A DNA stretch of 64,000 nt from contig JAJRQG010000121.1 in NCBI GenBank assembly GCA_024280395.1, forward strand, positions 1 through 64,000, in the 5' to 3' direction. Within the stretch, counting starts at the first letter, position 1. Each line of letters starts with the position of its first letter. The notes under the pieces were generated by a model. It was not told where the DNA came from and searched no databases. It saw only the letters and a program-made list of their open reading frames with translations. Made by a program: the position numbers and the translations under genes. Below are positions 1 through 64,000 of the stretch, piece after piece. The DNA comes from Gammaproteobacteria bacterium. Its GTDB lineage: Bacteria > Pseudomonadota > Gammaproteobacteria > Xanthomonadales > Marinicellaceae.

Positions 1-88
1 CGCTACTTTGAATGATGGTCAAACTGTAGAGTTTGAAGTTGGTGAAGGCCAAAAAGGACCATGTGCTACAAACGTAGTTCCACAATAA
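1..88 (+). CDS. cold-shock domain protein, C-terminal end (partial)
   Basis: This is the last 28 codons of a gene that enters from before the window; reading in frame from base 2 to the TAA at 86-88 gives an ending with LNDGQTVEFEVGEGQKGP and then ATNVVPQ. That matches the C-terminus of CspA-type cold-shock proteins (small five-stranded OB-fold proteins that bind single-stranded RNA/DNA and melt mRNA structure). The RNP motifs lie upstream and cannot be seen. A strong intrinsic terminator follows after about 25 bases, so it is probably the last gene of its transcript. Which csp paralogue it is cannot be told from this fragment. Confidence 0.85.
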   Translation, partial: ATLNDGQTVEFEVGEGQKGPCATNVVPQ

Positions 89-111
89 GTAAGTAAATAT
101 TGTGATTTATT

Positions 112-142
112 AAAAAAGCGCACTTTTAGTGCGCTTTTTTTT
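112..142 (+). terminator. rho-independent terminator of the csp gene
   Basis: A 12-bp stem, AAAAAGCGCACT (113-124) pairing with AGTGCGCTTTTT (128-139) across a 3-base loop, runs into a tract of eight T. It lies 24 bases after the csp stop codon on the same strand. Confidence 0.9.
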
Positions 143-232
143 GTTCTAAATTTCTAGTCACCGTATGAACTGACAAGGAATTATTAAAAGATTTTTACCA
201 TGAAGGTCTTGAAGAACATGAAGGGTTTAAAA

Positions 233-356
233 TAACGCTTAGGTAACCGGCAAATAACCGAGTAGTAAGCTTGTTTATTGTAGTTATTAGTAGCGCTATA
301 TAAAAGAGCGAATTCAACTAAACGGTTATTTGTCTGGTTGACCTTTTTGTTAGCTT
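233..356 (-). other. attC-like recombination site
   Basis: Read on the minus strand the order is AAGCTAAC (R''-like), a five-A spacer, GGTCAACCAGACAAATAACCG-type left arm (343-323), a loop of about 60 bases, the right arm CGGTTATTTGCCGG.. (260-242), the spacer TAAGC and GTTA (R'-like, 236-233). The arms pair as GGT/ACC, AACC/GGTT and a 10-bp CAAATAACCG/CGGTTATTTG helix. One unpaired C and one unpaired A occur only on the left arm, like the extrahelical bases of attC; the AAAAA/TAAGC pair of spacers resembles the unpaired central spacer. Length of about 124 bases is within the attC range. Confidence 0.5.
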
Positions 357-735
357 ATTGTTTATAGAGTTCAATACTTATATCAGGCTTTATTTGTACT
401 CTCACTCCTTGATTGATTGAGTATGATGTATCAAATTTCTCAATAATCTGCCTGCCCGGATGAAAGTCTAATTGTTCGATTTTACCAGTTTTTGAAAATG
501 TTATTTCAGGACATTGATTTATTTTTAGATCAATAATTGTATTCTCTGATTCATTTTCCCGCATTAAACTAAAATATACTTCACCATCATACTGAAATAC
601 ACTTATTATTAGTTTCAATCCATCTTTAGTCACTTCGTACGTGTGCTCAACACCGTCTTTATCTGCTGTCGGCACAACTTCTAAGCACTCTAGTAAATCT
701 ACTGGATCCCATTCAATCATATTTTTTAAGCTAAC
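235..735 (-). mobile_element. lone integron-like gene cassette
   Basis: A 500-bp unit on the minus strand holds one small gene (stop at 355-357, ATG at 718-720) followed at once by an attC-like stem. The cassette start reads GTTAGCTT (735 to 728). The R''-like box after the gene reads AAGCTAAC (356 to 349), its exact reverse complement, overlapping the stop codon. That is the relation expected in an integron cassette: in the excised circle the terminal G joins TTAGCTT to form an R' box that pairs fully with R''. The distal cut would lie in GCG|TTA at 236/235. No integrase gene and no second attC are visible, so it would be a single cassette inserted outside an array. This is inference from sequence architecture; the fold was judged by eye. 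Confidence 0.55.
355..720 (-). CDS. hypothetical protein, probable cassette-encoded
   Basis: A 121-residue soluble protein that I do not recognise. It begins MIEWDPVDLLECLEVVP, has alternating hydrophobic strands with charged turns through the middle (LKLIISVFQYDGEVYFSLM), and ends VQIKPDISIELYKQ. It has no signal peptide, membrane segment or obvious catalytic motif; the pattern suggests a mostly beta fold. ATG at 718-720 lies eight bases inside the putative cassette start with no clear Shine-Dalgarno sequence, which is common for integron cassette genes. The stop codon overlaps the R''-like box of the attC-like site. Orphan small proteins of this kind are typical cassette cargo; an immunity- or inhibitor-like role is possible but nothing here shows it. 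Confidence 0.6.
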   Translation of the reverse strand: MIEWDPVDLLECLEVVPTADKDGVEHTYEVTKDGLKLIISVFQYDGEVYFSLMRENESENTIIDLKINQCPEITFSKTGKIEQLDFHPGRQIIEKFDTSYSINQGVRVQIKPDISIELYKQ

Positions 736-1032
736 AACTTATTAATAGTGCATTACTGCACTTTATTGTTGGTTTTGCGTATTTAAATGCTTGGTTTTTC
801 ATGGTTTTCAGTATAACACAGTAAAATCTTCGTTAAAAGGACATATATTTTGCGTTTAAAAAAGTATTTATCGTGTTAATTGTGCGCTGATGCTTTTATT
901 TACGCTATTAATTAGGTAAATGTGCATTATTATTGAATGATTGGGATTAGTTTGCTTTTTGTAATTACAAGAGACCTTTGCATTATTTGCGCTTTTTTAC
1001 ACGATTTGCTCTACTAAAAAATCTCTGTGTAG

Positions 1033-1090
1033 CTCTGCGAATCCTCTGCGAACCTCTGCGAACCTCTGCGAACCTCTGCGAACCTCTGCG
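1033..1090 (+). repeat. 10-bp tandem repeat, CTCTGCG core
   Basis: The heptamer CTCTGCG occurs six times; the last five are spaced exactly 10 bp (unit CCTCTGCGAA), the first is 11 bp before the second. It lies in the gene-free stretch downstream of narI. The similar words GAAGAACATGAAGG near 208-224, beyond the cassette, look like another short degenerate repeat. No function is evident. Confidence 0.85.
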
Positions 1091-1168
1091 TTCCTTAAAG
1101 GTTTACAACGAATCCAAAAATAATGATATGCCTATAACCCCCGAGAAAACGAAGATCCAATTTTAACT

Positions 1169-1203
1169 AAAAAATCTGGATCCCCGCTTTCGCGAGGATG
1201 ACA
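1169..1203. repeat. REP-like palindromic fragment
   Basis: The stretch has the hairpin CCCCGC-ttt-CGCGAGG followed by ATGACA. It resembles half of the perfect palindrome at 8022-8096 (shared pattern: TCATTCCCGCG..GCGGGAATC, read on the opposite strand). It lies just past the narI stop codon on the transcribed strand, where such elements often stabilise or end mRNAs. Confidence 0.55.
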
Positions 1204-1209
1204 ATATTA

Positions 1210-1881
1210 TTAACCGCGCTTGCGAACGATTTGATAACCTTTTCTAAATAAATATTTACCTGGAGCACTCCAGATATGTACCAATCTTGTAAATGGAAAG
1301 ACCAAGAACATGGTGAGTCCTAAAAAGATATGTAATTTAAAAATTAATGGCTCATGGATAATAAAATCCGCAGCGCCTGACCTAAATGTCACAATATGTT
1401 GTGCCCAGTTGGCCAAAGCTATCATTGAGCTGCCATCTAAATGTTGTGCAGATACTGGTAGAGTTAATAAACCCAGACACAATTGTACAAACAAAAGTAA
1501 CAAGATAAACAAATCTGAGAACTTGGTTGTAGCTTTCACACGAGGATTGGTTAAACGGCGGTGAATCAATATGACCATGCCGATAAAACACAATGTACCA
1601 AATATGCCACCAGCTATCATGGCCATCAATTGCTTTTGACCTGCTGTCATAAAGTGATGGTAAACACTTTCGGGCGTTAATAAACCGACCAAATGACCAA
1701 AGAACAACAAGATAATGCCGACATGAAACAAGTTACTGCCAACGCGCATGCCTTTTGAGCTGAGCATTTGGCTGGAACCTGCTTTCCAGGTGTATTGGTC
1801 TCTGTCGTATCTAAATAAGCTACCCAATAAAAAGACGGTTGTAGCAATGTATGGATAAATTCCGAATAAAAAATCGTTCAT
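1210..1881 (-). CDS. narI: respiratory nitrate reductase gamma subunit (cytochrome b)
   Basis: NarI anchors the NarGHI complex in the inner membrane, oxidises quinol at the periplasmic side and passes electrons through two b haems to NarH. The 223-residue length and five hydrophobic segments fit the family. Four histidines, H53, H63, H184 and H202, keep the 10- and 18-residue spacings of the known haem ligands. The conserved LFHVGIILLFFGHLVG and FKLHIFLG...FPFTRLVHIWS segments are present. It is the last gene of narK1-narK2-narGHJI; its ATG follows the narJ stop by one base, so translation is probably coupled. Confidence 0.97.
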   Translation of the reverse strand: MNDFLFGIYPYIATTVFLLGSLFRYDRDQYTWKAGSSQMLSSKGMRVGSNLFHVGIILLFFGHLVGLLTPESVYHHFMTAGQKQLMAMIAGGIFGTLCFIGMVILIHRRLTNPRVKATTKFSDLFILLLLFVQLCLGLLTLPVSAQHLDGSSMIALANWAQHIVTFRSGAADFIIHEPLIFKLHIFLGLTMFLVFPFTRLVHIWSAPGKYLFRKGYQIVRKRG

Positions 1882-1882
1882 G

Positions 1883-2611
1883 TTATTGCTCCTGTGCTAT
1901 GTGTTTTTCTTGATTGATGGGATGATTCGGCTGCGAATGTGGATTGGATGAATGGATATTCATGGCAATTTTTTGATGCAGATAATCTTTTGATTTGAAT
2001 AAATTCTTACCGAAAGCCTCTGGCTCTTCCCAATTTTCATCGACACTTTCAAAACTGTCTTCTTCTTTTTCGGCAGCTACAATCTTCTTGATTTCTTTGC
2101 GATTGACTTTGGCGTCCGCTATTTCAACCAATGCTGCAAAGATATGCTCATAATCTAGATCTTTTTTAGCCAAACGCTCTCTGATCAACATCAATACTTT
2201 GGCAGTTTCACCCAAAAAGTGTGAAGCTTGCGCTAAGTTTCCAGTAGATAAAAACTCTAAAAATACGGGCAAATAATCTGGCAAATCAGATGTGCCAACA
2301 TCTAAGCCATTGGCATTGTACATTTCCATTAAATCAATCATGGCTTGCCCACGATCACGGGACTCCCCATGAATGTGTTCAAACAAATGTAATGAATGTG
2401 CAGCACCACGATCAAAGGTGGCGACATAGCTTTCTTGCAACTGGATTAAATCATCTGTACGTAAACGCTTGAATAACTCACCAATGCCTTTAAGTTTCTG
2501 TTTTGATAGTATTTTTTCATCTACCAATAAGGATTCTAACTCGTCTAAATGTTCAATCCAATCGGCTTGAGGATAAGACAATAATACGCTTAATACTTTA
2601 AATGTTTTCAT
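1883..2611 (-). CDS. narJ: nitrate reductase molybdenum cofactor assembly chaperone
   Basis: NarJ is a cytoplasmic chaperone that binds the NarG N-terminus and allows insertion of the Mo-bis-MGD cofactor before the complex docks on NarI. The start chosen is the ATG at 2609-2611 (MKTFKVLSVLLSYPQADW), giving 242 residues. A good AGGAGAAG ribosome-binding site lies just upstream within the end of narH. A longer in-frame extension to 2677 would overlap narH by 65 bases and lacks the family start. The helical core and the ERGxxHSLHLFEHIHGESRDRG-like segment (here ATFDRGAAHSLHLFEHIHG) are typical. The C-terminal 40 residues are acidic and low-complexity, as in many NarJ proteins. Confidence 0.95.
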   Translation of the reverse strand: MKTFKVLSVLLSYPQADWIEHLDELESLLVDEKILSKQKLKGIGELFKRLRTDDLIQLQESYVATFDRGAAHSLHLFEHIHGESRDRGQAMIDLMEMYNANGLDVGTSDLPDYLPVFLEFLSTGNLAQASHFLGETAKVLMLIRERLAKKDLDYEHIFAALVEIADAKVNRKEIKKIVAAEKEEDSFESVDENWEEPEAFGKNLFKSKDYLHQKIAMNIHSSNPHSQPNHPINQEKHIAQEQ

Positions 2612-2612
2612 C

Positions 2613-4214
2613 TTATTCTTCTCCTGAATCGTTATACATGGGCAATACATTTGAACCTTGCCCACGGACATTACCACTCATGGTATTGCTCTGCTTGGTG
2701 GTATCAAATATATTCAACTTAATGCCTTCACCAGATCTACCATGGCAACCATTACCAAAACTAAAGCCACATGAGCCTTTGTTTTCTGCAGCAATTTCAT
2801 TATCAAATGCTGTTTTTCCCGCATATTCACGGTGGTTGGTCGGAATCACAAATCTGTCTTCGTAATTGGCCAAAGCAATGATGCGATACATGTCATCCAT
2901 CATGTGCTCTGTGACACCATGTTCTGCTAGCATCTCTAAATCAGTGACACCTTCAACGGTTTTCTTGCGCATAAACTCTCGCAATAAAATCATCGTTTCC
3001 AAAGCATTCTCAACTGGTCTTTCTTCACCTGCTGTGAGCATGTTAGCCAAGTATTTAACCGGAATCCTTAAATCTTCAAATTTAGGGAAGAATCCATTGC
3101 TGCCAATCTGACCTTTTTGCATTGCGGTTTTAATTGGAGACAAAGGTGGCATATACCAAACCATTGGCAAGGTTCTATACTCAGGATGTAATGGCAGGGC
3201 TACTTTCCATTCCATTGCCATTTTGTAAACTGGTGACTCTTTGGCGGCTTCAAGCCAAGATAAAGGAATGCCATCAGCAAGTGCCTGTTTTTGTACCACT
3301 GGATCATGTGGATCAAGGAACAAATCTAATTGTGCTTGATACAAATCTTGTTCATTTTCAACACTGGCGGCTTCTAAAATCTTGTCTGCATCATATAACA
3401 TAACACCAAGATAACGAATACGACCCACACAGGTTTCAGAACAAACGGTTGGTTCGCCTGCTTCTATACGCGGATAACAGAAAGTACATTTTTCAGACTT
3501 TCCAGATTCCCAATTGAAATAAATTTTCTTATAAGGACAACCCGATACACACATTCTCCAACCACGACATTTGTCTTGGTCGATTAATACAATGCCATCT
3601 TCTTCACGTTTATAAATTGCTCCAGATGGGCAAGTTGCCACACACGACGGATTCAAACAATGTTCACATAAACGTGGCAAATACATCATGAAGGTTTCTT
3701 CAAACTGTCCATAGATTTCTTTTTCGATGTCTTTGAAGTTGTAATCTTTAGAACGCTTGGAAAATTCACCACCGAGAATTTCTTCCCAGTTGGGTCCTTT
3801 TGTGACCTTTTCCATCACTTCACCGGTTATCGCCGAATGTGCTCTGGCTGTTGGCGGTGTGGGTTGTTCTGCGGCATTTTGTAAATGTGCATAATCAAAA
3901 GTAAATGGCTCGTAATAGTCATCAATCTCTGGCAAATCTGGATTGGCAAATATTTTGCTTAATAATTTAAGTTTACCACCCATTTTAGGCTTGATACTGC
4001 CATTGGCCATTCTCTGCCAACCACCGTTCCAACGCGCTTGGTTTTCCCAATCATCAGGAAAACCAATACCTGGTTTTGATTCAACATTGTTAAACCAAGC
4101 ATATTCAACGCCTTCGCGTGATGTCCAAACATTTTTACAGGTGACGGAACAAGTATGGCAACCAATACATTTATCGAGATTTAGGACTTTGCCTATTTGT
4201 GCTCTAATTTTCAT
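2613..4214 (-). CDS. narH: respiratory nitrate reductase beta subunit (iron-sulfur)
   Basis: NarH relays electrons from NarI haems to NarG through three [4Fe-4S] clusters and one [3Fe-4S] cluster. The first cysteine set is at C16, C19, C22 and C26. The middle block (about 180-265) has CEHCLNPSCVATCP, then CRGWRMCVSGCP, where tryptophan replaces a cysteine as in the family's [3Fe-4S] site, then CTFCYPR and a final C-x3-C. At 533 residues it is slightly longer than the E. coli protein (512), through a longer N-terminal region and a Gly/Cys-containing tail. Its ATG overlaps the narG stop by four bases (ATGA), showing coupling. It is cytoplasmic, in the NarGHI complex. Confidence 0.97.
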   Translation of the reverse strand: MKIRAQIGKVLNLDKCIGCHTCSVTCKNVWTSREGVEYAWFNNVESKPGIGFPDDWENQARWNGGWQRMANGSIKPKMGGKLKLLSKIFANPDLPEIDDYYEPFTFDYAHLQNAAEQPTPPTARAHSAITGEVMEKVTKGPNWEEILGGEFSKRSKDYNFKDIEKEIYGQFEETFMMYLPRLCEHCLNPSCVATCPSGAIYKREEDGIVLIDQDKCRGWRMCVSGCPYKKIYFNWESGKSEKCTFCYPRIEAGEPTVCSETCVGRIRYLGVMLYDADKILEAASVENEQDLYQAQLDLFLDPHDPVVQKQALADGIPLSWLEAAKESPVYKMAMEWKVALPLHPEYRTLPMVWYMPPLSPIKTAMQKGQIGSNGFFPKFEDLRIPVKYLANMLTAGEERPVENALETMILLREFMRKKTVEGVTDLEMLAEHGVTEHMMDDMYRIIALANYEDRFVIPTNHREYAGKTAFDNEIAAENKGSCGFSFGNGCHGRSGEGIKLNIFDTTKQSNTMSGNVRGQGSNVLPMYNDSGEE

Positions 4215-7200
4215 GATGCACCTCCAACTTCAGTCGCCTTTTTATCAACGGGTTCATTTTTCCATTCAATCTTATTCATCTTTCTGACCACAACAAACTC
4301 ATCGCGGTTAGAACCCACTGTTCCATAATAATTAAAGCCATAAGACAACTGAGCATATCCACCCACCATGTGTGTGGGTTTAACCACTGCTCTGGTCACA
4401 GAATTATGAATACCGCCACGGAAACCTGAAGTTTCAGTTGTTGGAGTATTGATTATTTTCTCTTGTGCGTGATACATCATGCTCATGCCTTCGGGCACGC
4501 GCTGTGAAACCACCGCTCTGGCTGCAATCGTACCATTGACATTGAATAATTCAATCCAGTCATTGTCGACCACATCCATCTTCTTGGCATCAATTTCAGA
4601 AATCCAAACAATCGGACCACCACGAGATAGCGTAAGCATCAATAAGTTTTCAGAATACGTTGAATGAATCCCCCATTTCTGATGTGGCGTAATGAAATTC
4701 AATGCAATCTCTTTGTTTCCATTGGGCTTTTTGTCTTTAATTGGCGCAATTGTACGGGTATTAACCGGTGGCTTATAAACACAAAAGCCTTCACCAAAAT
4801 CACGCAACCATTTGTGATCTTGATAAAAATGTTGGCGACCAGTTAAAGTTCTCCAAGGAATCAATTCATGTACATTGGTGTAACAAGCATTATAACTCAC
4901 GTGCTCATCTTCTAACCCAGACCAAGTTGGTGAAGAAATAATCTTCTTGGGTTGTACTTGAATATCATGGAACCGAATCTTTTCATCTTCTTTGGGCTTG
5001 GCTAAATGTACGTGTTCTCTGCCAGTAAATTTCTCTAATGCAGCCCACGCTTTAACGGCCACTTGACCATTGGTTTCAGGAGCCAAAGCCAAAATAACTT
5101 CAGTTGCTTCAATGTCCGTTTCGATACGTGGCTGATCTTTTGAAACACCCTCGTCACGAACTTTTCTATTGATGCTTCTTAGCATTTCCACTTCTTTATC
5201 AGTATTCCAAGAGATCCCTTTACCACCATTGCCCAATTTTTCTAACAAAGGACCTACTGAGGTAAATTTCTTAAAAGTATTGGGGTAATCACGCTCAACT
5301 TCCACCAAGTTTGGCATGGTTTGGCCTGGGATTGGGTCACAATCACCTTTGTACCATTCCTTAACATCAAAAGCTTGCGCCAACTCACCTGGAGTATCGT
5401 GTTGCATAGGAATAGTGACAATGTCTTTTTCAACACCCAGATGTCCGACACATACTTCTGAGAATTTTTCAGCCAACCCTTTAAAGATTGCCCAATCACT
5501 CTTAGATTCCCATGCTGGATCAACTGCTTTTGATAAAGGATGGATAAACGGATGCATATCTGAAGTATTCAAATCATTTTTCTCATACCAAGTCGCTGTT
5601 GGCAACACAATATCTGAATACAAACATGTGGTTGACATACGGAAGTCTAAAGTCACCACTAAATCAAGTTTTCCTTCAGGGGCTTTTTCGTGCCATTTAA
5701 CATCTCTTGGCAACTCTTTGCCCATCCCTGCAAGGTCTTGGCTCATCACGGCATTCTGAGTACCCAGTAAATGTTTGAGCATGTATTCATGACCTTTACC
5801 ACTAGAACCCAAAATATTTGAACGCCAAATAAACATATTTCTTGGAAAGTTTTTAGGATCATCTGGATCCTGACAAGAAAACTCTAAATCTTTAGATTTT
5901 AATTGTTGAACTACATAGTCAGCCGATGACATACCTGCTTGCGCAGCTTGCTTAGTTAGCTCTAATGGGTTTTCCTTCAACTGAGGACATGAAGGCAACC
6001 AACCCATTCTTTCTGATCGTGTATTACAGTCAATTAGGGAATAATTATCCCAGTCTTTCTTGTCTGCTAATGGCGAAATCAATTCATTAATTTCTAATTT
6101 CTCATAACGCCATTGATTGGCGTGATTATAAAAGAATGAAGTGCCATTCATGTGACGTGGTGGGCGCTGCCAATCTAGACCAAATGCCAATGGCAACCAT
6201 CCTGTTTGAGGACGGAGTTTTTCTTGGCCAACATAATGTGCCCAGCCGCCACCAGATTTACCGACACAACCACACATCATCAGCATATTCATGATGCCAC
6301 GGTAGTTCATGTCCATGTGATACCAATGGTTCATAGCAGCCCCAATGATAATCATTGAACGACCGCGTGTTTTATCTGCATTTTCTGCGAATTCTTTGGC
6401 GATGCGAATCACCGTGTTTTTATCAACACCAGTGATTTGCTCTTGCCAACCAGGCGTATATGGTTGGTCATCGGCATAATCTTTGGCGCAATTTTCATCA
6501 CCTAAGCCACGATCCACACCATAATTAGCCATCATTAAATCAAATACTGTGGCGACATATTTATCGCCGTCTTTGGTTTTGATTTTACGCACAGGAATTT
6601 TGTGTTTGATTATATCTTCATGATCGGTGTGCTGGAAAATTTCATGTTCATGTTCTTTATTAGCAAAATAAGGGAATGAAACTTCAATCACTTCATCGTG
6701 CTTATCAATTAAGGTTTTAACTGGCCAAATTTCTGAACCATTCGTATTGTCTTTGGTTTCAAGATTCCATTTGCCCTTTTCACCTTCTTTTTTATCTTCC
6801 CAACGAGAGCCAATGGTTCCATTAGGAACAACCAATTTATCGGTATTCTCGTCAATCAAAATTGATTTCCAGTCGGCTTTCTTTTGCCCTGCCAACTCTT
6901 CAATATCACTGGCACGCAATGTACGTGTTGCTACATAACCTGTTTCATGTTCATCCAAGCAGATTAAAAATGGCATATCCGTATAGGTACGGCAATAATC
7001 ATCAAAATATTGACTGACATTATCGCGGTGAAACTCAGTTAGAATAACATGACCCATGGCCATAGCAAGAGCAGCATCTGTGCCTTGTCTGGCTGGCAAC
7101 CATTCATCGGTTAACTTAGCTACTTCTGAATAATCAGGAGTTACTGATACAGTTTTAGTGCCTTTGTAGCGAGTTTCTGTGAAGAAATGCGCATCGGGAG

Positions 7201-7987
7201 TTCTGGTTTGAGGGACGTTAGAACCCCAGGCAATAATATAAGATGAATTGTACCAATCGGCACTTTCTGGTACGTCTGTTTGTTCACCCCATGTTTGTGG
7301 AGATGATGGTGGCAAATCGCAATACCAATCATAAAAACTGAGACAAGCACCACCAATCAAAGACAGATAACGTGAACCAGCGGCATAAGAAACCATGCTC
7401 ATTGCAGGTATTGGAGAAAAACCAACCACTCTGTCTGGGCCATATTCTTTAATCGTATGCACATTGGATGCCGTGATGATTTCATTCACTTCATCCCAAT
7501 CAGCACGAACAAATCCACCTAAGCCACGAACTTGTTTATAAGAATTGGAATCTTCTTTGTCATCCATGATGGACTTCCAAGCCAATACAGGATCAGAGTA
7601 TTTTTCCTTAGCCTTGCGCCACAAACGCATTAAACGACCACGAATCATCGGATATTTCAAACGTGTTGCGGAATACAAATACCACGAATAACTGGCGCCA
7701 CGAGGACAACCACGTGGTTCATGATTAGGCAAATCATCGCGTGTACGTGGATAATTGGTTTGTTGGGTTTCCCAAGTGACCAAACCACGTTTAACATAGA
7801 TTTTCCAACTACATGAACCCGTACAGTTCACACCATGGGTTGAACGCACGATTTTATCATGCGACCAACGGTTTCTATAAGCACGTTCCCAACCACGATC
7901 TTCGTCAGTTGTGATGCCGTGACCTTCAGCAAATGTTTCTGGCTTTTTCTTAGTTAAATAAGTTAGCCTATCTAAAAATTGACTCAT
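4211..7987 (-). CDS. narG: respiratory nitrate reductase alpha subunit (Mo-bis-MGD)
   Basis: NarG is the catalytic subunit that reduces nitrate to nitrite at a Mo-bis-MGD centre on the cytoplasmic side. The 1258-residue length matches membrane-bound Nar. The N-terminus has the FS0 ligand set H51-x3-C55-x3-C59...C94, with the NarG-type histidine in place of the first cysteine. The block SFYDWYCDLPPSSPQTWGEQ (about 217-236) holds the conserved aspartates around the Mo ligand. No twin-arginine signal is present, which separates it from periplasmic Nap. A GAGGGG ribosome-binding site precedes the ATG. Maturation would need NarJ plus the Moco genes moeA, mobA and moaACDE of this window. Confidence 0.98.
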   Translation of the reverse strand: MSQFLDRLTYLTKKKPETFAEGHGITTDEDRGWERAYRNRWSHDKIVRSTHGVNCTGSCSWKIYVKRGLVTWETQQTNYPRTRDDLPNHEPRGCPRGASYSWYLYSATRLKYPMIRGRLMRLWRKAKEKYSDPVLAWKSIMDDKEDSNSYKQVRGLGGFVRADWDEVNEIITASNVHTIKEYGPDRVVGFSPIPAMSMVSYAAGSRYLSLIGGACLSFYDWYCDLPPSSPQTWGEQTDVPESADWYNSSYIIAWGSNVPQTRTPDAHFFTETRYKGTKTVSVTPDYSEVAKLTDEWLPARQGTDAALAMAMGHVILTEFHRDNVSQYFDDYCRTYTDMPFLICLDEHETGYVATRTLRASDIEELAGQKKADWKSILIDENTDKLVVPNGTIGSRWEDKKEGEKGKWNLETKDNTNGSEIWPVKTLIDKHDEVIEVSFPYFANKEHEHEIFQHTDHEDIIKHKIPVRKIKTKDGDKYVATVFDLMMANYGVDRGLGDENCAKDYADDQPYTPGWQEQITGVDKNTVIRIAKEFAENADKTRGRSMIIIGAAMNHWYHMDMNYRGIMNMLMMCGCVGKSGGGWAHYVGQEKLRPQTGWLPLAFGLDWQRPPRHMNGTSFFYNHANQWRYEKLEINELISPLADKKDWDNYSLIDCNTRSERMGWLPSCPQLKENPLELTKQAAQAGMSSADYVVQQLKSKDLEFSCQDPDDPKNFPRNMFIWRSNILGSSGKGHEYMLKHLLGTQNAVMSQDLAGMGKELPRDVKWHEKAPEGKLDLVVTLDFRMSTTCLYSDIVLPTATWYEKNDLNTSDMHPFIHPLSKAVDPAWESKSDWAIFKGLAEKFSEVCVGHLGVEKDIVTIPMQHDTPGELAQAFDVKEWYKGDCDPIPGQTMPNLVEVERDYPNTFKKFTSVGPLLEKLGNGGKGISWNTDKEVEMLRSINRKVRDEGVSKDQPRIETDIEATEVILALAPETNGQVAVKAWAALEKFTGREHVHLAKPKEDEKIRFHDIQVQPKKIISSPTWSGLEDEHVSYNACYTNVHELIPWRTLTGRQHFYQDHKWLRDFGEGFCVYKPPVNTRTIAPIKDKKPNGNKEIALNFITPHQKWGIHSTYSENLLMLTLSRGGPIVWISEIDAKKMDVVDNDWIELFNVNGTIAARAVVSQRVPEGMSMMYHAQEKIINTPTTETSGFRGGIHNSVTRAVVKPTHMVGGYAQLSYGFNYYGTVGSNRDEFVVVRKMNKIEWKNEPVDKKATEVGGAS

Positions 7988-8021
7988 AATTTAAACCCCT
8001 CAGTTTAATGTAAATATTTTT

Positions 8022-8096
8022 CGTCATTCCCGCGAAGGCGGGAATCTGTTTATTCTCCATGTCTTTCAGGAGATTCCCGCCTTCGCGGGAATGACG
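8022..8096. repeat. perfect 26-bp palindromic repeat between narK2 and narG
   Basis: Arms at 8022-8047 and 8071-8096 are exact reverse complements over 26 bases, separated by 23 bases. Each arm holds a nested hairpin, ATTCCCGC-gaag-GCGGGAAT. The element sits in the 119-bp gap between narK2 (ending 8107) and narG (starting 7987), inside the presumed nar transcript. Palindromes with TCATTCCCGCGAA words are widespread bacterial intergenic repeats. A role in differential stability of the narK and narGHJI parts of the mRNA is plausible but inferred. Confidence 0.95.
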
Positions 8097-8106
8097 GTGT
8101 CTTTAT

Positions 8107-9693
8107 TTATGGATTGTGGAACTCTGCACTTTTACGCATATAATAAAACCAGTTTAATACCAAACAAACCGCATAGAATATGGCAAAACCATACAATGCA
8201 TATTGTGGAGTTGTGGCTTTAATCTGTTCACCTAAAATCTTAGGAATTAAGAATGCACCATAAGCAGCAATCGCAGCAGTCCAACCCAGTACAGGTCCTG
8301 CTTGTTCTTTATCAAAGATAGTTGCGATGGTTTTAAAAGTTGATCCATTTCCAATACCTGTTGCAGTAAATAGTAATAAAAACAACAATAGAAAAGGCAC
8401 AAAATAGTCTTGTGGAGTAGCACTCGCATAAGCCAGTTGCATGTAATAAGCTACGCCTAACGCAGAACCAATCATGGCAATTGAAACCCATTGAGTCACA
8501 CGTGCACCGCCCAATTTATCAGCAATCATTCCACCTACTGGACGAATTAATGCTCCAATAAAAGGCCCCATCCACGCATACATCAATGCACTTGGGCCAG
8601 CTGGGTTCGCTGTATTGTGAGTCATCACTCCATCAACCATTAAATGTTGATAGCCAAATATCACCTTAATTGAAAGACCAAACCCTACGGCATAACCAAT
8701 AAATGATCCAAAAGTCATGGTATAAATAACAGTCATAACCCATGTGTGCTTATTTTTGAAAATTTTGTATTGTCTGGTTAGATTTTTACCAATTTCACCA
8801 GGAATCATTTTCAACAAAAATACAGTTAAGATAATAACAATGGGTAACACTATAAACTTATCCAAACCCACACTAAGCAACAAATACAAACCAAATGCTG
8901 CAGTTAGTAAACCAATAGACAACATAAGAATAATTTTTGCAAAGGCCGAAATGGGTGAACCGATGTCTGGTGAAACATGTTCATCGCGTATATTGTTCAT
9001 TCCGAACCAGGTAGCAAACGCCAATGGCACCAATAATATCAACCAAACAAAACCCGCATTATGAATAAAGGTTTCTGTTCCTGCTGGAATCTTCCCAACC
9101 AATGTTCCACTGGTGGTTTGAAGAATCATTGGATCCCCACCAAACAAAGCAAAAGTCATTACTAGAGGAATAACCACTTGCATAGTAGTAACACCAAAGT
9201 TACCAAGCCCGGCATTCATGCCCAGTGAATAACCTTGTATTTTTTTAGGAAAGAAGTAAGAAATGTTACTCATAGATGAAGAAAAGTTACCACCGCCAAT
9301 ACCAGATAATAACGCCCATAGTTGGAACTGCCACATTGGTGTATCTGCTGATTGTAATGCAAAGCCCACACCAACTGCAGGAATCATTAATAAGGCAGTT
9401 GTCAAAAATATGGTGTATCTACCACCAGCTATTCGAATAAAAAAAGTAGATGGTATTCTTAAGGTTGCACCTGATAAACCAGCAATTGCACCCAGTGTGA
9501 ATAGTTGTGATTTTTCAAATGGAAAACCTAAATTCAACATTTGAATCGTAATGATACTCCAGTACAGCCAAACAGCGAATCCTGCTAACAATGCTGGTAT
9601 TGAAATCCATAGATTTCTTGTGGCAATACTCTTGCCGGTGGAATTCCAGAATCCTTCGTCTTCAGGATTCCAATTTCTTAAGTCTTTAGCCAT
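8107..9693 (-). CDS. narK: nitrate/nitrite transporter, NarK2-like MFS protein
   Basis: An MFS transporter of 528 residues, with about 12 membrane segments and a few extra segments near the middle. The block LLSGIGGGNFSSSMSNISYFFP fits the nitrate signature region of NarK/NarU (GGGNF-x4-NIS-x-FFP), and GPFIGALIRPVGGMIADKLGG is the usual second-half loop motif. NarK2-type proteins exchange nitrite for nitrate or import nitrate. It lies directly upstream of narG in the same orientation. An AGAGGAG ribosome-binding site precedes the ATG. Direction of transport cannot be read from sequence. The symbol is generic: this copy is the NarK2-like one of the pair. Confidence 0.93.
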   Translation of the reverse strand: MAKDLRNWNPEDEGFWNSTGKSIATRNLWISIPALLAGFAVWLYWSIITIQMLNLGFPFEKSQLFTLGAIAGLSGATLRIPSTFFIRIAGGRYTIFLTTALLMIPAVGVGFALQSADTPMWQFQLWALLSGIGGGNFSSSMSNISYFFPKKIQGYSLGMNAGLGNFGVTTMQVVIPLVMTFALFGGDPMILQTTSGTLVGKIPAGTETFIHNAGFVWLILLVPLAFATWFGMNNIRDEHVSPDIGSPISAFAKIILMLSIGLLTAAFGLYLLLSVGLDKFIVLPIVIILTVFLLKMIPGEIGKNLTRQYKIFKNKHTWVMTVIYTMTFGSFIGYAVGFGLSIKVIFGYQHLMVDGVMTHNTANPAGPSALMYAWMGPFIGALIRPVGGMIADKLGGARVTQWVSIAMIGSALGVAYYMQLAYASATPQDYFVPFLLLFLLLFTATGIGNGSTFKTIATIFDKEQAGPVLGWTAAIAAYGAFLIPKILGEQIKATTPQYALYGFAIFYAVCLVLNWFYYMRKSAEFHNP

Positions 9694-9718
9694 GATAAGC
9701 TCCTCTTATAATTAAAAT

Positions 9719-9744
9719 GCCATTCTTACTCATGCAAGAATGGC
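9719..9744 (-). other. stem-loop between the two narK genes
   Basis: GCCATTCTT (9719-9727) pairs perfectly with AAGAATGGC (9736-9744) across an 8-base loop. On the transcribed minus strand it is followed only by ATTTTAATT, so it is at most a leaky terminator. An mRNA processing or stability hairpin between narK1 and narK2 is equally likely. Confidence 0.6.
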
Positions 9745-9756
9745 GGTTATTTTTAT

Positions 9757-11052
9757 TCATTTAATATTTTCTAATTCTGGTAAATATTTAGATTTATCTG
9801 GATGAGATTTCTTTTCTGATCTTAGAATTGCAAAGTGCATCCAAATCAGCGAAACCGCAATAATAACTGATAGCAACATAAAGCAACTGGTCCAGACACC
9901 AATGTGATCATTCATAATACCGAAAGTAATAGGCAAGATAAAACCACCTAAACCGCCAATTAAACCTACAATACCGCCAACTGAACCAACATTGTCTGGA
10001 AAGTAATGCGGAATATGTTTGTAAACAGCAGCTTTACCCAGTGACATGAAGAAACCCAGAATAATGGTCATGGTTACAAATAACCACAAAGGGATAGTGA
10101 TGTTAAATTCGATTGGTCCGTTGATTCCTGCAACTGTATAATCTGTAGCAGGGTATGACATAATAATAGTAGTGATTAAAGTCACAATAAATGTCCAATA
10201 CATAATGGTTCTGGCGCCAAATTTATCTGATAACCAACCACCCAAAGCTCTAAATACGGCACCTGGCAATGCATAAGCAGCTGCCAACATACCTGCTGTT
10301 GCCAACTCTAATCCATAAGCGCCGACATAATATCTAGGTAACCACAAAGCCAATGCAACATAACCACCAAAAACAAAGAAGTAGTACAATGAAAACCTCC
10401 AAACAATTAAATGTTTAAGTGGCTTCATTTGTTCCATGAATGGTCTTGCCTGTTGTTTTACTCCTGAGTGAGCTGGGTCAGTTTTACTGAACAAAAAGAA
10501 TAGAACGCCAGTAACTGCTAATACGGACGCATAAACATAAACTACTGAACGCCATTCACCACCCATTGCAATCAACAGAATCGGTGCGCCAAAGTTAGTT
10601 ACCGCCGCGCCGACATTACCAGCACCAAATATACCCAATGCAGTTCCCTGTTTGTGGTCTGGATACCAAGATGAGACATAAGCGATACCCACAGCAAATG
10701 AACCACCCGCCAAACCCAAACCCAGCGCACCAACCAAATACATAGGATAAGTATGTGCATAGGTTAAAAAGAATGCAGCCAATGCCGAAGTCAACATTTG
10801 TAGACTAAAGATGATACGGCCACCATATTGGTCAGTCCATATCCCTAAAAATATACGGCTTAATGAACCTGTTAAAATTGGAGTTGCCACCAAAAGACCA
10901 AATTGAGTATCACTTAACCCCAATTCTCCTTTGATTTTAATCCCGATGATTGAAAAGATTGTCCATACGGCAAAACACACTGTAAAAGCCAAGGTGCTTA
11001 AAGTTAAAGCCTTGGTTTGTTCACCCGATGTTACATTGTCTAAATTTTTCAT
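9757..11052 (-). CDS. narK1: nitrate transporter, NarK1-like MFS protein
   Basis: First gene of the nar operon, an MFS protein of 431 residues with 12 predicted membrane segments. SLSRIFLGIWTDQYGG is the MFS loop 2-3 motif and GLAGGSFAVGIAYVSSWYP (about 120-140) is the nitrate signature region, a shape seen in NarK1/NasA-like nitrate-proton symporters. The ATG at 11050-11052 (MKNLDNVTSGEQ) is chosen because an AAGGGG ribosome-binding site sits at proper distance; the frame is open 21 codons further without one. Paired NarK1 and NarK2 proteins, sometimes fused, are known from denitrifiers. The FNR-like box 78 bases upstream suggests oxygen/nitrate control. Confidence 0.92.
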   Translation of the reverse strand: MKNLDNVTSGEQTKALTLSTLAFTVCFAVWTIFSIIGIKIKGELGLSDTQFGLLVATPILTGSLSRIFLGIWTDQYGGRIIFSLQMLTSALAAFFLTYAHTYPMYLVGALGLGLAGGSFAVGIAYVSSWYPDHKQGTALGIFGAGNVGAAVTNFGAPILLIAMGGEWRSVVYVYASVLAVTGVLFFLFSKTDPAHSGVKQQARPFMEQMKPLKHLIVWRFSLYYFFVFGGYVALALWLPRYYVGAYGLELATAGMLAAAYALPGAVFRALGGWLSDKFGARTIMYWTFIVTLITTIIMSYPATDYTVAGINGPIEFNITIPLWLFVTMTIILGFFMSLGKAAVYKHIPHYFPDNVGSVGGIVGLIGGLGGFILPITFGIMNDHIGVWTSCFMLLSVIIAVSLIWMHFAILRSEKKSHPDKSKYLPELENIK

Positions 11053-11096
11053 AAATAACCCCTTGCCTCTTTCATAGAATATAAATGTATGAGGGT

Positions 11097-11137
11097 ATTC
11101 TATGCATCTAAGCAATTATTGACTTGACCCAAGTCAA
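11097..11137 (-). promoter_or_regulatory. FNR/DNR-type box and -10 element of the nar operon promoter
   Basis: TTGAC-CCAA-GTCAA at 11124-11137 is a perfect palindrome of the FNR/DNR/NNR class (consensus TTGAT-N4-ATCAA). On the minus strand TAGAAT (11102 to 11097) is centred 31 bp from the box centre, as in a class II activated promoter with the box near -41.5 and start around 11090. The box is almost midway between the narK1 ATG (78 bp) and the ATG of the divergent regulator (79 bp), so it may serve both. The regulator downstream is the obvious candidate ligand, but a separate FNR elsewhere in the genome could also bind. Confidence 0.75.
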
Positions 11138-11208
11138 AAATCGATAGTTAGTGCAATTATTTTAAATTTAAGTAAAATATAAAATCTATAACCCAATCTA
11201 TAAATTGA

Positions 11209-12747
11209 ATGAACCAATTACTAATTTTACTGTGTCAATCTATTCATGCTTTTCAAAAAGAAAGAGGAAGTTTGTGTCTGTACCTTTCGACCAAAGATGA
11301 ATACAGTCTGGAACAGTTAAATCAATGCTTCCAGAAGAGTGATTCTTTGATTAAAGAAGTATTAAATTTTTGTTCAAAAAGCAATGAACAATGTAAAAGC
11401 CTAAATTCCGAACAACTCAAAAGTTATAAAAAACTGGAAAATATATTCAATGGGTTTACCCATAAAGCCAGTTTTAGAAACAATCCATTGAACATTGATA
11501 CTGATACAATAAACGTCAGTGTTTATGATGTCACACCTTTATATACCCATTCAATTATCATTCATTTAACATACGTTTTAACCGAATTGGCACTGTTCAG
11601 CAACAACAATAACCCATCTGAAATCAGCGCCCTATCAAACTTCATCAATTGGAAAGAAAGAATTGGTAGAGAACGAGCATTGGGCATAGTAGGTTTTGCA
11701 ATGAATGAATTTATTTCTGAACAATTTACCAAAGATTTTAATATATTGCTGAGCGAACAGAAGCTCAACCAAAGATCATTCTTGGCTTTGGCAAGCATAA
11801 GACAAAAGAGCTTATTTGATTCTAAATTTATCAACAATGCTAGTATTGATGCCGTTCACGAGAAAATGGAAGCTGATGAAATTCCAACAGTAAATGCTAC
11901 AAATTGGTATAAACTGGTTACTGGAAAGATGGATATGATGCATTCCATAGAACTGGAACTCATCAAGCAAATGGACCAACAAAATTCTGCTACTATAAAT
12001 AGTTTCAGGTCACTATTAGAAGACAAAGAACGTTCGCTTATTCTAGATTTTCCTTTTTTTAGAAATTTATCAGAAGAAACGATCCATGAGCTCTTTAAAT
12101 TAAGCAGTATTAAAAACTACAAAAAAGGCAGTTTATTGTTTTTAGAAGGAGAACCGGCTTCGCGTATCTACGTCATTTTAAGCGGTTGGGTTAAAATATA
12201 TAAATCCACTCCCAATGGTGATGAAACAGTTGAACAAATGCTATCCACTGGCAACCTAGTCATTGAAACTTCAATTTTCACCAATGATAAATATTTTAGC
12301 AGCGCACAAATTAGCAATAAAGCAAAGTTAATGTCATTTCCAGCATCCATTTATAGAAATTTGCTCAACAAAGATTTAGCTTTGGCGTTGAATTCATTGA
12401 AATATTTATCACAGACATCAAGAACTTACTTAAATCAAATTGATAACAATCGACTAAAATCATCGAAAGAACGGGTCGGGTGGTTTTTACTGAAACAATT
12501 CATCGAGCAAAAAAATCCCAATACTATTTTATTGCCGTATGAGAAAACGATTATCGCTTCGTTATTAGACATGAAGCCTGAAACATTTTCTCGATCATTG
12601 AAATCTTTTAAAAACAAAGGATTATCGACTGAGAAACATCAAATTCAAATTAAAGACATCAAAGTTTTGTGCCATTACTGTGATGCAGATTTAGCCACCC
12701 ATTGCCAATTTAAAAACAAACATGACTGTAAATTCAAAAATAAATAA
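11209..12747 (+). CDS. NIT-domain CRP/FNR-family regulator with C-terminal Cys cluster
   Basis: A 512-residue regulator with an unusual layout. Residues 1-260 are helical and begin with an AFQKERG segment at 14-20, matching the nitrate/nitrite-sensing NIT domain (PF08376-like) found in NasR and in chemoreceptors and kinases. Residues 285-400 form a cyclic-nucleotide-binding-type beta roll (KKGSLLFLEGEPASRIYVILSG). Residues 420-485 are a Crp-type winged helix (ERVGWFLLKQF, LLDMKPETFSRSLKSFKNKG). The tail carries C488, C491, C499 and C507, which could bind a metal or FeS cluster. It is divergent from narK1-GHJI and upstream of moeA-mobA. Inference: it senses nitrate/nitrite directly and activates the nar operon. 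No N-terminal FNR-type cysteines are seen. Confidence 0.85.
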   Translation: MNQLLILLCQSIHAFQKERGSLCLYLSTKDEYSLEQLNQCFQKSDSLIKEVLNFCSKSNEQCKSLNSEQLKSYKKLENIFNGFTHKASFRNNPLNIDTDTINVSVYDVTPLYTHSIIIHLTYVLTELALFSNNNNPSEISALSNFINWKERIGRERALGIVGFAMNEFISEQFTKDFNILLSEQKLNQRSFLALASIRQKSLFDSKFINNASIDAVHEKMEADEIPTVNATNWYKLVTGKMDMMHSIELELIKQMDQQNSATINSFRSLLEDKERSLILDFPFFRNLSEETIHELFKLSSIKNYKKGSLLFLEGEPASRIYVILSGWVKIYKSTPNGDETVEQMLSTGNLVIETSIFTNDKYFSSAQISNKAKLMSFPASIYRNLLNKDLALALNSLKYLSQTSRTYLNQIDNNRLKSSKERVGWFLLKQFIEQKNPNTILLPYEKTIIASLLDMKPETFSRSLKSFKNKGLSTEKHQIQIKDIKVLCHYCDADLATHCQFKNKHDCKFKNK

Positions 12748-14026
12748 TAAAAATGTATTGATAAGTTATCAACAAGCACTTGAAATAATCAACGCAGTTG
12801 CCAACAATCACCGCGACCAATCCACTGAAATAATTAAATTAATAGATGCAAAAAATCGATTAATCGCCAGTGATATATTATCGCCCATAAATGTGCCCTC
12901 ATTTAACAATTCGGCCATGGATGGCTTTGCGTTGAAAAGTCATGTTATCAACAGTGTCATTAATGTAAAAGGAGAGGTCACACTCAAAGTTACTGGCAGT
13001 GTTCAAGCTGGTGATCAAGCCGAAATATCCATCAACAGTAACCACGAATTGTTTGCTTGGGAAATAATGACCGGCGCACCTGTTCCTGATGATTTGGATG
13101 CGGTTATTCAAATCGAAAATGTTATTATTTCAAAAAAAAATGGCAATAAATATATTACTATTTCGGAGTTAATCAAACAAGGAAGAAACATCAGAAAATT
13201 GGGGACGGATTATCAAATCAATCAATCCGTGACAAATAAATATACGATTATTCAAGCCCAGCATATCATGGCACTGGCAACAGTTGGGGTTAAGAATATT
13301 GATGTTGTACCCAAAGTAAAAATCGCTATATTATCAACAGGAAATGAACTGGCAAAAAAATCCAGCGATTCACTAAACTCTGGTAAAATTTTCAACTCTA
13401 ATCAACCCTTTCTTCATGCCTATTGCCAAGAACTCAATTGCCAACCAGTTTTCGTAGGTCGATGCAAAGACAAGATTGAAGATTTTGATAAACTGATAGA
13501 CACCGCTCTCTCAAAAAATGTAAAAATCATTTTTTCAACAGGTGCCGTTTCAATGGGAAAATACGATTTCATTCCTCAAGCTTTATTACAACGTGGTGCC
13601 AAAATTCATTTCCATAAAGCCAAAATCAGACCAGGAAAACCCATTTTATTCGTGGAACTTCCTGATGGAACCATCTATTTTGGCCTCCCAGGCAACCCTA
13701 TAGCTGCAGCTTCTGGTATGCGGTTCTTTGTTTCCCCTTTTATCCGTACAATGCTGGGGTTTCCCAAAGAAAAACCAATCAAAGCTAAATTACTGCACAA
13801 TATTGATAAAAAACAAGGGTTCAGAACTTTTGCAAAAGCTTATGCCGATATTGATGAACAAGGACAACTGTGTGTTAAAATGTTACAGGATCAAGGCTCG
13901 TATCAGTCACGCTCATATGCTCAATCAAATTGTTGGTTGATACTTCCTGAGGACAGAGACAATATACAGTCAGGAGAAGTTATTGATATAGCCCCTATGG
14001 TTCCAAAACAAATGTTTTTTAAATGA
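12722..14026 (+). CDS. moeA: molybdopterin molybdenumtransferase
   Basis: MoeA inserts molybdate into adenylylated molybdopterin, the last step to Mo-MPT. The 434-residue protein has the NSAMDGFA motif near residue 60, the TGAPVPDDLDAVIQIE block and the STGAVSMGKYDF and GLPGNPIAAASG motifs in the second half. The ATG at 12722 overlaps the regulator gene by 26 bases. It gives a short leader before SYQQALEII; a TTG around 12758 is an alternative start. It forms an operon with the NIT-CRP regulator and mobA (four-base overlap), tying Moco completion to the nitrate regulon. Confidence 0.95.
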   Translation: MTVNSKINNKNVLISYQQALEIINAVANNHRDQSTEIIKLIDAKNRLIASDILSPINVPSFNNSAMDGFALKSHVINSVINVKGEVTLKVTGSVQAGDQAEISINSNHELFAWEIMTGAPVPDDLDAVIQIENVIISKKNGNKYITISELIKQGRNIRKLGTDYQINQSVTNKYTIIQAQHIMALATVGVKNIDVVPKVKIAILSTGNELAKKSSDSLNSGKIFNSNQPFLHAYCQELNCQPVFVGRCKDKIEDFDKLIDTALSKNVKIIFSTGAVSMGKYDFIPQALLQRGAKIHFHKAKIRPGKPILFVELPDGTIYFGLPGNPIAAASGMRFFVSPFIRTMLGFPKEKPIKAKLLHNIDKKQGFRTFAKAYADIDEQGQLCVKMLQDQGSYQSRSYAQSNCWLILPEDRDNIQSGEVIDIAPMVPKQMFFK

Positions 14027-14571
14027 AAATAGCCGGAATCGTCTTGGCTGGCGGACAGTCAAAACGCATGGGACAAGATAAATCCATGTTAAAAATTCAG
14101 AACAAAACATTGTTACAACACACTTCGGATATTTTATCTAAATCTGGTATAGAAGATATATATACCAGTGGTGGCGAAGATGGAATTCAAGACAAACACC
14201 CTGACAAAGGTCCCGTTGGTGGAATATTAAGCAGTTTACTTGCACTCAATGAACATACACACCTGCTATTTCTCCCTGTTGACATGCCATTAATCACCCA
14301 ACTAATTATTCAAGAATTGATGAATATAAGAAAGAATGATCTACAACATTTTGAGAACAACAATTTTCCCTTAATCATAAAAAACAACAGAAGCACACGG
14401 GAAGCTCTAGAAGACCAAATTAAAAACAACAAATTATCTATTCATGAATTATTACAAGCAGTAAATACAAAGATACTAATACTGAATCACAAACAAGAAC
14501 TGTTTATGAATACAAACACGCCGCAACAGTGGGAAATGGCTACTCGCAGGCTTCTAGAACTACAACCGTAA
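14023..14571 (+). CDS. mobA: molybdenum cofactor guanylyltransferase
   Basis: MobA attaches GMP from GTP to Mo-MPT, producing the MGD form needed by NarG. The 182-residue protein starts with the nucleotidyltransferase signature LAGGQSKRMGQDK (8-20), has the GPVGGILSSL block (about 66-75) and the FLPVDMPL metal/nucleotide motif (about 86-93). The ATG overlaps the moeA stop by four bases. Its 3' end runs 32 bases into the convergent PP2C gene. It is soluble and cytoplasmic. Confidence 0.94.
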   Translation: MKIAGIVLAGGQSKRMGQDKSMLKIQNKTLLQHTSDILSKSGIEDIYTSGGEDGIQDKHPDKGPVGGILSSLLALNEHTHLLFLPVDMPLITQLIIQELMNIRKNDLQHFENNNFPLIIKNNRSTREALEDQIKNNKLSIHELLQAVNTKILILNHKQELFMNTNTPQQWEMATRRLLELQP

Positions 14572-15247
14572 TATTGTCTGAACCACCACCTTTTAGCGCA
14601 GCAATAATCAACTGATCAACAATTTCTTGAGGATGAATATCCTTACTCAACAACTCTTCAATCATTTGATCTTCAACCTCTTCAGTTAAGCCATCACTAC
14701 AAAGTAAATATTTATCTCCAATATTGATATCTCCTTCAGACAAAGAAACCCTAATTTCAGAGTTATCAGTAACACCTAAGGCTTGAGTAACTACATTTCG
14801 ATGTGGGTGTGTTCTGGCCTGTTCTTCAGTGATTAAACTTTGATCAACCAACTCTTGAACATAGGAGTGGTCTGTTGATATTGGTTTCAATTTTTCTTCA
14901 GAAAATTTGTATATTCTACTATCGCCAACCCAAGCAGAATAATAACGGTTATCTTTAAGGGTAAAGACAACGATGGTAGTTCCCATAGGTAGATCACCAC
15001 CACGCTCATAAGAACTATCAATAATTAATTGATTGGAATTAATAATACATTGTTTTAACGTTTCGCCAGATTTGTATTCGTGTAATATAGAATCTCTTGC
15101 CATAGCACTCGCCAACTCGCCGTGATCATGACCTCCCATTCCATCTGCTACCAACCAAATTTTGTCATCTGAGCTAATCCCATAAGTATCCTCGTTATGG
15201 TCTCTCTTTATTCCAGTATGGGTCCCATGTCCAATTTTAAAGTTCAT
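14540..15247 (-). CDS. PP2C-type serine/threonine protein phosphatase
   Basis: A soluble 235-residue PPM/PP2C phosphatase. Metal-binding motifs are visible: HNEDTYGI (near 17-24), VADGMGGHDHGE (about 33-44), CSDGLTEEV (about 183-191) and the final DNITVVVLE. It is the size of bacterial Stp1/PppA-type enzymes that dephosphorylate proteins modified by Hanks-type kinases. No partner kinase is adjacent. The last 32 coding bases overlap the 3' end of convergent mobA, an arrangement with no room for a terminator between them. Confidence 0.93.
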   Translation of the reverse strand: MNFKIGHGTHTGIKRDHNEDTYGISSDDKIWLVADGMGGHDHGELASAMARDSILHEYKSGETLKQCIINSNQLIIDSSYERGGDLPMGTTIVVFTLKDNRYYSAWVGDSRIYKFSEEKLKPISTDHSYVQELVDQSLITEEQARTHPHRNVVTQALGVTDNSEIRVSLSEGDINIGDKYLLCSDGLTEEVEDQMIEELLSKDIHPQEIVDQLIIAALKGGGSDNITVVVLEACE

Positions 15248-15364
15248 ATAACTATTATTTTATAATGTTAAATAACATTCTATCATCAAATCCCAACTGA
15301 TTAAAACAATTGTTGGGAATAAAATGGCTTTGCAAGGCAATTATCTACCAATAAAAAAATTGTT

Positions 15365-16717
15365 TCAGTTTGATTGCTGCTCTTTCCACTGTAATAAATT
15401 TTGATATACATAAATATTTTCTACATATCGAACTGCTGTTTTACCATCTATTTTTCTACCCTTAATATCATTCAAAAGAGGCAAAAATAATTTTACATCT
15501 TCCCACAAATCAGGACTTTGCCCAGCTCTTTGAGCAATTATCCTGGCCTTTTCTAAGTTTCCATACCCCAAATTATAGGCTGCCAAAGCAAAACTGGTTT
15601 TATCGGGGTCTTGAATTCTTTCTGGAACCATTTTTTTCATTTTGAAAAAATGTTTAACTCCCCCCCTAAGACTTTGAAGTGGGTCAAATCTATCAGTTAC
15701 ACCCTGCTCTTTCGCCACATCCTTGGTCAACATCATTAAACCCTTCACTAAAGTGGGTGAAATAGCCTTAGGGTTCCAATGAGATTCTTGATAACTGATA
15801 GCCCCCAAAAAAACAGGGTTAATATTCAGCTCATTGGCCACTTGATAGATATAAGACTTAATTTTAGGCCATCTATTCTTGTAATTCTTTAAAAAATTGA
15901 CTGTATCCGCAGGTTTACTATTGGGCAGCGACTTAACAAGAAACTCTTTGTATCTCTGCACTCTATTTTGTAATTTATAATTACCAATAAACGTATCCAA
16001 TTTTCCTTTAAATGACAAATCCAACTTATTTCGCATATAAAAAACCAAATTGTGTGACTCTGACAACTTTTGACCAATCCGCAACTTAGGAATATACGAA
16101 CCATAAATAGCAATGATATTGTCATCCGCCAAGGTATAATCAAAAGTACCTTCTGTCACCATCTGTAATAATTCATATAAAGGGATATTATCTTTTGTTT
16201 CGATTTTTGTTTTGAACTTCTCGGATAAATCATTTGCAATAGCAACATAAGATGAACTGTTGATAATAACACCAGAATAATCCTTTAGAAAATTTAGAGA
16301 TTTAATTTTAGGCTTTCGATAAGAACTGATAAGTCGAATACTAGTACTGTCATACTCTAATGAAGCAATGTACTTCTCTTCTCTTTCTTTTGTGTGGGTA
16401 AAATTTGCACCAGCAATATCTATATTGTAACCATCAAATAAATCAAATAAATTATTATTAGAAGGAGCGACAACCACCTTCAACTCAAGATTGTTCTCTT
16501 CACAAAAGCGATTTAAAATATCGTACTCAAGGCCAATTATACCATCCAAAGAATTGTAATAAGTCAATGGACTTGGTCTGGTTACCCAAGTTAAATACCC
16601 TCTATCTTGTATCTTTTCCCATTGATTTAAACTGTTTTCAGGACTGATTAAAAACAACCCTGCAAATAGCAATATAAGAATTCGTCCATAATATTTATGA
16701 AATAATAGGTTACGCAA
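15365..16717 (-). CDS. mltF: membrane-bound lytic murein transglycosylase F
   Basis: MltF cleaves the glycan strand of peptidoglycan, forming 1,6-anhydromuramyl ends. The 450 residues begin with a hydrophobic export signal (about 7-24) without a clear lipobox. They continue with a family 3 solute-binding-like domain (about 33-260, GYLTWVTRPSPLTYYN) and end with an SLT lysozyme-like domain. The catalytic glutamate lies in SYQESHWNP, near residue 311, followed by GLMMLT and the AAYNLGYGNLEKAR motif. The ATG is preceded by an AATTTG-rich leader with no strong ribosome-binding site. It is monocistronic, divergent from the gene at 16828. Confidence 0.93.
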   Translation of the reverse strand: MRNLLFHKYYGRILILLFAGLFLISPENSLNQWEKIQDRGYLTWVTRPSPLTYYNSLDGIIGLEYDILNRFCEENNLELKVVVAPSNNNLFDLFDGYNIDIAGANFTHTKEREEKYIASLEYDSTSIRLISSYRKPKIKSLNFLKDYSGVIINSSSYVAIANDLSEKFKTKIETKDNIPLYELLQMVTEGTFDYTLADDNIIAIYGSYIPKLRIGQKLSESHNLVFYMRNKLDLSFKGKLDTFIGNYKLQNRVQRYKEFLVKSLPNSKPADTVNFLKNYKNRWPKIKSYIYQVANELNINPVFLGAISYQESHWNPKAISPTLVKGLMMLTKDVAKEQGVTDRFDPLQSLRGGVKHFFKMKKMVPERIQDPDKTSFALAAYNLGYGNLEKARIIAQRAGQSPDLWEDVKLFLPLLNDIKGRKIDGKTAVRYVENIYVYQNLLQWKEQQSN

Positions 16718-16767
16718 ATTTTCTCAAATGAAGGAACAAATAATAGTCTAACTTGCATTTATCAAAT

Positions 16768-16801
16768 TTGAAAAGAATTTTCGGATAAATTTAGGTATAA
16801 T
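16768..16801 (+). promoter_or_regulatory. possible promoter for the 16828-17628 gene pair
   Basis: GGTATAAT with TATAAT at 16796-16801 lies 27 bases before the ATG. The nearest TTGAAA (-35 like, 16768-16773) is 22 bases away, too far for an ideal promoter, so recognition would rest on the -10. The site is in the 110-bp divergent region with mltF. Confidence 0.4.
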
Positions 16802-16827
16802 CGCATTTCTTTTAATCAGAATTTAAT

Positions 16828-17232
16828 ATGAAAGCAAGCGGTTTTATTCTCAGATGGTTATTTGCAATACTGTTGGTATTGATTACTTACAACCCAACTC
16901 ATTATTCATTGTTTCACTGGTTATGGCCTTTTACGAACGAACAATTGCCATTAAAGATATTGACAATTTTAGTCATGTTGGTCATTTACTTAATATTTTT
17001 TAGAGCCACATTTCGCTCAATTGGCCTATTGGGAATTATTCTAGCCTTGGCCGTCAGTGGTACACTGGTCTGGCTATTTATCGATCAAGGATGGATGAGT
17101 GTTGACAACTACACTGCATTAACATGGATATTATTGATTGTAATCGGTACAATACTCGGCATTGGAATCTCCTGGTCGCACATACGCAAAAAACTGACCG
17201 GACAATTTGACACAGATGACGTAGAGGACTAA
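16828..17232 (+). CDS. small four-helix inner-membrane protein (DUF6524-like)
   Basis: A 134-residue integral membrane protein with four hydrophobic segments (about 7-21, 43-60, 65-88 and 97-116) and a charged cytoplasmic tail (SHIRKKLTGQFDTDDVED). The sequence, including FLRWLFALLLVxxTYNPTxYS-like N-terminus (here ILRWLFAILLVLITYNPTHYS), resembles a conserved proteobacterial family annotated as DUF6524; this match is from memory. No function is known. It is followed three bases later by the gene at 17236, so the two are co-transcribed. Confidence 0.8.
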   Translation: MKASGFILRWLFAILLVLITYNPTHYSLFHWLWPFTNEQLPLKILTILVMLVIYLIFFRATFRSIGLLGIILALAVSGTLVWLFIDQGWMSVDNYTALTWILLIVIGTILGIGISWSHIRKKLTGQFDTDDVED

Positions 17233-17235
17233 AAA

Positions 17236-17628
17236 ATGAATAGCATAAACACCCCTGTTTCTCCAGGCGAAGTACTGGACAAAATCACCATATTGGAAAT
17301 TAAAGCAGTTAATATACAAGATCCAACAAAGCAAAAAAATGTCAAACGTGAACTGAATATATTGTTGAAAACATGGAATGAGAATGTAGAATCATCCGAT
17401 AAAATAACCGATTTAAAACAACAACTTAAAAACGTAAACCAAGACCTTTGGAATATTGAAGACGATATCCGCATCAAAGAATCCAAACGAGAATTTGATG
17501 ATGAGTTCATTCAAATAGCACGCAGCGTATACGTAGAAAATGACAAAAGAGCAGCCGTTAAGAAAGCTGTTAATTTATTCTTAGGTTCAGAACTAATCGA
17601 AGAAAAATCCTATGAGGATTATAGTTAA
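17236..17628 (+). CDS. conserved small helical protein (DUF6165-like)
   Basis: A soluble 130-residue protein with the start NTPVSPGEVLDKITILEIK and a long charged helical middle (coiled-coil-like, about 40-90). The pattern VSxGExLDKxTILxIK is typical of a family annotated DUF6165, often near glycosyl- or methyltransferase genes. Function is unknown. The start ATG lies three bases after the stop of the membrane-protein gene. No cysteines or membrane segments are present. Confidence 0.8.
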   Translation: MNSINTPVSPGEVLDKITILEIKAVNIQDPTKQKNVKRELNILLKTWNENVESSDKITDLKQQLKNVNQDLWNIEDDIRIKESKREFDDEFIQIARSVYVENDKRAAVKKAVNLFLGSELIEEKSYEDYS

Positions 17629-17692
17629 TTGAAAATGGATAATTGAAAGTTGAAAACGAACAGAGTTACTTAATTTTTTTCGGAATTGGAGC

Positions 17693-17717
17693 TTTAGCCC
17701 CGCTAGTTTAGGCTAAA
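17693..17717. repeat. small palindrome TTTAGCC..GGCTAAA
   Basis: TTTAGCC (17693-17699) pairs with GGCTAAA (17711-17717) over an 11-base loop. It lies downstream of the DUF6165-like gene, just before the MITE-like element. There is no following T-run, so it is a weak terminator candidate or part of a REP-type repeat. Confidence 0.5.
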
Positions 17718-17730
17718 ACAACTTGCCCAT

Positions 17731-17889
17731 TAAGGAAGTTCTGATAAATAGAAAACTCTCAGGCTTTCAACGATTTTCAATGTCAAAAAAGATTATTGCA
17801 AAGATAGTCATTCCACCTTAAAATAATCTGATGCAGAGATTGGAAATCGCTGGAAGCCTGAGAATTCTCTATTTATCAGAGCTTCCTTA
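17731..17889. mobile_element. MITE-like element with 51-bp terminal inverted repeats
   Basis: Arms at 17731-17781 and 17839-17889 are reverse complements over 51 bases with six or so mismatches. They enclose 57 bases with no coding capacity. Both ends begin TAAGGAAG, compatible with insertion at TA. Total length of 159 bp, long terminal repeats and no gene are the marks of a non-autonomous miniature transposable element. The mismatches suggest it is not recent. The parent transposase is not in the window; the RAYT fragment next door belongs to a different (HUH) class that does not use such ends. Confidence 0.8.
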
Positions 17890-17997
17890 AGTAGCTATCC
17901 CACACACTTACAGAGTTTTCCTACAAACATATAGGCATTTCGCCATTGGAAACAAGAATATAACTGTCTAATATGCATGATTTTATCCCATAAAATC

Positions 17998-18995
17998 ATG
18001 ACTACAGCACGCAAATACAAAATATCATTAACTGACACACCCTATTACCACGTCGTTACCCGTTGTGTACGTCGAGCATTTTTAGCAGGATTTGACAAAC
18101 CCACTAAAACCTCTTTTATGCGTATCATCCCTGATACTTACCCTCATCCATGAGGGCTTACGTGAAAATTCTTTCCTGAAGAATTTTTGAACACCGTAGG
18201 CAATGGATCGTGGATAGAATGATGTTTTTGTGTGAAGTATTTTCAATTCATATTTGCTCGTATGCTGTAATGAGCAACCATTACCATATCGTTTTAAAAG
18301 TATCTGAGAATAAAACATGGACAATAGATCAATCTCTCAGAACATGGAACAAACTATACAGTCTGCCCTATCTTTGTGAAAAATATCTTCGTGGTGAAAT
18401 TCGCACCAAAGCAGAACACAGGCAAGTTAAAAAGATGGCTAAAAAATACCGCAAAAGATTGATGAACATCAGTTGGTTTATGAAGTGTCTAAACGAATAC
18501 ATCGCCGTAAAAGCCAATGCAGAAGATAATTGTAAAGGTCATTTTTGGGAAAGTCGATTCAAGAGCCAAGCCCTTCTTGATGAAAGAGCATTACTCACTT
18601 GCATGGCCTATGTTGATTTAAATCCAATCAGAGCGGCGATGGCACAAACACCAGAAACCTCAGATTACACCTCAATCCAAGCACGAATTAAAAATGATAA
18701 GGTCAATCTCTTAAACTTTGGAAATAAGGCCATCCCTTACTATCTTTCAGATTACATTACACTGGTAGATTACACAGGTAAATGTGTACGCCCCAACAAA
18801 CGGGGATATATTTCCGATGATATTCCTGATATTCTTAAGCTCCTCGAAATCGAACCCGACACATGGGTTGAAGAAATGAAGCAATTTAGAACCGATGGTA
18901 TTACCGCTGTTGGTACGGTTTCGCAATTAAAAGCCTTTTGCCAGAGTGTAAAGAAGAAATTTAGTGTCGGTTTACAAATCCCAGCTTTAGAATAG
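17998..18995 (+). pseudogene. REP-associated tyrosine transposase (RAYT), interrupted
   Basis: RAYT proteins are IS200/IS605-related HUH nucleases linked to the spread of REP palindromes. The 5' part (17998-18117) encodes a start typical of the family (SLTDTPYYHVVTRCVRRAFL). The 3' part (18189-18995) continues with FEHRRQWIVDRM, the HUH motif in SNHYHIVLKV, then GHFWESRFKSQ and YVDLNPIRAAMA. Between them 71 bases are inserted that bring a TGA at 18151-18153 and shift the frame. Removing exactly 18118-18188 rejoins the parts in frame into a 308-residue protein of normal family length. An internal GTG at 18210 gives a 261-residue frame, but it lacks the conserved N-terminus. Confidence 0.9.
18118..18188. 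mobile_element. 71-bp double-hairpin insertion within the RAYT gene
   Basis: The insertion carries two perfect hairpins: CCCTCA-tcca-TGAGGG (18141-18156) and AAAATTCTT-tcctg-AAGAATTTT (18165-18187). TTTT stands on both sides (18114-18117 and 18185-18188), which could be a short target duplication or chance in a T-rich site. Size and structure fit a REP/BIME-type palindromic unit. A second copy was not seen in this window. Confidence 0.75.
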
Positions 18996-19313
18996 CCACC
19001 ATTCACAAGTTTTTTTATCCAGCAATCTATTGTTGATGTATAGCTTTGTTTCAAATAAGTGAAATTCAGCCTAATTCAATAAAATCACTAAAATTCCGCA
19101 TAAAAAATCAAAATCAACCTCCTCCAGAAACCCAAAAAGCCAAAATCGGTTAGATTTCAGCTTTTTGGTAAGCGCCTGTCCTTGTTCTTAACTCTTTATA
19201 GATGACTGTCCTTTGTATTGGCTTTGTATTGCTGCTAAGGATTTAACGGCTTAAAAATAACGGGTTTTATCTAAAAGGGTACTGACCCCAATAAGTCGGA
19301 AACTTGCCAACAA
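18996..19313. other. 318-bp gene-free stretch with palindromes
   Basis: I see no gene here. It contains CCAAAAAGC (19132-19140) pairing with GCTTTTTGG (19160-19168) over a 19-base loop, which may end RAYT transcription, and the GGGTACTGACCCC motif at 19277-19289. Confidence 0.6.
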
Positions 19314-19721
19314 TTACTTCTCTTTACCACAGAAATCACAATCACGTTTATCAACACTATTTTGTAAATACTGTTTTATTATACTTAAATTAAATTCGAA
19401 CTGTTCATTGGTGATAACCTTGAAATCCTTATTTCTTATTTCTGAATTAATAAAATCTTTATATTTATTAGTTTCAAGAATTTTAATTTCAGTTTCTAAA
19501 ACACAATACATATATTCTTCAATTGAAACTAGCTCTTCAAACCGTGAATATGTAGATAATATCTTCGCAATATTTGAAAATTTTACACTTTTTTCCAATA
19601 CCCTAACAACTCGTGTATTCTCTTCATATCGAGACACTTCAATTTTACAGTACAAAATAACACTGAACAGAGAAATTATTACTACGACCAAGGCAATATT
19701 GGTTTTTTTTTGATTAATCAT
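19314..19721 (-). CDS. hypothetical single-pass membrane protein
   Basis: A 135-residue protein that I do not recognise. It has a short lysine-rich N-terminus, one membrane segment (about 8-26, TNIALVVVIISLFSVILYC), then a helical, mostly charged domain and a C-terminal CDFCGKEK with a CxxC pair. Its ATG overlaps the stop codon of the truncated gene upstream (ATGA), so the two were co-transcribed. The A+T content looks higher than in neighbouring housekeeping genes, suggesting acquired DNA. A toxin-partner (immunity) role is conceivable given the position after a truncated gene, but there is no direct evidence. Confidence 0.6.
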   Translation of the reverse strand: MINQKKTNIALVVVIISLFSVILYCKIEVSRYEENTRVVRVLEKSVKFSNIAKILSTYSRFEELVSIEEYMYCVLETEIKILETNKYKDFINSEIRNKDFKVITNEQFEFNLSIIKQYLQNSVDKRDCDFCGKEK

Positions 19722-20002
19722 TTTATTAATTGTTTTCCATTAAAATAGTAATGTGTAGCTTCAGTACGTGTTTTTGAAGAATTGAAATTTGATCCGTAGT
19801 CTCGCGGCCCATCAAAATCCACCAATATTCCACCTGGCACACTGTTACTCATTTTTTTAAATTTATTTACGTAGCGAGTACAATTTCTATACCTAGCTCC
19901 AATAACAACAGCGTAAACTGTTTCTCTACCACCAAATATCCAGTTTATAAACCGATTACTATCAGTTATAACAGGAGGATTAATTGATTGGAAAATAAGG
20001 AG
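19718..20002 (-). pseudogene. 3' remnant of an unidentified gene
   Basis: An open frame of about 95 codons without a start ends at TGA (19718-19720). It reads NRFINWIFGGRETVYAVV, then RYVNKFKKMSNSVPGG, and ends HYYFNGKQLIK. Going upstream, the frame runs into the GGGTACTGACTCC motif, whose TGA closes it, so the 5' part of the gene was lost where the repeat now stands. The sequence does not match a family I know. Its stop overlaps the start of the small membrane gene, showing that the pair was once an operon. The C-terminal end of a large secreted or toxin-type protein is one possibility, unproven. Confidence 0.55.
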
Positions 20003-20098
20003 TCAGTACCCTTTAATTTCATGCTATTCCCACAAGCTTCATATTAAATTTGTCGAAGCTGTATGCTCATATTCAACTAATTTTAACGCAAATGAAAT

Positions 20099-21139
20099 TC
20101 AAACACCACCCAAAACCAAATCAATTTTCTCCTTAACCCTATCAACCCTAACCAAATCCATCACTCCTTCTTTTAATACCTGACTGCCCCAGCGAATTTT
20201 ATCGGGCTCGATCTTTAGAATTTCTCTGGCCGCTTGCTCAAAACAATCTACTGCCAGTTCTTGGTAATTATAAGCCCCACTTCGTTTGGCAGTGGTGGCT
20301 GCATGTAAACCTATCACAGGAGTTCGGGCAGAACTTGCTATGTGCATGGGACCTGAGTCTGGGGATATCACCAAGTCCACTTTTTTCATTAGGGCATACA
20401 GTTGTTTTAGGGTATCTTTTCCTGTAATATTGGTCACTGGATAATTGACTAAACTTTCTATTTCTTGGGCCGTTTGAATTTCATATTCGCTGGAGCCACC
20501 ACATAAGATGACATTGGCTTGGTATTGTTCGCACAGATAATCAATGGCTTTGGCATAGTTTTGGTTTGACCAGTTGCGTAGTTTTTTGCTGGAGCATGGA
20601 CTGATGATGGTATTTTTTTTCTTGGCGTCAATAAATTGTTCAACAAATTCTTCATCCGCGTTTGAAGTCGTGATATTCCACTCAAAAACCAAGTCTGTTA
20701 TTCCCATTACTTTTACAAACTCCATAAAACCATCCAAAACATGTTGTTTTTCAACAGCTTGTATGCGTTTATTTAATCTAAATCCATGTAATTCACGCGC
20801 TCTTTTTTTATCAAATCCTATGCGGGTTTTGGCTTTAATTTTCCAAGCTACACGATTGGCTCTAAAAGATATTTGCATGTGCAACAATACATCAAAAACC
20901 CGATTGTCCAATTGCTGTTTTAATTGTTGATAACCTTTACGGCCTGCTTTTTTATCAAACAGAATAAACTCAACACCTTTCAAGCCTTTTAATAATTTGT
21001 ACTCAAATTTTCCAATGACCCATGTTATTTTGGCTTTGGGGTAGGCTTTTTGTAAAGTAGCAACAACGGGCAACACATGGGTGACATCGCCGATGGCCGA
21101 TAATCGCAAAATACATATTGATTTAATATCATTCATCAC
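20099..21139 (-). CDS. glycosyltransferase family 9, LPS heptosyltransferase
   Basis: A 346-residue GT-B enzyme of family 9, which transfers heptose from ADP-heptose to the LPS inner core on the cytoplasmic face. The N-terminus has the family motif ICILRLSAIGDVTHVLPVV. The C-terminal half has the donor-site motifs ISPDSGPMHIASSARTPVIGLHA (about 258-280, first 20 residues are the core). The first codon is GTG at 21139, with ATG immediately after at 21136; either could be used. It follows the 41-codon small gene with a short overlap. Opposite it stands kdkA, another inner-core enzyme. Whether it acts as WaaC, WaaF or WaaQ cannot be decided here. Confidence 0.88.
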   Translation of the reverse strand: MMNDIKSICILRLSAIGDVTHVLPVVATLQKAYPKAKITWVIGKFEYKLLKGLKGVEFILFDKKAGRKGYQQLKQQLDNRVFDVLLHMQISFRANRVAWKIKAKTRIGFDKKRARELHGFRLNKRIQAVEKQHVLDGFMEFVKVMGITDLVFEWNITTSNADEEFVEQFIDAKKKNTIISPCSSKKLRNWSNQNYAKAIDYLCEQYQANVILCGGSSEYEIQTAQEIESLVNYPVTNITGKDTLKQLYALMKKVDLVISPDSGPMHIASSARTPVIGLHAATTAKRSGAYNYQELAVDCFEQAAREILKIEPDKIRWGSQVLKEGVMDLVRVDRVKEKIDLVLGGV

Positions 21140-21254
21140 TGTCTTGATTTTCTTCGGATTGTTTGATTTTGGTTTTTAAATATAAATGAACAGCAATTAA
21201 TTTTAATACAATGATTCCAACAACCACAGCAATAATTATTTTTGAATTTCCCAT
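21129..21254 (-). CDS. small single-pass membrane protein, 41 residues
   Basis: ATG at 21252-21254 opens a 41-codon frame beginning MGNSKIIIAVVVGIIVLKL, followed by a basic segment and an acidic tail (SEENQDSDE). It encodes one membrane helix (about 5-24). The stop overlaps the start of the heptosyltransferase gene, an arrangement that suggests genuine translation and coupling. The ribosome-binding site is weak (AGAG). No family is recognised. It is too short for sure judgement. Confidence 0.5.
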   Translation of the reverse strand: MGNSKIIIAVVVGIIVLKLIAVHLYLKTKIKQSEENQDSDE

Positions 21255-21354
21255 AAACTCTATTTCTAACGCCTAAAACGACAACATATTATCACAGTTT
21301 GATTACGCACAAATGTAAAACATGGTATCCTATCGCACTTTATTATTTAAGGGT

Positions 21355-21413
21355 CTAATCCCGATATAGAAACGGGAATTAGAGTGCAATCACACTTTCT
21401 ATATCGGGATTAG
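21355..21413. repeat. 18-bp perfect inverted repeat upstream of kdkA
   Basis: CTAATCCCGATATAGAAA (21355-21372) is exactly complementary to 21396-21413, with a 23-base loop. The loop itself carries CGGGAATTAG, which can pair with the left CTAATCCC to form an alternative shorter hairpin. The element ends 12 bases before the kdkA ATG, so it lies in the 5' leader and could mask the ribosome-binding region. It may instead be a dispersed palindrome. Confidence 0.8.
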
Positions 21414-21425
21414 GGCAAAACATCC

Positions 21426-22145
21426 ATGCAAGATAACATCGCCAAAGTTAACCATAATTGTTGGATTATTAGCAATGATCAAGTTTCTGGTCGCATTAAT
21501 TCTGATTGGTTCAGTGATACTTACTGGCTGAATCAAGGAAGGTTATTGGGAGCAAGTAGCGGCAGAGGCTCTGCTTGGATGGTGAAATCTGATAAAGAAA
21601 AGATGATGCTAAGACATTATTATCGTGGTGGAATCCCTGCCCGGTTCATCAAAGACAAGTATGTTTGGACTGGATTACTAAAGACCAGAAGTTTTAGTGA
21701 ATACAAATTATTGGAAAAAATGATTGGACTGAAGTTACCTGTGCCAGAACCGATTGCAGCTCAGGCTTGTAAAAAAGGGTTGTTTTATGAAGCCAATATT
21801 TTAATTGCATATATCCCTCACGATGCGACTTTTGCAGCACTACTCAACACCGATGCGGATAAAAAAATCTGGCAGAATACAGGTAAAACTGTTGCCAATT
21901 TTCATAAGTTAGGCATCAACCATGCTGATCTTAATGCCACCAACATATTAATTCAAAAAGAAAAAGTTTTCTTGATAGATTTTGATCATTCAAAACAATG
22001 TAAACCGCGAAAAATGTGGCAACAAGCCAACCTGAAAAGATTAAAAAGGTCTATTGATAAATTAACCGATAGCAACCATATAACAAACAACCAAATAAAA
22101 TGGCAATCTCTACTTGATGCCTATGACAAATCACTGAATGAATAA
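21426..22145 (+). CDS. kdkA: 3-deoxy-D-manno-octulosonic acid kinase
   Basis: KdkA phosphorylates the Kdo residue of lipid A precursors at the 4 position, found in bacteria with a single Kdo in the inner core. The 239-residue protein has the kinase-like fold: GRGSAWMVK near residue 46, RHYYRGGIPARFIKDKYVW (the KdkA signature), the catalytic loop NHADLNATNIL (about 164-174) and the metal-binding LIDFDHS (about 183-189). It is divergent from the heptosyltransferase, so LPS core assembly genes face each other. It overlaps the next gene, moaA, by eight bases. Confidence 0.93.
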   Translation: MQDNIAKVNHNCWIISNDQVSGRINSDWFSDTYWLNQGRLLGASSGRGSAWMVKSDKEKMMLRHYYRGGIPARFIKDKYVWTGLLKTRSFSEYKLLEKMIGLKLPVPEPIAAQACKKGLFYEANILIAYIPHDATFAALLNTDADKKIWQNTGKTVANFHKLGINHADLNATNILIQKEKVFLIDFDHSKQCKPRKMWQQANLKRLKRSIDKLTDSNHITNNQIKWQSLLDAYDKSLNE

Positions 22146-23148
22146 GATTAAGGACAAACTAAACCGCCCCATCAAAGATTTGCGAATTTCAGTGATGGAC
22201 ACTTGTAATTACCGATGTCCTTATTGCATGCCTGCTGATAAATTTGACGAAAACTATCAATTTCTAAAAAAAGAAGAGCGTTTGGGTTTCTTAGAAATTG
22301 AAAAATTGGTCAAAATATTTGCCAACTTTGGCGTGAATAAAATTCGACTAACAGGTGGTGAACCCTTGTTGCGAAGAAACTTGGATAGATTGATTAAATA
22401 TTTAAAAAATATTGAAGGCATCGATGATATTGCTCTGACCACCAATGGCCAATTATTACAAAAACAATTGCCCAAATTGATTGATGCTGGACTTGATCGC
22501 ATCAATATTTCTTTGGACACCATTGATGAGGATTTGTACTATCAAATGAGTGGTAATCGAGGACAATTACAGGTTGTGTTGGATGCCATAGACGCGGCGA
22601 GTGCTTCTTCTCTTAAAAGTGTCAAACTGAATTGCGTGGTTCAAAAAGGCGTCAATGACCATCAAATATTGCCCTTGCTTGAACGTTACCAAGACACCAA
22701 TGTCGTGGTTCGGTTTATTGAATTCATGGATGTTGGCACCAAAAATGATTGGCAAAAAAGCAAAGTGATTGACTTCAAAGAAATCATAAAAATCATTGAA
22801 AGTAAGTGGCAAATTGAACCCCTTTCTGCCAATTATATAGGTGAAGTGGCTGAACGATATCGCTATAAAAATCATGCTGGAGAGATTGGTTTTATTTCTT
22901 CAATTTCCAAACCTTTTTGTCAAACATGTTCACGCGCGCGCATCTCTGCAGATGGTAAACTGTACACTTGTCTGTTTGCCCATACAGAACATGACTTAAA
23001 AAAATTAATACGCAGCAGTAATAATGACAAAGAGCTTGAAGCCACAATCCAAAATATTTGGCAAAATCGTGATGACAGATATTCTGAAATTCGCCATGAA
23101 TTAACTGGCAACAAAGACAAAATTGAAATGTACGTGATTGGAGGATAA
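22138..23148 (+). CDS. moaA: GTP 3',8-cyclase
   Basis: MoaA is the radical-SAM enzyme that, with MoaC, converts GTP to cyclic pyranopterin monophosphate, the first step of Moco synthesis. The 336-residue protein has the radical-SAM set C23-x3-C27-x2-C30 (CNYRCPYC) and the KIRLTGGEPLLRR motif. A second C-terminal cluster set lies in FCQTCSRARIS followed by YTCLF. The C-terminus ends YVIGG, matching the Gly-Gly tail that acts in trans on the active site. It is the first of moaA-C-D-E, translationally coupled to kdkA upstream. Confidence 0.97.
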   Translation: MNKIKDKLNRPIKDLRISVMDTCNYRCPYCMPADKFDENYQFLKKEERLGFLEIEKLVKIFANFGVNKIRLTGGEPLLRRNLDRLIKYLKNIEGIDDIALTTNGQLLQKQLPKLIDAGLDRINISLDTIDEDLYYQMSGNRGQLQVVLDAIDAASASSLKSVKLNCVVQKGVNDHQILPLLERYQDTNVVVRFIEFMDVGTKNDWQKSKVIDFKEIIKIIESKWQIEPLSANYIGEVAERYRYKNHAGEIGFISSISKPFCQTCSRARISADGKLYTCLFAHTEHDLKKLIRSSNNDKELEATIQNIWQNRDDRYSEIRHELTGNKDKIEMYVIGG

Positions 23149-23150
23149 TA

Positions 23151-23624
23151 ATGAGCCTGACCCATATTGATCAAGAAAACAACCCAACCATGGTAGATGT
23201 TAGTGGCAAAAACATCACCAAAAGGACAGCTGTTGCCACTTCAACCGTGATTTTCCCCGAAGAAATTAAACATTATTTTAAAGACAAAGAGTTAATCACC
23301 AAAAAAGGCCCTGTCTACCACACAGCCATTATTGCAGGAGTCATGGCTGCCAAGAAAACCCATGAGTTAATTCCATTTTGTCATCCCATAGCCATAGAAA
23401 ACTGCAAAATAACAATTAACACCAACTCTCAAGGCAATGCAGAAATTGTTTGCAGCGTATCATTGCACCACAAAACTGGTGTTGAAATGGAGGCTTTAAC
23501 TGGTGCATCAGTAGCTGCTTTGACCATTTATGACATGTGCAAAGCCTTATCGCACAATATTGAAATTACAACCACCAAATTATTATCCAAAACGGGTGGT
23601 AAATCAGACATCAATCAAACCTAA
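23151..23624 (+). CDS. moaC: cyclic pyranopterin monophosphate synthase
   Basis: MoaC completes formation of cPMP from the 3',8-cyclo intermediate made by MoaA. The 157-residue protein has the start THID..NPTMVDVSGKNIT, the GPVYHTAIIAGVMAAKKT segment, the HELIPFCHPI motif (about 72-81) and EMEALTGASVAALTIYDMCKA, all diagnostic. It starts two bases after the moaA stop codon. It is cytoplasmic and hexameric in the family. Confidence 0.97.
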   Translation: MSLTHIDQENNPTMVDVSGKNITKRTAVATSTVIFPEEIKHYFKDKELITKKGPVYHTAIIAGVMAAKKTHELIPFCHPIAIENCKITINTNSQGNAEIVCSVSLHHKTGVEMEALTGASVAALTIYDMCKALSHNIEITTTKLLSKTGGKSDINQT

Positions 23625-23639
23625 ATACGACCTAAACTT

Positions 23640-23882
23640 ATGATACATTTAGAAATACTCTTCTTTGGAAAACTCAAAGAAATATGGAATACAAAAAAAT
23701 TAACCATGCAAACCACAAGCAGCAATATTGAAGAACTTTATACAGAATTATTGACCAAGGCTTCGGAAGTTCCTCACAAAGCCAGTATTAAAGTGGCGAT
23801 AAATGATGAGTTTGTTGATTGGAATTCTCAACTCAAGGACAATGACAGCATCGCTTTTCTACCACCTGCTTCAGGAGGTTAA
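23640..23882 (+). CDS. moaD: molybdopterin synthase sulfur carrier subunit
   Basis: MoaD is the ubiquitin-like small subunit that carries a thiocarboxylate on its C-terminal glycine and donates sulfur to cPMP. The 80-residue protein ends in FLPPASGG, giving the required terminal Gly-Gly. The start MIHLEILFFGKLKE fits the beta-grasp fold. The stop codon is only one base before the GTG start of moaE, and the tail codons contain the moaE ribosome-binding site. The activating MoeB/ThiF-type adenylyltransferase is not in the window. Confidence 0.95.
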   Translation: MIHLEILFFGKLKEIWNTKKLTMQTTSSNIEELYTELLTKASEVPHKASIKVAINDEFVDWNSQLKDNDSIAFLPPASGG

Positions 23883-23883
23883 T

Positions 23884-24297
23884 GTGTTCTGCCTCAGTGA
23901 TAAAAAAATTGATGATCAACAATTAAAACAACAAACACTGGACCCAAGTGCTGGTGGCTTTGTCTGTTTTGAAGGATGGGTTCGTGATAACAATCAAGGC
24001 AAGGATGTACAAAAATTGGCTTATGAGTCCTACCCAATATTGGCCGTAAAAGAAGGCAATAAAATCATTGCTGAGACCTATGAAAAATTTGATATTAAAA
24101 AAGCCTACTGCACACATCGAGTGGGATTGTTAGAAATCGGTGACATGGCTGTTTGGGTTGGTGTTTCTGCGGCTCACCGTGATGCGGCTTATAAAGCATC
24201 GAGATTCATATTGGATGAAGTAAAATCCCGTGTACCTATTTGGAAAAATGAAACTTGGACTGATGGTGAGTCGGGTTGGGTTGAACAGGAAAGCTAA
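23884..24297 (+). CDS. moaE: molybdopterin synthase catalytic subunit
   Basis: MoaE uses the MoaD thiocarboxylate to build the dithiolene of molybdopterin. I place the start at the GTG 23884-23886 (VFCLSDKKIDDQQLK), six bases after a strong GGAGG, giving 137 residues. An upstream in-frame ATG at 23803 would lie inside moaD. Conserved features: GGFVCFEGWVRDNNQGK (about 22-38), LAYESYP, HRVGLLEIGDMAVWVGVSAAHR and the C-terminal PIWKNETW with the active-site lysine. It is the last gene of the moa set and is followed directly by the frameshifted hydrolase gene. Confidence 0.95.
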   Translation: MFCLSDKKIDDQQLKQQTLDPSAGGFVCFEGWVRDNNQGKDVQKLAYESYPILAVKEGNKIIAETYEKFDIKKAYCTHRVGLLEIGDMAVWVGVSAAHRDAAYKASRFILDEVKSRVPIWKNETWTDGESGWVEQES

Positions 24298-25220
24298 ATG
24301 TTCAAACTCCTAACAACTCTGTTATTTTTTTCTTCACAAATTCATGCCAATGAACCACCAACTGTGAAATTAATTGTCTTAGGCATCGCACAAGATGCTG
24401 GCTATCCACAATTAAATTGTTACAAACCCCATTGTATGCCTGCTTGGAAAGATGTTAAATTAAAAAAATGGCGACCAGTTTGGGGCTGATTGACACACAA
24501 AACAAAAAGAAATATTTATTTGAAGCCACACCTGATATTCGACAACAAATGTATAATTTACATACACTTGCACCAGATTCCAAATACACTTTGGGCGGCA
24601 TATTTTTAACCCATGCACATATGGGACATTACACTGGGTTAATGCACTTAGGCAGAGAAGCGGCTGGATCTAAAAATACCAGTGTTTTTGCCATGCCAAG
24701 AATGAAACAATTCCTCGAAAACAATGGCCCCTGGAGCCAACTGGTTAAGTTGAAAAACATTGTTATTAAAGAGTTAGCCAATCAAAAGCAATTGAAATTG
24801 ACCAATAATATTACAATCATACCAATACTTGTACCTCATCGAGATGAGTTCTCTGAAACTGTTGGTTACAAAATATTTGGCCCCAATAAAACAGTTTTAT
24901 TTATCCCAGATATTAATAAATGGGAGAAATGGAATTTAGATATTATTGAAGAAATTAAGAAAGTTGATTATGCCCTTCTGGATGCAACATTTTATGCAAA
25001 TGGAGAGATTCCGAATCGGGACATGAGTGAGATACCTCATCCTTTTGTAGAAGAAAGTCTTCAGTTATTTAAATCATTATCAAAGCCAGACAAAAGCAAA
25101 ATAACTTTCATACACTTTAACCATTCATACCCTTTAATTGATATTCACAGTAATGCCTACAAAAAAATTATTTTACAAGGTTATCGAGTTGCGTCTGAAG
25201 GCTATACTTTTACTTTATAA
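24298..25220 (+). pseudogene. exported metallo-beta-lactamase-fold hydrolase (PqqB-like), -1 frameshift
   Basis: Two adjacent frames encode one protein. The first (24298-24489) has an export signal (MFKLLTTLLFFSSQIHA) and the PqqB-like start KLIVLGIAQDAGYPQ. The second, in the -1 frame, continues from TSLGLID with FEATPDIRQQM, the metal motif LTHAHMGHYTGLM and later HFNHSYP, ending at 25220. The switch falls at a run of seven A (24462-24468), where the zero-frame codons read TTA AAA AAA TGG. One extra A restores a single 307-residue frame. It may be a sequencing/assembly error in a homopolymer, a recent mutation, or a programmed -1 slip at A_AAA_AAA; the preserved second part argues against old decay. 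It follows moaE by zero bases. Confidence 0.8.
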
Positions 25221-25352
25221 TACATCAAATTTCAAACGAATTGTAAACTTTTGTTATTATACATTGCTTGCGGATACCAACTCTTGTTAAATGATTATGA
25301 ACATATATAATGAAAACCTAATAAAGTAATTGCTAATATTGAAAGAGTTAAA

Positions 25353-25796
25353 ATGAAAGAAATAATACAGAAATTAAGAAAAGCAAAAATGGCACATAAA
25401 AGATGGGTAGGACATGCATCTGCACTGATAGAAGGCATTCCCATAGAGAAAGATCAAGTTCCCATCAATTATACCGATTGTGCTTTCGGAAGTTGGTATT
25501 ACGATGAAGGCCAAAATCTATCTAGTTTACAGGAGTACAAAAATATAGAAGATCCACATACAAAATTGCATGTAATTTATATGGAAATATTTAAGATTTT
25601 GTTTGAAAAGAAGAAAGTATCCTTTTTTGGGAAATTAATTGGAAAATCAGCCACAATCAGTGAGGCAGACAAACAATTAGCCAGAGCCAAATTTAGAACA
25701 TTAGAAGAGGTTTCTAAAAGTATCGTCAATAAATTAGACACTTTAGAAGCCAAATTAAAACAGCTAGGGGAGCAAGAGGTAGCGAAACTGTTGTGA
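25353..25796 (+). CDS. stand-alone CZB (chemoreceptor zinc-binding) domain protein
   Basis: A 147-residue soluble helical protein. It matches the CZB zinc-binding four-helix domain (PF13682-like): HKRWVGHA near residues 15-22, the signature cysteine in CAFGSWYYDEGQ (about 48-59), and HTKLHVIY (about 74-81), together the H/C/H/H zinc set. CZB domains usually hang on chemoreceptors or diguanylate cyclases and respond to zinc or oxidants such as HOCl. Here no output domain is fused, so it would act on a partner. A leader of about 130 bases separates it from the hydrolase gene, so it probably has its own promoter. Confidence 0.85.
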   Translation: MKEIIQKLRKAKMAHKRWVGHASALIEGIPIEKDQVPINYTDCAFGSWYYDEGQNLSSLQEYKNIEDPHTKLHVIYMEIFKILFEKKKVSFFGKLIGKSATISEADKQLARAKFRTLEEVSKSIVNKLDTLEAKLKQLGEQEVAKLL

Positions 25797-25964
25797 ATCA
25801 ATGCTATTCCTAATGTATGAATTTAGTTATTAAATATCCTTTTAAATAGTTCACTAACGTAAATATCAGGGTTCAACTTTTCTTTTCAGAGCAAGAAAAT
25901 ATATAAAAACCAACACTAAGCCTGTATAATCGCGGGCTTTCTAGTATTCAATAAATTTAAAATT

Positions 25965-27563
25965 ATGATAGTTACAGCAAATATTGGCATCCAATTTGGT
26001 TCTAAACCACTTTTCGAAAACATTTCCATGAAATTCGGCAATGGCAATCGCTATGGTTTGATTGGCGCCAATGGTTGTGGTAAATCAACCTTGATGAAAA
26101 TCATCACCGGTGAGTTAAAAGCCTCAACAGGAACAGTTTCTTTTGATGAAAATGATAAGGTAGGTGTCTTGGGTCAAGATCAGTATGCTTTTGAGGAATA
26201 TTCTGTATTGGATACGGTGATCATGGGCGATAAAGCTTTGTGGGCAATTAAGGAAGAGCGAGATCGTATTTACAACCTACCTGAAATGTCAGATGAAGAT
26301 GGCATTAAAGTAGCCGATTTAGAAACTGAATTTGCAGAGATGGATGGCTATTCTGCAGAAGCACGTGCTGGCGAGTTATTAATGGGTTTGGAAATTGAAG
26401 AAGATCAACATTACGGACTGATGAGTGAAGTAGCTCCTGGTTGGAAATTGCGTGTATTGTTGGCACAAGTTTTGTTCTCTAATCCTGATTTCTTATTGCT
26501 TGATGAGCCAACCAATAACTTGGATATCAACACGATTCGCTGGTTGGAAGATACACTTAACTCACGTAAAGCGACCATGATTATTATCTCACATGATAGA
26601 CATTTCTTAAATTCAGTTTGTACCCACATGGCTGATTTAGATTATGGTGCATTGCGCTTGTTCCCTGGAAATTATGATCAATACATGACTGCTGCAACAC
26701 AATACAAAGAAAAATTGCAATCAGAAAATGCTAAAATGAAAACGCAAATTTCTGATTTAAAACAATTTGTTAGCAGATTTTCGGCCAATGCATCTAAAGC
26801 AAAACAAGCCACCTCAAGGCAAAAACAATTGGATAAAATCCAATTACATCACATCAAACCATCTTCTCGTGTCAATCCATATATCGTATTTGAAATGGAG
26901 AAAAAACTATTCCGAAATGCCATTAGTATTAAAGATATGAGCAAAGGATTTGATGGAATTAAATTGTTTAAGGATTTAAGCTTTACTCTTGAAGTGGGTG
27001 AACGACTGGCTATCATAGGAGCCAATGGCGTGGGTAAAACTACGTTATTGAATGTTATGACTGAATCTATTGAGCCAGATTCTGGCTCAGTTAAATGGTC
27101 AGAAAACAGTAATGTTGCCTATTTCAAACAAGACAATATTGCCGAGTTCAAAGAAAACATCACAGCTTTTGATTGGATGATGCAGTTCAAGCATAAAGAT
27201 GATGACGAACAGGCTGTACGCAGTGTGATGGGCCGTTTATTGTTTTCAAAAGAAGATTCTCGCAAGAAATTAAATGTTCTATCGGGTGGTGAAAAAGGCC
27301 GCATGATGTTTGGTAAAATTATGCTACAAAAACCAAACATTCTATTTATGGATGAGCCAACCAATCACTTGGATATGGAATCTATTGAATCATTGAATTT
27401 AGCCTTAGAAAATTATGAAGGCACTTTAATCTTTGTCTCTCACGATAGACAGTTTGTATCCTCGATTGCTACCCGCATTAAAGAAATCGATAATGGAAAA
27501 GTTATTGATCATCGTGGTACTTATCATGAATATTTGGTTAAACAAGGGGTGCTTAACTCTTAA
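25965..27563 (+). CDS. ybiT: ABC-F family ribosome-associated ATPase
   Basis: A 532-residue ABC-F protein with two ATPase domains and no membrane segments. It matches E. coli YbiT nearly throughout: [14 protein letters not shown] (Walker A 1), [19 protein letters not shown] (Walker B 1), [13 protein letters not shown] (Walker A 2), LSGGEKGRM (signature 2) and [15 protein letters not shown] (Walker B 2). A linker of the P-site tRNA-interacting type lies between them (about 245-300). ABC-F proteins rescue or tune stalled ribosomes at the E site. It has a TGTATAAT-like -10 at 25923-25930, 35 bases before the ATG, so it probably starts its own transcript. Confidence 0.95.
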
Positions 27564-27577
27564 GTGGCAAGCTAAAA

Positions 27578-28567
27578 TTGAAATTCAAAAACGTAAAGCA
27601 AATAAAATTTTCAACTAAAAGGTTGATTTTTATACTGGTCATTATTTTCTATTCGAATCTCTCTCTAGCATGGAATGCTGCAGGTCATCATCTAATGGCT
27701 GCAATTGCTTGGGATTTATTGTCAGTCCAGCAACAAGATTATTGGGCTGACATACTTGAACACCATCCACGTTTTAAGAAGGATTTTGAAAAAAACATCC
27801 CAAAATTCGTTAGAAAAAACCCAGAAACCTATAAAGAGTGGATATTTCGTCGAGCATCAACATGGCCAGATATTGCCAGAGGAATTCCCGCCAAGCAAAG
27901 AGATAAATTCCATCATAGTAATTGGCACTATATCAACTACCCCTTATTTTTAGATAAAAAAGTTAATACTAAATTTCTTAATCGCAGTACCAAATGGAAG
28001 GGTAAATTTAACAATAATCTAAATATCATTCAAGCCATCAAAGGCAATTTAGCAGTATTATCTAAGCAAGGCTCAACCAAGAAAGAAAAAGCCCTGGCAC
28101 TGTCTTGGGTGCTACACTTGGTTGGAGATGCTCACCAACCATTGCACAGTACCGCCTTATTCTCTGAAAAATATTTTAAGAAAGGCGATCGCGGAGGCAA
28201 TTCAATAAAGATTTCTGGACAAGGTCATATTACTAATTTGCACTGGTATTGGGACTCTAGGTTAGACACAACCACTTCATTTAGAATCATTGAATTAAAA
28301 GCAAAAAAGATCAGTGATAGCAATCAAATCATTGGTAAAAAACAACCCATTAAACGTTGGTTGAAAAATTCCCATGAGGTCGCCAAACACTATGTCTATA
28401 CACAGATTCTATTGAGTTCACTTGCAACCCATGAAAAACAAAAAGAACCCCAGCCAACGGTGAATATATCTAACGATTATGACAAACAAGCCAGAGAAAA
28501 AGCGAAAATACAAATTTTCAATGCAGGCCATCAACTGGCAACTATTTTAAATAATATCCACCCTTAA
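27578..28567 (+). CDS. exported S1/P1-type nuclease
   Basis: A zinc-dependent nuclease of the S1/P1 family cleaving single-stranded nucleic acid. After a signal peptide ending SLA the mature protein would begin with W, whose amino group is a zinc ligand in the family, then NAAGHHLMAAIAWDLL. Other ligands: the ASTWPDIAR segment, HYINYPL, and WVLHLVGDAHQPLHS with HWYWDSRLD. At about 300 mature residues it has the family size. The start is not an ATG: TTG at 27578 gives the basic region plus hydrophobic core, with TTG 27623 as an alternative. It starts 14 bases after ybiT. Location: periplasm or outside. Confidence 0.88.
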   Translation: MKFKNVKQIKFSTKRLIFILVIIFYSNLSLAWNAAGHHLMAAIAWDLLSVQQQDYWADILEHHPRFKKDFEKNIPKFVRKNPETYKEWIFRRASTWPDIARGIPAKQRDKFHHSNWHYINYPLFLDKKVNTKFLNRSTKWKGKFNNNLNIIQAIKGNLAVLSKQGSTKKEKALALSWVLHLVGDAHQPLHSTALFSEKYFKKGDRGGNSIKISGQGHITNLHWYWDSRLDTTTSFRIIELKAKKISDSNQIIGKKQPIKRWLKNSHEVAKHYVYTQILLSSLATHEKQKEPQPTVNISNDYDKQAREKAKIQIFNAGHQLATILNNIHP

Positions 28568-28600
28568 CTCTGTGACTTTTGGCACGGTAATTCACAGAGT
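28567..28600. repeat. 9-bp inverted repeat before the aminopeptidase gene
   Basis: ACTCTGTGA (28567-28575) is perfectly complementary to TCACAGAGT (28592-28600) over a 16-base gap. It begins at the nuclease stop codon. No T-run follows, so it is either a weak terminator stem or a protein-binding site; I cannot decide. Confidence 0.55.
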
Positions 28601-28644
28601 AAATAGTATAGAATACTGGTCAATTAAATTAGGTCTACTCTCTC

Positions 28645-31389
28645 ATGAAGAAAACTCTACTTTTCGCCTTAATCATTGTAATATCAGCTTGTCAACAATC
28701 TGAACAACCTGAGCCATCTATAACAAACGAAACTGCCGAAGTTAAAGATTCAAACCAAACGGCCAGACCTATTCCAAAAGGACAGTTATCGAAAGATATC
28801 GTACCAAGTCATATTACTTTAGAACTAACCATTGTTCCTGATGATGAGTATTTCATGGGAAAAACCACTATTTCTGCAACCATCAATAAAACTCAAAACA
28901 GTTATTATATTCATGGAAACTTGTTAAGTGTTGGTTCAGTCGAAATCAAAACTTCCACAGGCGAGTTAATAGAAGGAGAATACAAACAAGTCGATGACAG
29001 CGGAATCGCAAAAATCACGTTTCCAAAAATCATTGAAACTGGCGACATCAAACTCACCATAGACTACAGGGCCAAGTTCAATGAATCACTTGAAGGCTTA
29101 TACCGCGTTAAAGATGGCGAGATCAATTATGCTTTTACCCAGTTTGAATCCATTTCTGCACGCTTGGCTTTTCCTGGGTTTGATGAACCAGCATTTAAAG
29201 TGCCTTTTGATGTTAGCTTGATTGTTAAAGAAGATCACGTGGCAATTGCCAATACTCCCGTTAAAAAAACAACACAACTGCCCAATGGCATGAAGAAAAT
29301 CACATACATGACTTCAAAACCCTTACCTGCCTATTTGGTGGCTTTTGCAGTGGGTGAGTTTGATGTTGTTAAATGGGAAGATTTGCCCATAACTCAAGTC
29401 AGAAACAGAACTGTGCCTCTATCTGGTTTCGCTACCAAAGGCAAAGGTGTGAAGCTAAAGTATGCATTACAACATACAAAGGAAATTCTTGAAAGCTTAG
29501 AAAACTATTTTCAAATACCTTACCCCTATCTTAAATTGGACATTGTTGCTGTTCCTGATTTCAGTGCTGGGGCCATGGAAAATGCGGGTTTGATTACTTA
29601 TCGAGAGCAACTACTATTACTAGATGATGACTCTTCACAAGATCAAAAACGCAGATACATGATGGTACATGCCCATGAATTGGCTCACCAATGGTTTGGA
29701 AACTTGGTCACGCCTAATTGGTGGAATGACATTTGGTTAAATGAAGCCTTTGCTACCTGGATGTCATATACTGCTTTACAAAACACCTATCCGGACCAAG
29801 GTTTCGACCAAAGTATTATCAGTCGTTCACAAGGTGCGATGGCAAGTGATTCATTAATCTCTGCTCGTCAAATTAGACAACCGATAAAAAGCAATCACGA
29901 CATAAGCTCTGCCTTTGATGGCATTACTTATTCTAAGGGTGCTGGCGTATTAGAAATGATAAATCAGTTTTTAACACCACAACAGTTCAGAAATGGCATC
30001 CACGATTACATGACCCAATTTGCTTTTAAAAACGCCAATGCCGATGATTTCATTCACGCCATTAGTAATGCCTCTCAAAACATTCCTGCAGACTTAATCA
30101 AGTCTGCCATTAATAGCTTTTTAGAACAACCTGGCATCCCTTATCTCAACATACAAAGCAGTTGTAATGATGGCATCAATAAAATCGCTTTAATACAAAG
30201 CCGTTATTTGCCCTTGGGTTCAAAGGGAACCTCTGATAGTACATGGAAAATACCGGCCTGTTTTTCCTATGAAATTGATGGAAAAAAATACAAAGATTGT
30301 GAAATCATCGATCAAAAGCAACAAGAATTCAACCTTTCAGGCAAAGGATGTGCTCAGTTTATTTTACCCAACGCGAATGGCTCGGGATATTATCGATATG
30401 CATTAAACGCTGACAATTGGAGTAATTTATATAAAAATTTAAGTCAATTGAGCACCAATGAATCCATTTCTTTGAATGACAGTTTTAGCGCTTCTGTTAA
30501 CAATGGTTCAGTTAAGTTCTCAACCTTAATGCAAGTCGCTCCTATTATTGTTCAATCAAATCAAGACAATATTGCGACTGCTCCCATGTCCATGATAATC
30601 CATATGAAAAAGAAAGTAGCAAGTACTGTTGCCGACAAACAAAAACTGTCACAAATAGCCAATAACCTCTATTCAATACAATTGCAACGACTGGGTTTCC
30701 AAGCCAAAACCAATGACACTGTAGAAGACACAAAACTGCGCTCTTCGGTTATTGAATTTTTAGCCGATATTGGAAAAAATAAATCTTTAAGAGCCAAGTT
30801 AACCAAAATGGCTTATATCTACTCTGGTTATAATACAGATGGAAAATTGCATGAAGATTTGGTTGATCTCAACCTGTTACTATTGGCATTAAATATAGCT
30901 GTAGAAGATTCAAATCAGAAATTTACCGACCATTTAATTAAATTATTCGATCAATCCAATGATGGTACCATTCGTGGCCGCCTTCTTTCTGCCATTTCAG
31001 CTTCCAAAAACCCGAAATTTATCAAACAACTGTATGATTGGATTCTTTCAGAAAGATTAAGAGACAATGAAATTTACACCATACTTTTTACTCAAATTGC
31101 AGATGTACAGAAACAAGCCGGTATGTGGCAATGGGTTCAGGATAACTTTGAGCCTTTTAAAAACAGAGTCCCCATTTGGAGACAAGGAAGGTTACCATCT
31201 ATAGGTTCTGAATTTTGTTCACTAGAAAAGAAACAAGAGATATTAGATTTTTTCAATCCAATCATAGAAAACCTTTCAGGTGGCCCAAGAATATTGGCAC
31301 AGACCACTGAAAATATTGATTTGTGTATTGCAAAATTGGCACACGACAAACCTGAATTAAAAGCTTATTTGAATAGTGTTAAGCTCTAG
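28645..31389 (+). CDS. M1-family aminopeptidase, lipoprotein
   Basis: A 914-residue zinc aminopeptidase. The signal peptide ends in ISAC-QQ, a lipobox, so the enzyme is probably anchored in the membrane facing the periplasm. The N-terminal beta saddle domain precedes the exopeptidase motif GAMEN (309-313) and the zinc motif H344-E-L-A-H348, with the third ligand E367 in NEAFATW and a catalytic tyrosine in ITYSKGAGVLEM. The C-terminal part (about 560-914) is helical as in ERAP/PepN-type proteins. Substrate residue preference is not predictable here. The gene ends 11 bases inside the convergent paaH-like gene. Confidence 0.94.
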   Translation: MKKTLLFALIIVISACQQSEQPEPSITNETAEVKDSNQTARPIPKGQLSKDIVPSHITLELTIVPDDEYFMGKTTISATINKTQNSYYIHGNLLSVGSVEIKTSTGELIEGEYKQVDDSGIAKITFPKIIETGDIKLTIDYRAKFNESLEGLYRVKDGEINYAFTQFESISARLAFPGFDEPAFKVPFDVSLIVKEDHVAIANTPVKKTTQLPNGMKKITYMTSKPLPAYLVAFAVGEFDVVKWEDLPITQVRNRTVPLSGFATKGKGVKLKYALQHTKEILESLENYFQIPYPYLKLDIVAVPDFSAGAMENAGLITYREQLLLLDDDSSQDQKRRYMMVHAHELAHQWFGNLVTPNWWNDIWLNEAFATWMSYTALQNTYPDQGFDQSIISRSQGAMASDSLISARQIRQPIKSNHDISSAFDGITYSKGAGVLEMINQFLTPQQFRNGIHDYMTQFAFKNANADDFIHAISNASQNIPADLIKSAINSFLEQPGIPYLNIQSSCNDGINKIALIQSRYLPLGSKGTSDSTWKIPACFSYEIDGKKYKDCEIIDQKQQEFNLSGKGCAQFILPNANGSGYYRYALNADNWSNLYKNLSQLSTNESISLNDSFSASVNNGSVKFSTLMQVAPIIVQSNQDNIATAPMSMIIHMKKKVASTVADKQKLSQIANNLYSIQLQRLGFQAKTNDTVEDTKLRSSVIEFLADIGKNKSLRAKLTKMAYIYSGYNTDGKLHEDLVDLNLLLLALNIAVEDSNQKFTDHLIKLFDQSNDGTIRGRLLSAISASKNPKFIKQLYDWILSERLRDNEIYTILFTQIADVQKQAGMWQWVQDNFEPFKNRVPIWRQGRLPSIGSEFCSLEKKQEILDFFNPIIENLSGGPRILAQTTENIDLCIAKLAHDKPELKAYLNSVKL

Positions 31390-32875
31390 CTCTTAACCAA
31401 GGCGAAACCCTATAACGATCATCACCAAACCATTGATGTAGATTATCTAGGGTTTCGACCACATGTTCAATACCAATAATATTGGCCCATGCCAATAAAC
31501 CAATGGGATAATTCACCCCTTTTTGCATGGCCAAATCGACATCGTTTTCATTACACACCCCATTTTCAATGGCATCTCCAGCCTCATTAATAAGCAAACA
31601 GACTGTTCGCATTACAATTAATGCTGGCAAGTCTTCACAGACCAGCACTTGTTTATTTAATACTTGGAACATACCAACAATATGATTCTTAGTATCAACG
31701 GGACACTGCGAATCAAAAGAAATATGAATGATTGGACACTGTTTATAATCTAACATCAAATCAACTTGTGCCAAATATTTTTGATCATTGGATTCAACTC
31801 TTTGATTACAGGTTTGTCCATTGCTTAAATATAGGGCGCATTCTCCCACTTGAATACTTGGACCTCCTTCATGCTCAGTGGCAACAAAATATTTGCTGGA
31901 TTTTATGGCTTGTTCAATTGAGTACAAAGGTGTTTTTTCTTTGCTCAAACTAACAAACTTGGGTGCTTTGTGTTGAGCTTGATAGTTTACAGTAGGTTTT
32001 TCAGAGCCATCGTATTTATAAAATCCTTCGCCTGTTTTCTTGCCCAATAAATTAGCCGATACCATTTCACTTTGAATCAATGAAGGACGATAACGCGCAT
32101 CATAGTACATACTTTTAAATACGGTTTTGCTAACCGATAGATTAATGTCCATGCCAATTAAATCCATCAAAGTAAATGGCCCCATCCTAAAACCAGCCGA
32201 GGTCATCAATGCATCCATCGTTTGAGGATTAGATACTTGTTCCTGAAGTATTTTTAAGGCTTCACCATAAAAGGGTCTAGCTACTCGATTAACTATAAAA
32301 CCGGGAGAAGATTTGGCTAAAACAGCTGTTTTATGCCAAAAATCACACAGTGCAACACCATCATTCAAGCTGGTCTGAGAAGACCTCAATCCAGCAACAA
32401 CTTCTACCAATTGCATCACAGGTGCGGGGTTAAAGAAATGTAAGCCAATCATGTTTTCAGGTTTATTTAAACTGGCAGCAATGGCTGTTATTGAAATGGA
32501 AGAGGTATTACTAGCAAACAATGTGTTTTCATTGCATAATTCTTCTAAGTCTTTGAAAAGGCTTTGTTTTATTTCCAATTTTTCGACAATGGCTTCGATC
32601 ACCAGTTGACTAGCTGATAATTGATTCAACTCTGAAATCACAACAATATTGTCTATTATTTGTTGTCTAAACTCTGGTTTGATTTTCCCTCGTTCAACAC
32701 GCGATAATAGTCGATTTGCCATTGTTTGTTTAGCTGAATTGGCAAATTCATGGTTCAAATCGAACAAGAAAACCTGATGCCCGTGACTTGCAGCCACTTC
32801 GGCAATACCAATGCCCATGGTGCCTGCACCAATCACTCCAATATTTTTAAACTTGTTTAACACCTGATTTAACAA
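31379..32875 (-). CDS. paaH: 3-hydroxyacyl-CoA dehydrogenase, PaaH type
   Basis: An NAD-dependent 3-hydroxyacyl-CoA dehydrogenase of 498 residues with two 3HCDH C-terminal units. The N-terminal Rossmann motif is GVIGAGTMGIGIAEVAASHGH (first 20 residues shown are the core), followed by FASNTSSISIT, GLHFFNPAPVMQLVEVV and the PGFIVNRVARPFYGEAL block. The second unit contains GVNYPIGLLAW. Length and layout match 3-hydroxyadipyl-CoA dehydrogenase of phenylacetate degradation. The ATG overlaps the end of the paaG-like gene by seven bases. Without the ring-opening genes nearby, a more general acyl-CoA role remains possible. Confidence 0.85.
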   Translation of the reverse strand: MLNQVLNKFKNIGVIGAGTMGIGIAEVAASHGHQVFLFDLNHEFANSAKQTMANRLLSRVERGKIKPEFRQQIIDNIVVISELNQLSASQLVIEAIVEKLEIKQSLFKDLEELCNENTLFASNTSSISITAIAASLNKPENMIGLHFFNPAPVMQLVEVVAGLRSSQTSLNDGVALCDFWHKTAVLAKSSPGFIVNRVARPFYGEALKILQEQVSNPQTMDALMTSAGFRMGPFTLMDLIGMDINLSVSKTVFKSMYYDARYRPSLIQSEMVSANLLGKKTGEGFYKYDGSEKPTVNYQAQHKAPKFVSLSKEKTPLYSIEQAIKSSKYFVATEHEGGPSIQVGECALYLSNGQTCNQRVESNDQKYLAQVDLMLDYKQCPIIHISFDSQCPVDTKNHIVGMFQVLNKQVLVCEDLPALIVMRTVCLLINEAGDAIENGVCNENDVDLAMQKGVNYPIGLLAWANIIGIEHVVETLDNLHQWFGDDRYRVSPWLRARA

Positions 32876-33657
32876 CCTTTAAAACGGGGTTTTCTTTTTT
32901 CTCCAAAGGCATCAACACCTTCTTTAAAATCATGACTCAAACCCATTATTCTTTGTACATCTCGTTCGGCATCCAGTTGCTCATCATAGGTATTGCTGTA
33001 TGATTTTTCTAAAAGCTCTTTGGTATTGGCTAGTGCCAAAGTTGGTCGTGCTGCAACAGTTTTGACCAATTGCTCAACCGCATCAAAGAATTCATCATCA
33101 GCATAACTGGCATAAATCATTCCCATATTTACAGCATCATTGGCCTTAACAGGTATAGCCAACATGGTTAGTGCCTTGGCACGTGCAAGTCCAACCAATT
33201 TAGGCAATATCCAACTGCCATTGCAATCAGGCACCAATCCCACTTGAGAGAATGACTGAATAAAACTGGCAGATTCGGTGGCCACCACAATGTCACAATT
33301 CAAAGCTATATTAGCACCAGCGCCAGCGGCTACACCGTTGACTGCACAAACAATCGGTGTGCGAATGGTTTTTAATATTCTTAGATTGGTGTTGTACCCT
33401 TTCTCCAAAGTTTCACCTAAGTCCATTGGTTTGTCAGTTTTACGTTCTCCTAGGTCTTGTCCAGCACAAAATCCTCGCCCTGCTCCAGTAATCAAAACAC
33501 AACGCAAATCATCGTTACGGGAAATGATTTTGAGTATTTGATAAAACTCATCGTGCATGGTTTTAGAAAAAGCATTCAATCTATCTGGGCGATTCAATTC
33601 AATGGTGGCAATATCGTTTTTAATAGACAAATTAATTGTTTTATAAGTCATATTCAC
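32869..33657 (-). CDS. paaG: enoyl-CoA hydratase/isomerase, PaaG type
   Basis: A crotonase-fold protein of 262 residues. It has the oxyanion-hole motifs GRGFCAGQDLGER (about 60-72) and NGVAAGAGANIALNCDIVVA (about 104-123), then FSQVGLVPDCNGSWILPKLVG with the acidic residue D. The AGQDLxxR and PDCxGSW words are those of PaaG, 1,2-epoxyphenylacetyl-CoA isomerase. It overlaps the paaH-like gene, making a two-gene unit on the minus strand. It is divergent from paaY with a 39-bp gap that must hold both promoters. Confidence 0.85.
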   Translation of the reverse strand: MNMTYKTINLSIKNDIATIELNRPDRLNAFSKTMHDEFYQILKIISRNDDLRCVLITGAGRGFCAGQDLGERKTDKPMDLGETLEKGYNTNLRILKTIRTPIVCAVNGVAAGAGANIALNCDIVVATESASFIQSFSQVGLVPDCNGSWILPKLVGLARAKALTMLAIPVKANDAVNMGMIYASYADDEFFDAVEQLVKTVAARPTLALANTKELLEKSYSNTYDEQLDAERDVQRIMGLSHDFKEGVDAFGEKRKPRFKGC

Positions 33658-33696
33658 AATTTGTTATTTAGGTGGTTAAAGATTATACTAGTTTGC

Positions 33697-34284
33697 ATGA
33701 AAAATATCTATGAAATTGATGGTGTAAAACCCGTGATTGACCCAAGTAGTTATGTACATCCAACTGCAGTTATCATTGGCTCTGTACAAATTGGAAAAAA
33801 TTGTTATATAGGCCCCAATGCATCAGTACGTGGCGATTATGGCACTATAATCTTCGAAAATGGCGTTAATTTCCAAGATGGATGTATAGCACATGGTTTC
33901 CCTAATGGAATTACTCTAATTAAAGAAAACGGGCATATTTCACATGGTGCTGTAATTCACGGCTGTACAATTGGTAAAAATACAATGGTTGGCATCCAGT
34001 CGGTCATCATGGACAATGCACACATTGGAGATGAATGCATGATAGCTGCCTTGTCTTACATCAAACCAAATTTTAAAGCCCCAAACCGCTCAATTGTTGC
34101 AGGAATACCGGCTGTTGTTAAACGTCAAGTAACCGATAAGGAAATACAATGGAAATCAGGTGGCACTAAACTCTACCAACAACTGACCCAAAGAAGTTTA
34201 GCATCTTTGAAAAGTTGTAAACCTTTAACAGATAACTCCCTACAAAAGAAGCTGAACATAAAAAACTTTAAACCACTCAAGTAA
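33697..34284 (+). CDS. paaY: gamma carbonic anhydrase-like hexapeptide protein, PaaY type
   Basis: A left-handed beta-helix protein of 195 residues with hexapeptide repeats. The zinc histidines of the gamma-class carbonic anhydrase fold appear in CIAHGFP, GHISHGAVIHGC. PaaY is a thioesterase that removes dead-end CoA esters in phenylacetate catabolism, and the C-terminal tail (KWKSGGTKLYQQL-like, here EIQWKSGGTKLYQQLTQRS) is shared with PaaY. I start at ATG 33697; a longer open frame upstream runs antisense through paaG and is not credited. Position divergent from paaG-paaH supports the naming. Confidence 0.88.
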   Translation: MKNIYEIDGVKPVIDPSSYVHPTAVIIGSVQIGKNCYIGPNASVRGDYGTIIFENGVNFQDGCIAHGFPNGITLIKENGHISHGAVIHGCTIGKNTMVGIQSVIMDNAHIGDECMIAALSYIKPNFKAPNRSIVAGIPAVVKRQVTDKEIQWKSGGTKLYQQLTQRSLASLKSCKPLTDNSLQKKLNIKNFKPLK

Positions 34285-34285
34285 G

Positions 34286-37200
34286 TTATTGAAATATATT
34301 TTTTGAAATGGCTTTATTTGAAGAAGTCAAAACAAATCCTGCCCAGTAATAAGGGTGGCGATATCTTCGGAACTGTGGTTTAGTGGCGAAATTAACTTTA
34401 GTGGTGTTCAATGCTTCTGAAACATTTCCATTCATGTCTCTTAGGTTTGTATAAAATTCTTTCATAAAGACAGGAGTTGCTCGATCTGAGATAGACCAAA
34501 TTGTACCAATCACAGAATTAACACCTTGAGACAATAACCCACGAGAAAGACTATTAAACCCTTCTCCGTTTATTACCTTGCCTAATGTTGTTTCGCAGCC
34601 ACTAACCACTGCCAAATTGGCTTTAAAAGGCTGATAGAGTATTTCACGCATCGCAAGAAATCCAGGAGCTTCATTATTATTCTCATCTACGATTGATGTT
34701 GCAAGGCCCACATTTTCTATACTTGAATCATTAAAAAATCCATGTGTTGCTATATGTATGATATTTGAATTGCGATTTTTTTCTGATAAAAAATTCTTAT
34801 TTGTTGCTTTTTTTCCACTTAAAATATTAATATCGAATTCTGGAAATATCTGTTGAATAACATTTGCTTCTTCATCGGAATTAGGCAAAGAATCAAACTC
34901 CCAAAGTTTATTGTATTTTGATATGCTTTTTAACAGTGTTTCTTTCTTACTGTTTTTTAAAAAAACTGGGTTTGAAAAAATTGAAATTGTATTAGGCTTA
35001 GTTGGTAACTCAAACTCTGCAAAATAATCGCTTGCAGAATATGTTCTTTCGATATTTATTTTATCCACCAACGGCAAATATTGATCACTATCAGAGCTAA
35101 TATTCATCGATGCATAAGGCAAAAGATTTAAAATGCCGTCAGGTATAATAATAATTTTATTATACTGCCCACTCTTTACCTTATCTAGAGGTAAAATTTT
35201 AGCATAGAATTCATCTTGTAGTTTTGTATTATTAAATCTCTTACTTTTTATATTATCAATTATAGATTTCACCATTCGAGCTAGGTTAGATTCATCTGGC
35301 AAATGCATAACTTTAAAAGATGTTCTATCTATCACAAACACCAGAGCTTGCTTATTACTAATGTAATAACGCAATAACAACTCATTCTCTGCTAGCTTTG
35401 CTTGCACATGATCAACATCTAAGTAATTCAGTTCAACACTATCCGAATATTGATTATCACCATTTAACGCTAAGAAATGTTCTTTAGCCTCATCCGCTTT
35501 ATTCTGCGTTATTGAGTCACTAAGTAAAATAGAATCACGCTCTAGTTTTACATAATTATCAAATGCTTGTTGGATGTCCTGTGATTCTAGTTTATTGATT
35601 TTTGTTGTAGAGCTTTGCCTACTTTCTCGTAAATTTATAGCGTAGTATTTTTCTAGAATTTCAAATGAAGCACGGTATTGTTTTTGTTCAAACAAGGAAG
35701 AAATATGTTTTTCCAATATTTCATTGGCTTGATTTGTCCAGTATAATGCTTGGTCTGATACATTGAACTGTGATCGTATTCTATTAATCAAACCAATTGC
35801 GTTGATAGCTATTTGATTGGCCTCAATAAAATTATTTACAAATAACAAGGAATCAATTTTTAAATTATAGTAGTTTAGTTTTTGCAAGTTAGCCAAATTA
35901 ATTTTTGAAAAGGATATATCCAAGATATCAAAATAAGTCTCAATTTCTAAAGCGTTCTTCTCTAATAATGCTATTTTAGATAGCGACATCAAGATATTGA
36001 ATTCATCAACTGAATGGATTTTTATATCGCTAGCATTAAAATTATTTATGTTTTTATCAAGAATATCTTTATATTTGATTTTCTGATTTCTGCTTAGTAT
36101 TAGAGCTTTAATGTTTTCTTTTTTAGCCTGGGAAAGATTATTATTCTTTAAGTAGTCCAACCCTAACTCAACTAAATTAGATACTAGAAATTTTTTATTG
36201 AATTTATCGAAATATTCAATGCTAGATTTGTGCATATTTATTGCGTCATTAACATCTCCTCTCATCCTTTCAATCGTAGCGATATAACTCATTACTCGAG
36301 AGTATTCTAACTTTGAGCCCAAAATTGTATAAATTTTAATGCTATCTTGATAGTATCTATATGCTCTATCCAAATCCCCCGTTTTTCTATAAGTATTTGC
36401 CAAATTCAAATATATACTGGCTTTAATGAAAGGTTGTAAATTTGGTTTGATGTGTACAATGATTTTTCTAAAATAGGCTTGGGCTTTAACCATATTATTT
36501 AACATCAAATAATTGGATGCCATTTGGTTATATAACAAAAAAAGTCCATCTTTAGATGAAGATTGCATTAAGTTTTCACTGGCGAATTCCAATACCAAAT
36601 TAGACTTTTGATAGTCACCGATTAAAGTGTAATATACTGCTAGCTTATAAAGAATTTTTGATTTAAGATAAAAACTTCCAATTGTATTAAGAGAACTCAA
36701 TGAGTTAATAATGAACTTTTTTCCATCTATCTTCGTATCATTATTGTAGAATGATAATAATGCAATTGTAAAACCATAAGATGCTCTAATTTCCTCAACA
36801 TTAATTTTCCAGTCAATGGATAATTCTCCAGTTTGTTCTAGTACGTCAAGTATTTCTTTAAAAGAATCTTTTGCCAATTGATATGAGCCTAGGTTTAAAA
36901 TTGTTTTGGCTTTCAACCACATGAATAAACGGCTCGTGTTTGTATTGCTTCCTTTGTTTTTTAGTGAGGAAATGTAATTGTTAAGTTTTTGATATTGCTC
37001 TAATTGGTACAATAAACTTGCATACCTAAAACTAATTTCATTCTCATCAAGCTGATAATATGGGTATTTAAAAAAAAAATCCTCTATAAGCAAGAGTGAA
37101 TCAACACTATCTCGATTACCGTAATTATTTATCGAGTAATTATAGATAAATTGATACTTCTCTATATTCTTATCGATAATTTTAATATTTATCTTTGCTT

Positions 37201-37549
37201 TTAACTTAATAACATCGTTATAAATTGGCCGAGCAAACAATTTATATTCATGAGTTGTTTTTTCAGAAGGCAATAATAAATACTCAATCATTCCAACTTC
37301 AGACTCTGTGACTTGATTTGAAATCACTCTATCTTTATTTCTTAATTGTATTTGTATGGGGAGATTGTATTCACTTATTTGTATTAAAGTTTGCTTAGAT
37401 TTATCAGTTTTAAATTCTGATATTAGCTTCCACTCTTTACCGAAACAATTAGTAGATTGTAATAATAAGATAAGAATAAAGAATAAAATATTCAAATATA
37501 GCCTATACAAATGAATGCTTCTATTGTCTATTGCGGAATCCAAAACCAA
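34286..37549 (-). CDS. TPR-CHAT (caspase-like) protein, exported or membrane-anchored
   Basis: A 1087-residue protein. A hydrophobic stretch near 19-37 (LNILFFILILLLQS) looks like a signal or anchor. Residues about 130-690 are helical repeats of TPR type (for example IYLNLANTYRKTGDLDRAYRYYQDS). Residues about 745-1080 form a CHAT domain of the caspase clan, with catalytic H936 (HIATHGFF) and C985 (VVSGCETTLG). The last gene of the sigma-anti-sigma-peroxidase operon, it overlaps the preceding gene by 22 bases. The start is uncertain: the open frame begins with TTG 37549 and no ATG precedes the hydrophobic segment; TTG at 37510 or 37495 is also possible. Its substrate is unknown; the neighbouring proteins are candidates. 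Confidence 0.88.
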   Translation of the reverse strand: MVLDSAIDNRSIHLYRLYLNILFFILILLLQSTNCFGKEWKLISEFKTDKSKQTLIQISEYNLPIQIQLRNKDRVISNQVTESEVGMIEYLLLPSEKTTHEYKLFARPIYNDVIKLKAKINIKIIDKNIEKYQFIYNYSINNYGNRDSVDSLLLIEDFFFKYPYYQLDENEISFRYASLLYQLEQYQKLNNYISSLKNKGSNTNTSRLFMWLKAKTILNLGSYQLAKDSFKEILDVLEQTGELSIDWKINVEEIRASYGFTIALLSFYNNDTKIDGKKFIINSLSSLNTIGSFYLKSKILYKLAVYYTLIGDYQKSNLVLEFASENLMQSSSKDGLFLLYNQMASNYLMLNNMVKAQAYFRKIIVHIKPNLQPFIKASIYLNLANTYRKTGDLDRAYRYYQDSIKIYTILGSKLEYSRVMSYIATIERMRGDVNDAINMHKSSIEYFDKFNKKFLVSNLVELGLDYLKNNNLSQAKKENIKALILSRNQKIKYKDILDKNINNFNASDIKIHSVDEFNILMSLSKIALLEKNALEIETYFDILDISFSKINLANLQKLNYYNLKIDSLLFVNNFIEANQIAINAIGLINRIRSQFNVSDQALYWTNQANEILEKHISSLFEQKQYRASFEILEKYYAINLRESRQSSTTKINKLESQDIQQAFDNYVKLERDSILLSDSITQNKADEAKEHFLALNGDNQYSDSVELNYLDVDHVQAKLAENELLLRYYISNKQALVFVIDRTSFKVMHLPDESNLARMVKSIIDNIKSKRFNNTKLQDEFYAKILPLDKVKSGQYNKIIIIPDGILNLLPYASMNISSDSDQYLPLVDKINIERTYSASDYFAEFELPTKPNTISIFSNPVFLKNSKKETLLKSISKYNKLWEFDSLPNSDEEANVIQQIFPEFDINILSGKKATNKNFLSEKNRNSNIIHIATHGFFNDSSIENVGLATSIVDENNNEAPGFLAMREILYQPFKANLAVVSGCETTLGKVINGEGFNSLSRGLLSQGVNSVIGTIWSISDRATPVFMKEFYTNLRDMNGNVSEALNTTKVNFATKPQFRRYRHPYYWAGFVLTSSNKAISKNIFQ

Positions 37550-37968
37550 TCGGAATAGACTGTTTGTCCCGCACGATCTGTTAAAGTTAGTTTTTCCCTA
37601 TAAAACGTAGGTGCATTATTAGTATCAAATGAAACTTTAATTTCAATGTTTGTAAGTTTATATCCAGATGGACCTAGCGCAATATTAATTGGACTCTGAG
37701 GTATCAAAGTATCTATTTGGTTTGGATCTTCAATAAAATCTATATTCAAAAAAATGATTCTTAATTGGCGCGACCAGTCTGGGTCATTATTTGCTATCTT
37801 AAAATTAAGAATGCGAGCAGAATTCTTTTTTAATTTTAATGAAATTTTATATTTTCCAGAATTCCGATTGGCACTTGGATGATAAGTGCCAATATTTGCT
37901 TTGTGCCCATCTGGAATGATAGAGCCTATACTGTATCCATCTGCTTCGTACCTTGTTATGTTACTCAT
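37528..37968 (-). CDS. unknown small protein in the peroxidase-CHAT operon
   Basis: A 146-residue protein not recognised. The residues alternate in a beta-strand pattern (YKISLKLKKNSARILNFKIANND, shown in part) and the end reads REKLTLTDRAGQTVYSDWFWIPQ. It has no signal peptide, membrane helix or cysteine. It starts 18 bases after the peroxidase stop and overlaps the CHAT gene start, so it is in the same transcript. A beta-sandwich binding domain is a reasonable guess from the pattern, and being a partner or substrate of the CHAT protein is a hypothesis from gene order only. Confidence 0.7.
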   Translation of the reverse strand: MSNITRYEADGYSIGSIIPDGHKANIGTYHPSANRNSGKYKISLKLKKNSARILNFKIANNDPDWSRQLRIIFLNIDFIEDPNQIDTLIPQSPINIALGPSGYKLTNIEIKVSFDTNNAPTFYREKLTLTDRAGQTVYSDWFWIPQ

Positions 37969-37986
37969 GAATATTCCCCTTTTAGT

Positions 37987-39384
37987 TTATTTAAAATTTA
38001 TACAATATCCCATTTTTAATGGATATTTCTTAAAATCTTGTAAATTTGGTAGATTATTTATACCAGAATGACTTGACTCAATTTTGTATTGCTTTTGTTT
38101 TATCTTATCTATAATAACATCATAATGACAATTATTCATCAATTGGTAGTCAAGTAATAATACCGCAGACATAACCTCTGATACAATTATACTGCCAACA
38201 GGCCCAAGCCCAATAGTTTGAGTATTATTTTGGAAAATTTCAGCTTCTTTGAGAATATAAGGCCACAATGGTAATTTTACTAAATCTTCTTTTTGGTAAA
38301 GTTCAGAGCCCAATAAGCTTTTTAACTCATCTATGCTTTCAAGTTCACACCTAGCATCTTCACCAAAAAGCAAAGGTTTTTCTAATTTAAGACCCGCTTC
38401 AATATTAATCTTTCTGATGTCTTCAAATACATCCTTTCCTACTGGAATACTCTTCATAGAATCAACTATATAAGTGTCAATATTTTTCGATTGTTGTGGA
38501 AGTATATGGGTTTCTGGGTTGGCAGATTTAAATTCAAAATTTGCTTCATTGATATTGAAATCATTTTCCAATAAATCAAAAACTTGAAAAAATTTCCCCC
38601 ATGTAATAATAGAATCAACCGGCAAGTTAGAAAGTCCACTATTGAATAAATCTTTTGTTTCAATTCTATTGTGTAAAGTATTTAAACTGTATTCATTTCT
38701 CACCATGGAATGACCAAACCTAAAAGCAGCATGGGAAAATTCTATAGGTACAGTGGTTATCGGGTGGTCATCATTGTAATAAAAAGAAAATCTTTCTCCC
38801 TTTTTAAAATACAAAGAGTAAACTTCATGATGTATGATTTTGGGCAAATAATCATATCTAATGATTTCATGAAATATTTTTATGACTATACTTCTTGCAC
38901 TATCAAGATGGTTGATAACTGATCCATCTAACATTTCTAGTTCAAAGACAATTTTGTTATGAAAGGATTGCCAAAATAAATGTAATTGTGAAATAATAAT
39001 ATTTTCATCATTACGTCTATCTGGAATTAATGCTTTTCCATTAGTATTTCTGATTAAATCTTCATTTAATTTTTCTGTACCGTTTGAAAACCTAGCATTA
39101 CCTAAAATAAATCTTCCTGTTTTGTCGAAGTGTGCTGGTGTGACACCATCTCCATAGATGCTTTTCAAATCAAGATATGCGTTAATTGATTTTCTATCAC
39201 TATGAATTCGTGTACTGGGAACAATATCGTGTGCTATCAATTGCCCTATATAGGTATATCCCGCATCAATTTTATTATCAGACTTTACATTATCCACACT
39301 AACAACATTAGAGATATCTTCTATAAAACTATTTATCTGACATTCATTTAGTTCTCTGTATTTATCAAATAATCGATTTCTCAT
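37987..39384 (-). CDS. animal-type haem peroxidase (cyclooxygenase-peroxidase superfamily)
   Basis: A 465-residue protein with the key residues of the animal haem peroxidase family. Distal H52 is in GQLIAHDIV; the catalytic arginine and haem-linked glutamate are R124 and E127 in PDRRNDEN; HNK at 142-144 follows; proximal H225 is in FRFGHSMV. Near the end GLGPVGSIIVSEVM (about 395-408) matches the family's conserved late helix. The Asp that forms an ester to haem in mammalian enzymes is replaced by A51. No signal peptide is visible, so it may be cytoplasmic or exported with help. Its start overlaps the anti-sigma stop by four bases. Substrate is unknown; peroxide-driven oxidation is the family activity. 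Confidence 0.88.
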   Translation of the reverse strand: MRNRLFDKYRELNECQINSFIEDISNVVSVDNVKSDNKIDAGYTYIGQLIAHDIVPSTRIHSDRKSINAYLDLKSIYGDGVTPAHFDKTGRFILGNARFSNGTEKLNEDLIRNTNGKALIPDRRNDENIIISQLHLFWQSFHNKIVFELEMLDGSVINHLDSARSIVIKIFHEIIRYDYLPKIIHHEVYSLYFKKGERFSFYYNDDHPITTVPIEFSHAAFRFGHSMVRNEYSLNTLHNRIETKDLFNSGLSNLPVDSIITWGKFFQVFDLLENDFNINEANFEFKSANPETHILPQQSKNIDTYIVDSMKSIPVGKDVFEDIRKINIEAGLKLEKPLLFGEDARCELESIDELKSLLGSELYQKEDLVKLPLWPYILKEAEIFQNNTQTIGLGPVGSIIVSEVMSAVLLLDYQLMNNCHYDVIIDKIKQKQYKIESSHSGINNLPNLQDFKKYPLKMGYCINFK

Positions 39385-40001
39385 AATATATTGATACCAT
39401 AATATTGTTCAACAAGATTCGGGCCACTGCTTAGTGATATCTCCCATCTACCATCCATAAATTTATTAGTATTAACGGTAACAGTAATTGAACCATAATT
39501 ATCAGCAACTAATTCAGTGAACTCAATTTGTTGGTTTGAAATTTTCGACTTTATTATCAATGAATATTTTTTAGACATAGAATCGGGGAAAAACCTTAAG
39601 ACTAAACTCTTACTATCACCTGTTCTAACTTCAATAATAGAATTATCTAAGCCTCTTTGTTTTTCAAATTCTATAAAAGTAGCAACAGAACTTTGTACTT
39701 TAGTGTTTGTATTGTTAAACAAGTTGAAAGTCAACAGTCCAACTAATCCATAAGCCAAAAGATGGATTGGTACTAACTTACGACCCGTGAATAAATCTAA
39801 GAAAACAAGTAATGGTTTTTTAACCTGTAAAGTTCTTGGTTCTATTATCATTGCTTGTTTAATCATCAAATCCATCTCTAAATCATCAATAACTTCAGGG
39901 TTATCGACTAACCAAAGTTCAACTTTTTCGGTATCAACATCACTAAGCTTATTTTGTATGTAATTTTGCAACATGGTTTCATCTGGTTTAAAATCCATCA
40001 T
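39381..40001 (-). CDS. probable anti-sigma factor, single-pass membrane protein
   Basis: A 206-residue protein. The N-terminal 65 residues are acidic and helical (MLQNYIQNKLSDVDTEKVE...), like the sigma-binding part of ECF anti-sigma factors but without a zinc HxxxCxxC motif. One membrane helix follows (about 77-95, VPIHLLAYGLVGLLTFNLF), then a C-terminal domain of beta strands facing the other side. The start overlaps the stop of the ECF gene. Sensing by the outer domain and release of the sigma factor is inferred from position and topology. Confidence 0.78.
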   Translation of the reverse strand: MMDFKPDETMLQNYIQNKLSDVDTEKVELWLVDNPEVIDDLEMDLMIKQAMIIEPRTLQVKKPLLVFLDLFTGRKLVPIHLLAYGLVGLLTFNLFNNTNTKVQSSVATFIEFEKQRGLDNSIIEVRTGDSKSLVLRFFPDSMSKKYSLIIKSKISNQQIEFTELVADNYGSITVTVNTNKFMDGRWEISLSSGPNLVEQYYGINIL

Positions 40002-40633
40002 CGCTTAACTCCTTTTAAATATCCATTATCGTAGCTTTCTTTATAAAACAATAGTTTGAGCCTATGTTTTGCACGATACAAAACTCTATCAAAGTGTTCG
40101 TTACTGAGATTTAATTGTTTACAAACAGAAGCTTTATCTATGTCTTCAAAATAAAATTTCAACAAAATATCTTTATCCCTTTGCATCTTTAATTCATCAA
40201 TAATTTTTCTGGTTTTTTTGATTCCATCAAGCCATTCTAAATTAGTAAGGACATCAACATTATCCCTAACGTCTTCTATTAAATTAATTAATTCAGAGTC
40301 TATTGATGACTTGAATTTCTTGTCTTTGCGCAAGTATTCAAATCCAATATTAATAGCAGTAGTACGTAGAAAACCCAGAACTGCTTGGGTTTTTCTAATT
40401 TTCCCTTGTTGTAATTTATTGATCACTAACATAAAACTGTCTTGCACGATATCTTCGTGGTTATTAGATTGTGAAAATTTCTTACGAATGACAAACAACA
40501 ACCACTGGTAATTGATTTTCACAAATTCATTGCTAGCACTTCTATCACCCTGGGTGATTTTCTCAGCCAATTCGCCCGCTAATATTGATTTACTTTTGTT
40601 AGTTACGTTGTTCCCAGAACCTGATATGGTCAT
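39998..40633 (-). CDS. ECF-type RNA polymerase sigma factor
   Basis: A 211-residue sigma-70 family protein of the extracytoplasmic class. Region 2 lies at about 35-105 (NNHEDIVQDSFMLVINKL and GFLRTTAINIGFEYLRKDKK). Region 4 lies at about 145-195 (DILLKFYFEDIDKASVCKQLNLSNEHFDRVLYRAKHRLKLLF in part), with a helix-turn-helix. It heads the operon with anti-sigma, peroxidase, small protein and CHAT protein. A sigma-70-like promoter candidate stands about 120 bases upstream. Whether it also drives its own operon cannot be shown here. Confidence 0.9.
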   Translation of the reverse strand: MTISGSGNNVTNKSKSILAGELAEKITQGDRSASNEFVKINYQWLLFVIRKKFSQSNNHEDIVQDSFMLVINKLQQGKIRKTQAVLGFLRTTAINIGFEYLRKDKKFKSSIDSELINLIEDVRDNVDVLTNLEWLDGIKKTRKIIDELKMQRDKDILLKFYFEDIDKASVCKQLNLSNEHFDRVLYRAKHRLKLLFYKESYDNGYLKGVKR

Positions 40634-40730
40634 ATTCCCTCAAATATTTCAATGGTATCTTCTATTTATAATACCTCAATTACCGGTGTTCTGTCGAGCA
40701 TTAACTAAAGCTATATTAATATAGTGTATC

Positions 40731-40759
40731 TTACTAATGTGAATCTCCCACCTTGTCAA
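40731..40759 (-). promoter_or_regulatory. candidate sigma-70 promoter of the ECF-CHAT operon
   Basis: On the minus strand TTGACA (40759 to 40754) is followed after 17 bases by TAGTAA (40736 to 40731); an overlapping TAAGAT is three bases further. This would leave an AT-rich leader of about 95 bases before the ECF ATG. Confidence 0.4.
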
Positions 40760-40803
40760 TTTTATAAATAAAACCAGCTATTTTTAAATAGAATATGGCT
40801 GTT

Positions 40804-41547
40804 TTAGTTGAACTGATATTTCATGCTTTTTACCTTCACATTTGGAGGTGTGTTGTTATGGTTTGCAAAATAATCATAGCCTTGTTTTAAATTTTTCCAA
40901 AAATTATACCACGGTGAGTCTTTGTGTTTTTGCATGTTTTCTTTACTCATATGAAAAGGAAAAGCATGTACCCTGAAAAAAACTTGCCCATTATTCAATG
41001 CAGAATTCGCAATGGTATATATTTCTTCAATTTTATTATCGGTCATTGCATAGCATCCAACAGATAAACAATCGCCATGTACCATTAAGGCACTGCCAGT
41101 TCTGTTATGAACCCTATCATATACATTAGGATAACCCAGATTAAAAGACAAATGGTAGCTGCTGTAGGGATTCATTTGATTGGCTTTTACGTAATAAAAA
41201 CCTTCAGGTGCTTTTCCATCGCCTTCTGCTAATTTGGGGCCTAAGCCACCAAAGCCAAATGTACAGATTGGATAGGTCTTGAATAATATGAAGCTATTAT
41301 CATCATTTTCAACCCAAATTTCTAGTTCAGCTTCTTGTTTAAATATTCTGATAAAGATTGAATCACCCAGTTTTAAACCAAGACTTTCAAACTCAGAAAT
41401 TAATTGTGGAGCAAATGATTCAATTACTTTTTTAGAACGCGTACTTGAAGGCGGTATCTCTGACATTGCTGTTTGTGATATTAACATCAAGACAATTGGT
41501 ATTATATTCATCACTGTATAGGACAATTGCTTTTTTTGATGGTTCAA
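40804..41547 (-). CDS. exported L,D-transpeptidase-fold protein (YafK/DpaA-like)
   Basis: A 247-residue periplasmic protein with a YkuD fold. The signal peptide is at about 13-30; the true start may be the internal ATG giving MNIIPIVLML. The catalytic motif is HGDCLSVGCYAM (about 153-164), the H-x3-S-x-GC pattern. Other family words: FKTYPICTFGFGGLGPKLAEGDGKAPEG. The closest relatives I recognise are YafK/DpaA-type enzymes, which in E. coli release Braun lipoprotein from peptidoglycan instead of making 3-3 crosslinks. The gene stands alone; a terminator separates it from the TonB receptor gene upstream. Confidence 0.87.
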   Translation of the reverse strand: MNHQKKQLSYTVMNIIPIVLMLISQTAMSEIPPSSTRSKKVIESFAPQLISEFESLGLKLGDSIFIRIFKQEAELEIWVENDDNSFILFKTYPICTFGFGGLGPKLAEGDGKAPEGFYYVKANQMNPYSSYHLSFNLGYPNVYDRVHNRTGSALMVHGDCLSVGCYAMTDNKIEEIYTIANSALNNGQVFFRVHAFPFHMSKENMQKHKDSPWYNFWKNLKQGYDYFANHNNTPPNVKVKSMKYQFN

Positions 41548-41565
41548 TTGATGTGACGAGATAAA

Positions 41566-41589
41566 AAAAGGGCACCTAAGTGCCCTTTT
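41566..41589 (-). terminator. rho-independent terminator after the TonB receptor gene
   Basis: AAAAGGGCAC and GTGCCCTTTT (41566-41575, 41580-41589) form a perfect 10-bp stem with a CTAA loop. On the minus strand a seven-T run follows. It stands 20 bases after the receptor gene stop and the stem could act in both directions. Confidence 0.9.
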
Positions 41590-41609
41590 CTCTCCCTTAC
41601 ACTCTTTCC

Positions 41610-43910
41610 TTAGAAAAAGTTATATTGGAAGTCAATACCCCAAATTCTTGGGTCATTAACAATCCCTTCAAGGTTATTAAAGTCAATTGCTGCAATTAAC
41701 TTATCTTGATCGGTGATATTTCTACCATAGAGGCCTGCAGCCCATTTTTCAGTTTCATAAGAAACTCTTAATCCACCTACCAATAATGCATCGCCTCTGA
41801 ATTCTTCAGACTCGTACAAGAAGAAATTGATTTCACTTCTGTATGCCCAATCAGTAGATAAAACCAAATCAGCCCCATCTAATGGGATAATGTGCTTTAA
41901 GATGACGTTTGACATCCACTCTGGAGCACGTGGCAAAGAGTTTCCATCAATTGATACTGAACCTGCTATCGCACCAGGAGGATCTAAAACCACACAACCA
42001 GCACCACAAGGAGCAACAGTTAAGTTGGCATCTTGAATTTCTGTATTGTTATAACTAACGCCAAATGTCAACAATGTATTCTCTGTTAGCTTAGCAGTTA
42101 GATCAGTTTCAAAACCATAACCAACAGTTTTATCAGCATTAACCAATTGATTGACATTGGCGGTACCTGAACCAGCAGTTAGTTGCTGATCATTCATTTG
42201 ATAATAGAACAAAGCGGCATTTAAACGCGCTCTACCATTCCACATTTCTTTTTTGAAGCCCGCTTCAATAGAAGTAATTGTTTCTGAATCTGCAACCGTT
42301 ATTGCACCACCGAATAATACGCGACCCTGAATACTTGGAGCCCTAAAACCACGAGCCAAACGTGCATAAATATTTGTATCATCATCCAAAATGTGACTGA
42401 TACTTAAGTTACCTGAAAAATTACTATCTGATACATTAACCGATGATGCTGGAACTGGTGCGCCACCAAATGGAGCAAGAGGAACTGATGCTGTATAATC
42501 TTTCTTGTCATGCGACCACCTTAATCCTGCAGTCAAAGTTGTTTCATCAGATAAGTAAAAATCTGCTTGACCAAATACTGCATAAGCAGTGGTGTCTTGA
42601 ATTTGATTGGCATAACCACTGTGTGCACGATTGCTATCGTTGGGATCAAATCTTGCAGGAATAACAGGCTCTACAGATAGATCATCATAATTAAATGAAT
42701 CTACTTCTAAATGTTCATCAAAGAAGAACACACCTGTCTGCCAAAACATGCTGTCAGTTGCTTTTGACAGTCTAAATTCTTGTGTGAACTGACTGTGGTC
42801 AGGAATTCCATCAGCTGTTTGTGCTGGGAATGGAATAAATCCAGGTCCAGAAGCGAATGGAAAGAAAACAGCACCATAGCCACCTTCTACATCACCACGA
42901 GAATACGCTTCAACTTCTTCATAACCCGTAATTGACGTTAACGTCATATCATTTGCTAAATCCCACTCTAACTTACTCATGAAACCTTTTGATTGCACAA
43001 TTTGTTCATTTCCACCATCTTGAGAAACAGTAAAACGGTCATAGTCAGGAGTAAAGTTATTAGTACCAGGTTGAATGATGTTGGCTCTAAATACCCGAGC
43101 AGTACCATCCATATCACGGCCATGTATATTAAATAGTGCCCTGAAATCATCTCCATCATAAGCCAATTGGAAACGGAAAGCATCTTCAGCATACCCTTCT
43201 AAATTACCATCTCCATTTACTTGACCATTGACCAATATTAAATTGGGGTCAATCAGTCCAGGTTTATTGTCTACCCAATCGCCACGTTCATCATGTAAAT
43301 AAGAGAAACGTGCTGTCCAGTTTTCAGAAATTTCTCCACCAATAGCGCCTTCAAAAGAAAATTGATTAAAACGTCCGAATCCAATTTTGGCATAACCGTT
43401 AGTATCAACTGAAGGTTTAACTGAATCAAATTTCACTATACCTGCTGGTGTATTGCGCCCAAACAATGTACCCTGAGGCCCACGTAAAACTTCCACACGA
43501 TCCACATCAAATACAGGAAAGCCTTTTAACATAGGGTTTTCCATCACTATGTCATCATAAATCAATGAAACAGGTTGTGATGCGTTCAAATCAAAATCAG
43601 TATTGCCCAAACCACGAATATAAAAACGTGGGAAAACACGACCAAAATCAGACTCAACAATCAAACTAGGCACACGGCCAGAAATGAAACGAATATCAGA
43701 ACCACCTGAACGGATTTCATCCATGATATCTCCATCTATTGCAGTAACAGACATAGGAACATCTTGCAGATTTTGTTCTGTTTTTTGAGCAGTTACAATG
43801 ACTTCTTCTAATGCAAAATCATCTTTGGCATCATCTTGTGCAAATGCGACACTTGATAGAGCCATACTGATGCTTAGTGCAAGTAATGACTTTTTATTTT
43901 TTATATACAT
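41610..43910 (-). CDS. TonB-dependent outer-membrane receptor
   Basis: A 766-residue outer-membrane protein. A signal peptide ends in SVAFAQ, followed by the TonB box region LEEVIVTAQKTEQNLQDVP. The plug domain is at about 45-160 (YIRGLGNTDFD, VEVLRGPQGTLFGRNTPAG). The rest is a 22-strand barrel that ends in FQYNFF with the terminal phenylalanine typical of barrel proteins. The VTAQK-x-EQNLQDVPxSV start belongs to a large group of receptors common in marine and sphingomonad bacteria that take up organic substrates. No substrate gene is adjacent, so the ligand is unknown. Confidence 0.94.
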   Translation of the reverse strand: MYIKNKKSLLALSISMALSSVAFAQDDAKDDFALEEVIVTAQKTEQNLQDVPMSVTAIDGDIMDEIRSGGSDIRFISGRVPSLIVESDFGRVFPRFYIRGLGNTDFDLNASQPVSLIYDDIVMENPMLKGFPVFDVDRVEVLRGPQGTLFGRNTPAGIVKFDSVKPSVDTNGYAKIGFGRFNQFSFEGAIGGEISENWTARFSYLHDERGDWVDNKPGLIDPNLILVNGQVNGDGNLEGYAEDAFRFQLAYDGDDFRALFNIHGRDMDGTARVFRANIIQPGTNNFTPDYDRFTVSQDGGNEQIVQSKGFMSKLEWDLANDMTLTSITGYEEVEAYSRGDVEGGYGAVFFPFASGPGFIPFPAQTADGIPDHSQFTQEFRLSKATDSMFWQTGVFFFDEHLEVDSFNYDDLSVEPVIPARFDPNDSNRAHSGYANQIQDTTAYAVFGQADFYLSDETTLTAGLRWSHDKKDYTASVPLAPFGGAPVPASSVNVSDSNFSGNLSISHILDDDTNIYARLARGFRAPSIQGRVLFGGAITVADSETITSIEAGFKKEMWNGRARLNAALFYYQMNDQQLTAGSGTANVNQLVNADKTVGYGFETDLTAKLTENTLLTFGVSYNNTEIQDANLTVAPCGAGCVVLDPPGAIAGSVSIDGNSLPRAPEWMSNVILKHIIPLDGADLVLSTDWAYRSEINFFLYESEEFRGDALLVGGLRVSYETEKWAAGLYGRNITDQDKLIAAIDFNNLEGIVNDPRIWGIDFQYNFF

Positions 43911-44001
43911 AAAATAACCCTTCTTTAAGTTAGTTAAAAATTACCATGATAAATTATAGAGACTTTCATCAAATTTAACATAAATTTAACACTTTAAAAG
44001 C

Positions 44002-44652
44002 TTATTTTTTCAGAAAAATTGGATTATTGATTGTTTTTTGTAATTCAGAAAAATATTGACCTAAATGATAACCATCCATCAATGCATGATGAACTTCAAC
44101 TGAAATTGGCATGAAAAACCTACCGTCTTTTTCGTGGTATTGTCCAAATACTATTTTAGGAACTGAATCATTTGTCTTATAGTTTCGTGGGTGTGAAAAG
44201 CTGCTAAATGTAATCCAAGGAATTACCGAGTAATGGATAATGTCTAAATCTTCATTCCGACCGTCAAACTCTAGCACACCCCTTTTATTTAAATCAATTT
44301 GCTTTTTTGCCAATTTATTAAATTCAGAAAAATGATTAGAATAATCAAAATAACAAAAGCTAAATGTTTTATCGTCATTCAACACTGTACTTCCAGCATA
44401 GATAGAATCATAAACCACTACTCCATCATCTTTTAAGCGGTACTTAAACTCGTCAATCTTGTTAGCCATATCGATTGATGCATATAACATTGCAATTGAA
44501 AAACTCAGTTCCGAGGAATTTTTTATGGCATTGAGTAAATCTGTCACATCCAGGCTTGTACAGATGTTAAAGAACGGGTTATCGTACTTTCTAAAAAACT
44601 CATATTGCTTAATGCGGGGCCAGCTTTTTAAATCTAGTTGTTTAAAACTCAT
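44002..44652 (-). CDS. chloramphenicol acetyltransferase-family (CatA-like) protein
   Basis: A 216-residue acyltransferase of the trimeric CAT family. The catalytic histidine is in VHHALMDGYHLGQYFSEL (about 190-207), matching HHxxxDG-H. The middle has IPWITFSSFSHPRN, the CAT acceptor-site region. The start is ATG 44650-44652 (MSFKQLDLKSWPR), since the longer frame runs through the upstream terminator hairpin. CatA enzymes acetylate chloramphenicol, but chromosomal homologues can act on other acceptors. Whether this one confers resistance cannot be judged here. Confidence 0.85.
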   Translation of the reverse strand: MSFKQLDLKSWPRIKQYEFFRKYDNPFFNICTSLDVTDLLNAIKNSSELSFSIAMLYASIDMANKIDEFKYRLKDDGVVVYDSIYAGSTVLNDDKTFSFCYFDYSNHFSEFNKLAKKQIDLNKRGVLEFDGRNEDLDIIHYSVIPWITFSSFSHPRNYKTNDSVPKIVFGQYHEKDGRFFMPISVEVHHALMDGYHLGQYFSELQKTINNPIFLKK

Positions 44653-44662
44653 ATTATTCACC

Positions 44663-44690
44663 AAAAAAAAGGGAGTCAAAACTCCCTTTT
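44663..44690 (-). terminator. rho-independent terminator after the cytochrome genes
   Basis: On the minus strand GGGAGT pairs with ACTCCC across TTTG and is followed by eight T. It ends the cytochrome transcript between that operon (stop at 44714) and the CAT-like gene. Confidence 0.9.
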
Positions 44691-44713
44691 CTATTTTTAA
44701 TACAGCGATATGC

Positions 44714-45043
44714 CTATTTAATAGTCAAGTCATGCAACCTATCACTTGTCAAGCTTGCATAATAAGCTGCAACATTTTCCATGTCTTGCTCAGATAAAGA
44801 AGCTGCAAAGCCTGACATAATGGCATTTTTACGTGCTCCTGATTTATAGTCAGATAACGCCTTAACCATATAATCAGCAAATTGACCGGCTAATTTTGGA
44901 TAGGTATCATCAATACCTTGACCATCTAAACCATGACATGACTGGCAAACTTGCTCAACCTTTTTTCGTCCTTCAACTATTTTGCCGTTGGCCAATGTAA
45001 ATGTACTACTAAATAATGCAACTAATATCAATAATTTTTTCAT
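44714..45043 (-). CDS. small class I c-type cytochrome (periplasmic)
   Basis: A 109-residue protein with a signal peptide (about 1-19, LFSSTFTLANG) and one haem motif, CQSCH, near residue 36. The axial methionine candidate is in IMSGFAASLSEQDM. The ending NVAAYYASL is typical of cytochrome c4/c5/c553-like proteins. It carries electrons in the periplasm, for example to a terminal oxidase or a periplasmic enzyme. It is 13 bases downstream of a paralogous cytochrome gene. Confidence 0.92.
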   Translation of the reverse strand: MKKLLILVALFSSTFTLANGKIVEGRKKVEQVCQSCHGLDGQGIDDTYPKLAGQFADYMVKALSDYKSGARKNAIMSGFAASLSEQDMENVAAYYASLTSDRLHDLTIK

Positions 45044-45056
45044 TGTATTCTCCTGA

Positions 45057-45362
45057 TTACTTCAAAGATGCAAAATATGCAGAAATGTCAGCAATATCTT
45101 GATCAGATAAACTGCCAGCTTGTGCTTGCATGGTTGTGTGAGAACGTTCTTTAGAACGATAGGCATTTAATGCGCTAACGATATAGGCTTCATTTTGCCC
45201 ACCGAGTCTTGGCACATGATAGGTTGGATAAACATTCATATAAAATTTAATCCCGTGACAACCTGTACAAGTATAAGATTTAATTTTACCTTGCTCTACA
45301 TCTCCAGTAGCCAAAGTCTGGAAACTCAATGTTAACAACAACATTATTAGTAATTTTTTCAT
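45057..45362 (-). CDS. small class I c-type cytochrome (periplasmic), paralogue
   Basis: A 101-residue protein beginning at ATG 45360-45362 (MKKLLIMLLLTLSFQTLA), with a signal peptide and a single haem motif CTGCH near residue 33. A methionine in HTTMQAQAGSLSDQDI is the probable sixth ligand, and the ending ISAYFASL parallels its neighbour, so the two arose by duplication. A longer frame to 45401 lacks a ribosome-binding site, while an AGAGG-like site precedes the chosen ATG. Together the genes form a two-cistron operon. Confidence 0.9.
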   Translation of the reverse strand: MKKLLIMLLLTLSFQTLATGDVEQGKIKSYTCTGCHGIKFYMNVYPTYHVPRLGGQNEAYIVSALNAYRSKERSHTTMQAQAGSLSDQDIADISAYFASLK

Positions 45363-45554
45363 TCTACCCTCTGTTAGAAAAATTGTTGCAGAATTATACA
45401 ATGGTAAATAATAATTTTCACGAATGCAATGAAATAAAAATACATTATTTCTTATATTAGATAAAATTAATATAATAAGATGGACAATTTCACACTGTTA
45501 CATATAGAATGATACGTTCAAAGACAACCTAAAGACACTGAGGACATTATCGCA

Positions 45555-46469
45555 ATGAAAAAATTTGTACAATTACTAATAACATTTTCACTTTGTTATT
45601 CAACAATATCATTCTCAAAATCAAAAGAGACACTACAACCATTTGTATTGGCCTCAGTTGAGACGGCTGATTATCAACAGACAGTAACTGATACCAAGCA
45701 AAAACTATTAGACAACGGATTTACAATTATCGGTGAATATGTGCCTTTTGGTAACAACACCATTATCATTGCCACCAACGATGATTCTTTAAAAGTAGCT
45801 GCCATGTCTAAACGCGGGGCTTATGGTGCTCCCATGCGAATTTCTGTTAGTCAATATGGTGAAGAAGTAGAAGTCAGTTTTGCCAACCCCTTGTATTTCG
45901 AAAAAGCTTACTGGTTAAAAGGGTCTTTGTTTCCTGTTGACAAAGCATTAAGAGAAGCATTGGGGTTTGTTAAAACCTTTGGTTCTAAAAAAGGACTCAC
46001 TGCAAAACAACTCAAGAAATACCATTATATGTTCTCAATGCCTTATTTTGACGACCCTTATGAGTACGATGAATACGATTCACATGAACTAGCAGTCAGT
46101 GAAGTTGAAAAACGTTTAAACATTGAAGGGGATCCATTATCAATGGTTTACAAACTTGATATCCCTGGTACAAAAATGACCCTATTTGGCGTACAAATGA
46201 AACAAACAGGCAAGGACGATGATGAACAAGATTTGGATGAAGAATACCAAATGAGTATTGTTGATTTTGCAAGACCCGGTAAAAAAGCTTATCTTGCTTA
46301 TGAGATCTTAGTCAATGATGAGGAAGTAGAAGCATTGCACATGAAGTTCCGTATGGCTTTGTACTTCCCAGATTTGCCTATGACTGGCAAGCAAGGTTTC
46401 ACCAAGCTAATGTCTGCTCCTGGTGAAATTGATGATGCTTTTGAAGAATTGATTGAAGATTATAGATAA
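45555..46469 (+). CDS. exported protein with DUF302-like domain
   Basis: A 304-residue protein with a signal peptide (about 1-20, ending STISFS). Residues about 30-150 fit the DUF302-type pattern: a strand-helix unit with the repeated TDTKQKLLDNGFTIIGEY, then ISVSQYGEEVEVSFANPLYF. The later part is acidic with few clear motifs (EYDEYDSHELAVSEVEKRL). Function is unknown. It is divergent from the cytochrome pair and followed directly by btuF-like, with a terminator inside the next reading frame. Confidence 0.75.
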   Translation: MKKFVQLLITFSLCYSTISFSKSKETLQPFVLASVETADYQQTVTDTKQKLLDNGFTIIGEYVPFGNNTIIIATNDDSLKVAAMSKRGAYGAPMRISVSQYGEEVEVSFANPLYFEKAYWLKGSLFPVDKALREALGFVKTFGSKKGLTAKQLKKYHYMFSMPYFDDPYEYDEYDSHELAVSEVEKRLNIEGDPLSMVYKLDIPGTKMTLFGVQMKQTGKDDDEQDLDEEYQMSIVDFARPGKKAYLAYEILVNDEEVEALHMKFRMALYFPDLPMTGKQGFTKLMSAPGEIDDAFEELIEDYR

Positions 46470-46470
46470 T

Positions 46471-47304
46471 ATGCATATTAATGCACTTAATAAAAAGCCA
46501 GTTTCTTACTGGCTTTTTTTATTATTATTTTTTTTACTCTCTGCTTGTGAAGCTGATAAAACAGCCGCCCATAAAAACAAGATAAGAATAGTCACACTGT
46601 CTCCTCATCTAGCAGAGTTGGTTTATTCTGCAGGAGCAATTGATAATCTTATTGGTGTAGTTGCTTTCAGTGATTTTCCTGAAAAGGTAAAATCTATAGA
46701 CTTAGTTGGCGATGCCTTTAAATTAGACTATGAAAAAATTCTTGCACTAAGACCCGATTATATTTTAACCTGGAAAGGAGGCACACCAATTGCTGTAATT
46801 GAAAAATTAAAGTCGTTAAAACTGACCCTGATAGAAACCCAAATAGACACCTTAAAAGATATACCCAAAACCATTGCACAAATTGCAGAATTAACCCAAA
46901 CACAAGACCAAGCAAAGGTTGTAATTGACTTATTTAACAATACACTTGCAGAAATCAAATCTAATAAACATCCAAAGACAACGACTTTTATCGAAACCTA
47001 CCACCAGCCTCTCTACACTGTATCAGGCAAACATTGGATGAGTCAAGCGATTGCCTTATGTGGTTATACCAATATATTTTCAGACCTGACCCAAAGCTCA
47101 GTACCCATTACACTTGAATCTGTCATCCTAAAAAACCCTCAAGCGATTATCAATATCGCCAAACAACCAGACAAACAATGGGGAAAATGGAAAAATATAG
47201 AAGCCGTTAAAACCCATCAAATAATCACCATTGACCCAGATTATATGTCCAGGCCCAGCATGAGGATATTAGAAGGCATTAAACAGTTGTGTGCAAAGAA
47301 CTAG
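46471..47304 (+). CDS. btuF: corrinoid/cobalamin-binding lipoprotein, BtuF-like
   Basis: A 277-residue periplasmic binding protein of the helical-backbone type. ATG 46471 gives a signal peptide with lipobox LSAC (about 25-28), hence membrane-anchored. Binding domain: RIVTLSPHLAELVYSAGAIDNLIGV, then ALRPDYILTWKGG and HWMSQAIALCGYTNIF. BtuF delivers vitamin B12 to the BtuCD importer; no btuCD is in view. Its context with the adenosyltransferase, convergent by four bases, supports corrinoids over siderophores. A terminator hairpin lies within the first 17 codons. Confidence 0.82.
   Translation: MHINALNKKPVSYWLFLLLFFLLSACEADKTAAHKNKIRIVTLSPHLAELVYSAGAIDNLIGVVAFSDFPEKVKSIDLVGDAFKLDYEKILALRPDYILTWKGGTPIAVIEKLKSLKLTLIETQIDTLKDIPKTIAQIAELTQTQDQAKVVIDLFNNTLAEIKSNKHPKTTTFIETYHQPLYTVSGKHWMSQAIALCGYTNIFSDLTQSSVPITLESVILKNPQAIINIAKQPDKQWGKWKNIEAVKTHQIITIDPDYMSRPSMRILEGIKQLCAKN
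46493..46520 (+). terminator. rho-independent terminator inside the btuF signal sequence
   Basis: AAAAGCCAG (46493-46501) pairs with CTGGCTTTT (46509-46517) across TTTCTTA and runs into T residues to 46520. It ends the DUF302-like gene 24 bases after its stop but falls inside codons 8-17 of btuF, whose hydrophobic Leu/Phe codons supply the T-run. Transcription of btuF may therefore be partly attenuated. Confidence 0.8.
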
Positions 47305-47828
47305 CACCACAATTCTTCATCACTTTCATCCGTAATCCTAGCCACTACAAATAACCAATCAGACAAACGGTTAACAAAAACCACAAGCAATGGATTGAAT
47401 TCATGGGTGGCTATCGCTTTGACCAAAACACGTTCTGCTCGACGACAAATACTGCGAGCCATGTGAATTCTAGCGGTTAGCTCGCTGCCTGTGGGCAAAA
47501 TGAAGTTGGTCAAAGGTGGAAGTTGCTTGTTGTAGTTTCCAACCGAACTTTCTATTTCTGTGATTTGCTGCTGAGAAATCAATACAGAACCTTCAAGACA
47601 CAAATCACCACCAACATTGAATAAATCATGTTGCAATTGATTAAATTCTTTATCTAACTCTTTGTTATTGCATACAACTCTAGCCATGCCTATTGCGCTA
47701 TTTAGCTCATCAATAGCACCAATTGCTTCAATAATGTCAGCCGCTTTTGATACCCGGATATTGCCAGCCAAACCTGTTGTGCCATCATCGCCAGTTTTGG
47801 TAATAATTTTACTTAATCTATTGCCCAT
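47301..47828 (-). CDS. pduO: cob(I)yrinic acid a,c-diamide adenosyltransferase, PduO type
   Basis: A 175-residue ATP:cob(I)alamin adenosyltransferase making adenosylcobalamin. Motifs: TKTGDDGTTGLAGNIRVSK (about 10-28), the helix EAIGAIDELNSAIGMAR, and the ATP/cobalamin site RSICRRAERVLV (about 122-133) with VNRLSDWLFVVAR. It lies tail to tail with btuF, overlapping by four bases. Corrinoid uptake and activation are therefore neighbours, although no B12-dependent mutase was found in the window. Confidence 0.95.
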   Translation of the reverse strand: MGNRLSKIITKTGDDGTTGLAGNIRVSKAADIIEAIGAIDELNSAIGMARVVCNNKELDKEFNQLQHDLFNVGGDLCLEGSVLISQQQITEIESSVGNYNKQLPPLTNFILPTGSELTARIHMARSICRRAERVLVKAIATHEFNPLLVVFVNRLSDWLFVVARITDESDEELWC

Positions 47829-47902
47829 AATTTCTCAAATTTTGTTTGTTAATAGCATTAACATTTAGTATAGTTCACGCAATTTAAAAATAGCAAGGTT
47901 AT

Positions 47903-48976
47903 ATGAAAAATACTTGTCTACATCAAGCGCATATTGATGCTGGTGCCAAAATGGTTGATTTTGGTGGCTGGGATATGCCAATTAATTATGGATCGCAAAT
48001 TGAAGAACATCATGCCGTACGAAAAGACAAAGGCATGTTTGATGTTTCTCACATGACTATTGTCGATTTAATTGGCAATGAAGCAGAAAAATTCTTACTT
48101 AAAATATTGGCCAATGATGCCCGTAAATTAAGCGATGGAAAAGCCTTGTATAGCACTATGCTCAATGAAAACGGTGGTATCATTGATGACTTAATCGTTT
48201 ACAAACGTGGTGACAATAATTATAGAATCGTGGTTAACGCTGGAACCAGAGAAAAGGACTTGGCATGGTTTGAAAAACAAATCGTTGATTTTGATGCAGA
48301 AATTAGCGAACGTTCTAAGTTGGCCATGATTGCAGTTCAAGGACCCAATGCCATTGAGGCATGCCTGACTGCCTTACCCAAAGACATTGCCACTCAATTA
48401 TCAGAATTAAAAAGATTTGCCGCAATTGACAGTGAAAACTATTTCATTGGTCGTACAGGCTATACTGGCGAAGATGGGGTTGAGATATTAATTTCTGAAG
48501 ACAATGCTGTTGAATTATGGGGTAAATTATTGAAAGCCCAAGTTCAACCTTGTGGCCTTGGAGCAAGAGACACTTTACGACTTGAATCTGGCATGCATTT
48601 ATATGGACAAGACATGAATGACGATATAACTCCTTTAGAATGCGGCCTTGGGTGGACAGTTCGCAAAGAGGATTTTGACTTTATCGGTTCAGATGCTTTA
48701 ACCGCATTAAGAGCAAAAGGCATTACCCGCAAAATGACAGGGGTTGTATTAACCGAAAGAGGAATATTGCGCCATGGCCAAGAGTTAATTGACGACAGTG
48801 GTTTAACAGGCGTCGTTACCAGTGGCTCGTTTTCACCCACAACAGAAGTCGCGATTGCAATGGCAATTGTAGACAAAAACATGGGTGAAAATGTAAAAGT
48901 TCAGATTCGTAAAAAGCAATTGCCCGTTAAATTAATGAAATTACCATTTGTAAGAAATGGTCAGTCAAATATATAA
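47903..48976 (+). CDS. gcvT: glycine cleavage system T protein (aminomethyltransferase)
   Basis: GcvT transfers the methylene group from the H-protein lipoyl arm to tetrahydrofolate, releasing ammonia. The 357-residue protein has the start HQAHIDAGAKMVDFGGWDMPINYG, DVSHM near residue 49, the catalytic aspartate region in LRLESGMHLYGQDM and the C-terminal NVKVQIRKKQLPVKLMKLPFV. The gap before it (75 bp) is too short for the tandem glycine riboswitch that often controls gcv genes. It is followed at 31 bases by gcvH. Confidence 0.96.
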   Translation: MKNTCLHQAHIDAGAKMVDFGGWDMPINYGSQIEEHHAVRKDKGMFDVSHMTIVDLIGNEAEKFLLKILANDARKLSDGKALYSTMLNENGGIIDDLIVYKRGDNNYRIVVNAGTREKDLAWFEKQIVDFDAEISERSKLAMIAVQGPNAIEACLTALPKDIATQLSELKRFAAIDSENYFIGRTGYTGEDGVEILISEDNAVELWGKLLKAQVQPCGLGARDTLRLESGMHLYGQDMNDDITPLECGLGWTVRKEDFDFIGSDALTALRAKGITRKMTGVVLTERGILRHGQELIDDSGLTGVVTSGSFSPTTEVAIAMAIVDKNMGENVKVQIRKKQLPVKLMKLPFVRNGQSNI

Positions 48977-49007
48977 TTGAAACCATTCAAAATAGAAGAG
49001 AAATATT

Positions 49008-49397
49008 ATGAGCTATGTTCCAGACAATTTAAAATACACAGAATCTCACGAGTGGATCGAAACACTTGAAAACGGCAATGTCCGCATTGGTATTACCGAA
49101 CACGCGCAAAGCGCCTTGGGCGATATCGTTTTTGTTGAATTACCAGAGGAAGACAGTTATGCAACAGGTGATGAATGTGGTGTTGTAGAATCGGTAAAAA
49201 CCGCATCTGATATTTACACACCTATTGCAGGCACTATTGTTGCAGCCAATCAAGCCTTAGAAGATACTCCTGAACTGATCAATGAATCTCCTTATGATGA
49301 TGGCTGGATCTTTGAGATGGAAGTTGATAATGCCGATGATATTGCAGATTTAATGTCTGCTGAAGAGTACCGAAACTCAATAGCAGACGAAGATTAA
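49008..49397 (+). CDS. gcvH: glycine cleavage system H protein
   Basis: GcvH carries the lipoyl arm that shuttles the aminomethyl group between P and T proteins. The 129-residue protein has the lipoylation motif GVVESVKTASDIYTPIAGTI, with the lysine in VESVKTAS near residue 64. The start is YVPDNLKYTESHEWIE. It lies between gcvT and gcvPA; the 103-bp gap after it holds a long palindrome. Confidence 0.97.
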   Translation: MSYVPDNLKYTESHEWIETLENGNVRIGITEHAQSALGDIVFVELPEEDSYATGDECGVVESVKTASDIYTPIAGTIVAANQALEDTPELINESPYDDGWIFEMEVDNADDIADLMSAEEYRNSIADED

Positions 49398-49399
49398 AT

Positions 49400-49483
49400 T
49401 TAAATCGGGTCAGAGTCGATTTAATCGTAACTTACCAATCATTTTGATAACAATAAATTTAAATCGACTCTGACCCGATTTAA
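49400..49483. repeat. 25-bp perfect inverted repeat between gcvH and gcvPA
   Basis: Arms at 49400-49424 and 49459-49483 are perfect reverse complements, with a 34-base spacer. Their core is GGGTCAGAGTCGAT, related to the GGGTACTGAC(C/T)CC motifs at 19274 and 20014. It fills most of the intergenic gap. No T-run follows the stem on the gcv strand, so it is a dispersed repeat and not an ordinary terminator; it may still separate gcvTH from gcvPA expression. Confidence 0.9.
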
Positions 49484-49500
49484 GTTAAAAGGATAATTTA

Positions 49501-50853
49501 ATGCCATTTATTCCACACACCAGTGATGACATAAAAACCATGCTTGACGCCATAGGCGTTGAAAAAATTGATGATTTGTTTGATGAAATACCTGAAGATT
49601 TGATTATTTCAGAATTACAACAAGTGCCATCTCAAATGAATGAAATGCAAGTCAGTCGATTCATTAAAGACAAAGCAAGAACCAACAATAATTTACAGTG
49701 TTTTGCAGGAGCTGGAGCATACGAACATCATATCCCCGCGGCAATATGGCAGCTGGCAACACGTGGTGAATTTTACACCGCATATACACCCTATCAAGCA
49801 GAAGTTTCTCAAGGTTCATTACAAGTCATTTATGAGTTTCAAACCATGATGGCTAAACTTACAGGGATGGAAGTCAGTAATGCATCCATGTACGATGGTG
49901 CCTCGGCTCTAGCAGAAGCAGCATTAATGGCAGTAAGGGCCAATCGGAAATCTAAAACCAAAACAATATTGGTACCAAAGACTGTCAACCCTGTTTACAC
50001 TCGTGTTTTAAACAATATCGTTAAAAATCAGAATATCAAAGTTGTGCCAGTTGATTATGACACAGCCACAGGAAAAGTATCGTTGGATAACTTATCTGCG
50101 TTTAACGAAGACGATATAACGGCTCTAGTAATTCCTCAACCCAATCATTTTGGTATTTTTGAAGATGTTGACGCATTAACTGACTGGGCAAAAGACAAAA
50201 ATACGTTTGTCATTGCAGTGACCAATCCAACATCTTTGGCTTTATTAAAAGCACCAGGTCAATGGGGCAAAGATGGTGTAGATATCTGTATTGGTGAAGG
50301 CCAACCATTGGGCGTACCTTTATCATCAGGTGGGCCTTATTTCGGTTTTATGACCACCAAACAAAAATACATCCGCAATATGCCTGGACGCATTGTCGGA
50401 CAAACCACAGATTTAGATAACAAACGCGGATATACCTTAGCATTTCAAGCCCGTGAACAACATATTAGACGTGCCAAAGCCACATCAAACATCTGTACCA
50501 ATCAAGGCCTAATGGTCACTGGTGCAACCATCTACATGGCATTATTGGGCGAACAAGGTTTAAAGCAAGTCGCAACCGCTTGTATGCAAAACATGTCTTA
50601 CTTAAAAGAAAAGCTAAAACAAGCAGATATAAAAGTATTGTTTGATAGCCCTAATTTCCATGAAGTAGCCATTCAAACCAATACATCAATAAAACTTATC
50701 ATTGATGCGTTGGCTAAACAAGATATCATCGCTGGTGTTGATTTATCAGAAAACTATCCTGAATTGGGCAATGTGATGTCCATTTGTGTGACTGAAACTA
50801 AGACACATGATGATATTGATACTTATGTTGATGCTTTAAAAGCTGTCCTTTAA
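49501..50853 (+). CDS. gcvPA: glycine dehydrogenase (decarboxylating) subunit 1
   Basis: The N-terminal half of the two-subunit P protein, which decarboxylates glycine and loads the H protein. The 450-residue protein starts MPFIPHTSDDIKTMLDAIG and has the NNLQCFAGAGAYEHHIP and TPYQAEVSQGSLQ segments and MYDGASALAEAALMAVR, all diagnostic of GcvPA. The pyridoxal-phosphate lysine lies in the partner GcvPB. No gcvPB follows; the next gene is on the opposite strand. The partner must lie elsewhere or the locus was rearranged. Confidence 0.96.
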   Translation: MPFIPHTSDDIKTMLDAIGVEKIDDLFDEIPEDLIISELQQVPSQMNEMQVSRFIKDKARTNNNLQCFAGAGAYEHHIPAAIWQLATRGEFYTAYTPYQAEVSQGSLQVIYEFQTMMAKLTGMEVSNASMYDGASALAEAALMAVRANRKSKTKTILVPKTVNPVYTRVLNNIVKNQNIKVVPVDYDTATGKVSLDNLSAFNEDDITALVIPQPNHFGIFEDVDALTDWAKDKNTFVIAVTNPTSLALLKAPGQWGKDGVDICIGEGQPLGVPLSSGGPYFGFMTTKQKYIRNMPGRIVGQTTDLDNKRGYTLAFQAREQHIRRAKATSNICTNQGLMVTGATIYMALLGEQGLKQVATACMQNMSYLKEKLKQADIKVLFDSPNFHEVAIQTNTSIKLIIDALAKQDIIAGVDLSENYPELGNVMSICVTETKTHDDIDTYVDALKAVL

Positions 50854-50907
50854 TTGAAAGTTACAAACTAACAATCAAGCAAGATAGCAGTTACAAAAGA
50901 TTCCTCA

Positions 50908-51420
50908 TTATAACTGTCGAATTTTATGGAATAATTTTATCCAACCTTTTGAACGCAGTATTAATGTCAATGCAAGAATAACTTTGATAAAACTGCCAAT
51001 AGCATAAAACACCGATTGATATTTTTGCTCTGGGGTAATGACAACTGGGTAAGAGTCAGTTGGCATACCCTGCATCATAATCAGGGAAATAATACTAGCA
51101 GCTAGCTCTAAAAATCCATGGAATAACAAATAAAAACCAATAACATTTAATATAAACGCTTGATCTACTTTTAAATCATCCCCCTCACCTTTGTCTTTAA
51201 TCATTGTACTGAATACATTGTTGGACAATTTCCATAACATAAAGGCCAATGATATTAAGAGAATGATGATCAGAATAGGCACCAAGAATATCAACTGAAC
51301 AGTATCTGGGAAGAAATTACTGTACAAATAGTGCAATTGAGAAAATTGCTGAATAGAAATGAGTAAAATATAAATTGCAAAAATCTTAAAAGCCAAACTT
51401 GTGATTTCTCTATTGGTCAT
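50908..51420 (-). CDS. hypothetical four-helix membrane protein
   Basis: A 170-residue integral membrane protein with four hydrophobic segments (about 8-24, 40-63, 88-112 and 138-155) and a hydrophilic loop, IKDKGEGDDLKVDQ. The sequence resembles nothing I can name. No conserved catalytic residues are apparent. It is monocistronic, between gcvPA and comEC. Function unknown. Confidence 0.75.
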   Translation of the reverse strand: MTNREITSLAFKIFAIYILLISIQQFSQLHYLYSNFFPDTVQLIFLVPILIIILLISLAFMLWKLSNNVFSTMIKDKGEGDDLKVDQAFILNVIGFYLLFHGFLELAASIISLIMMQGMPTDSYPVVITPEQKYQSVFYAIGSFIKVILALTLILRSKGWIKLFHKIRQL

Positions 51421-51529
51421 ATTATTATTCTATTTGAAGTGATAATATCCTACCATATTGCCGCAATTAATCAAATCGGAATGATGGTCCTTGCTTCGAA
51501 GGAGTCATTAAACACAAATAAAGTCTTTC

Positions 51530-53797
51530 TTATTCAACCTGCCAAAAACGATGCTTAATTTCTGAATATTTTTTAATATTTATTCCTTTCTCATTAAACA
51601 ACAACTCAATCATTCCTTGATTTTGTGTGTCATAAAATTCAATGCCCTTCTTTAAATATTGTTGTTTAATCAAAGGATGAGGGTGGTTAAATTGATTGGC
51701 GTAACCCGATGAATTAACAACCATTTTTGGACTAACTTTTTGAATGAAATTCTTACTAGATGAAGTTCGGCTACCATGGTGAGGGACTAGTAACACGTCA
51801 CTTTTAATTTTATTTGAAGAATGGTTTATCAATCTGTATTCTACGGGTTCTTCAATGTCTCCAGTGAGCAGCATAGATCCATATTGACTAAATATTTTAA
51901 TCACACAAGAGGAGTTGTTTCCTAAATAGGGCTCAATAGTGAATGGACTCAAAACTTCAAATTTGACTTGATCCCACTCCCACATTGTGCCTTTTTTACA
52001 GTCATTAAACTGACCTTTGACATCGAAAGTCTCAGTGTTTGGATACTGAGTTAGTAATTCAGCCACACCACCTGCGTGGTCGTTATCTTTATGAGAAAGA
52101 ATCAATCGATCCACATTGACAATGCCTTTATTTAACAGGTAGGGAATAACAACGGTGCTTGCTAAATTATAACCCGTTTCATATTTTGCACCTGTGTCAT
52201 AAATCAGCGTGTGTTGTTTGGTTATTATTATCACCGATAAACCTTGTCCAACATCCATAACATTGACTTGAAACTCATGTTCTTGTAATTTATCTGGCTC
52301 ATTCAAAAAAAGGGGCAATATCAGCAACAAAACCATGTATTTCCAACGAAACAATTTTGGCAACATCAATACGAACGTGATAACAATTAATGTCAAAATT
52401 GTTAAACCATTGATATTGGTAAAAGCAACAGTCAAAAAATTAAATTGCTGTAAGTAATCTAAGATAGAGAATAATCGATTGGCTAGAAATTCAACGGTAT
52501 TGAATAAATAACCTGCCATGGAGTCTGAAATAAAATAGACAAAATAAGCAGCGAACATTAAAGGAATTAACAATAAAGATGCCAAAGGCAAAACCAATAA
52601 ATTGGCAATTGGAGTCAACAAATTAATCTGTCCAAAAATAATCACCATCAATGGCATTAAGCCTATTAAAATAACCAGTTGTGCTTTCACGAATGAGTGG
52701 ATTTTATTGTTATTTGGTTTTCTACCTGTAAAGGCAAACATCAACACTGCAACAGCTCCAAATGAAAACCAAAAACCCACATCCAACACACTCAAGGGGT
52801 CTAGCAATAATACAATCAACATGGCAATTGACCATGCTTGCCAACGTGATATCTCCTTCTTTAATGCATAGGCCAATGAAAAGGCGACGACCATGATTAA
52901 TGCCCGAATAGTAGGAATTGAAAAGCCTGCTAACAATGCATAGAATAAAGCAAATGCTATGGCAAAAATCGCTTCGTATTTAAATCGGTTGAATTTTTCA
53001 TCAGTAAAAAATACAAATATCAAGCGACCAAACAATATTCCTAAAAAAGCCATTAATCCAATATGCAACCCAGAAATGGCGATCAGATGTGCGGTTCCAG
53101 TGTCCTTAAACAACTGTGAATCTTCGTAACTGATTTGACTTTTATCACCAATAGTAAGCGCTTTGATTAAAGATTGTACTCTGGGCGACTGAAAATTATT
53201 TTCTATTAATTTTGAAGTTGATGCTCTTAACTTGTTAATCAACGAGTTAATATCATAAGATTGCTCTTGAATTAACTCTGCTTTTTTAACTGTAGCAGTT
53301 GCATTGTAGCCCAGCCTAAACAGCCATTTGCTATAATCAAATGAACCTGGGTTTCTATAGCCATGAATCGGCTTTAATTTTAAATCAAATTTCCAGATCT
53401 GTCCCGCTTTTACTGTTTCATCTGTTTTATACCAACTGACCAATAACTTATTTAGATTATAGATCCCATCTATTTGTTTGATATCAAAAGAAAATTTTAT
53501 TTTGTCATTTTTAATTATTGGTAAATTAGATACTTGTCCAATAACAGAAATGTGTGACTTTGGGATAAAATTCAATTGATGAGATTTGGCAACCAATCCA
53601 GAACCAAGTGCATAAATACACCCTAAACTTATTGCCAAAACAACTTTGGCAATTTTTATTTTTTTAAATATTAAAAGAAAACAACTTATAATTACGACGG
53701 GAACCAATACTACCAACCAAATAACATGCAGTTCAGGTAACCACAATAATTGACTGACACCAAGCAAAAAACTAAGAGCAAATATTAACATTGACAA
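51530..53797 (-). CDS. comEC: DNA internalization-related competence protein ComEC/Rec2
   Basis: A 755-residue inner-membrane channel that moves one DNA strand into the cytoplasm during natural transformation. Order: N-terminal membrane helices and an OB-like DUF4131 region (about 1-180), the Competence membrane domain (about 215-490, with HLIAISGLHIGLMAFLG), and a C-terminal metallo-beta-lactamase-like domain (about 510-745). The latter has NVMDVGQGLSVIII, LSHKDNDHAGG and PHHGSRTSSS. Full length is typical. With type IV pilus chemosensory genes nearby, natural competence is plausible. It is followed by lolD in the same strand order (upstream), separated by only 26 bases. Confidence 0.95.
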   Translation of the reverse strand: MSMLIFALSFLLGVSQLLWLPELHVIWLVVLVPVVIISCFLLIFKKIKIAKVVLAISLGCIYALGSGLVAKSHQLNFIPKSHISVIGQVSNLPIIKNDKIKFSFDIKQIDGIYNLNKLLVSWYKTDETVKAGQIWKFDLKLKPIHGYRNPGSFDYSKWLFRLGYNATATVKKAELIQEQSYDINSLINKLRASTSKLIENNFQSPRVQSLIKALTIGDKSQISYEDSQLFKDTGTAHLIAISGLHIGLMAFLGILFGRLIFVFFTDEKFNRFKYEAIFAIAFALFYALLAGFSIPTIRALIMVVAFSLAYALKKEISRWQAWSIAMLIVLLLDPLSVLDVGFWFSFGAVAVLMFAFTGRKPNNNKIHSFVKAQLVILIGLMPLMVIIFGQINLLTPIANLLVLPLASLLLIPLMFAAYFVYFISDSMAGYLFNTVEFLANRLFSILDYLQQFNFLTVAFTNINGLTILTLIVITFVLMLPKLFRWKYMVLLLILPLFLNEPDKLQEHEFQVNVMDVGQGLSVIIITKQHTLIYDTGAKYETGYNLASTVVIPYLLNKGIVNVDRLILSHKDNDHAGGVAELLTQYPNTETFDVKGQFNDCKKGTMWEWDQVKFEVLSPFTIEPYLGNNSSCVIKIFSQYGSMLLTGDIEEPVEYRLINHSSNKIKSDVLLVPHHGSRTSSSKNFIQKVSPKMVVNSSGYANQFNHPHPLIKQQYLKKGIEFYDTQNQGMIELLFNEKGINIKKYSEIKHRFWQVE

Positions 53798-53823
53798 ATC
53801 CTTTGTCCTGTACAGATAAGGTA

Positions 53824-54504
53824 CTACTGGAGGACTAATTTTCCTCCTGTTAATTCATAAGTTTTACTCATTTGATTGGCCAATGATTTATCATGGGTAA
53901 CGACTATCAATCCATTGTTTTGTTGTTCTGTTAACTCTAACATAAGGTTCATTACTGTTGTTGCCGTGCTTTCATCCAAGTTGCCGGTGGGTTCATCTGC
54001 TAGTATGCAGGCTGGATTAGTAACCAGTGCACGAGCAATCGCTGCTCTTTGCCTTTCTCCTCCTGATAATTGTCCAGGACGATGCTTAATCCTATCCATC
54101 AACCCTACTCTCTTCAATAACTCTGTGGCCTTTTGTTTGGCTTCAGATTTATTCAGCTTTGCAATCAGCAATGGCATCATCACATTTTCTAAAGCTGAAA
54201 ATTCTGGTAACAAATGGTGAAATTGATACACAAAACCCAAATATTTATTACGCAATAAACCCAATTTTTTTGCATTCACAGAAGACACATCTGTACCTTT
54301 AATGAAAACATTTCCTAAAGTTGGTGTATCCAAACCACCCAACAATTGCAACAAAGTACTTTTGCCAGCACCTGAAGCTCCCATAATAGCAATATTTTCT
54401 CCATGCTTTATTTCAAAATCAATTTTATCCAAGACAGGGATTATTGTATCGCCGTCTTTAAATATCTGACTGATATTATGGCACTTTATAATTGTATCAC
54501 TCAT
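53824..54504 (-). CDS. lolD: lipoprotein-releasing system ATP-binding protein
   Basis: LolD is the ATPase of the LolCDE complex that extracts outer-membrane lipoproteins from the inner membrane. The 226 residues start at ATG 54502-54504 (MSDTIIKCHNISQ); the frame is open further upstream only because it overlaps lolC. Motifs: Walker A GASGAGKSTLLQ, LSGGERQRAAIARAL signature, Walker B CILADEPTGNLD, and the Lol-specific VYQFHHLLPEFSALENVMMP. It overlaps the lolC end by eight bases. Confidence 0.95.
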   Translation of the reverse strand: MSDTIIKCHNISQIFKDGDTIIPVLDKIDFEIKHGENIAIMGASGAGKSTLLQLLGGLDTPTLGNVFIKGTDVSSVNAKKLGLLRNKYLGFVYQFHHLLPEFSALENVMMPLLIAKLNKSEAKQKATELLKRVGLMDRIKHRPGQLSGGERQRAAIARALVTNPACILADEPTGNLDESTATTVMNLMLELTEQQNNGLIVVTHDKSLANQMSKTYELTGGKLVLQ

Positions 54505-55738
54505 AACGCAATGCCTCCGCAGGTTGAATACGACTGGCACGCCATGCTGGATAGATGGTGGCCAATACTGACAAGCCAAATGCCACCGCTACTATGGCAA
54601 TAACATCGGCTTGGTGTATATCGGCAGTTATGTCGCTGATATAATAAACTTCCGATGACATGAAATCCGTTTTAAAATAATCTTCCAACCAAGATATAAT
54701 AGAAGATACATTAAATGATACTATTAGTCCTAAAATCGTACCAATAATGGTGCCAATCGCCCCTATCACAACCCCTGAAATCATAAAGACATTCATCACT
54801 TGAGCACCAGACATGCCCAATGTCCGCAAAATAGCTATATCACTATTTTTCTCAGTCACCAACATGACCATTGTCGATAAGATGTTAAACGCCGCTACAG
54901 CAACTATCATAGACAATATGATAAACATGACAATTCGCTCTTGTTGTGTGGCTTGATAAAAATTTGAATTTTCTTGAGTCCAGTCTCTTACTTTAAAAAA
55001 TCCACCCAATTCATCACTCAATTGATAGGCTATTTTGGGTGCTTGCATCAGATCGTTGGTTTTAATCCTAATGCCCTCAATTCCACCTCGGGTCTTTTCT
55101 AATTTTTGCGCATCAGTTAAATGTATTAATGCCAATTTTGAATCGTATTCATAAGCACCCATTTCGAAAATTCCTACAACTGTGAACCTTTTCATTCTGG
55201 GCAATACACCAACAGCTGTAGTTTTAAATTGTGGGATGTAAACAGTTATTTTTTCATTTGGACCTACGCCTAACTTGGCTGCTAGGTCTACACCTATAAT
55301 GATATTGTATTCACCAGCCTTTAAATCATCCATTGAACCATATTTCATTTTTTCAGCGATTTGCGTTACATTTTTTTCATAATTTGGATCAATTCCCTGA
55401 ATCAAAGCCCCTGTGGTTCTATTTCCTTGTAACATCGCTTCGGAACTAACATAAGGCGCAACATTAAGCACACCTTGAGTATTTTTAGCTACAGATATGG
55501 CATTCTCCCAACCTTCAATGTATTCGTTACCATAAGAAGATATAGTCGCGTGAGCCACTGAGCCTAACATGCGTTCTTTTAATTCTTTATCAAAACCATT
55601 CATCACAGATATGACTACAATCACTGTCATCACACCAATGGCAATTCCTGCCATAGATATAAGAGAAATAAAGGAGATAAAGTGATTTTTTCTTTTGGCT
55701 CTTGTATATCTTAAGCCAATAAATAGGGGTAAATTCAT
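54497..55738 (-). CDS. lolC: lipoprotein-releasing ABC transporter permease LolC/LolE
   Basis: A 413-residue permease with four membrane helices and a large periplasmic domain between the first two. Motifs: the start FIGLRYTRAKRKNHFISFISLISMAGI (first part) and the C-terminal MVMLVTEKNSDIAILRTLGMSG, then the GTIIGTILGLIVS helix and YPAWRASRIQPAEALRYE. It is a single LolC/E-type protein; no second permease gene is adjacent, so either a homodimer (LolF-like) is used or the other gene is elsewhere. Confidence 0.93.
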   Translation of the reverse strand: MNLPLFIGLRYTRAKRKNHFISFISLISMAGIAIGVMTVIVVISVMNGFDKELKERMLGSVAHATISSYGNEYIEGWENAISVAKNTQGVLNVAPYVSSEAMLQGNRTTGALIQGIDPNYEKNVTQIAEKMKYGSMDDLKAGEYNIIIGVDLAAKLGVGPNEKITVYIPQFKTTAVGVLPRMKRFTVVGIFEMGAYEYDSKLALIHLTDAQKLEKTRGGIEGIRIKTNDLMQAPKIAYQLSDELGGFFKVRDWTQENSNFYQATQQERIVMFIILSMIVAVAAFNILSTMVMLVTEKNSDIAILRTLGMSGAQVMNVFMISGVVIGAIGTIIGTILGLIVSFNVSSIISWLEDYFKTDFMSSEVYYISDITADIHQADVIAIVAVAFGLSVLATIYPAWRASRIQPAEALRYE

Positions 55739-55782
55739 TAATAGTTTCTATATTAGTTTGTAGATTAAATCAAAATAACATT

Positions 55783-55817
55783 AAAAAATCCATTTGAACA
55801 ACCTATCCAAATGGATT
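55783..55817 (-). terminator. rho-independent terminator after the chp cluster
   Basis: AATCCATTTG and CAAATGGATT (55787-55796, 55808-55817) form a perfect 10-bp stem. On the minus strand it is followed by six T including those of the stem end. It lies 29 bases after the chpC-like stop and before lolC. Confidence 0.85.
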
Positions 55818-55845
55818 GACAATGTTGATTGAACAACCTAATTTG

Positions 55846-56313
55846 TTAAGCTGATTTAACAGGTATAGCCACATTCAACACATGTTCTATGAATCTAATG
55901 TTGGGGATTTCTGACATTTCATCTTGAATTGTAACAATTGATGCAATTGCATTGCTGTCTTCACTCTCTGATTCATGTACTTGTAAATCACCTTGAGTAA
56001 CCAATTGTAGCCTTGGCACACCATTGACCACTATTGCGAAATAAGGCATATGCTCAATGTCCCCCAATGCTTTAATTACAGCTACCCTTCCTGTTAGTTT
56101 AAGAGTTGATTTTCTACCTGTTGCCAAAGTATCATAACAGACTACGGGAATATCATAACCTCGCCAGTTAAAATTACCTAGTAGCCAATTTGGCGAACTG
56201 TCAATTTTATTCAAACTTTGATACGACACAACCTCTGCAATAATTGCATTAGGTAACAACACTCTTCGATCTTTTGCTACAGGAATCATAATCCCACGGA
56301 CTTCATTGGCCAT
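55846..56313 (-). CDS. chpC: CheW-like coupling protein, ChpC type
   Basis: A 155-residue CheW-domain protein. The fold pattern runs from GIMIPVAKDRRVLLPNAIIAEVV through WLLGNFNWRGYDIPVVCYD (the CheW hydrophobic core) to FIEHVLNV at the end. It couples receptors to the CheA-type kinase; ChpC of the Pil-Chp array is an auxiliary CheW. It is the last gene of the cluster cheR-chpA-cheB-chpC on the minus strand, followed by the terminator. Confidence 0.87.
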   Translation of the reverse strand: MANEVRGIMIPVAKDRRVLLPNAIIAEVVSYQSLNKIDSSPNWLLGNFNWRGYDIPVVCYDTLATGRKSTLKLTGRVAVIKALGDIEHMPYFAIVVNGVPRLQLVTQGDLQVHESESEDSNAIASIVTIQDEMSEIPNIRFIEHVLNVAIPVKSA

Positions 56314-56372
56314 CTAAATTCTCCTAAATAACGTATTCATTGAGCTTACAGAACTCATATTTATATTACATA

Positions 56373-57332
56373 CTAACATTTGTTCATGATATATTTTGCC
56401 ATTTCTTCTGGGCTTCCTTCAAATTCTATATCAATAACTTTTTTTATACCAGTAATGATACTTGATAACACACAGCTTTCTTCAGCTTGTGTAATCACTT
56501 CACCCCCATTATCATGTATATATGTTGCAGCTTTTATTCCATCAGTTGACATACCACTATATATAGCCATATTTAAATTTTCTAAATTCTCGGACAACAA
56601 TTTACTACAATCATCAATACATGGAGTATATTTTGATTCTTTACTTACTGGTAGCAGTTCAATTATACCTTTATTGTTAAATTCTAAATATTCATCTACA
56701 GGGTATATTATACATTTTGTAGATTTTATAGATTCACCAGAAAAGGGTACTTTGATATCAAAGTGACAATTTTGGCTGAGTTGTTTGGCCATTCCATCTA
56801 AAAATTCTTTATTTATATGCTGTAAAATAATAAACAATACAGGTTCTTTTCCTGTGAAACTATTGAGAAAATCCTGTATGGCTTCTGGACCTCCAATTGA
56901 AGCGGCCAAAATCCACACTTGTTTGACGCCAAACTCTTCTAGATTTACTTTGTCTTTTTTAGGGTTTATACTATTCGTATATTCTGGAAGAACATTGAAT
57001 GAAGAATCAATTTTATTTAATAAATGCCTTTCCCAGCTTAACCTTCTTAGGCCAGACAATTTGTTACTCACAGATGCCTCATTAATAATTATTTTCTTAT
57101 CCCTATCACCCAACGACAATAAAAAAGGTCCATAGTCAAACTTTGTAAGACCAATATTAACAATCAAAGTATCTACTTTATCTAATCCTTTAATTTCTTC
57201 ATCTTCACAAGAAACAATCCACTCAGAGACTTGAAAATCGTATTGTTGCAACTTTTCTGATATTTGAATACCAGATTTTTCTTTTTTCCCCAAATGGATT
57301 AAACCAATATGGTTATTCTGATTTTTCTTCAA
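56373..57332 (-). CDS. chpB: CheB-type methylesterase, ChpB type
   Basis: A 319-residue protein. The C-terminal 190 residues form the methylesterase domain: the catalytic triad is seen as Ser in LAASIGGPEA (about 148), His in LQHINKEF (about 174) and Asp in YSGMSTDGIKAA (about 268). The N-terminal 120 residues look like a degenerate receiver (TLIVNIGLTKFDYGPFLLSLG) without the usual phospho-Asp motif. It removes methyl groups from receptor glutamates, opposing the CheR encoded upstream. Its start overlaps the chpA stop by 20 bases. Confidence 0.9.
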   Translation of the reverse strand: MKKNQNNHIGLIHLGKKEKSGIQISEKLQQYDFQVSEWIVSCEDEEIKGLDKVDTLIVNIGLTKFDYGPFLLSLGDRDKKIIINEASVSNKLSGLRRLSWERHLLNKIDSSFNVLPEYTNSINPKKDKVNLEEFGVKQVWILAASIGGPEAIQDFLNSFTGKEPVLFIILQHINKEFLDGMAKQLSQNCHFDIKVPFSGESIKSTKCIIYPVDEYLEFNNKGIIELLPVSKESKYTPCIDDCSKLLSENLENLNMAIYSGMSTDGIKAATYIHDNGGEVITQAEESCVLSSIITGIKKVIDIEFEGSPEEMAKYIMNKC

Positions 57333-60300
57333 TTAGTCCACTTATATTTGCCAGTAAGTCTGCTTCTTGATAAGGCTTACCTAAGTATCTATCTACGCCC
57401 AGATCCATTGCTTTTTGTCTGTGTTTTTCACCTGTTCTTGATGTAATCATAATAATTGGAATATTAGCATATTTTTCTTCTTTCTTCATTTCAATAGCCA
57501 ATTCATAACCATCCATTCTTGGCATTTCAATATCCAACAACATAATATCAGGAATAACTTCTTTCAAATGATCTAATGCATCTAAACCATCTTTAGCAGT
57601 TACGACATCATAGTCATTCCTACGTAATATTCTCTCTCCAACTTTCCTCATTGTAATAGAGTCATCTACGATCATTACAATAGGATCTCTTTCTATTTCT
57701 TCCTGAATAATTTCTAGTTCTGAGCTATCTAGACTTTCAAGTTTCATCAAGTGAGATCTAGACAATGGAATAATATCTAATATTAAGACAACATTACCAT
57801 CACCTAAAATAGTAGCACCATATATTCCAGGAACACTTGAAATCTGAGCTCCTACTGTCTTCACAACAATTTCTCTTGAACCAAGTATTCTATCTACTCT
57901 AAGTGCAACCCCATTTTCTCCTGAGCGAATCATTACTAAAGGAATTTGATTGTTTTCTACAAATACTTCTGAGTCCAAGGACAATAAGTTATTTAACTCT
58001 TGCAATTGATATTCTTCATTTGCGTATTCATATACAAAATTTTTGTCTTTTGATTTTTCCAAATAATCAGAATGTGACATTCTAATAATACCTTCTAAAC
58101 CTGAAACAGGTATTGCATAAACTGTTTCTGCAATTTCCACCAACAGAGCACTAGATAGGGCTAATGTATAAGGCAGTCTGATACTAAACTTAGTACCAAC
58201 TTGTGGTTCGGAACTAATATCTAAATTACCGCCTAAAATGTTGATTTGATTACTCACTACATCCATACCTACACCGCGACCAGCCAGCTTCGATACATTG
58301 TCAACAGTTGAAAAACCACTATTCAATATAAGTCTATCTATATCTTGGTCAGACAGTCTTGCGCCTTTTTTTATTAATCCTTTGTCTAATGCAAGTTTTC
58401 TTACTTTTTTTCTATTTATACCAGCACCATCATCAGTAACACTAATAACTACCTCTGTTGCTTCTCGCCTAACATCAATAACAATAGATCCTTGCTTATC
58501 TTTTTTTGCTTTATTCCTGTCTTCTTCAATCCCATGTGCAAGTGAATTTCTAATCATATGCTCAAGAGGAGCAATTACACCTTCAAGAACTGTTTTATCC
58601 ATCTCTCCTTCTGCACCATGTACTTCTAGTTTAACGGGTTTATCTAATTCATTGGATGTTGTTCTAACAAGCCTTCTCAACCTTGGCACAATCGAATTAA
58701 ATGAAACCAAACGAGTTTCCATTAGGCCTTCTTGCAATTCTGTATTTACCCTTGACTGCTGTGTCAAAAGGTTATCAGAAGTTCTTGCAACATCATCAAG
58801 ATAGCTGTGAATACTGGTTAAATCCGATACAGACTCTGTTAATGAACGAGATAATTGTTGTAATTGCGAAAATCTATCCATTTCTAATGGATCAAATGTA
58901 TCATCTTCTTCATCTGTTTGGAAAGTTGAAATAATTTGTGCTTCTGTTTCTGCATCAAGTTTTCTTAATTGTTCTTTAATTCTTGATACTGTATTCCCTA
59001 ATTCTGATAAGTTAATTCTAAAAGAACCAATTTCCTGTTCTAAACGTGAGCGATATATACTTACCTCGCCTGCATAATTCACTAAGTTATCTAATAGTTC
59101 AGAATTAACTTTAATTTGATTTCCTGACAAAACATTAGATTTCTTTTTATGTTGTGTAATTTCAGCAACTTGTTCATCGTCATTTAAAGAGGTATCTTCC
59201 GCTATTTCTAATGGATCAATAGGTGCAAAGTAATCTTGATCTAATTTAGATTCTTCTGGAATTTCACCATCTTCCAAACCTACTAATTCTCTTACTTGAT
59301 TTAAAACACTTTCAATATCTGTGGACCCTCCTAAATCATCAGACCTCATCATATTATTCAATAAATCAAATGAATCATGAATCGTGCCTAGAGTTGTCTT
59401 ATCAACAGTTCTTTTTTCTTCCCCAATATTCTCTAGCAAGGACTCTAAAACATGACTAAGCTCGCCAATGTTTTCCAAATTGGCCATCCGGGCTCCACCT
59501 TTAAGTGTATGCAAGTCTCTTTGCAAGGCAATTATTAAGTTTTCGTCATCCGGACTTTCTTCTAAATCAGATAGCACATGCTCTGTTCTATCTAAGATTT
59601 CATCTGCTTCTTCTTTAAATATTTCTAATAATTCTTCGTCAAAGTCACTGCTAGATTCTTGAGTGTCTTCTTCCAACTTATTCCCATAACTTGTTGAGAT
59701 TACAGCAGAAATATGCTCTTCTTGATTTTTAGATTCTGTGGACTCTTTTTCTGTATCTAAAATTTCATCATCCAATTCTAAAGCTTCGTCTTCTAGTTCT
59801 AATGTGTCTTCTTCTAGTTCTAAAACTTCGTCTTCTAGTTCTAAAACTTCGTCTTCTAGCTCTAAAGTTTCATCTTCTAGTTCTAAAGTTTCATCTTCTA
59901 GTTCTAATGTGTCTTCTTCTAGTTCTAGAGTTTCATCTTCTAGTTCTAGAGTTTCATCTTCTAGTTCTAGAGTTTCATCTTCTAGTTCTAGAGCTTCATC
60001 TTCTAATTCTAAAGTTTCATCTTCTAGTTCTAAAGTTTCATCTTCTAGTTCTAATGTGTCTTCTTCTAGTTCTAAAGTTTCATCTTCTAGTTCTAATGTG
60101 TCTTCTTCTAGTTCTAATGTGTCTTCTTCTAGTTCTAGAGTTTCATCTTCTAGTTCTAGAGTTTCATCTTCTAGTTCTAGAGTTTCATCTTCTAGTTCTA
60201 GAGTTTCATCTTCTAGTTCTAGAGTTCCATCTTCTAGTTCTAGAGTTTCATCTTCTAGTTCTAAGGTTTCATCTTCTAGTTCTAGAGTTTCATCTTCTAG

Positions 60301-63300
60301 TTCTAGAGTTTCATCTTCTAGTTCTAGAGTTTCATCTTCTAGTTCTAAGGTTTCATCTTCTAGTTCTAGAGTTACATCTTCTAGTTCTAGAGTTTCATCT
60401 TCTAGTTCTAAGGTTTCATCTTCTAGTTCTAGAGTTTCTTCTTCTAGTTCTAAGGTTTCATATTCTAGTTCTAGAGTTTCTTCTTCAATTTCTAAGTTTT
60501 CATCTTCTTGTAAACTTATATCATCAATTGATACATCTAATAATTCATTGTTAAGACTGTTTTTTTCATCATCAATAAACTGTGACAAATCAATTTCTTC
60601 AGTAATAACACCAGATACTTCATCCCTCGTAGCTATTTCCTGTTCAAGAGAATTTAATTTTTGTTTAAAAAACTCACCTAAATCCGAAGTGGAAGAAGAA
60701 ACATTTGATTTGTTTGTCAAATCCTCCATAATCGATTTTGACTCACCCATAAACTCTTTAATTTTTTCTAAAGTTTCATGGTCAAATTCTTTGTTAAATT
60801 CATTTGTGGCTTTCGACAATAATTCTAATGGGGTCGTCATTTCTACTATACTTTTAACTGAAGCCATATTCGCAGCCCCATTTAATGTATGAATCACCCT
60901 AATAAATTTCTCAGTAGATTTTCTGCTTCCAGTTTCTTGGGTTTGTGCTACAAAAACATTTATGTCATTTAAGTGCCCTTTAACTTCTTGCTGAAGAATC
61001 TCAACAAAAACAGGGTCAATTGATAAATCATCTATGTCATTACTAATTTCGTTTATATTACCACTACCAATATCTTCTTCTATCTCCTCTAGCTTCTCAT
61101 CCGTTTGAACTTCATCTCGAGTATCCTTCTTTGTGACTATATCTTCCCCATTTATAACTTTTTCAGCGTCTTCAATAATTTCATAATAACCATCAGGAAC
61201 AACACTTTCATTTTTCAACGCTTCATAAAGACCTGGTAAAATATTTACAGAACGTTCCATAATTTCCATATAAGAATCATTGATTTTAAGAGAGTTGTTC
61301 AAAATCAAATTTGTAAGGTCTTCGATTTTCCAACTAAAATCTCCAATTGCAAGTGCTCCAACAAGACGTCCACTGCCTTTTAAGGTATGATATATTCTTC
61401 TTATTTCACTGAGAAGCTCAGTTTGTTCTTCAGGATTAATTCTCCATCTTGGGTGAATTGAATTCAAGTGCTCTAGTTCTTCTTCAAATTCTTCCAAAAA
61501 CACCTCTTTAATGTCATCATCTGTTTCATCACTAAAAGCTACTATTAATTTTTCTCTTGAAGAGTTCTTTTTTTCTTGTTCTTTTGCTTCATCTTTCAAT
61601 AGCAATTCATCATATTCAACTTCATCTTCCTCAATATCGATTTCCTCTTCTAAATCCATATCCATATCAAAATCATTATCTGACATCAAATCTAAGCCAG
61701 CATCAAGTTCCTCAGTATCGTGGGGTTTAATTTCAATTTTTGAAACTGAATCAAATAGCTGCTCAATATTGTTTCTAGCTAGGTTCAAAATACTTTCTTC
61801 ACCTTTGGTTCCATCACTTAAATACTCTAGATAGTATTCTAAACTAGCAACTGATTCTGCTAATAAATCAAGTTGATCTACTGTAGGCTTGTAATTGGAT
61901 TCAAGCATATACTTAGTTGTAAACTCTTCAATCCTATCAATTTCAACTGCCACATCTTCATAGCCTGACATGGTTAAAGCTCCACTAATTTCCTTTAATA
62001 ATTTGGGAGAGGGTTCTATACTTTCCTTGTTCCACGGCGCTTCAATATAAATTATAAAATTCTGTTTAACTTTTTGTAAATTGGTTATAGATTCCTTAGC
62101 CAAGGTATCCATTATTTTTCTCATTTCAGAAGAAGGAATTGTGCTTTCTTGCTTTTCATTTGGTTCGGAAACCTCACCCAGAGATATAATGTTTTCATCA
62201 AGGGAGGAACCGACATATAATAAAGTTTCAGCAATATTCATTACTTCGTTTTTATCAATTAATTCATTTTTTGTAATACTTTTATTTAAAGTTTCAATGA
62301 CCTTTGAAATTTTTGAACGCGCTACACCAATACCAATTATACCGATAGTATCTGATATTTTACCTAAAGCATAACTTATTGATTCCAAATCTGAGATTGA
62401 AGGATTTTCATTTCTATTGTACAAATCTAGATTTTCTTGTATGGTCATCAAGTCTTCTTTGATCACTGAAGTTACTGATTCTAATAACTCTTTATTTTTA
62501 CCTGACAAGCTACTCTGTGCATGTTCAATTTCTTTATCGTCAGAAATAAAATCAGATAAATTAAAAAACGTTTGTATCTCTTTTGTTCTTCTATCTTTCC
62601 CATCAGCTAATGCGACATAATACAACAAGTTATTGGTTAATTTTTGATATATTCTTTTGTCTTTATCTACATCAGCAGTCAGCATACGTATAGCTTGATC
62701 CAACCTGCCACACAGCTGTTTAACTGTTACAGATTTTTCTAAACTACCTTGCAATAAAGCTTCAGAAAGACCTCCTGCCACCCAAAACAATTGTTTTTCT
62801 TCAACTGGACTAATTATTGTTTTTAACTTGTCTACAATGACTTGTAATTTCTTTAGGTTTTCATCTACATTAACATCCTTTAACCAATTTAACAGACAGA
62901 CTTGATAGGCTGTTCTAATTTTTATTACCACTTGAGAAAGCTGACTTTGACTTAAAGAAAATGTTGAGCTTAAGTTTGATTTTGGCAAACCTAAAGACAA
63001 ATCCGGATTAAATAAAGCACTTTCCGATAATAGCTGATCCCCTTTTACTGTCCTCAGGTCATTAACCAAAGGTAACAATACCATTGGAATATCTTTATAG
63101 CCTAATTGTATTCTTTCCAAATAGTCGGGTAATAAAATAATACCACGCATAAGTACTTCAAACGCATCTTTTTCAGAATCAACATCTTTATTAAGAATTT
63201 TCTTAGCGACTTCTTCCATTTCCTCAGCAACCATAGCAGCGCCATATAGTTCCACCATCTTTAAGGTGCCTTGAACTTGGTGCAAATAAGTTGCGCAAAA

Positions 63301-63432
63301 CTGAAGCTGATTCTCATCTTCTGGGTCTTCAACATATTTTTCTATAGCATTTTGTGCTCTTTTCAAGGTCTCATCTAATTCTTTTTTGACCCATATTAAT
63401 GTTGAAAAATCTATTTGTTCAATATTACTCAT
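57313..63432 (-). CDS. chpA: ChpA/PilL-type hybrid chemosensory histidine kinase with acidic heptad repeats
   Basis: A 2039-residue CheA-like kinase. The N-terminal half has FimL/PilL-N-like helical domains (about 1-500). Hpt domains follow: HTLKGSGR near 681, HTLNGAANM near 847 (Asn in place of Lys) and HTLKGGARM near 1308. Residues about 980-1225 are about 35 tandem LELEDET heptapeptides. Then a dimerisation helix region, HATPase_c (MIRNSLAHGIEEDR near 1625; TDDGAGIN; GRGVGMDVV), a CheW domain (about 1770-1900) and a C-terminal receiver (VDDSITMRK near 1925; phospho-Asp in LLDIEMPRMDGYE). In Pseudomonas, ChpA governs twitching and cAMP via PilG/PilH. Antisense frames across the repeat are artefacts. 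Confidence 0.93.
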   Translation of the reverse strand: MSNIEQIDFSTLIWVKKELDETLKRAQNAIEKYVEDPEDENQLQFCATYLHQVQGTLKMVELYGAAMVAEEMEEVAKKILNKDVDSEKDAFEVLMRGIILLPDYLERIQLGYKDIPMVLLPLVNDLRTVKGDQLLSESALFNPDLSLGLPKSNLSSTFSLSQSQLSQVVIKIRTAYQVCLLNWLKDVNVDENLKKLQVIVDKLKTIISPVEEKQLFWVAGGLSEALLQGSLEKSVTVKQLCGRLDQAIRMLTADVDKDKRIYQKLTNNLLYYVALADGKDRRTKEIQTFFNLSDFISDDKEIEHAQSSLSGKNKELLESVTSVIKEDLMTIQENLDLYNRNENPSISDLESISYALGKISDTIGIIGIGVARSKISKVIETLNKSITKNELIDKNEVMNIAETLLYVGSSLDENIISLGEVSEPNEKQESTIPSSEMRKIMDTLAKESITNLQKVKQNFIIYIEAPWNKESIEPSPKLLKEISGALTMSGYEDVAVEIDRIEEFTTKYMLESNYKPTVDQLDLLAESVASLEYYLEYLSDGTKGEESILNLARNNIEQLFDSVSKIEIKPHDTEELDAGLDLMSDNDFDMDMDLEEEIDIEEDEVEYDELLLKDEAKEQEKKNSSREKLIVAFSDETDDDIKEVFLEEFEEELEHLNSIHPRWRINPEEQTELLSEIRRIYHTLKGSGRLVGALAIGDFSWKIEDLTNLILNNSLKINDSYMEIMERSVNILPGLYEALKNESVVPDGYYEIIEDAEKVINGEDIVTKKDTRDEVQTDEKLEEIEEDIGSGNINEISNDIDDLSIDPVFVEILQQEVKGHLNDINVFVAQTQETGSRKSTEKFIRVIHTLNGAANMASVKSIVEMTTPLELLSKATNEFNKEFDHETLEKIKEFMGESKSIMEDLTNKSNVSSSTSDLGEFFKQKLNSLEQEIATRDEVSGVITEEIDLSQFIDDEKNSLNNELLDVSIDDISLQEDENLEIEEETLELEYETLELEEETLELEDETLELEDETLELEDVTLELEDETLELEDETLELEDETLELEDETLELEDETLELEDETLELEDGTLELEDETLELEDETLELEDETLELEDETLELEEDTLELEEDTLELEDETLELEEDTLELEDETLELEDETLELEDEALELEDETLELEDETLELEDETLELEEDTLELEDETLELEDETLELEDEVLELEDEVLELEEDTLELEDEALELDDEILDTEKESTESKNQEEHISAVISTSYGNKLEEDTQESSSDFDEELLEIFKEEADEILDRTEHVLSDLEESPDDENLIIALQRDLHTLKGGARMANLENIGELSHVLESLLENIGEEKRTVDKTTLGTIHDSFDLLNNMMRSDDLGGSTDIESVLNQVRELVGLEDGEIPEESKLDQDYFAPIDPLEIAEDTSLNDDEQVAEITQHKKKSNVLSGNQIKVNSELLDNLVNYAGEVSIYRSRLEQEIGSFRINLSELGNTVSRIKEQLRKLDAETEAQIISTFQTDEEDDTFDPLEMDRFSQLQQLSRSLTESVSDLTSIHSYLDDVARTSDNLLTQQSRVNTELQEGLMETRLVSFNSIVPRLRRLVRTTSNELDKPVKLEVHGAEGEMDKTVLEGVIAPLEHMIRNSLAHGIEEDRNKAKKDKQGSIVIDVRREATEVVISVTDDGAGINRKKVRKLALDKGLIKKGARLSDQDIDRLILNSGFSTVDNVSKLAGRGVGMDVVSNQINILGGNLDISSEPQVGTKFSIRLPYTLALSSALLVEIAETVYAIPVSGLEGIIRMSHSDYLEKSKDKNFVYEYANEEYQLQELNNLLSLDSEVFVENNQIPLVMIRSGENGVALRVDRILGSREIVVKTVGAQISSVPGIYGATILGDGNVVLILDIIPLSRSHLMKLESLDSSELEIIQEEIERDPIVMIVDDSITMRKVGERILRRNDYDVVTAKDGLDALDHLKEVIPDIMLLDIEMPRMDGYELAIEMKKEEKYANIPIIMITSRTGEKHRQKAMDLGVDRYLGKPYQEADLLANISGLIEEKSE
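59758..60493 (-). repeat. 21-bp tandem repeat encoding LELEDET heptapeptides in chpA
   Basis: About 35 copies of a 21-bp unit (plus-strand form TCTTCTAGTTCTAGAGTTTC plus one base) run head to tail, with variants such as GTGTCTTCT giving LELEEDT and AAGGTTTCAT giving synonymous codons. All copies stay in frame and repeat variants recur, suggesting expansion by unequal exchange or slippage. The encoded stretch is highly acidic and would form a long charged linker or helix between the second and third Hpt domains. Confidence 0.95.
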
Positions 63433-63441
63433 ATGTATTTT

Positions 63442-64000
63442 CTAATCTAGTTTGTATGCCAAAGTACCTTTGTAGGTAATTCTTGTCATGTTGTCACTTT
63501 TCCAATTTCCAATATCAGCTGGATTCAGTATCAACATACCACCACTTTTTAAAAACCTCTTAAAACCTTCTAAAATTTTAATTTTCTTTTCTTTCGTGAA
63601 ATAAATCAACACATTTTGACAAAAAATTATGTCAAATTTTATTGTTGGCATTTCTTCAATTTTTAACAAATTAAATACCCCAAATGCCACCCTGTCCTTA
63701 ATTTTTTCATCAATTGTAAATATCTTTGGATTTACTTTCTTTATATATTCCTTATAGTCGTTATCAAAACCTTTTAATTTTTCTTTATTGTAGTAAGCAT
63801 GCTCGGCGATAGTTAATGCCGGTTTACTTACATCAGTAGCAGTTACACCATAATAAATATTTTTTTTATCGATACCTGATTTCAAAGATTGAAGCAATAT
63901 CGCTAATGAATATGCTTCTTCTCCTGTAGCACAACTCACACTCCAGACTTTGTAATGAAATTTTCTATTGTTATTTAATATATTTGAGAAATCATTCACA
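63442..64000 (-). CDS. pilK: CheR-type methyltransferase, PilK type (partial)
   Basis: The C-terminal 185 residues or so of a CheR SAM-dependent methyltransferase; the gene continues past the window end. Motifs: SCATGEEAYSLAILL (SAM motif I), TATDVSKPALTIAEHAYY, then FDIIFCQNVLIYFTKEKK with the FCRNVLIYF-like signature. It methylates glutamates of a chemoreceptor such as PilJ. It ends nine bases before chpA. About 90 N-terminal residues are missing. Confidence 0.92.
   Translation of the reverse strand, partial: VNDFSNILNNNRKFHYKVWSVSCATGEEAYSLAILLQSLKSGIDKKNIYYGVTATDVSKPALTIAEHAYYNKEKLKGFDNDYKEYIKKVNPKIFTIDEKIKDRVAFGVFNLLKIEEMPTIKFDIIFCQNVLIYFTKEKKIKILEGFKRFLKSGGMLILNPADIGNWKSDNMTRITYKGTLAYKLD

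Follow-up and report, generated by a model that had tools for sequence, protein, structure and literature searches.

A conserved operon pairs a probably exported TPR-CHAT protease with a candidate membrane anti-sigma factor that it may cleave

What would a caspase-like TPR-CHAT protease and an animal-type haem peroxidase have to do with an ECF-type sigma factor, and which protein might the protease cut? These questions arise from an operon on the minus strand (34286-40633) of a 64,000-nucleotide stretch of a gammaproteobacterial contig, hereafter the window. All five open reading frames were found at the coordinates and strand given in an initial annotation, made from the DNA letters alone, and its description of a compact operon with the sigma gene first and the CHAT gene last was confirmed. 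SIG and ANTI overlap by 4 bases, as do ANTI and POX; 18 bases separate POX from X; and X and CHAT overlap by 22 bases, given a TTG start for CHAT. The features on which the argument turns are as follows.

39998-40633, minus strand: SIG, ECF-type sigma factor of 211 residues, the operon's first gene
39381-40001, minus strand: ANTI, candidate membrane anti-sigma factor of 206 residues
39651-39659, minus strand: codons of ANTI residues 115-117 (Q-R-G), in which R116 is the invariant periplasmic Arg and the predicted P1 residue of an R|G cut
37987-39384, minus strand: POX, animal-type haem peroxidase of 465 residues, without a signal peptide
37528-37968, minus strand: X, 146 residues, predicted lipocalin/calycin-like barrel and partner of POX
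34286-37549, minus strand: CHAT, probably exported TPR-CHAT caspase/separase-like protease of 1087 residues with His936 and Cys985; its TTG start is uncertain

Pfam searches bear out the identities first proposed for the TPR-CHAT protein (CHAT, PF12770: 3.9e-49, 168.1 bits, cut-off 24; TPR_12: 1.4e-12) and for the animal haem peroxidase (PF03098: 5.1e-18, 65.4 bits, cut-off 25). SIG narrowly passes the NCBIfam sigma70-ECF model (TIGR02937: 2.3e-11, 43.6 bits, cut-off 42.9) and scores just below the Pfam Sigma70_r2 cut-off; the profile of its group matches the solved ECF sigma factors SigH, SigW and SigE. Neither ANTI nor X has a match in the Pfam search of the five proteins.

A search for conserved neighbourhoods, which the annotation had proposed, found that about 32 gammaproteobacterial loci hold all five families, arranged in three or more gene orders. 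Absence of the combination from related genomes had been put forward as grounds for abandoning the idea of a unit; because the combination is common, that objection falls away, and the five-gene unit is conserved across many marine and soil bacteria. SIG, ANTI and CHAT form a wider core, and POX and X, missing from most such units, appear to be its optional payload. Among 151 genomes of the source organism's order, 46 of 68 strong SIG matches have a CHAT gene no more than 8 kb away, and several of the others sit at contig ends (neighbouring frames in high-GC genomes were picked by codon-position score). CHAT is present in 44 of the 45 genomes with SIG versus 25 of the 106 others (Fisher 5e-19, in a test that ignores kinship). 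ANTI is confined to CHAT-holding genomes with two exceptions, namely a match of E 7e-4 inside a 468-residue frame (genome G023) and a genome whose TPR-CHAT gene runs off a contig end. Co-occurrence of SIG, ANTI and CHAT is thus far above chance.

The case for ANTI as a candidate membrane anti-sigma factor rests on its position, helices and topology, given the lack of a Pfam match, and its family adjoins SIG throughout the loci compared. The AlphaFold2 model (pLDDT 83.5) comprises an N-terminal helical domain (residues 8-51), a transmembrane helix (80-96) and a C-terminal beta domain; the predicted topology places the helical domain in the cytosol and the beta domain in the periplasm, on either side of this single membrane helix. 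Class I anti-sigma factors (ASDI) have an N-terminal three-helix bundle followed by a fourth helix that binds sigma2. The ANTI model has helices at 8-15, 21-33 and 35-51, and the region of a fourth helix is of low confidence. Foldseek found no strong known relative of the beta domain beyond Ig-like sandwiches.

CHAT carries the catalytic residues H936 and C985, and because this His/Cys pair is invariant in 60 of 60 aligned relatives, the protein is very likely an active peptidase. A hydrophobic, signal-peptide-like N terminus occurs in 60 of 61 proteins of the family, some of them resembling lipoproteins (LAGC, LTAC), and suggests that CHAT is probably exported to the envelope. Of the two hypotheses raised at the outset, a surface-signal response that releases the sigma factor is therefore favoured: ANTI is predicted to span the membrane, CHAT looks exported, and the SIG-ANTI-CHAT core persists without POX.

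The putative periplasmic part of ANTI contains one Arg (R116 in the window) that is kept in 73 of 73 aligned rows and in all 69 distinct curated segments. The residue that follows it, P1' of a putative cut, is Ser, Gly or Ala in 66 of these 69 segments, and P4 is Glu or Asp in 32. The Arg lies about 17 to 46 residues beyond the hydrophobic segment (24 in the window) and, in the model, within a loop (113-121) between two predicted strands. CHAT is the separase-like peptidase of bacteria, and separase itself cleaves behind an ExxR motif (PMC9729208).

From the genes, their conserved association, the sequence-based predictions of compartment, the catalytic pairs and the Arg-Ser/Gly/Ala motif, all computed here, we infer cleavage by CHAT, sigma release, a signal, autoregulation and a role for POX and X. 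We lean towards a reading in which CHAT works in the envelope as a protease, cutting ANTI at the invariant Arg and so releasing SIG, with POX and X as payload. At rest, SIG would be held at the inner membrane by ANTI. A periplasmic signal, probably sensed through the TPR or N-terminal part of CHAT, would activate the protease, which would cut ANTI on the periplasmic side, after the invariant Arg. General intramembrane and cytosolic proteases would then trim the ANTI stub and free SIG to transcribe its targets, including its own operon if autoregulated, and newly made cytosolic POX and X would deal with or exploit peroxide. A shared ECF promoter for these operons was considered and rejected: the upstream regions of 60 loci, several of which enter coding sequence, contain no bipartite motif, and GAACA occurs in 26 of the 60, a slight excess over shuffles (mean 17, maximum 24). 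Autoregulation is therefore unsupported.

The invariant Arg also bears on a rather unlikely alternative, that CHAT serves as a sensor or has its target elsewhere in the envelope, with another protease releasing ANTI and R116 being structural in the beta domain. R116 could be such a residue, as its motif follows a predicted strand of the model. The Arg is retained in the ANTI proteins of three loci at which CHAT is not adjacent (L146, L157 and L162), among which the SIG-ANTI pair adjoins efflux-type genes in L146 and a kinase-TPR gene in L157; at such loci, either CHAT must work in trans or a different protease takes its place. The Asp with which separase binds the P1 Arg (D2151) aligns with P1026, a column that is mostly Ala in the CHAT family; we accordingly rejected it as backing for Arg specificity. 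D1022, four residues before this column, is invariant in the family, and we can only guess at E894, kept in 58 of 61 proteins, as the acidic S1 residue. Against this alternative stand the presence of CHAT in almost all SIG-ANTI genomes, the small residue that follows the Arg as at a cleavage site, and the invariant catalytic pair, which makes an active peptidase very likely.

Another reading makes the operon a unit for defence or programmed death: CHAT would be triggered when the envelope is damaged, as after phage attack, and the cytosolic peroxidase would be the toxic effector. CHAT proteases are part of Craspase (PMC10028731) and act alongside gasdermins, according to studies cited in PMC9729208. 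One SIG relative lies near a Thoeris-like TIR protein (L108), and the kinase-TPR protein in L157 scores against PADLOC defence kinases. The locus is also accessory: in two congeneric genomes the paaY-like gene is followed by different genes, which makes the operon site a synteny break. The five window proteins, however, have no match below E 0.001 in PADLOC 2023 (the best, to a TPR model, is 0.011), POX was found in no phage record searched, and detoxification of peroxide by POX is equally possible, all of which makes a defence role improbable. We also considered a mobile-element origin of the operon; the peroxidases found on plasmids (33 records) are all distant, with identities under 60% and about 29% at best, and phage records gave none.

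The peroxidase itself is a coherent group, the module members forming one clade (SH-aLRT 91). All catalytic residues listed in the annotation are present in POX and CHAT; the distal H52 and R124 and the proximal H225 of POX are invariant in 26 of 26 relatives, as is the CHAT pair in its own family, but the E127 position varies (E 14, D 5, I 3, Q 2, G 1, A 1), and we rejected it as a conserved catalytic Glu. Cyclooxygenases have a Tyr three residues before the proximal His. A fatty-acid dioxygenase was considered and set aside for POX, in which that position is Arg 222, invariant in 26 of 26. Residue 51, the haem-ester Asp of GQxxDHD, is Ala or Ser in all 26 module members, and with no conservation of the second ester Glu either, the haem is expected to be bound non-covalently. 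POX thus resembles the bacterial short peroxicins of the peroxidase-cyclooxygenase superfamily in its haem peroxidase signature, distal His and Arg and proximal His, and differs from them in the ester residues (PMC4420034). Because superfamily families 4 and 7 likewise depart from the haem-ester signature (PMC4420034), this is variation inside the superfamily and no ground for exclusion.

X is predicted to be a lipocalin/calycin-like barrel from its AlphaFold2 model (pLDDT 84): Foldseek matched lipocalins with a probability of 0.99-1.00 but with E ~1e-3 (1.3e-3) and TM under 0.5, and the many barrel families matched by VIA gave Z scores no higher than 7.6. In two genomes (L025 and L039) POX and X form one fused protein, which indicates that the two act as a pair. 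The fusions, the shared operon and the observation that CHAT substrates are often encoded nearby (PMC9729208) give some credit to the annotation's other proposal, in which CHAT cuts POX or X to activate or free that protein. We now regard this as very improbable: CHAT looks exported, whereas POX and X have no signal peptide; most SIG-ANTI-CHAT units contain neither of these two; and X is too divergent to reveal a common cut site, with only W65 and W143 invariant across 20 sequences. Chance juxtaposition of the five genes, two of which have no database name, is scarcely conceivable given the recurrence of the same families in different orders and the single peroxidase clade.

For many CHAT proteases, no substrate is known. 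The invariant Arg offers a single candidate CHAT cleavage site in a conserved partner, and the predicted compartments give a sensible topology for the cut. If our preferred reading, cleavage of ANTI by CHAT, is true, caspase/separase-type proteolysis governs ECF sigma factors outside CRISPR, anti-sigma regulation gains a new class of first protease, and the tie between peroxidase and protease is explained, the animal-type haem peroxidase being one payload of a general switch.

The initial annotation was aware of no described system made up in exactly this way; that holds within the searchable papers, although links between CHAT proteins and sigma factors are known from Craspase and, as reported in PMC8999054, from ECF54. 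In Actinobacteria, the conserved neighbourhood of ECF54 is reported to include CHAT proteins, and control by proteolysis has been suggested (PMC8999054, citing Casas-Pastor 2021 and Huang 2015); ECF54 is described there as having no anti-sigma factor, whereas in the gammaproteobacterial units here ANTI adjoins SIG. A CHAT-linked gammaproteobacterial group could already be listed in the 2021 ECF re-classification. The EACC2-caspase systems (Kaur et al. 2021, PMC8195603) likewise place a caspase-fold peptidase, an ECF sigma factor and a TPR protein in one neighbourhood, but there the TPR protein is DUF1822 and a composition with anti-sigma factor, POX and X is not described.

With RseA/DegS/RseP the operon shares an ECF sigma factor, a membrane anti-sigma factor (here a candidate) with a predicted cytosolic helical domain, and a predicted periplasmic first cut; DegS is a serine protease, whereas the first protease here would be an operon-encoded caspase/separase-like cysteine peptidase. 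The closest known logic is that of Craspase (type III-E CRISPR: Csx29 TPR-CHAT, Csx30 and CASP-sigma/RpoE), a TPR-CHAT system that cuts the inhibitor of a sigma factor (PMC10028731). Both comprise a TPR-CHAT protease, an ECF-type sigma factor and a sigma-holding protein (PMC10028731), a part that ANTI would play in the operon, and a PDB search with the CHAT-domain profile picks up Csx29 (7zoq, E 2.7e-5). Unlike Craspase, the operon and its nearest flanking frames have no visible Cas7-11 (gRAMP) or CRISPR part, and the candidate anti-sigma factor is transmembrane; the Craspase CHAT protein is gRAMP-bound in the cytosol, whereas the operon's looks exported; and ANTI would be cut after Arg, whereas the cut in Csx30 (D. 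ishimotonii) falls between residues 427 and 429. It is possible, if short of probable, that these units represent a CRISPR-independent envelope signalling family in which an exported CHAT protein is dedicated to making the first cut in a transmembrane anti-sigma factor, at one conserved Arg-Ser/Gly bond, and the payload is exchangeable. If CHAT does release SIG by cutting ANTI, Craspase gains a plausible evolutionary background in a non-CRISPR form of its sigma-release logic.

The initial annotation described five minus-strand genes here, and we find all of them in place, consecutive genes overlapping or lying at most 18 bases apart (ORF starts are approximate):

39998-40633, minus strand: SIG, an ECF-type sigma factor (ORF; NCBIfam ECF cut-off narrowly exceeded)
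39381-40001, minus strand: ANTI, a candidate membrane anti-sigma factor (ORF; no Pfam match)
37987-39384, minus strand: POX, an animal-type haem peroxidase (ORF; Pfam animal haem peroxidase, 5.1e-18)
37528-37968, minus strand: X, a small protein of 146 residues (ORF; no Pfam match)
34286-37549, minus strand: CHAT, a TPR-CHAT protease (ORF with an uncertain TTG start; Pfam CHAT, 3.9e-49, plus TPRs)

None of the five proteins matched a PADLOC defence model at E <0.001. At 34284-34286 the stop of CHAT comes within one base of that of a convergent gamma-carbonic-anhydrase-like (PaaY-like) gene, which is followed by other genes in the two congeneric genomes read. In G028, a compared genome, the L,D-transpeptidase-like gene found upstream of SIG here (40804-41547) is on a different contig. 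Because the flanking genes differ in this way, we place the operon at a synteny break.

The core of the unit, SIG-ANTI-CHAT, is more widespread than its peroxidase. With one genome per species, the SIG profile matches 50 of the 151 genomes of the window's order (1e-15) and, at a stricter 1e-20, 6 of 369 across the class; most SIG neighbourhoods contain SIG-ANTI-CHAT, usually without POX. CHAT immediately follows ANTI at loci L127, L129, L134, L137, L149 and L151, is separated from it by a secreted-looking protein of ~200 residues at L126, L128 and L144, and precedes or faces the SIG-ANTI pair at L105-L107, L138, L139 and L154. In the window's order, 46 of 68 strong SIG matches lie within 8 kb of CHAT, which is present in 44 of 45 SIG genomes versus 25 of 106 others (Fisher 5e-19, kinship ignored). 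Only two of the 45 genomes matched by the ANTI profile have no CHAT match: in that of L148 a TPR-CHAT gene runs off the contig, and the other ANTI match (7e-4) falls inside a 468-residue frame.

Small, diverse proteins adjoin CHAT in the POX-less units of L126, L127, L129, L134, L137, L138, L139, L144, L151 and L154; several have distinctive C-terminal tails (DGTGTGG, SHDGTIHP and GGWGGHG are examples), and those scanned gave nothing above the Pfam cut-off. A trypsin-like protein adjoins the L129 unit, with one similar by eye at L137. In the window's own family group, SIG-ANTI at L157:7638-11786 is followed by an 850-residue protein kinase-TPR protein that scores against PADLOC defence kinases (for example, PD-T4-6), with no CHAT there. 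A Thoeris-like TIR protein (PADLOC ThsB, 1e-50) and a DUF4062 protein are encoded close to a SIG relative at L108:8181-14428.

The five-gene unit itself recurs. POX was found at 13 places in 10 of the order's 151 genomes; at eight of these, SIG and CHAT are each no more than 6 kb away. Larger regions and a POX-profile scan of GTDB genomes placed POX beside a CHAT protein at 26 loci; adding the window and further genomes gives ~32 five-family loci, in Alteromonadaceae, Steroidobacteraceae, Hahella, Marinicella, Lysobacterales and others, several loci being draft or metagenome contigs. The order is SIG-ANTI-POX-X-CHAT in ~22 of them and POX-X-CHAT-SIG-ANTI in Steroidobacter-type loci, and SIG-ANTI faces POX-X-CHAT in four. 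In a tree of 76 rows, a single branch (SH-aLRT 91, quick method) separates the module peroxidases from the rest; remoter POX matches, in other phyla, are mostly without CHAT. Outside this clade, L020 and L024 carry free-standing-type peroxidases with a DHD motif near CHAT and SIG, either by coincidence or through a second recruitment. At L018:13719-15307 and L019:12877-14475 an additional ECF sigma gene is divergent from the SIG-ANTI pair, and L018 has a subtilase gene upstream of POX.

Module peroxidases invariantly retain the distal His, distal Arg and proximal His (motif roles per PMC4420034); the would-be haem-ester Asp is Ala or Ser throughout and the Glu is variable, and their haem is expected to be non-covalent. 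In the module loci read, POX and CHAT are separated by an X-type ORF, and Paraglaciecola marina (L025) and Agaribacter marinus (L039) encode X as a C-terminal fusion to POX; we therefore regard X as a POX partner. Because X diverges strongly, position and end motif served to assign some of these ORFs. The X model weakly resembles lipocalin/calycin barrels, and small-ligand or haem binding would be a guess at its role.

ANTI has a single hydrophobic segment (~residues 75-95) followed by a C-terminal beta domain, by sequence and model. R116, in a loop between strands of the predicted structure, occupies a column that is Arg in 73 of 73 aligned sequences. After removal of a SIG-fragment row, a truncated row and duplicates, all 69 distinct segments have Arg at P1 of the predicted cut, with Ser (31), Gly (28) or Ala (7) at P1' in 66 of them and Glu/Asp at P4 in 32. 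Separase cleaves after ExxR, and Csx29 does not have its Arg-reading Asp (PMC9729208). Aligned through Csx29, that position is P1026 in the window's CHAT and mostly Ala across the family; the separase pocket therefore offers no argument for Arg specificity. Two residues of CHAT that are invariant or nearly so, E894 and D1022, are candidates only. An N-terminal hydrophobic, signal-peptide-like segment was seen by hydropathy and inspection in 60 of 61 CHAT proteins, some of the segments ending lipobox-like (LAGC, LTAC), and none in the POX and X sequences. These predicted compartments and the many POX-less units speak against the earlier proposal that CHAT cuts POX.

The operon is best read, from its sequences, as a regulated proteolysis system: ANTI would hold SIG, and envelope-located CHAT would cleave ANTI after R116, thereby freeing SIG. 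In this reading POX-X is a payload. As a single operon carries SIG together with the protease predicted to release it, positive feedback is possible; a search for a promoter motif common to the operons found none.

Among openly available papers we found no description of a SIG-ANTI-POX-X-CHAT unit. Actinobacterial ECF54 is reported in a review to have CHAT, subtilase and carboxypeptidase genes nearby and no anti-sigma factor (PMC8999054), and Kaur et al. (PMC8195603) describe neighbourhoods of a different kind that combine caspase, ECF sigma and TPR. The nearest described logic is that of Craspase, in which a TPR-CHAT protease cleaves a protein that inhibits a sigma factor (PMC10028731).
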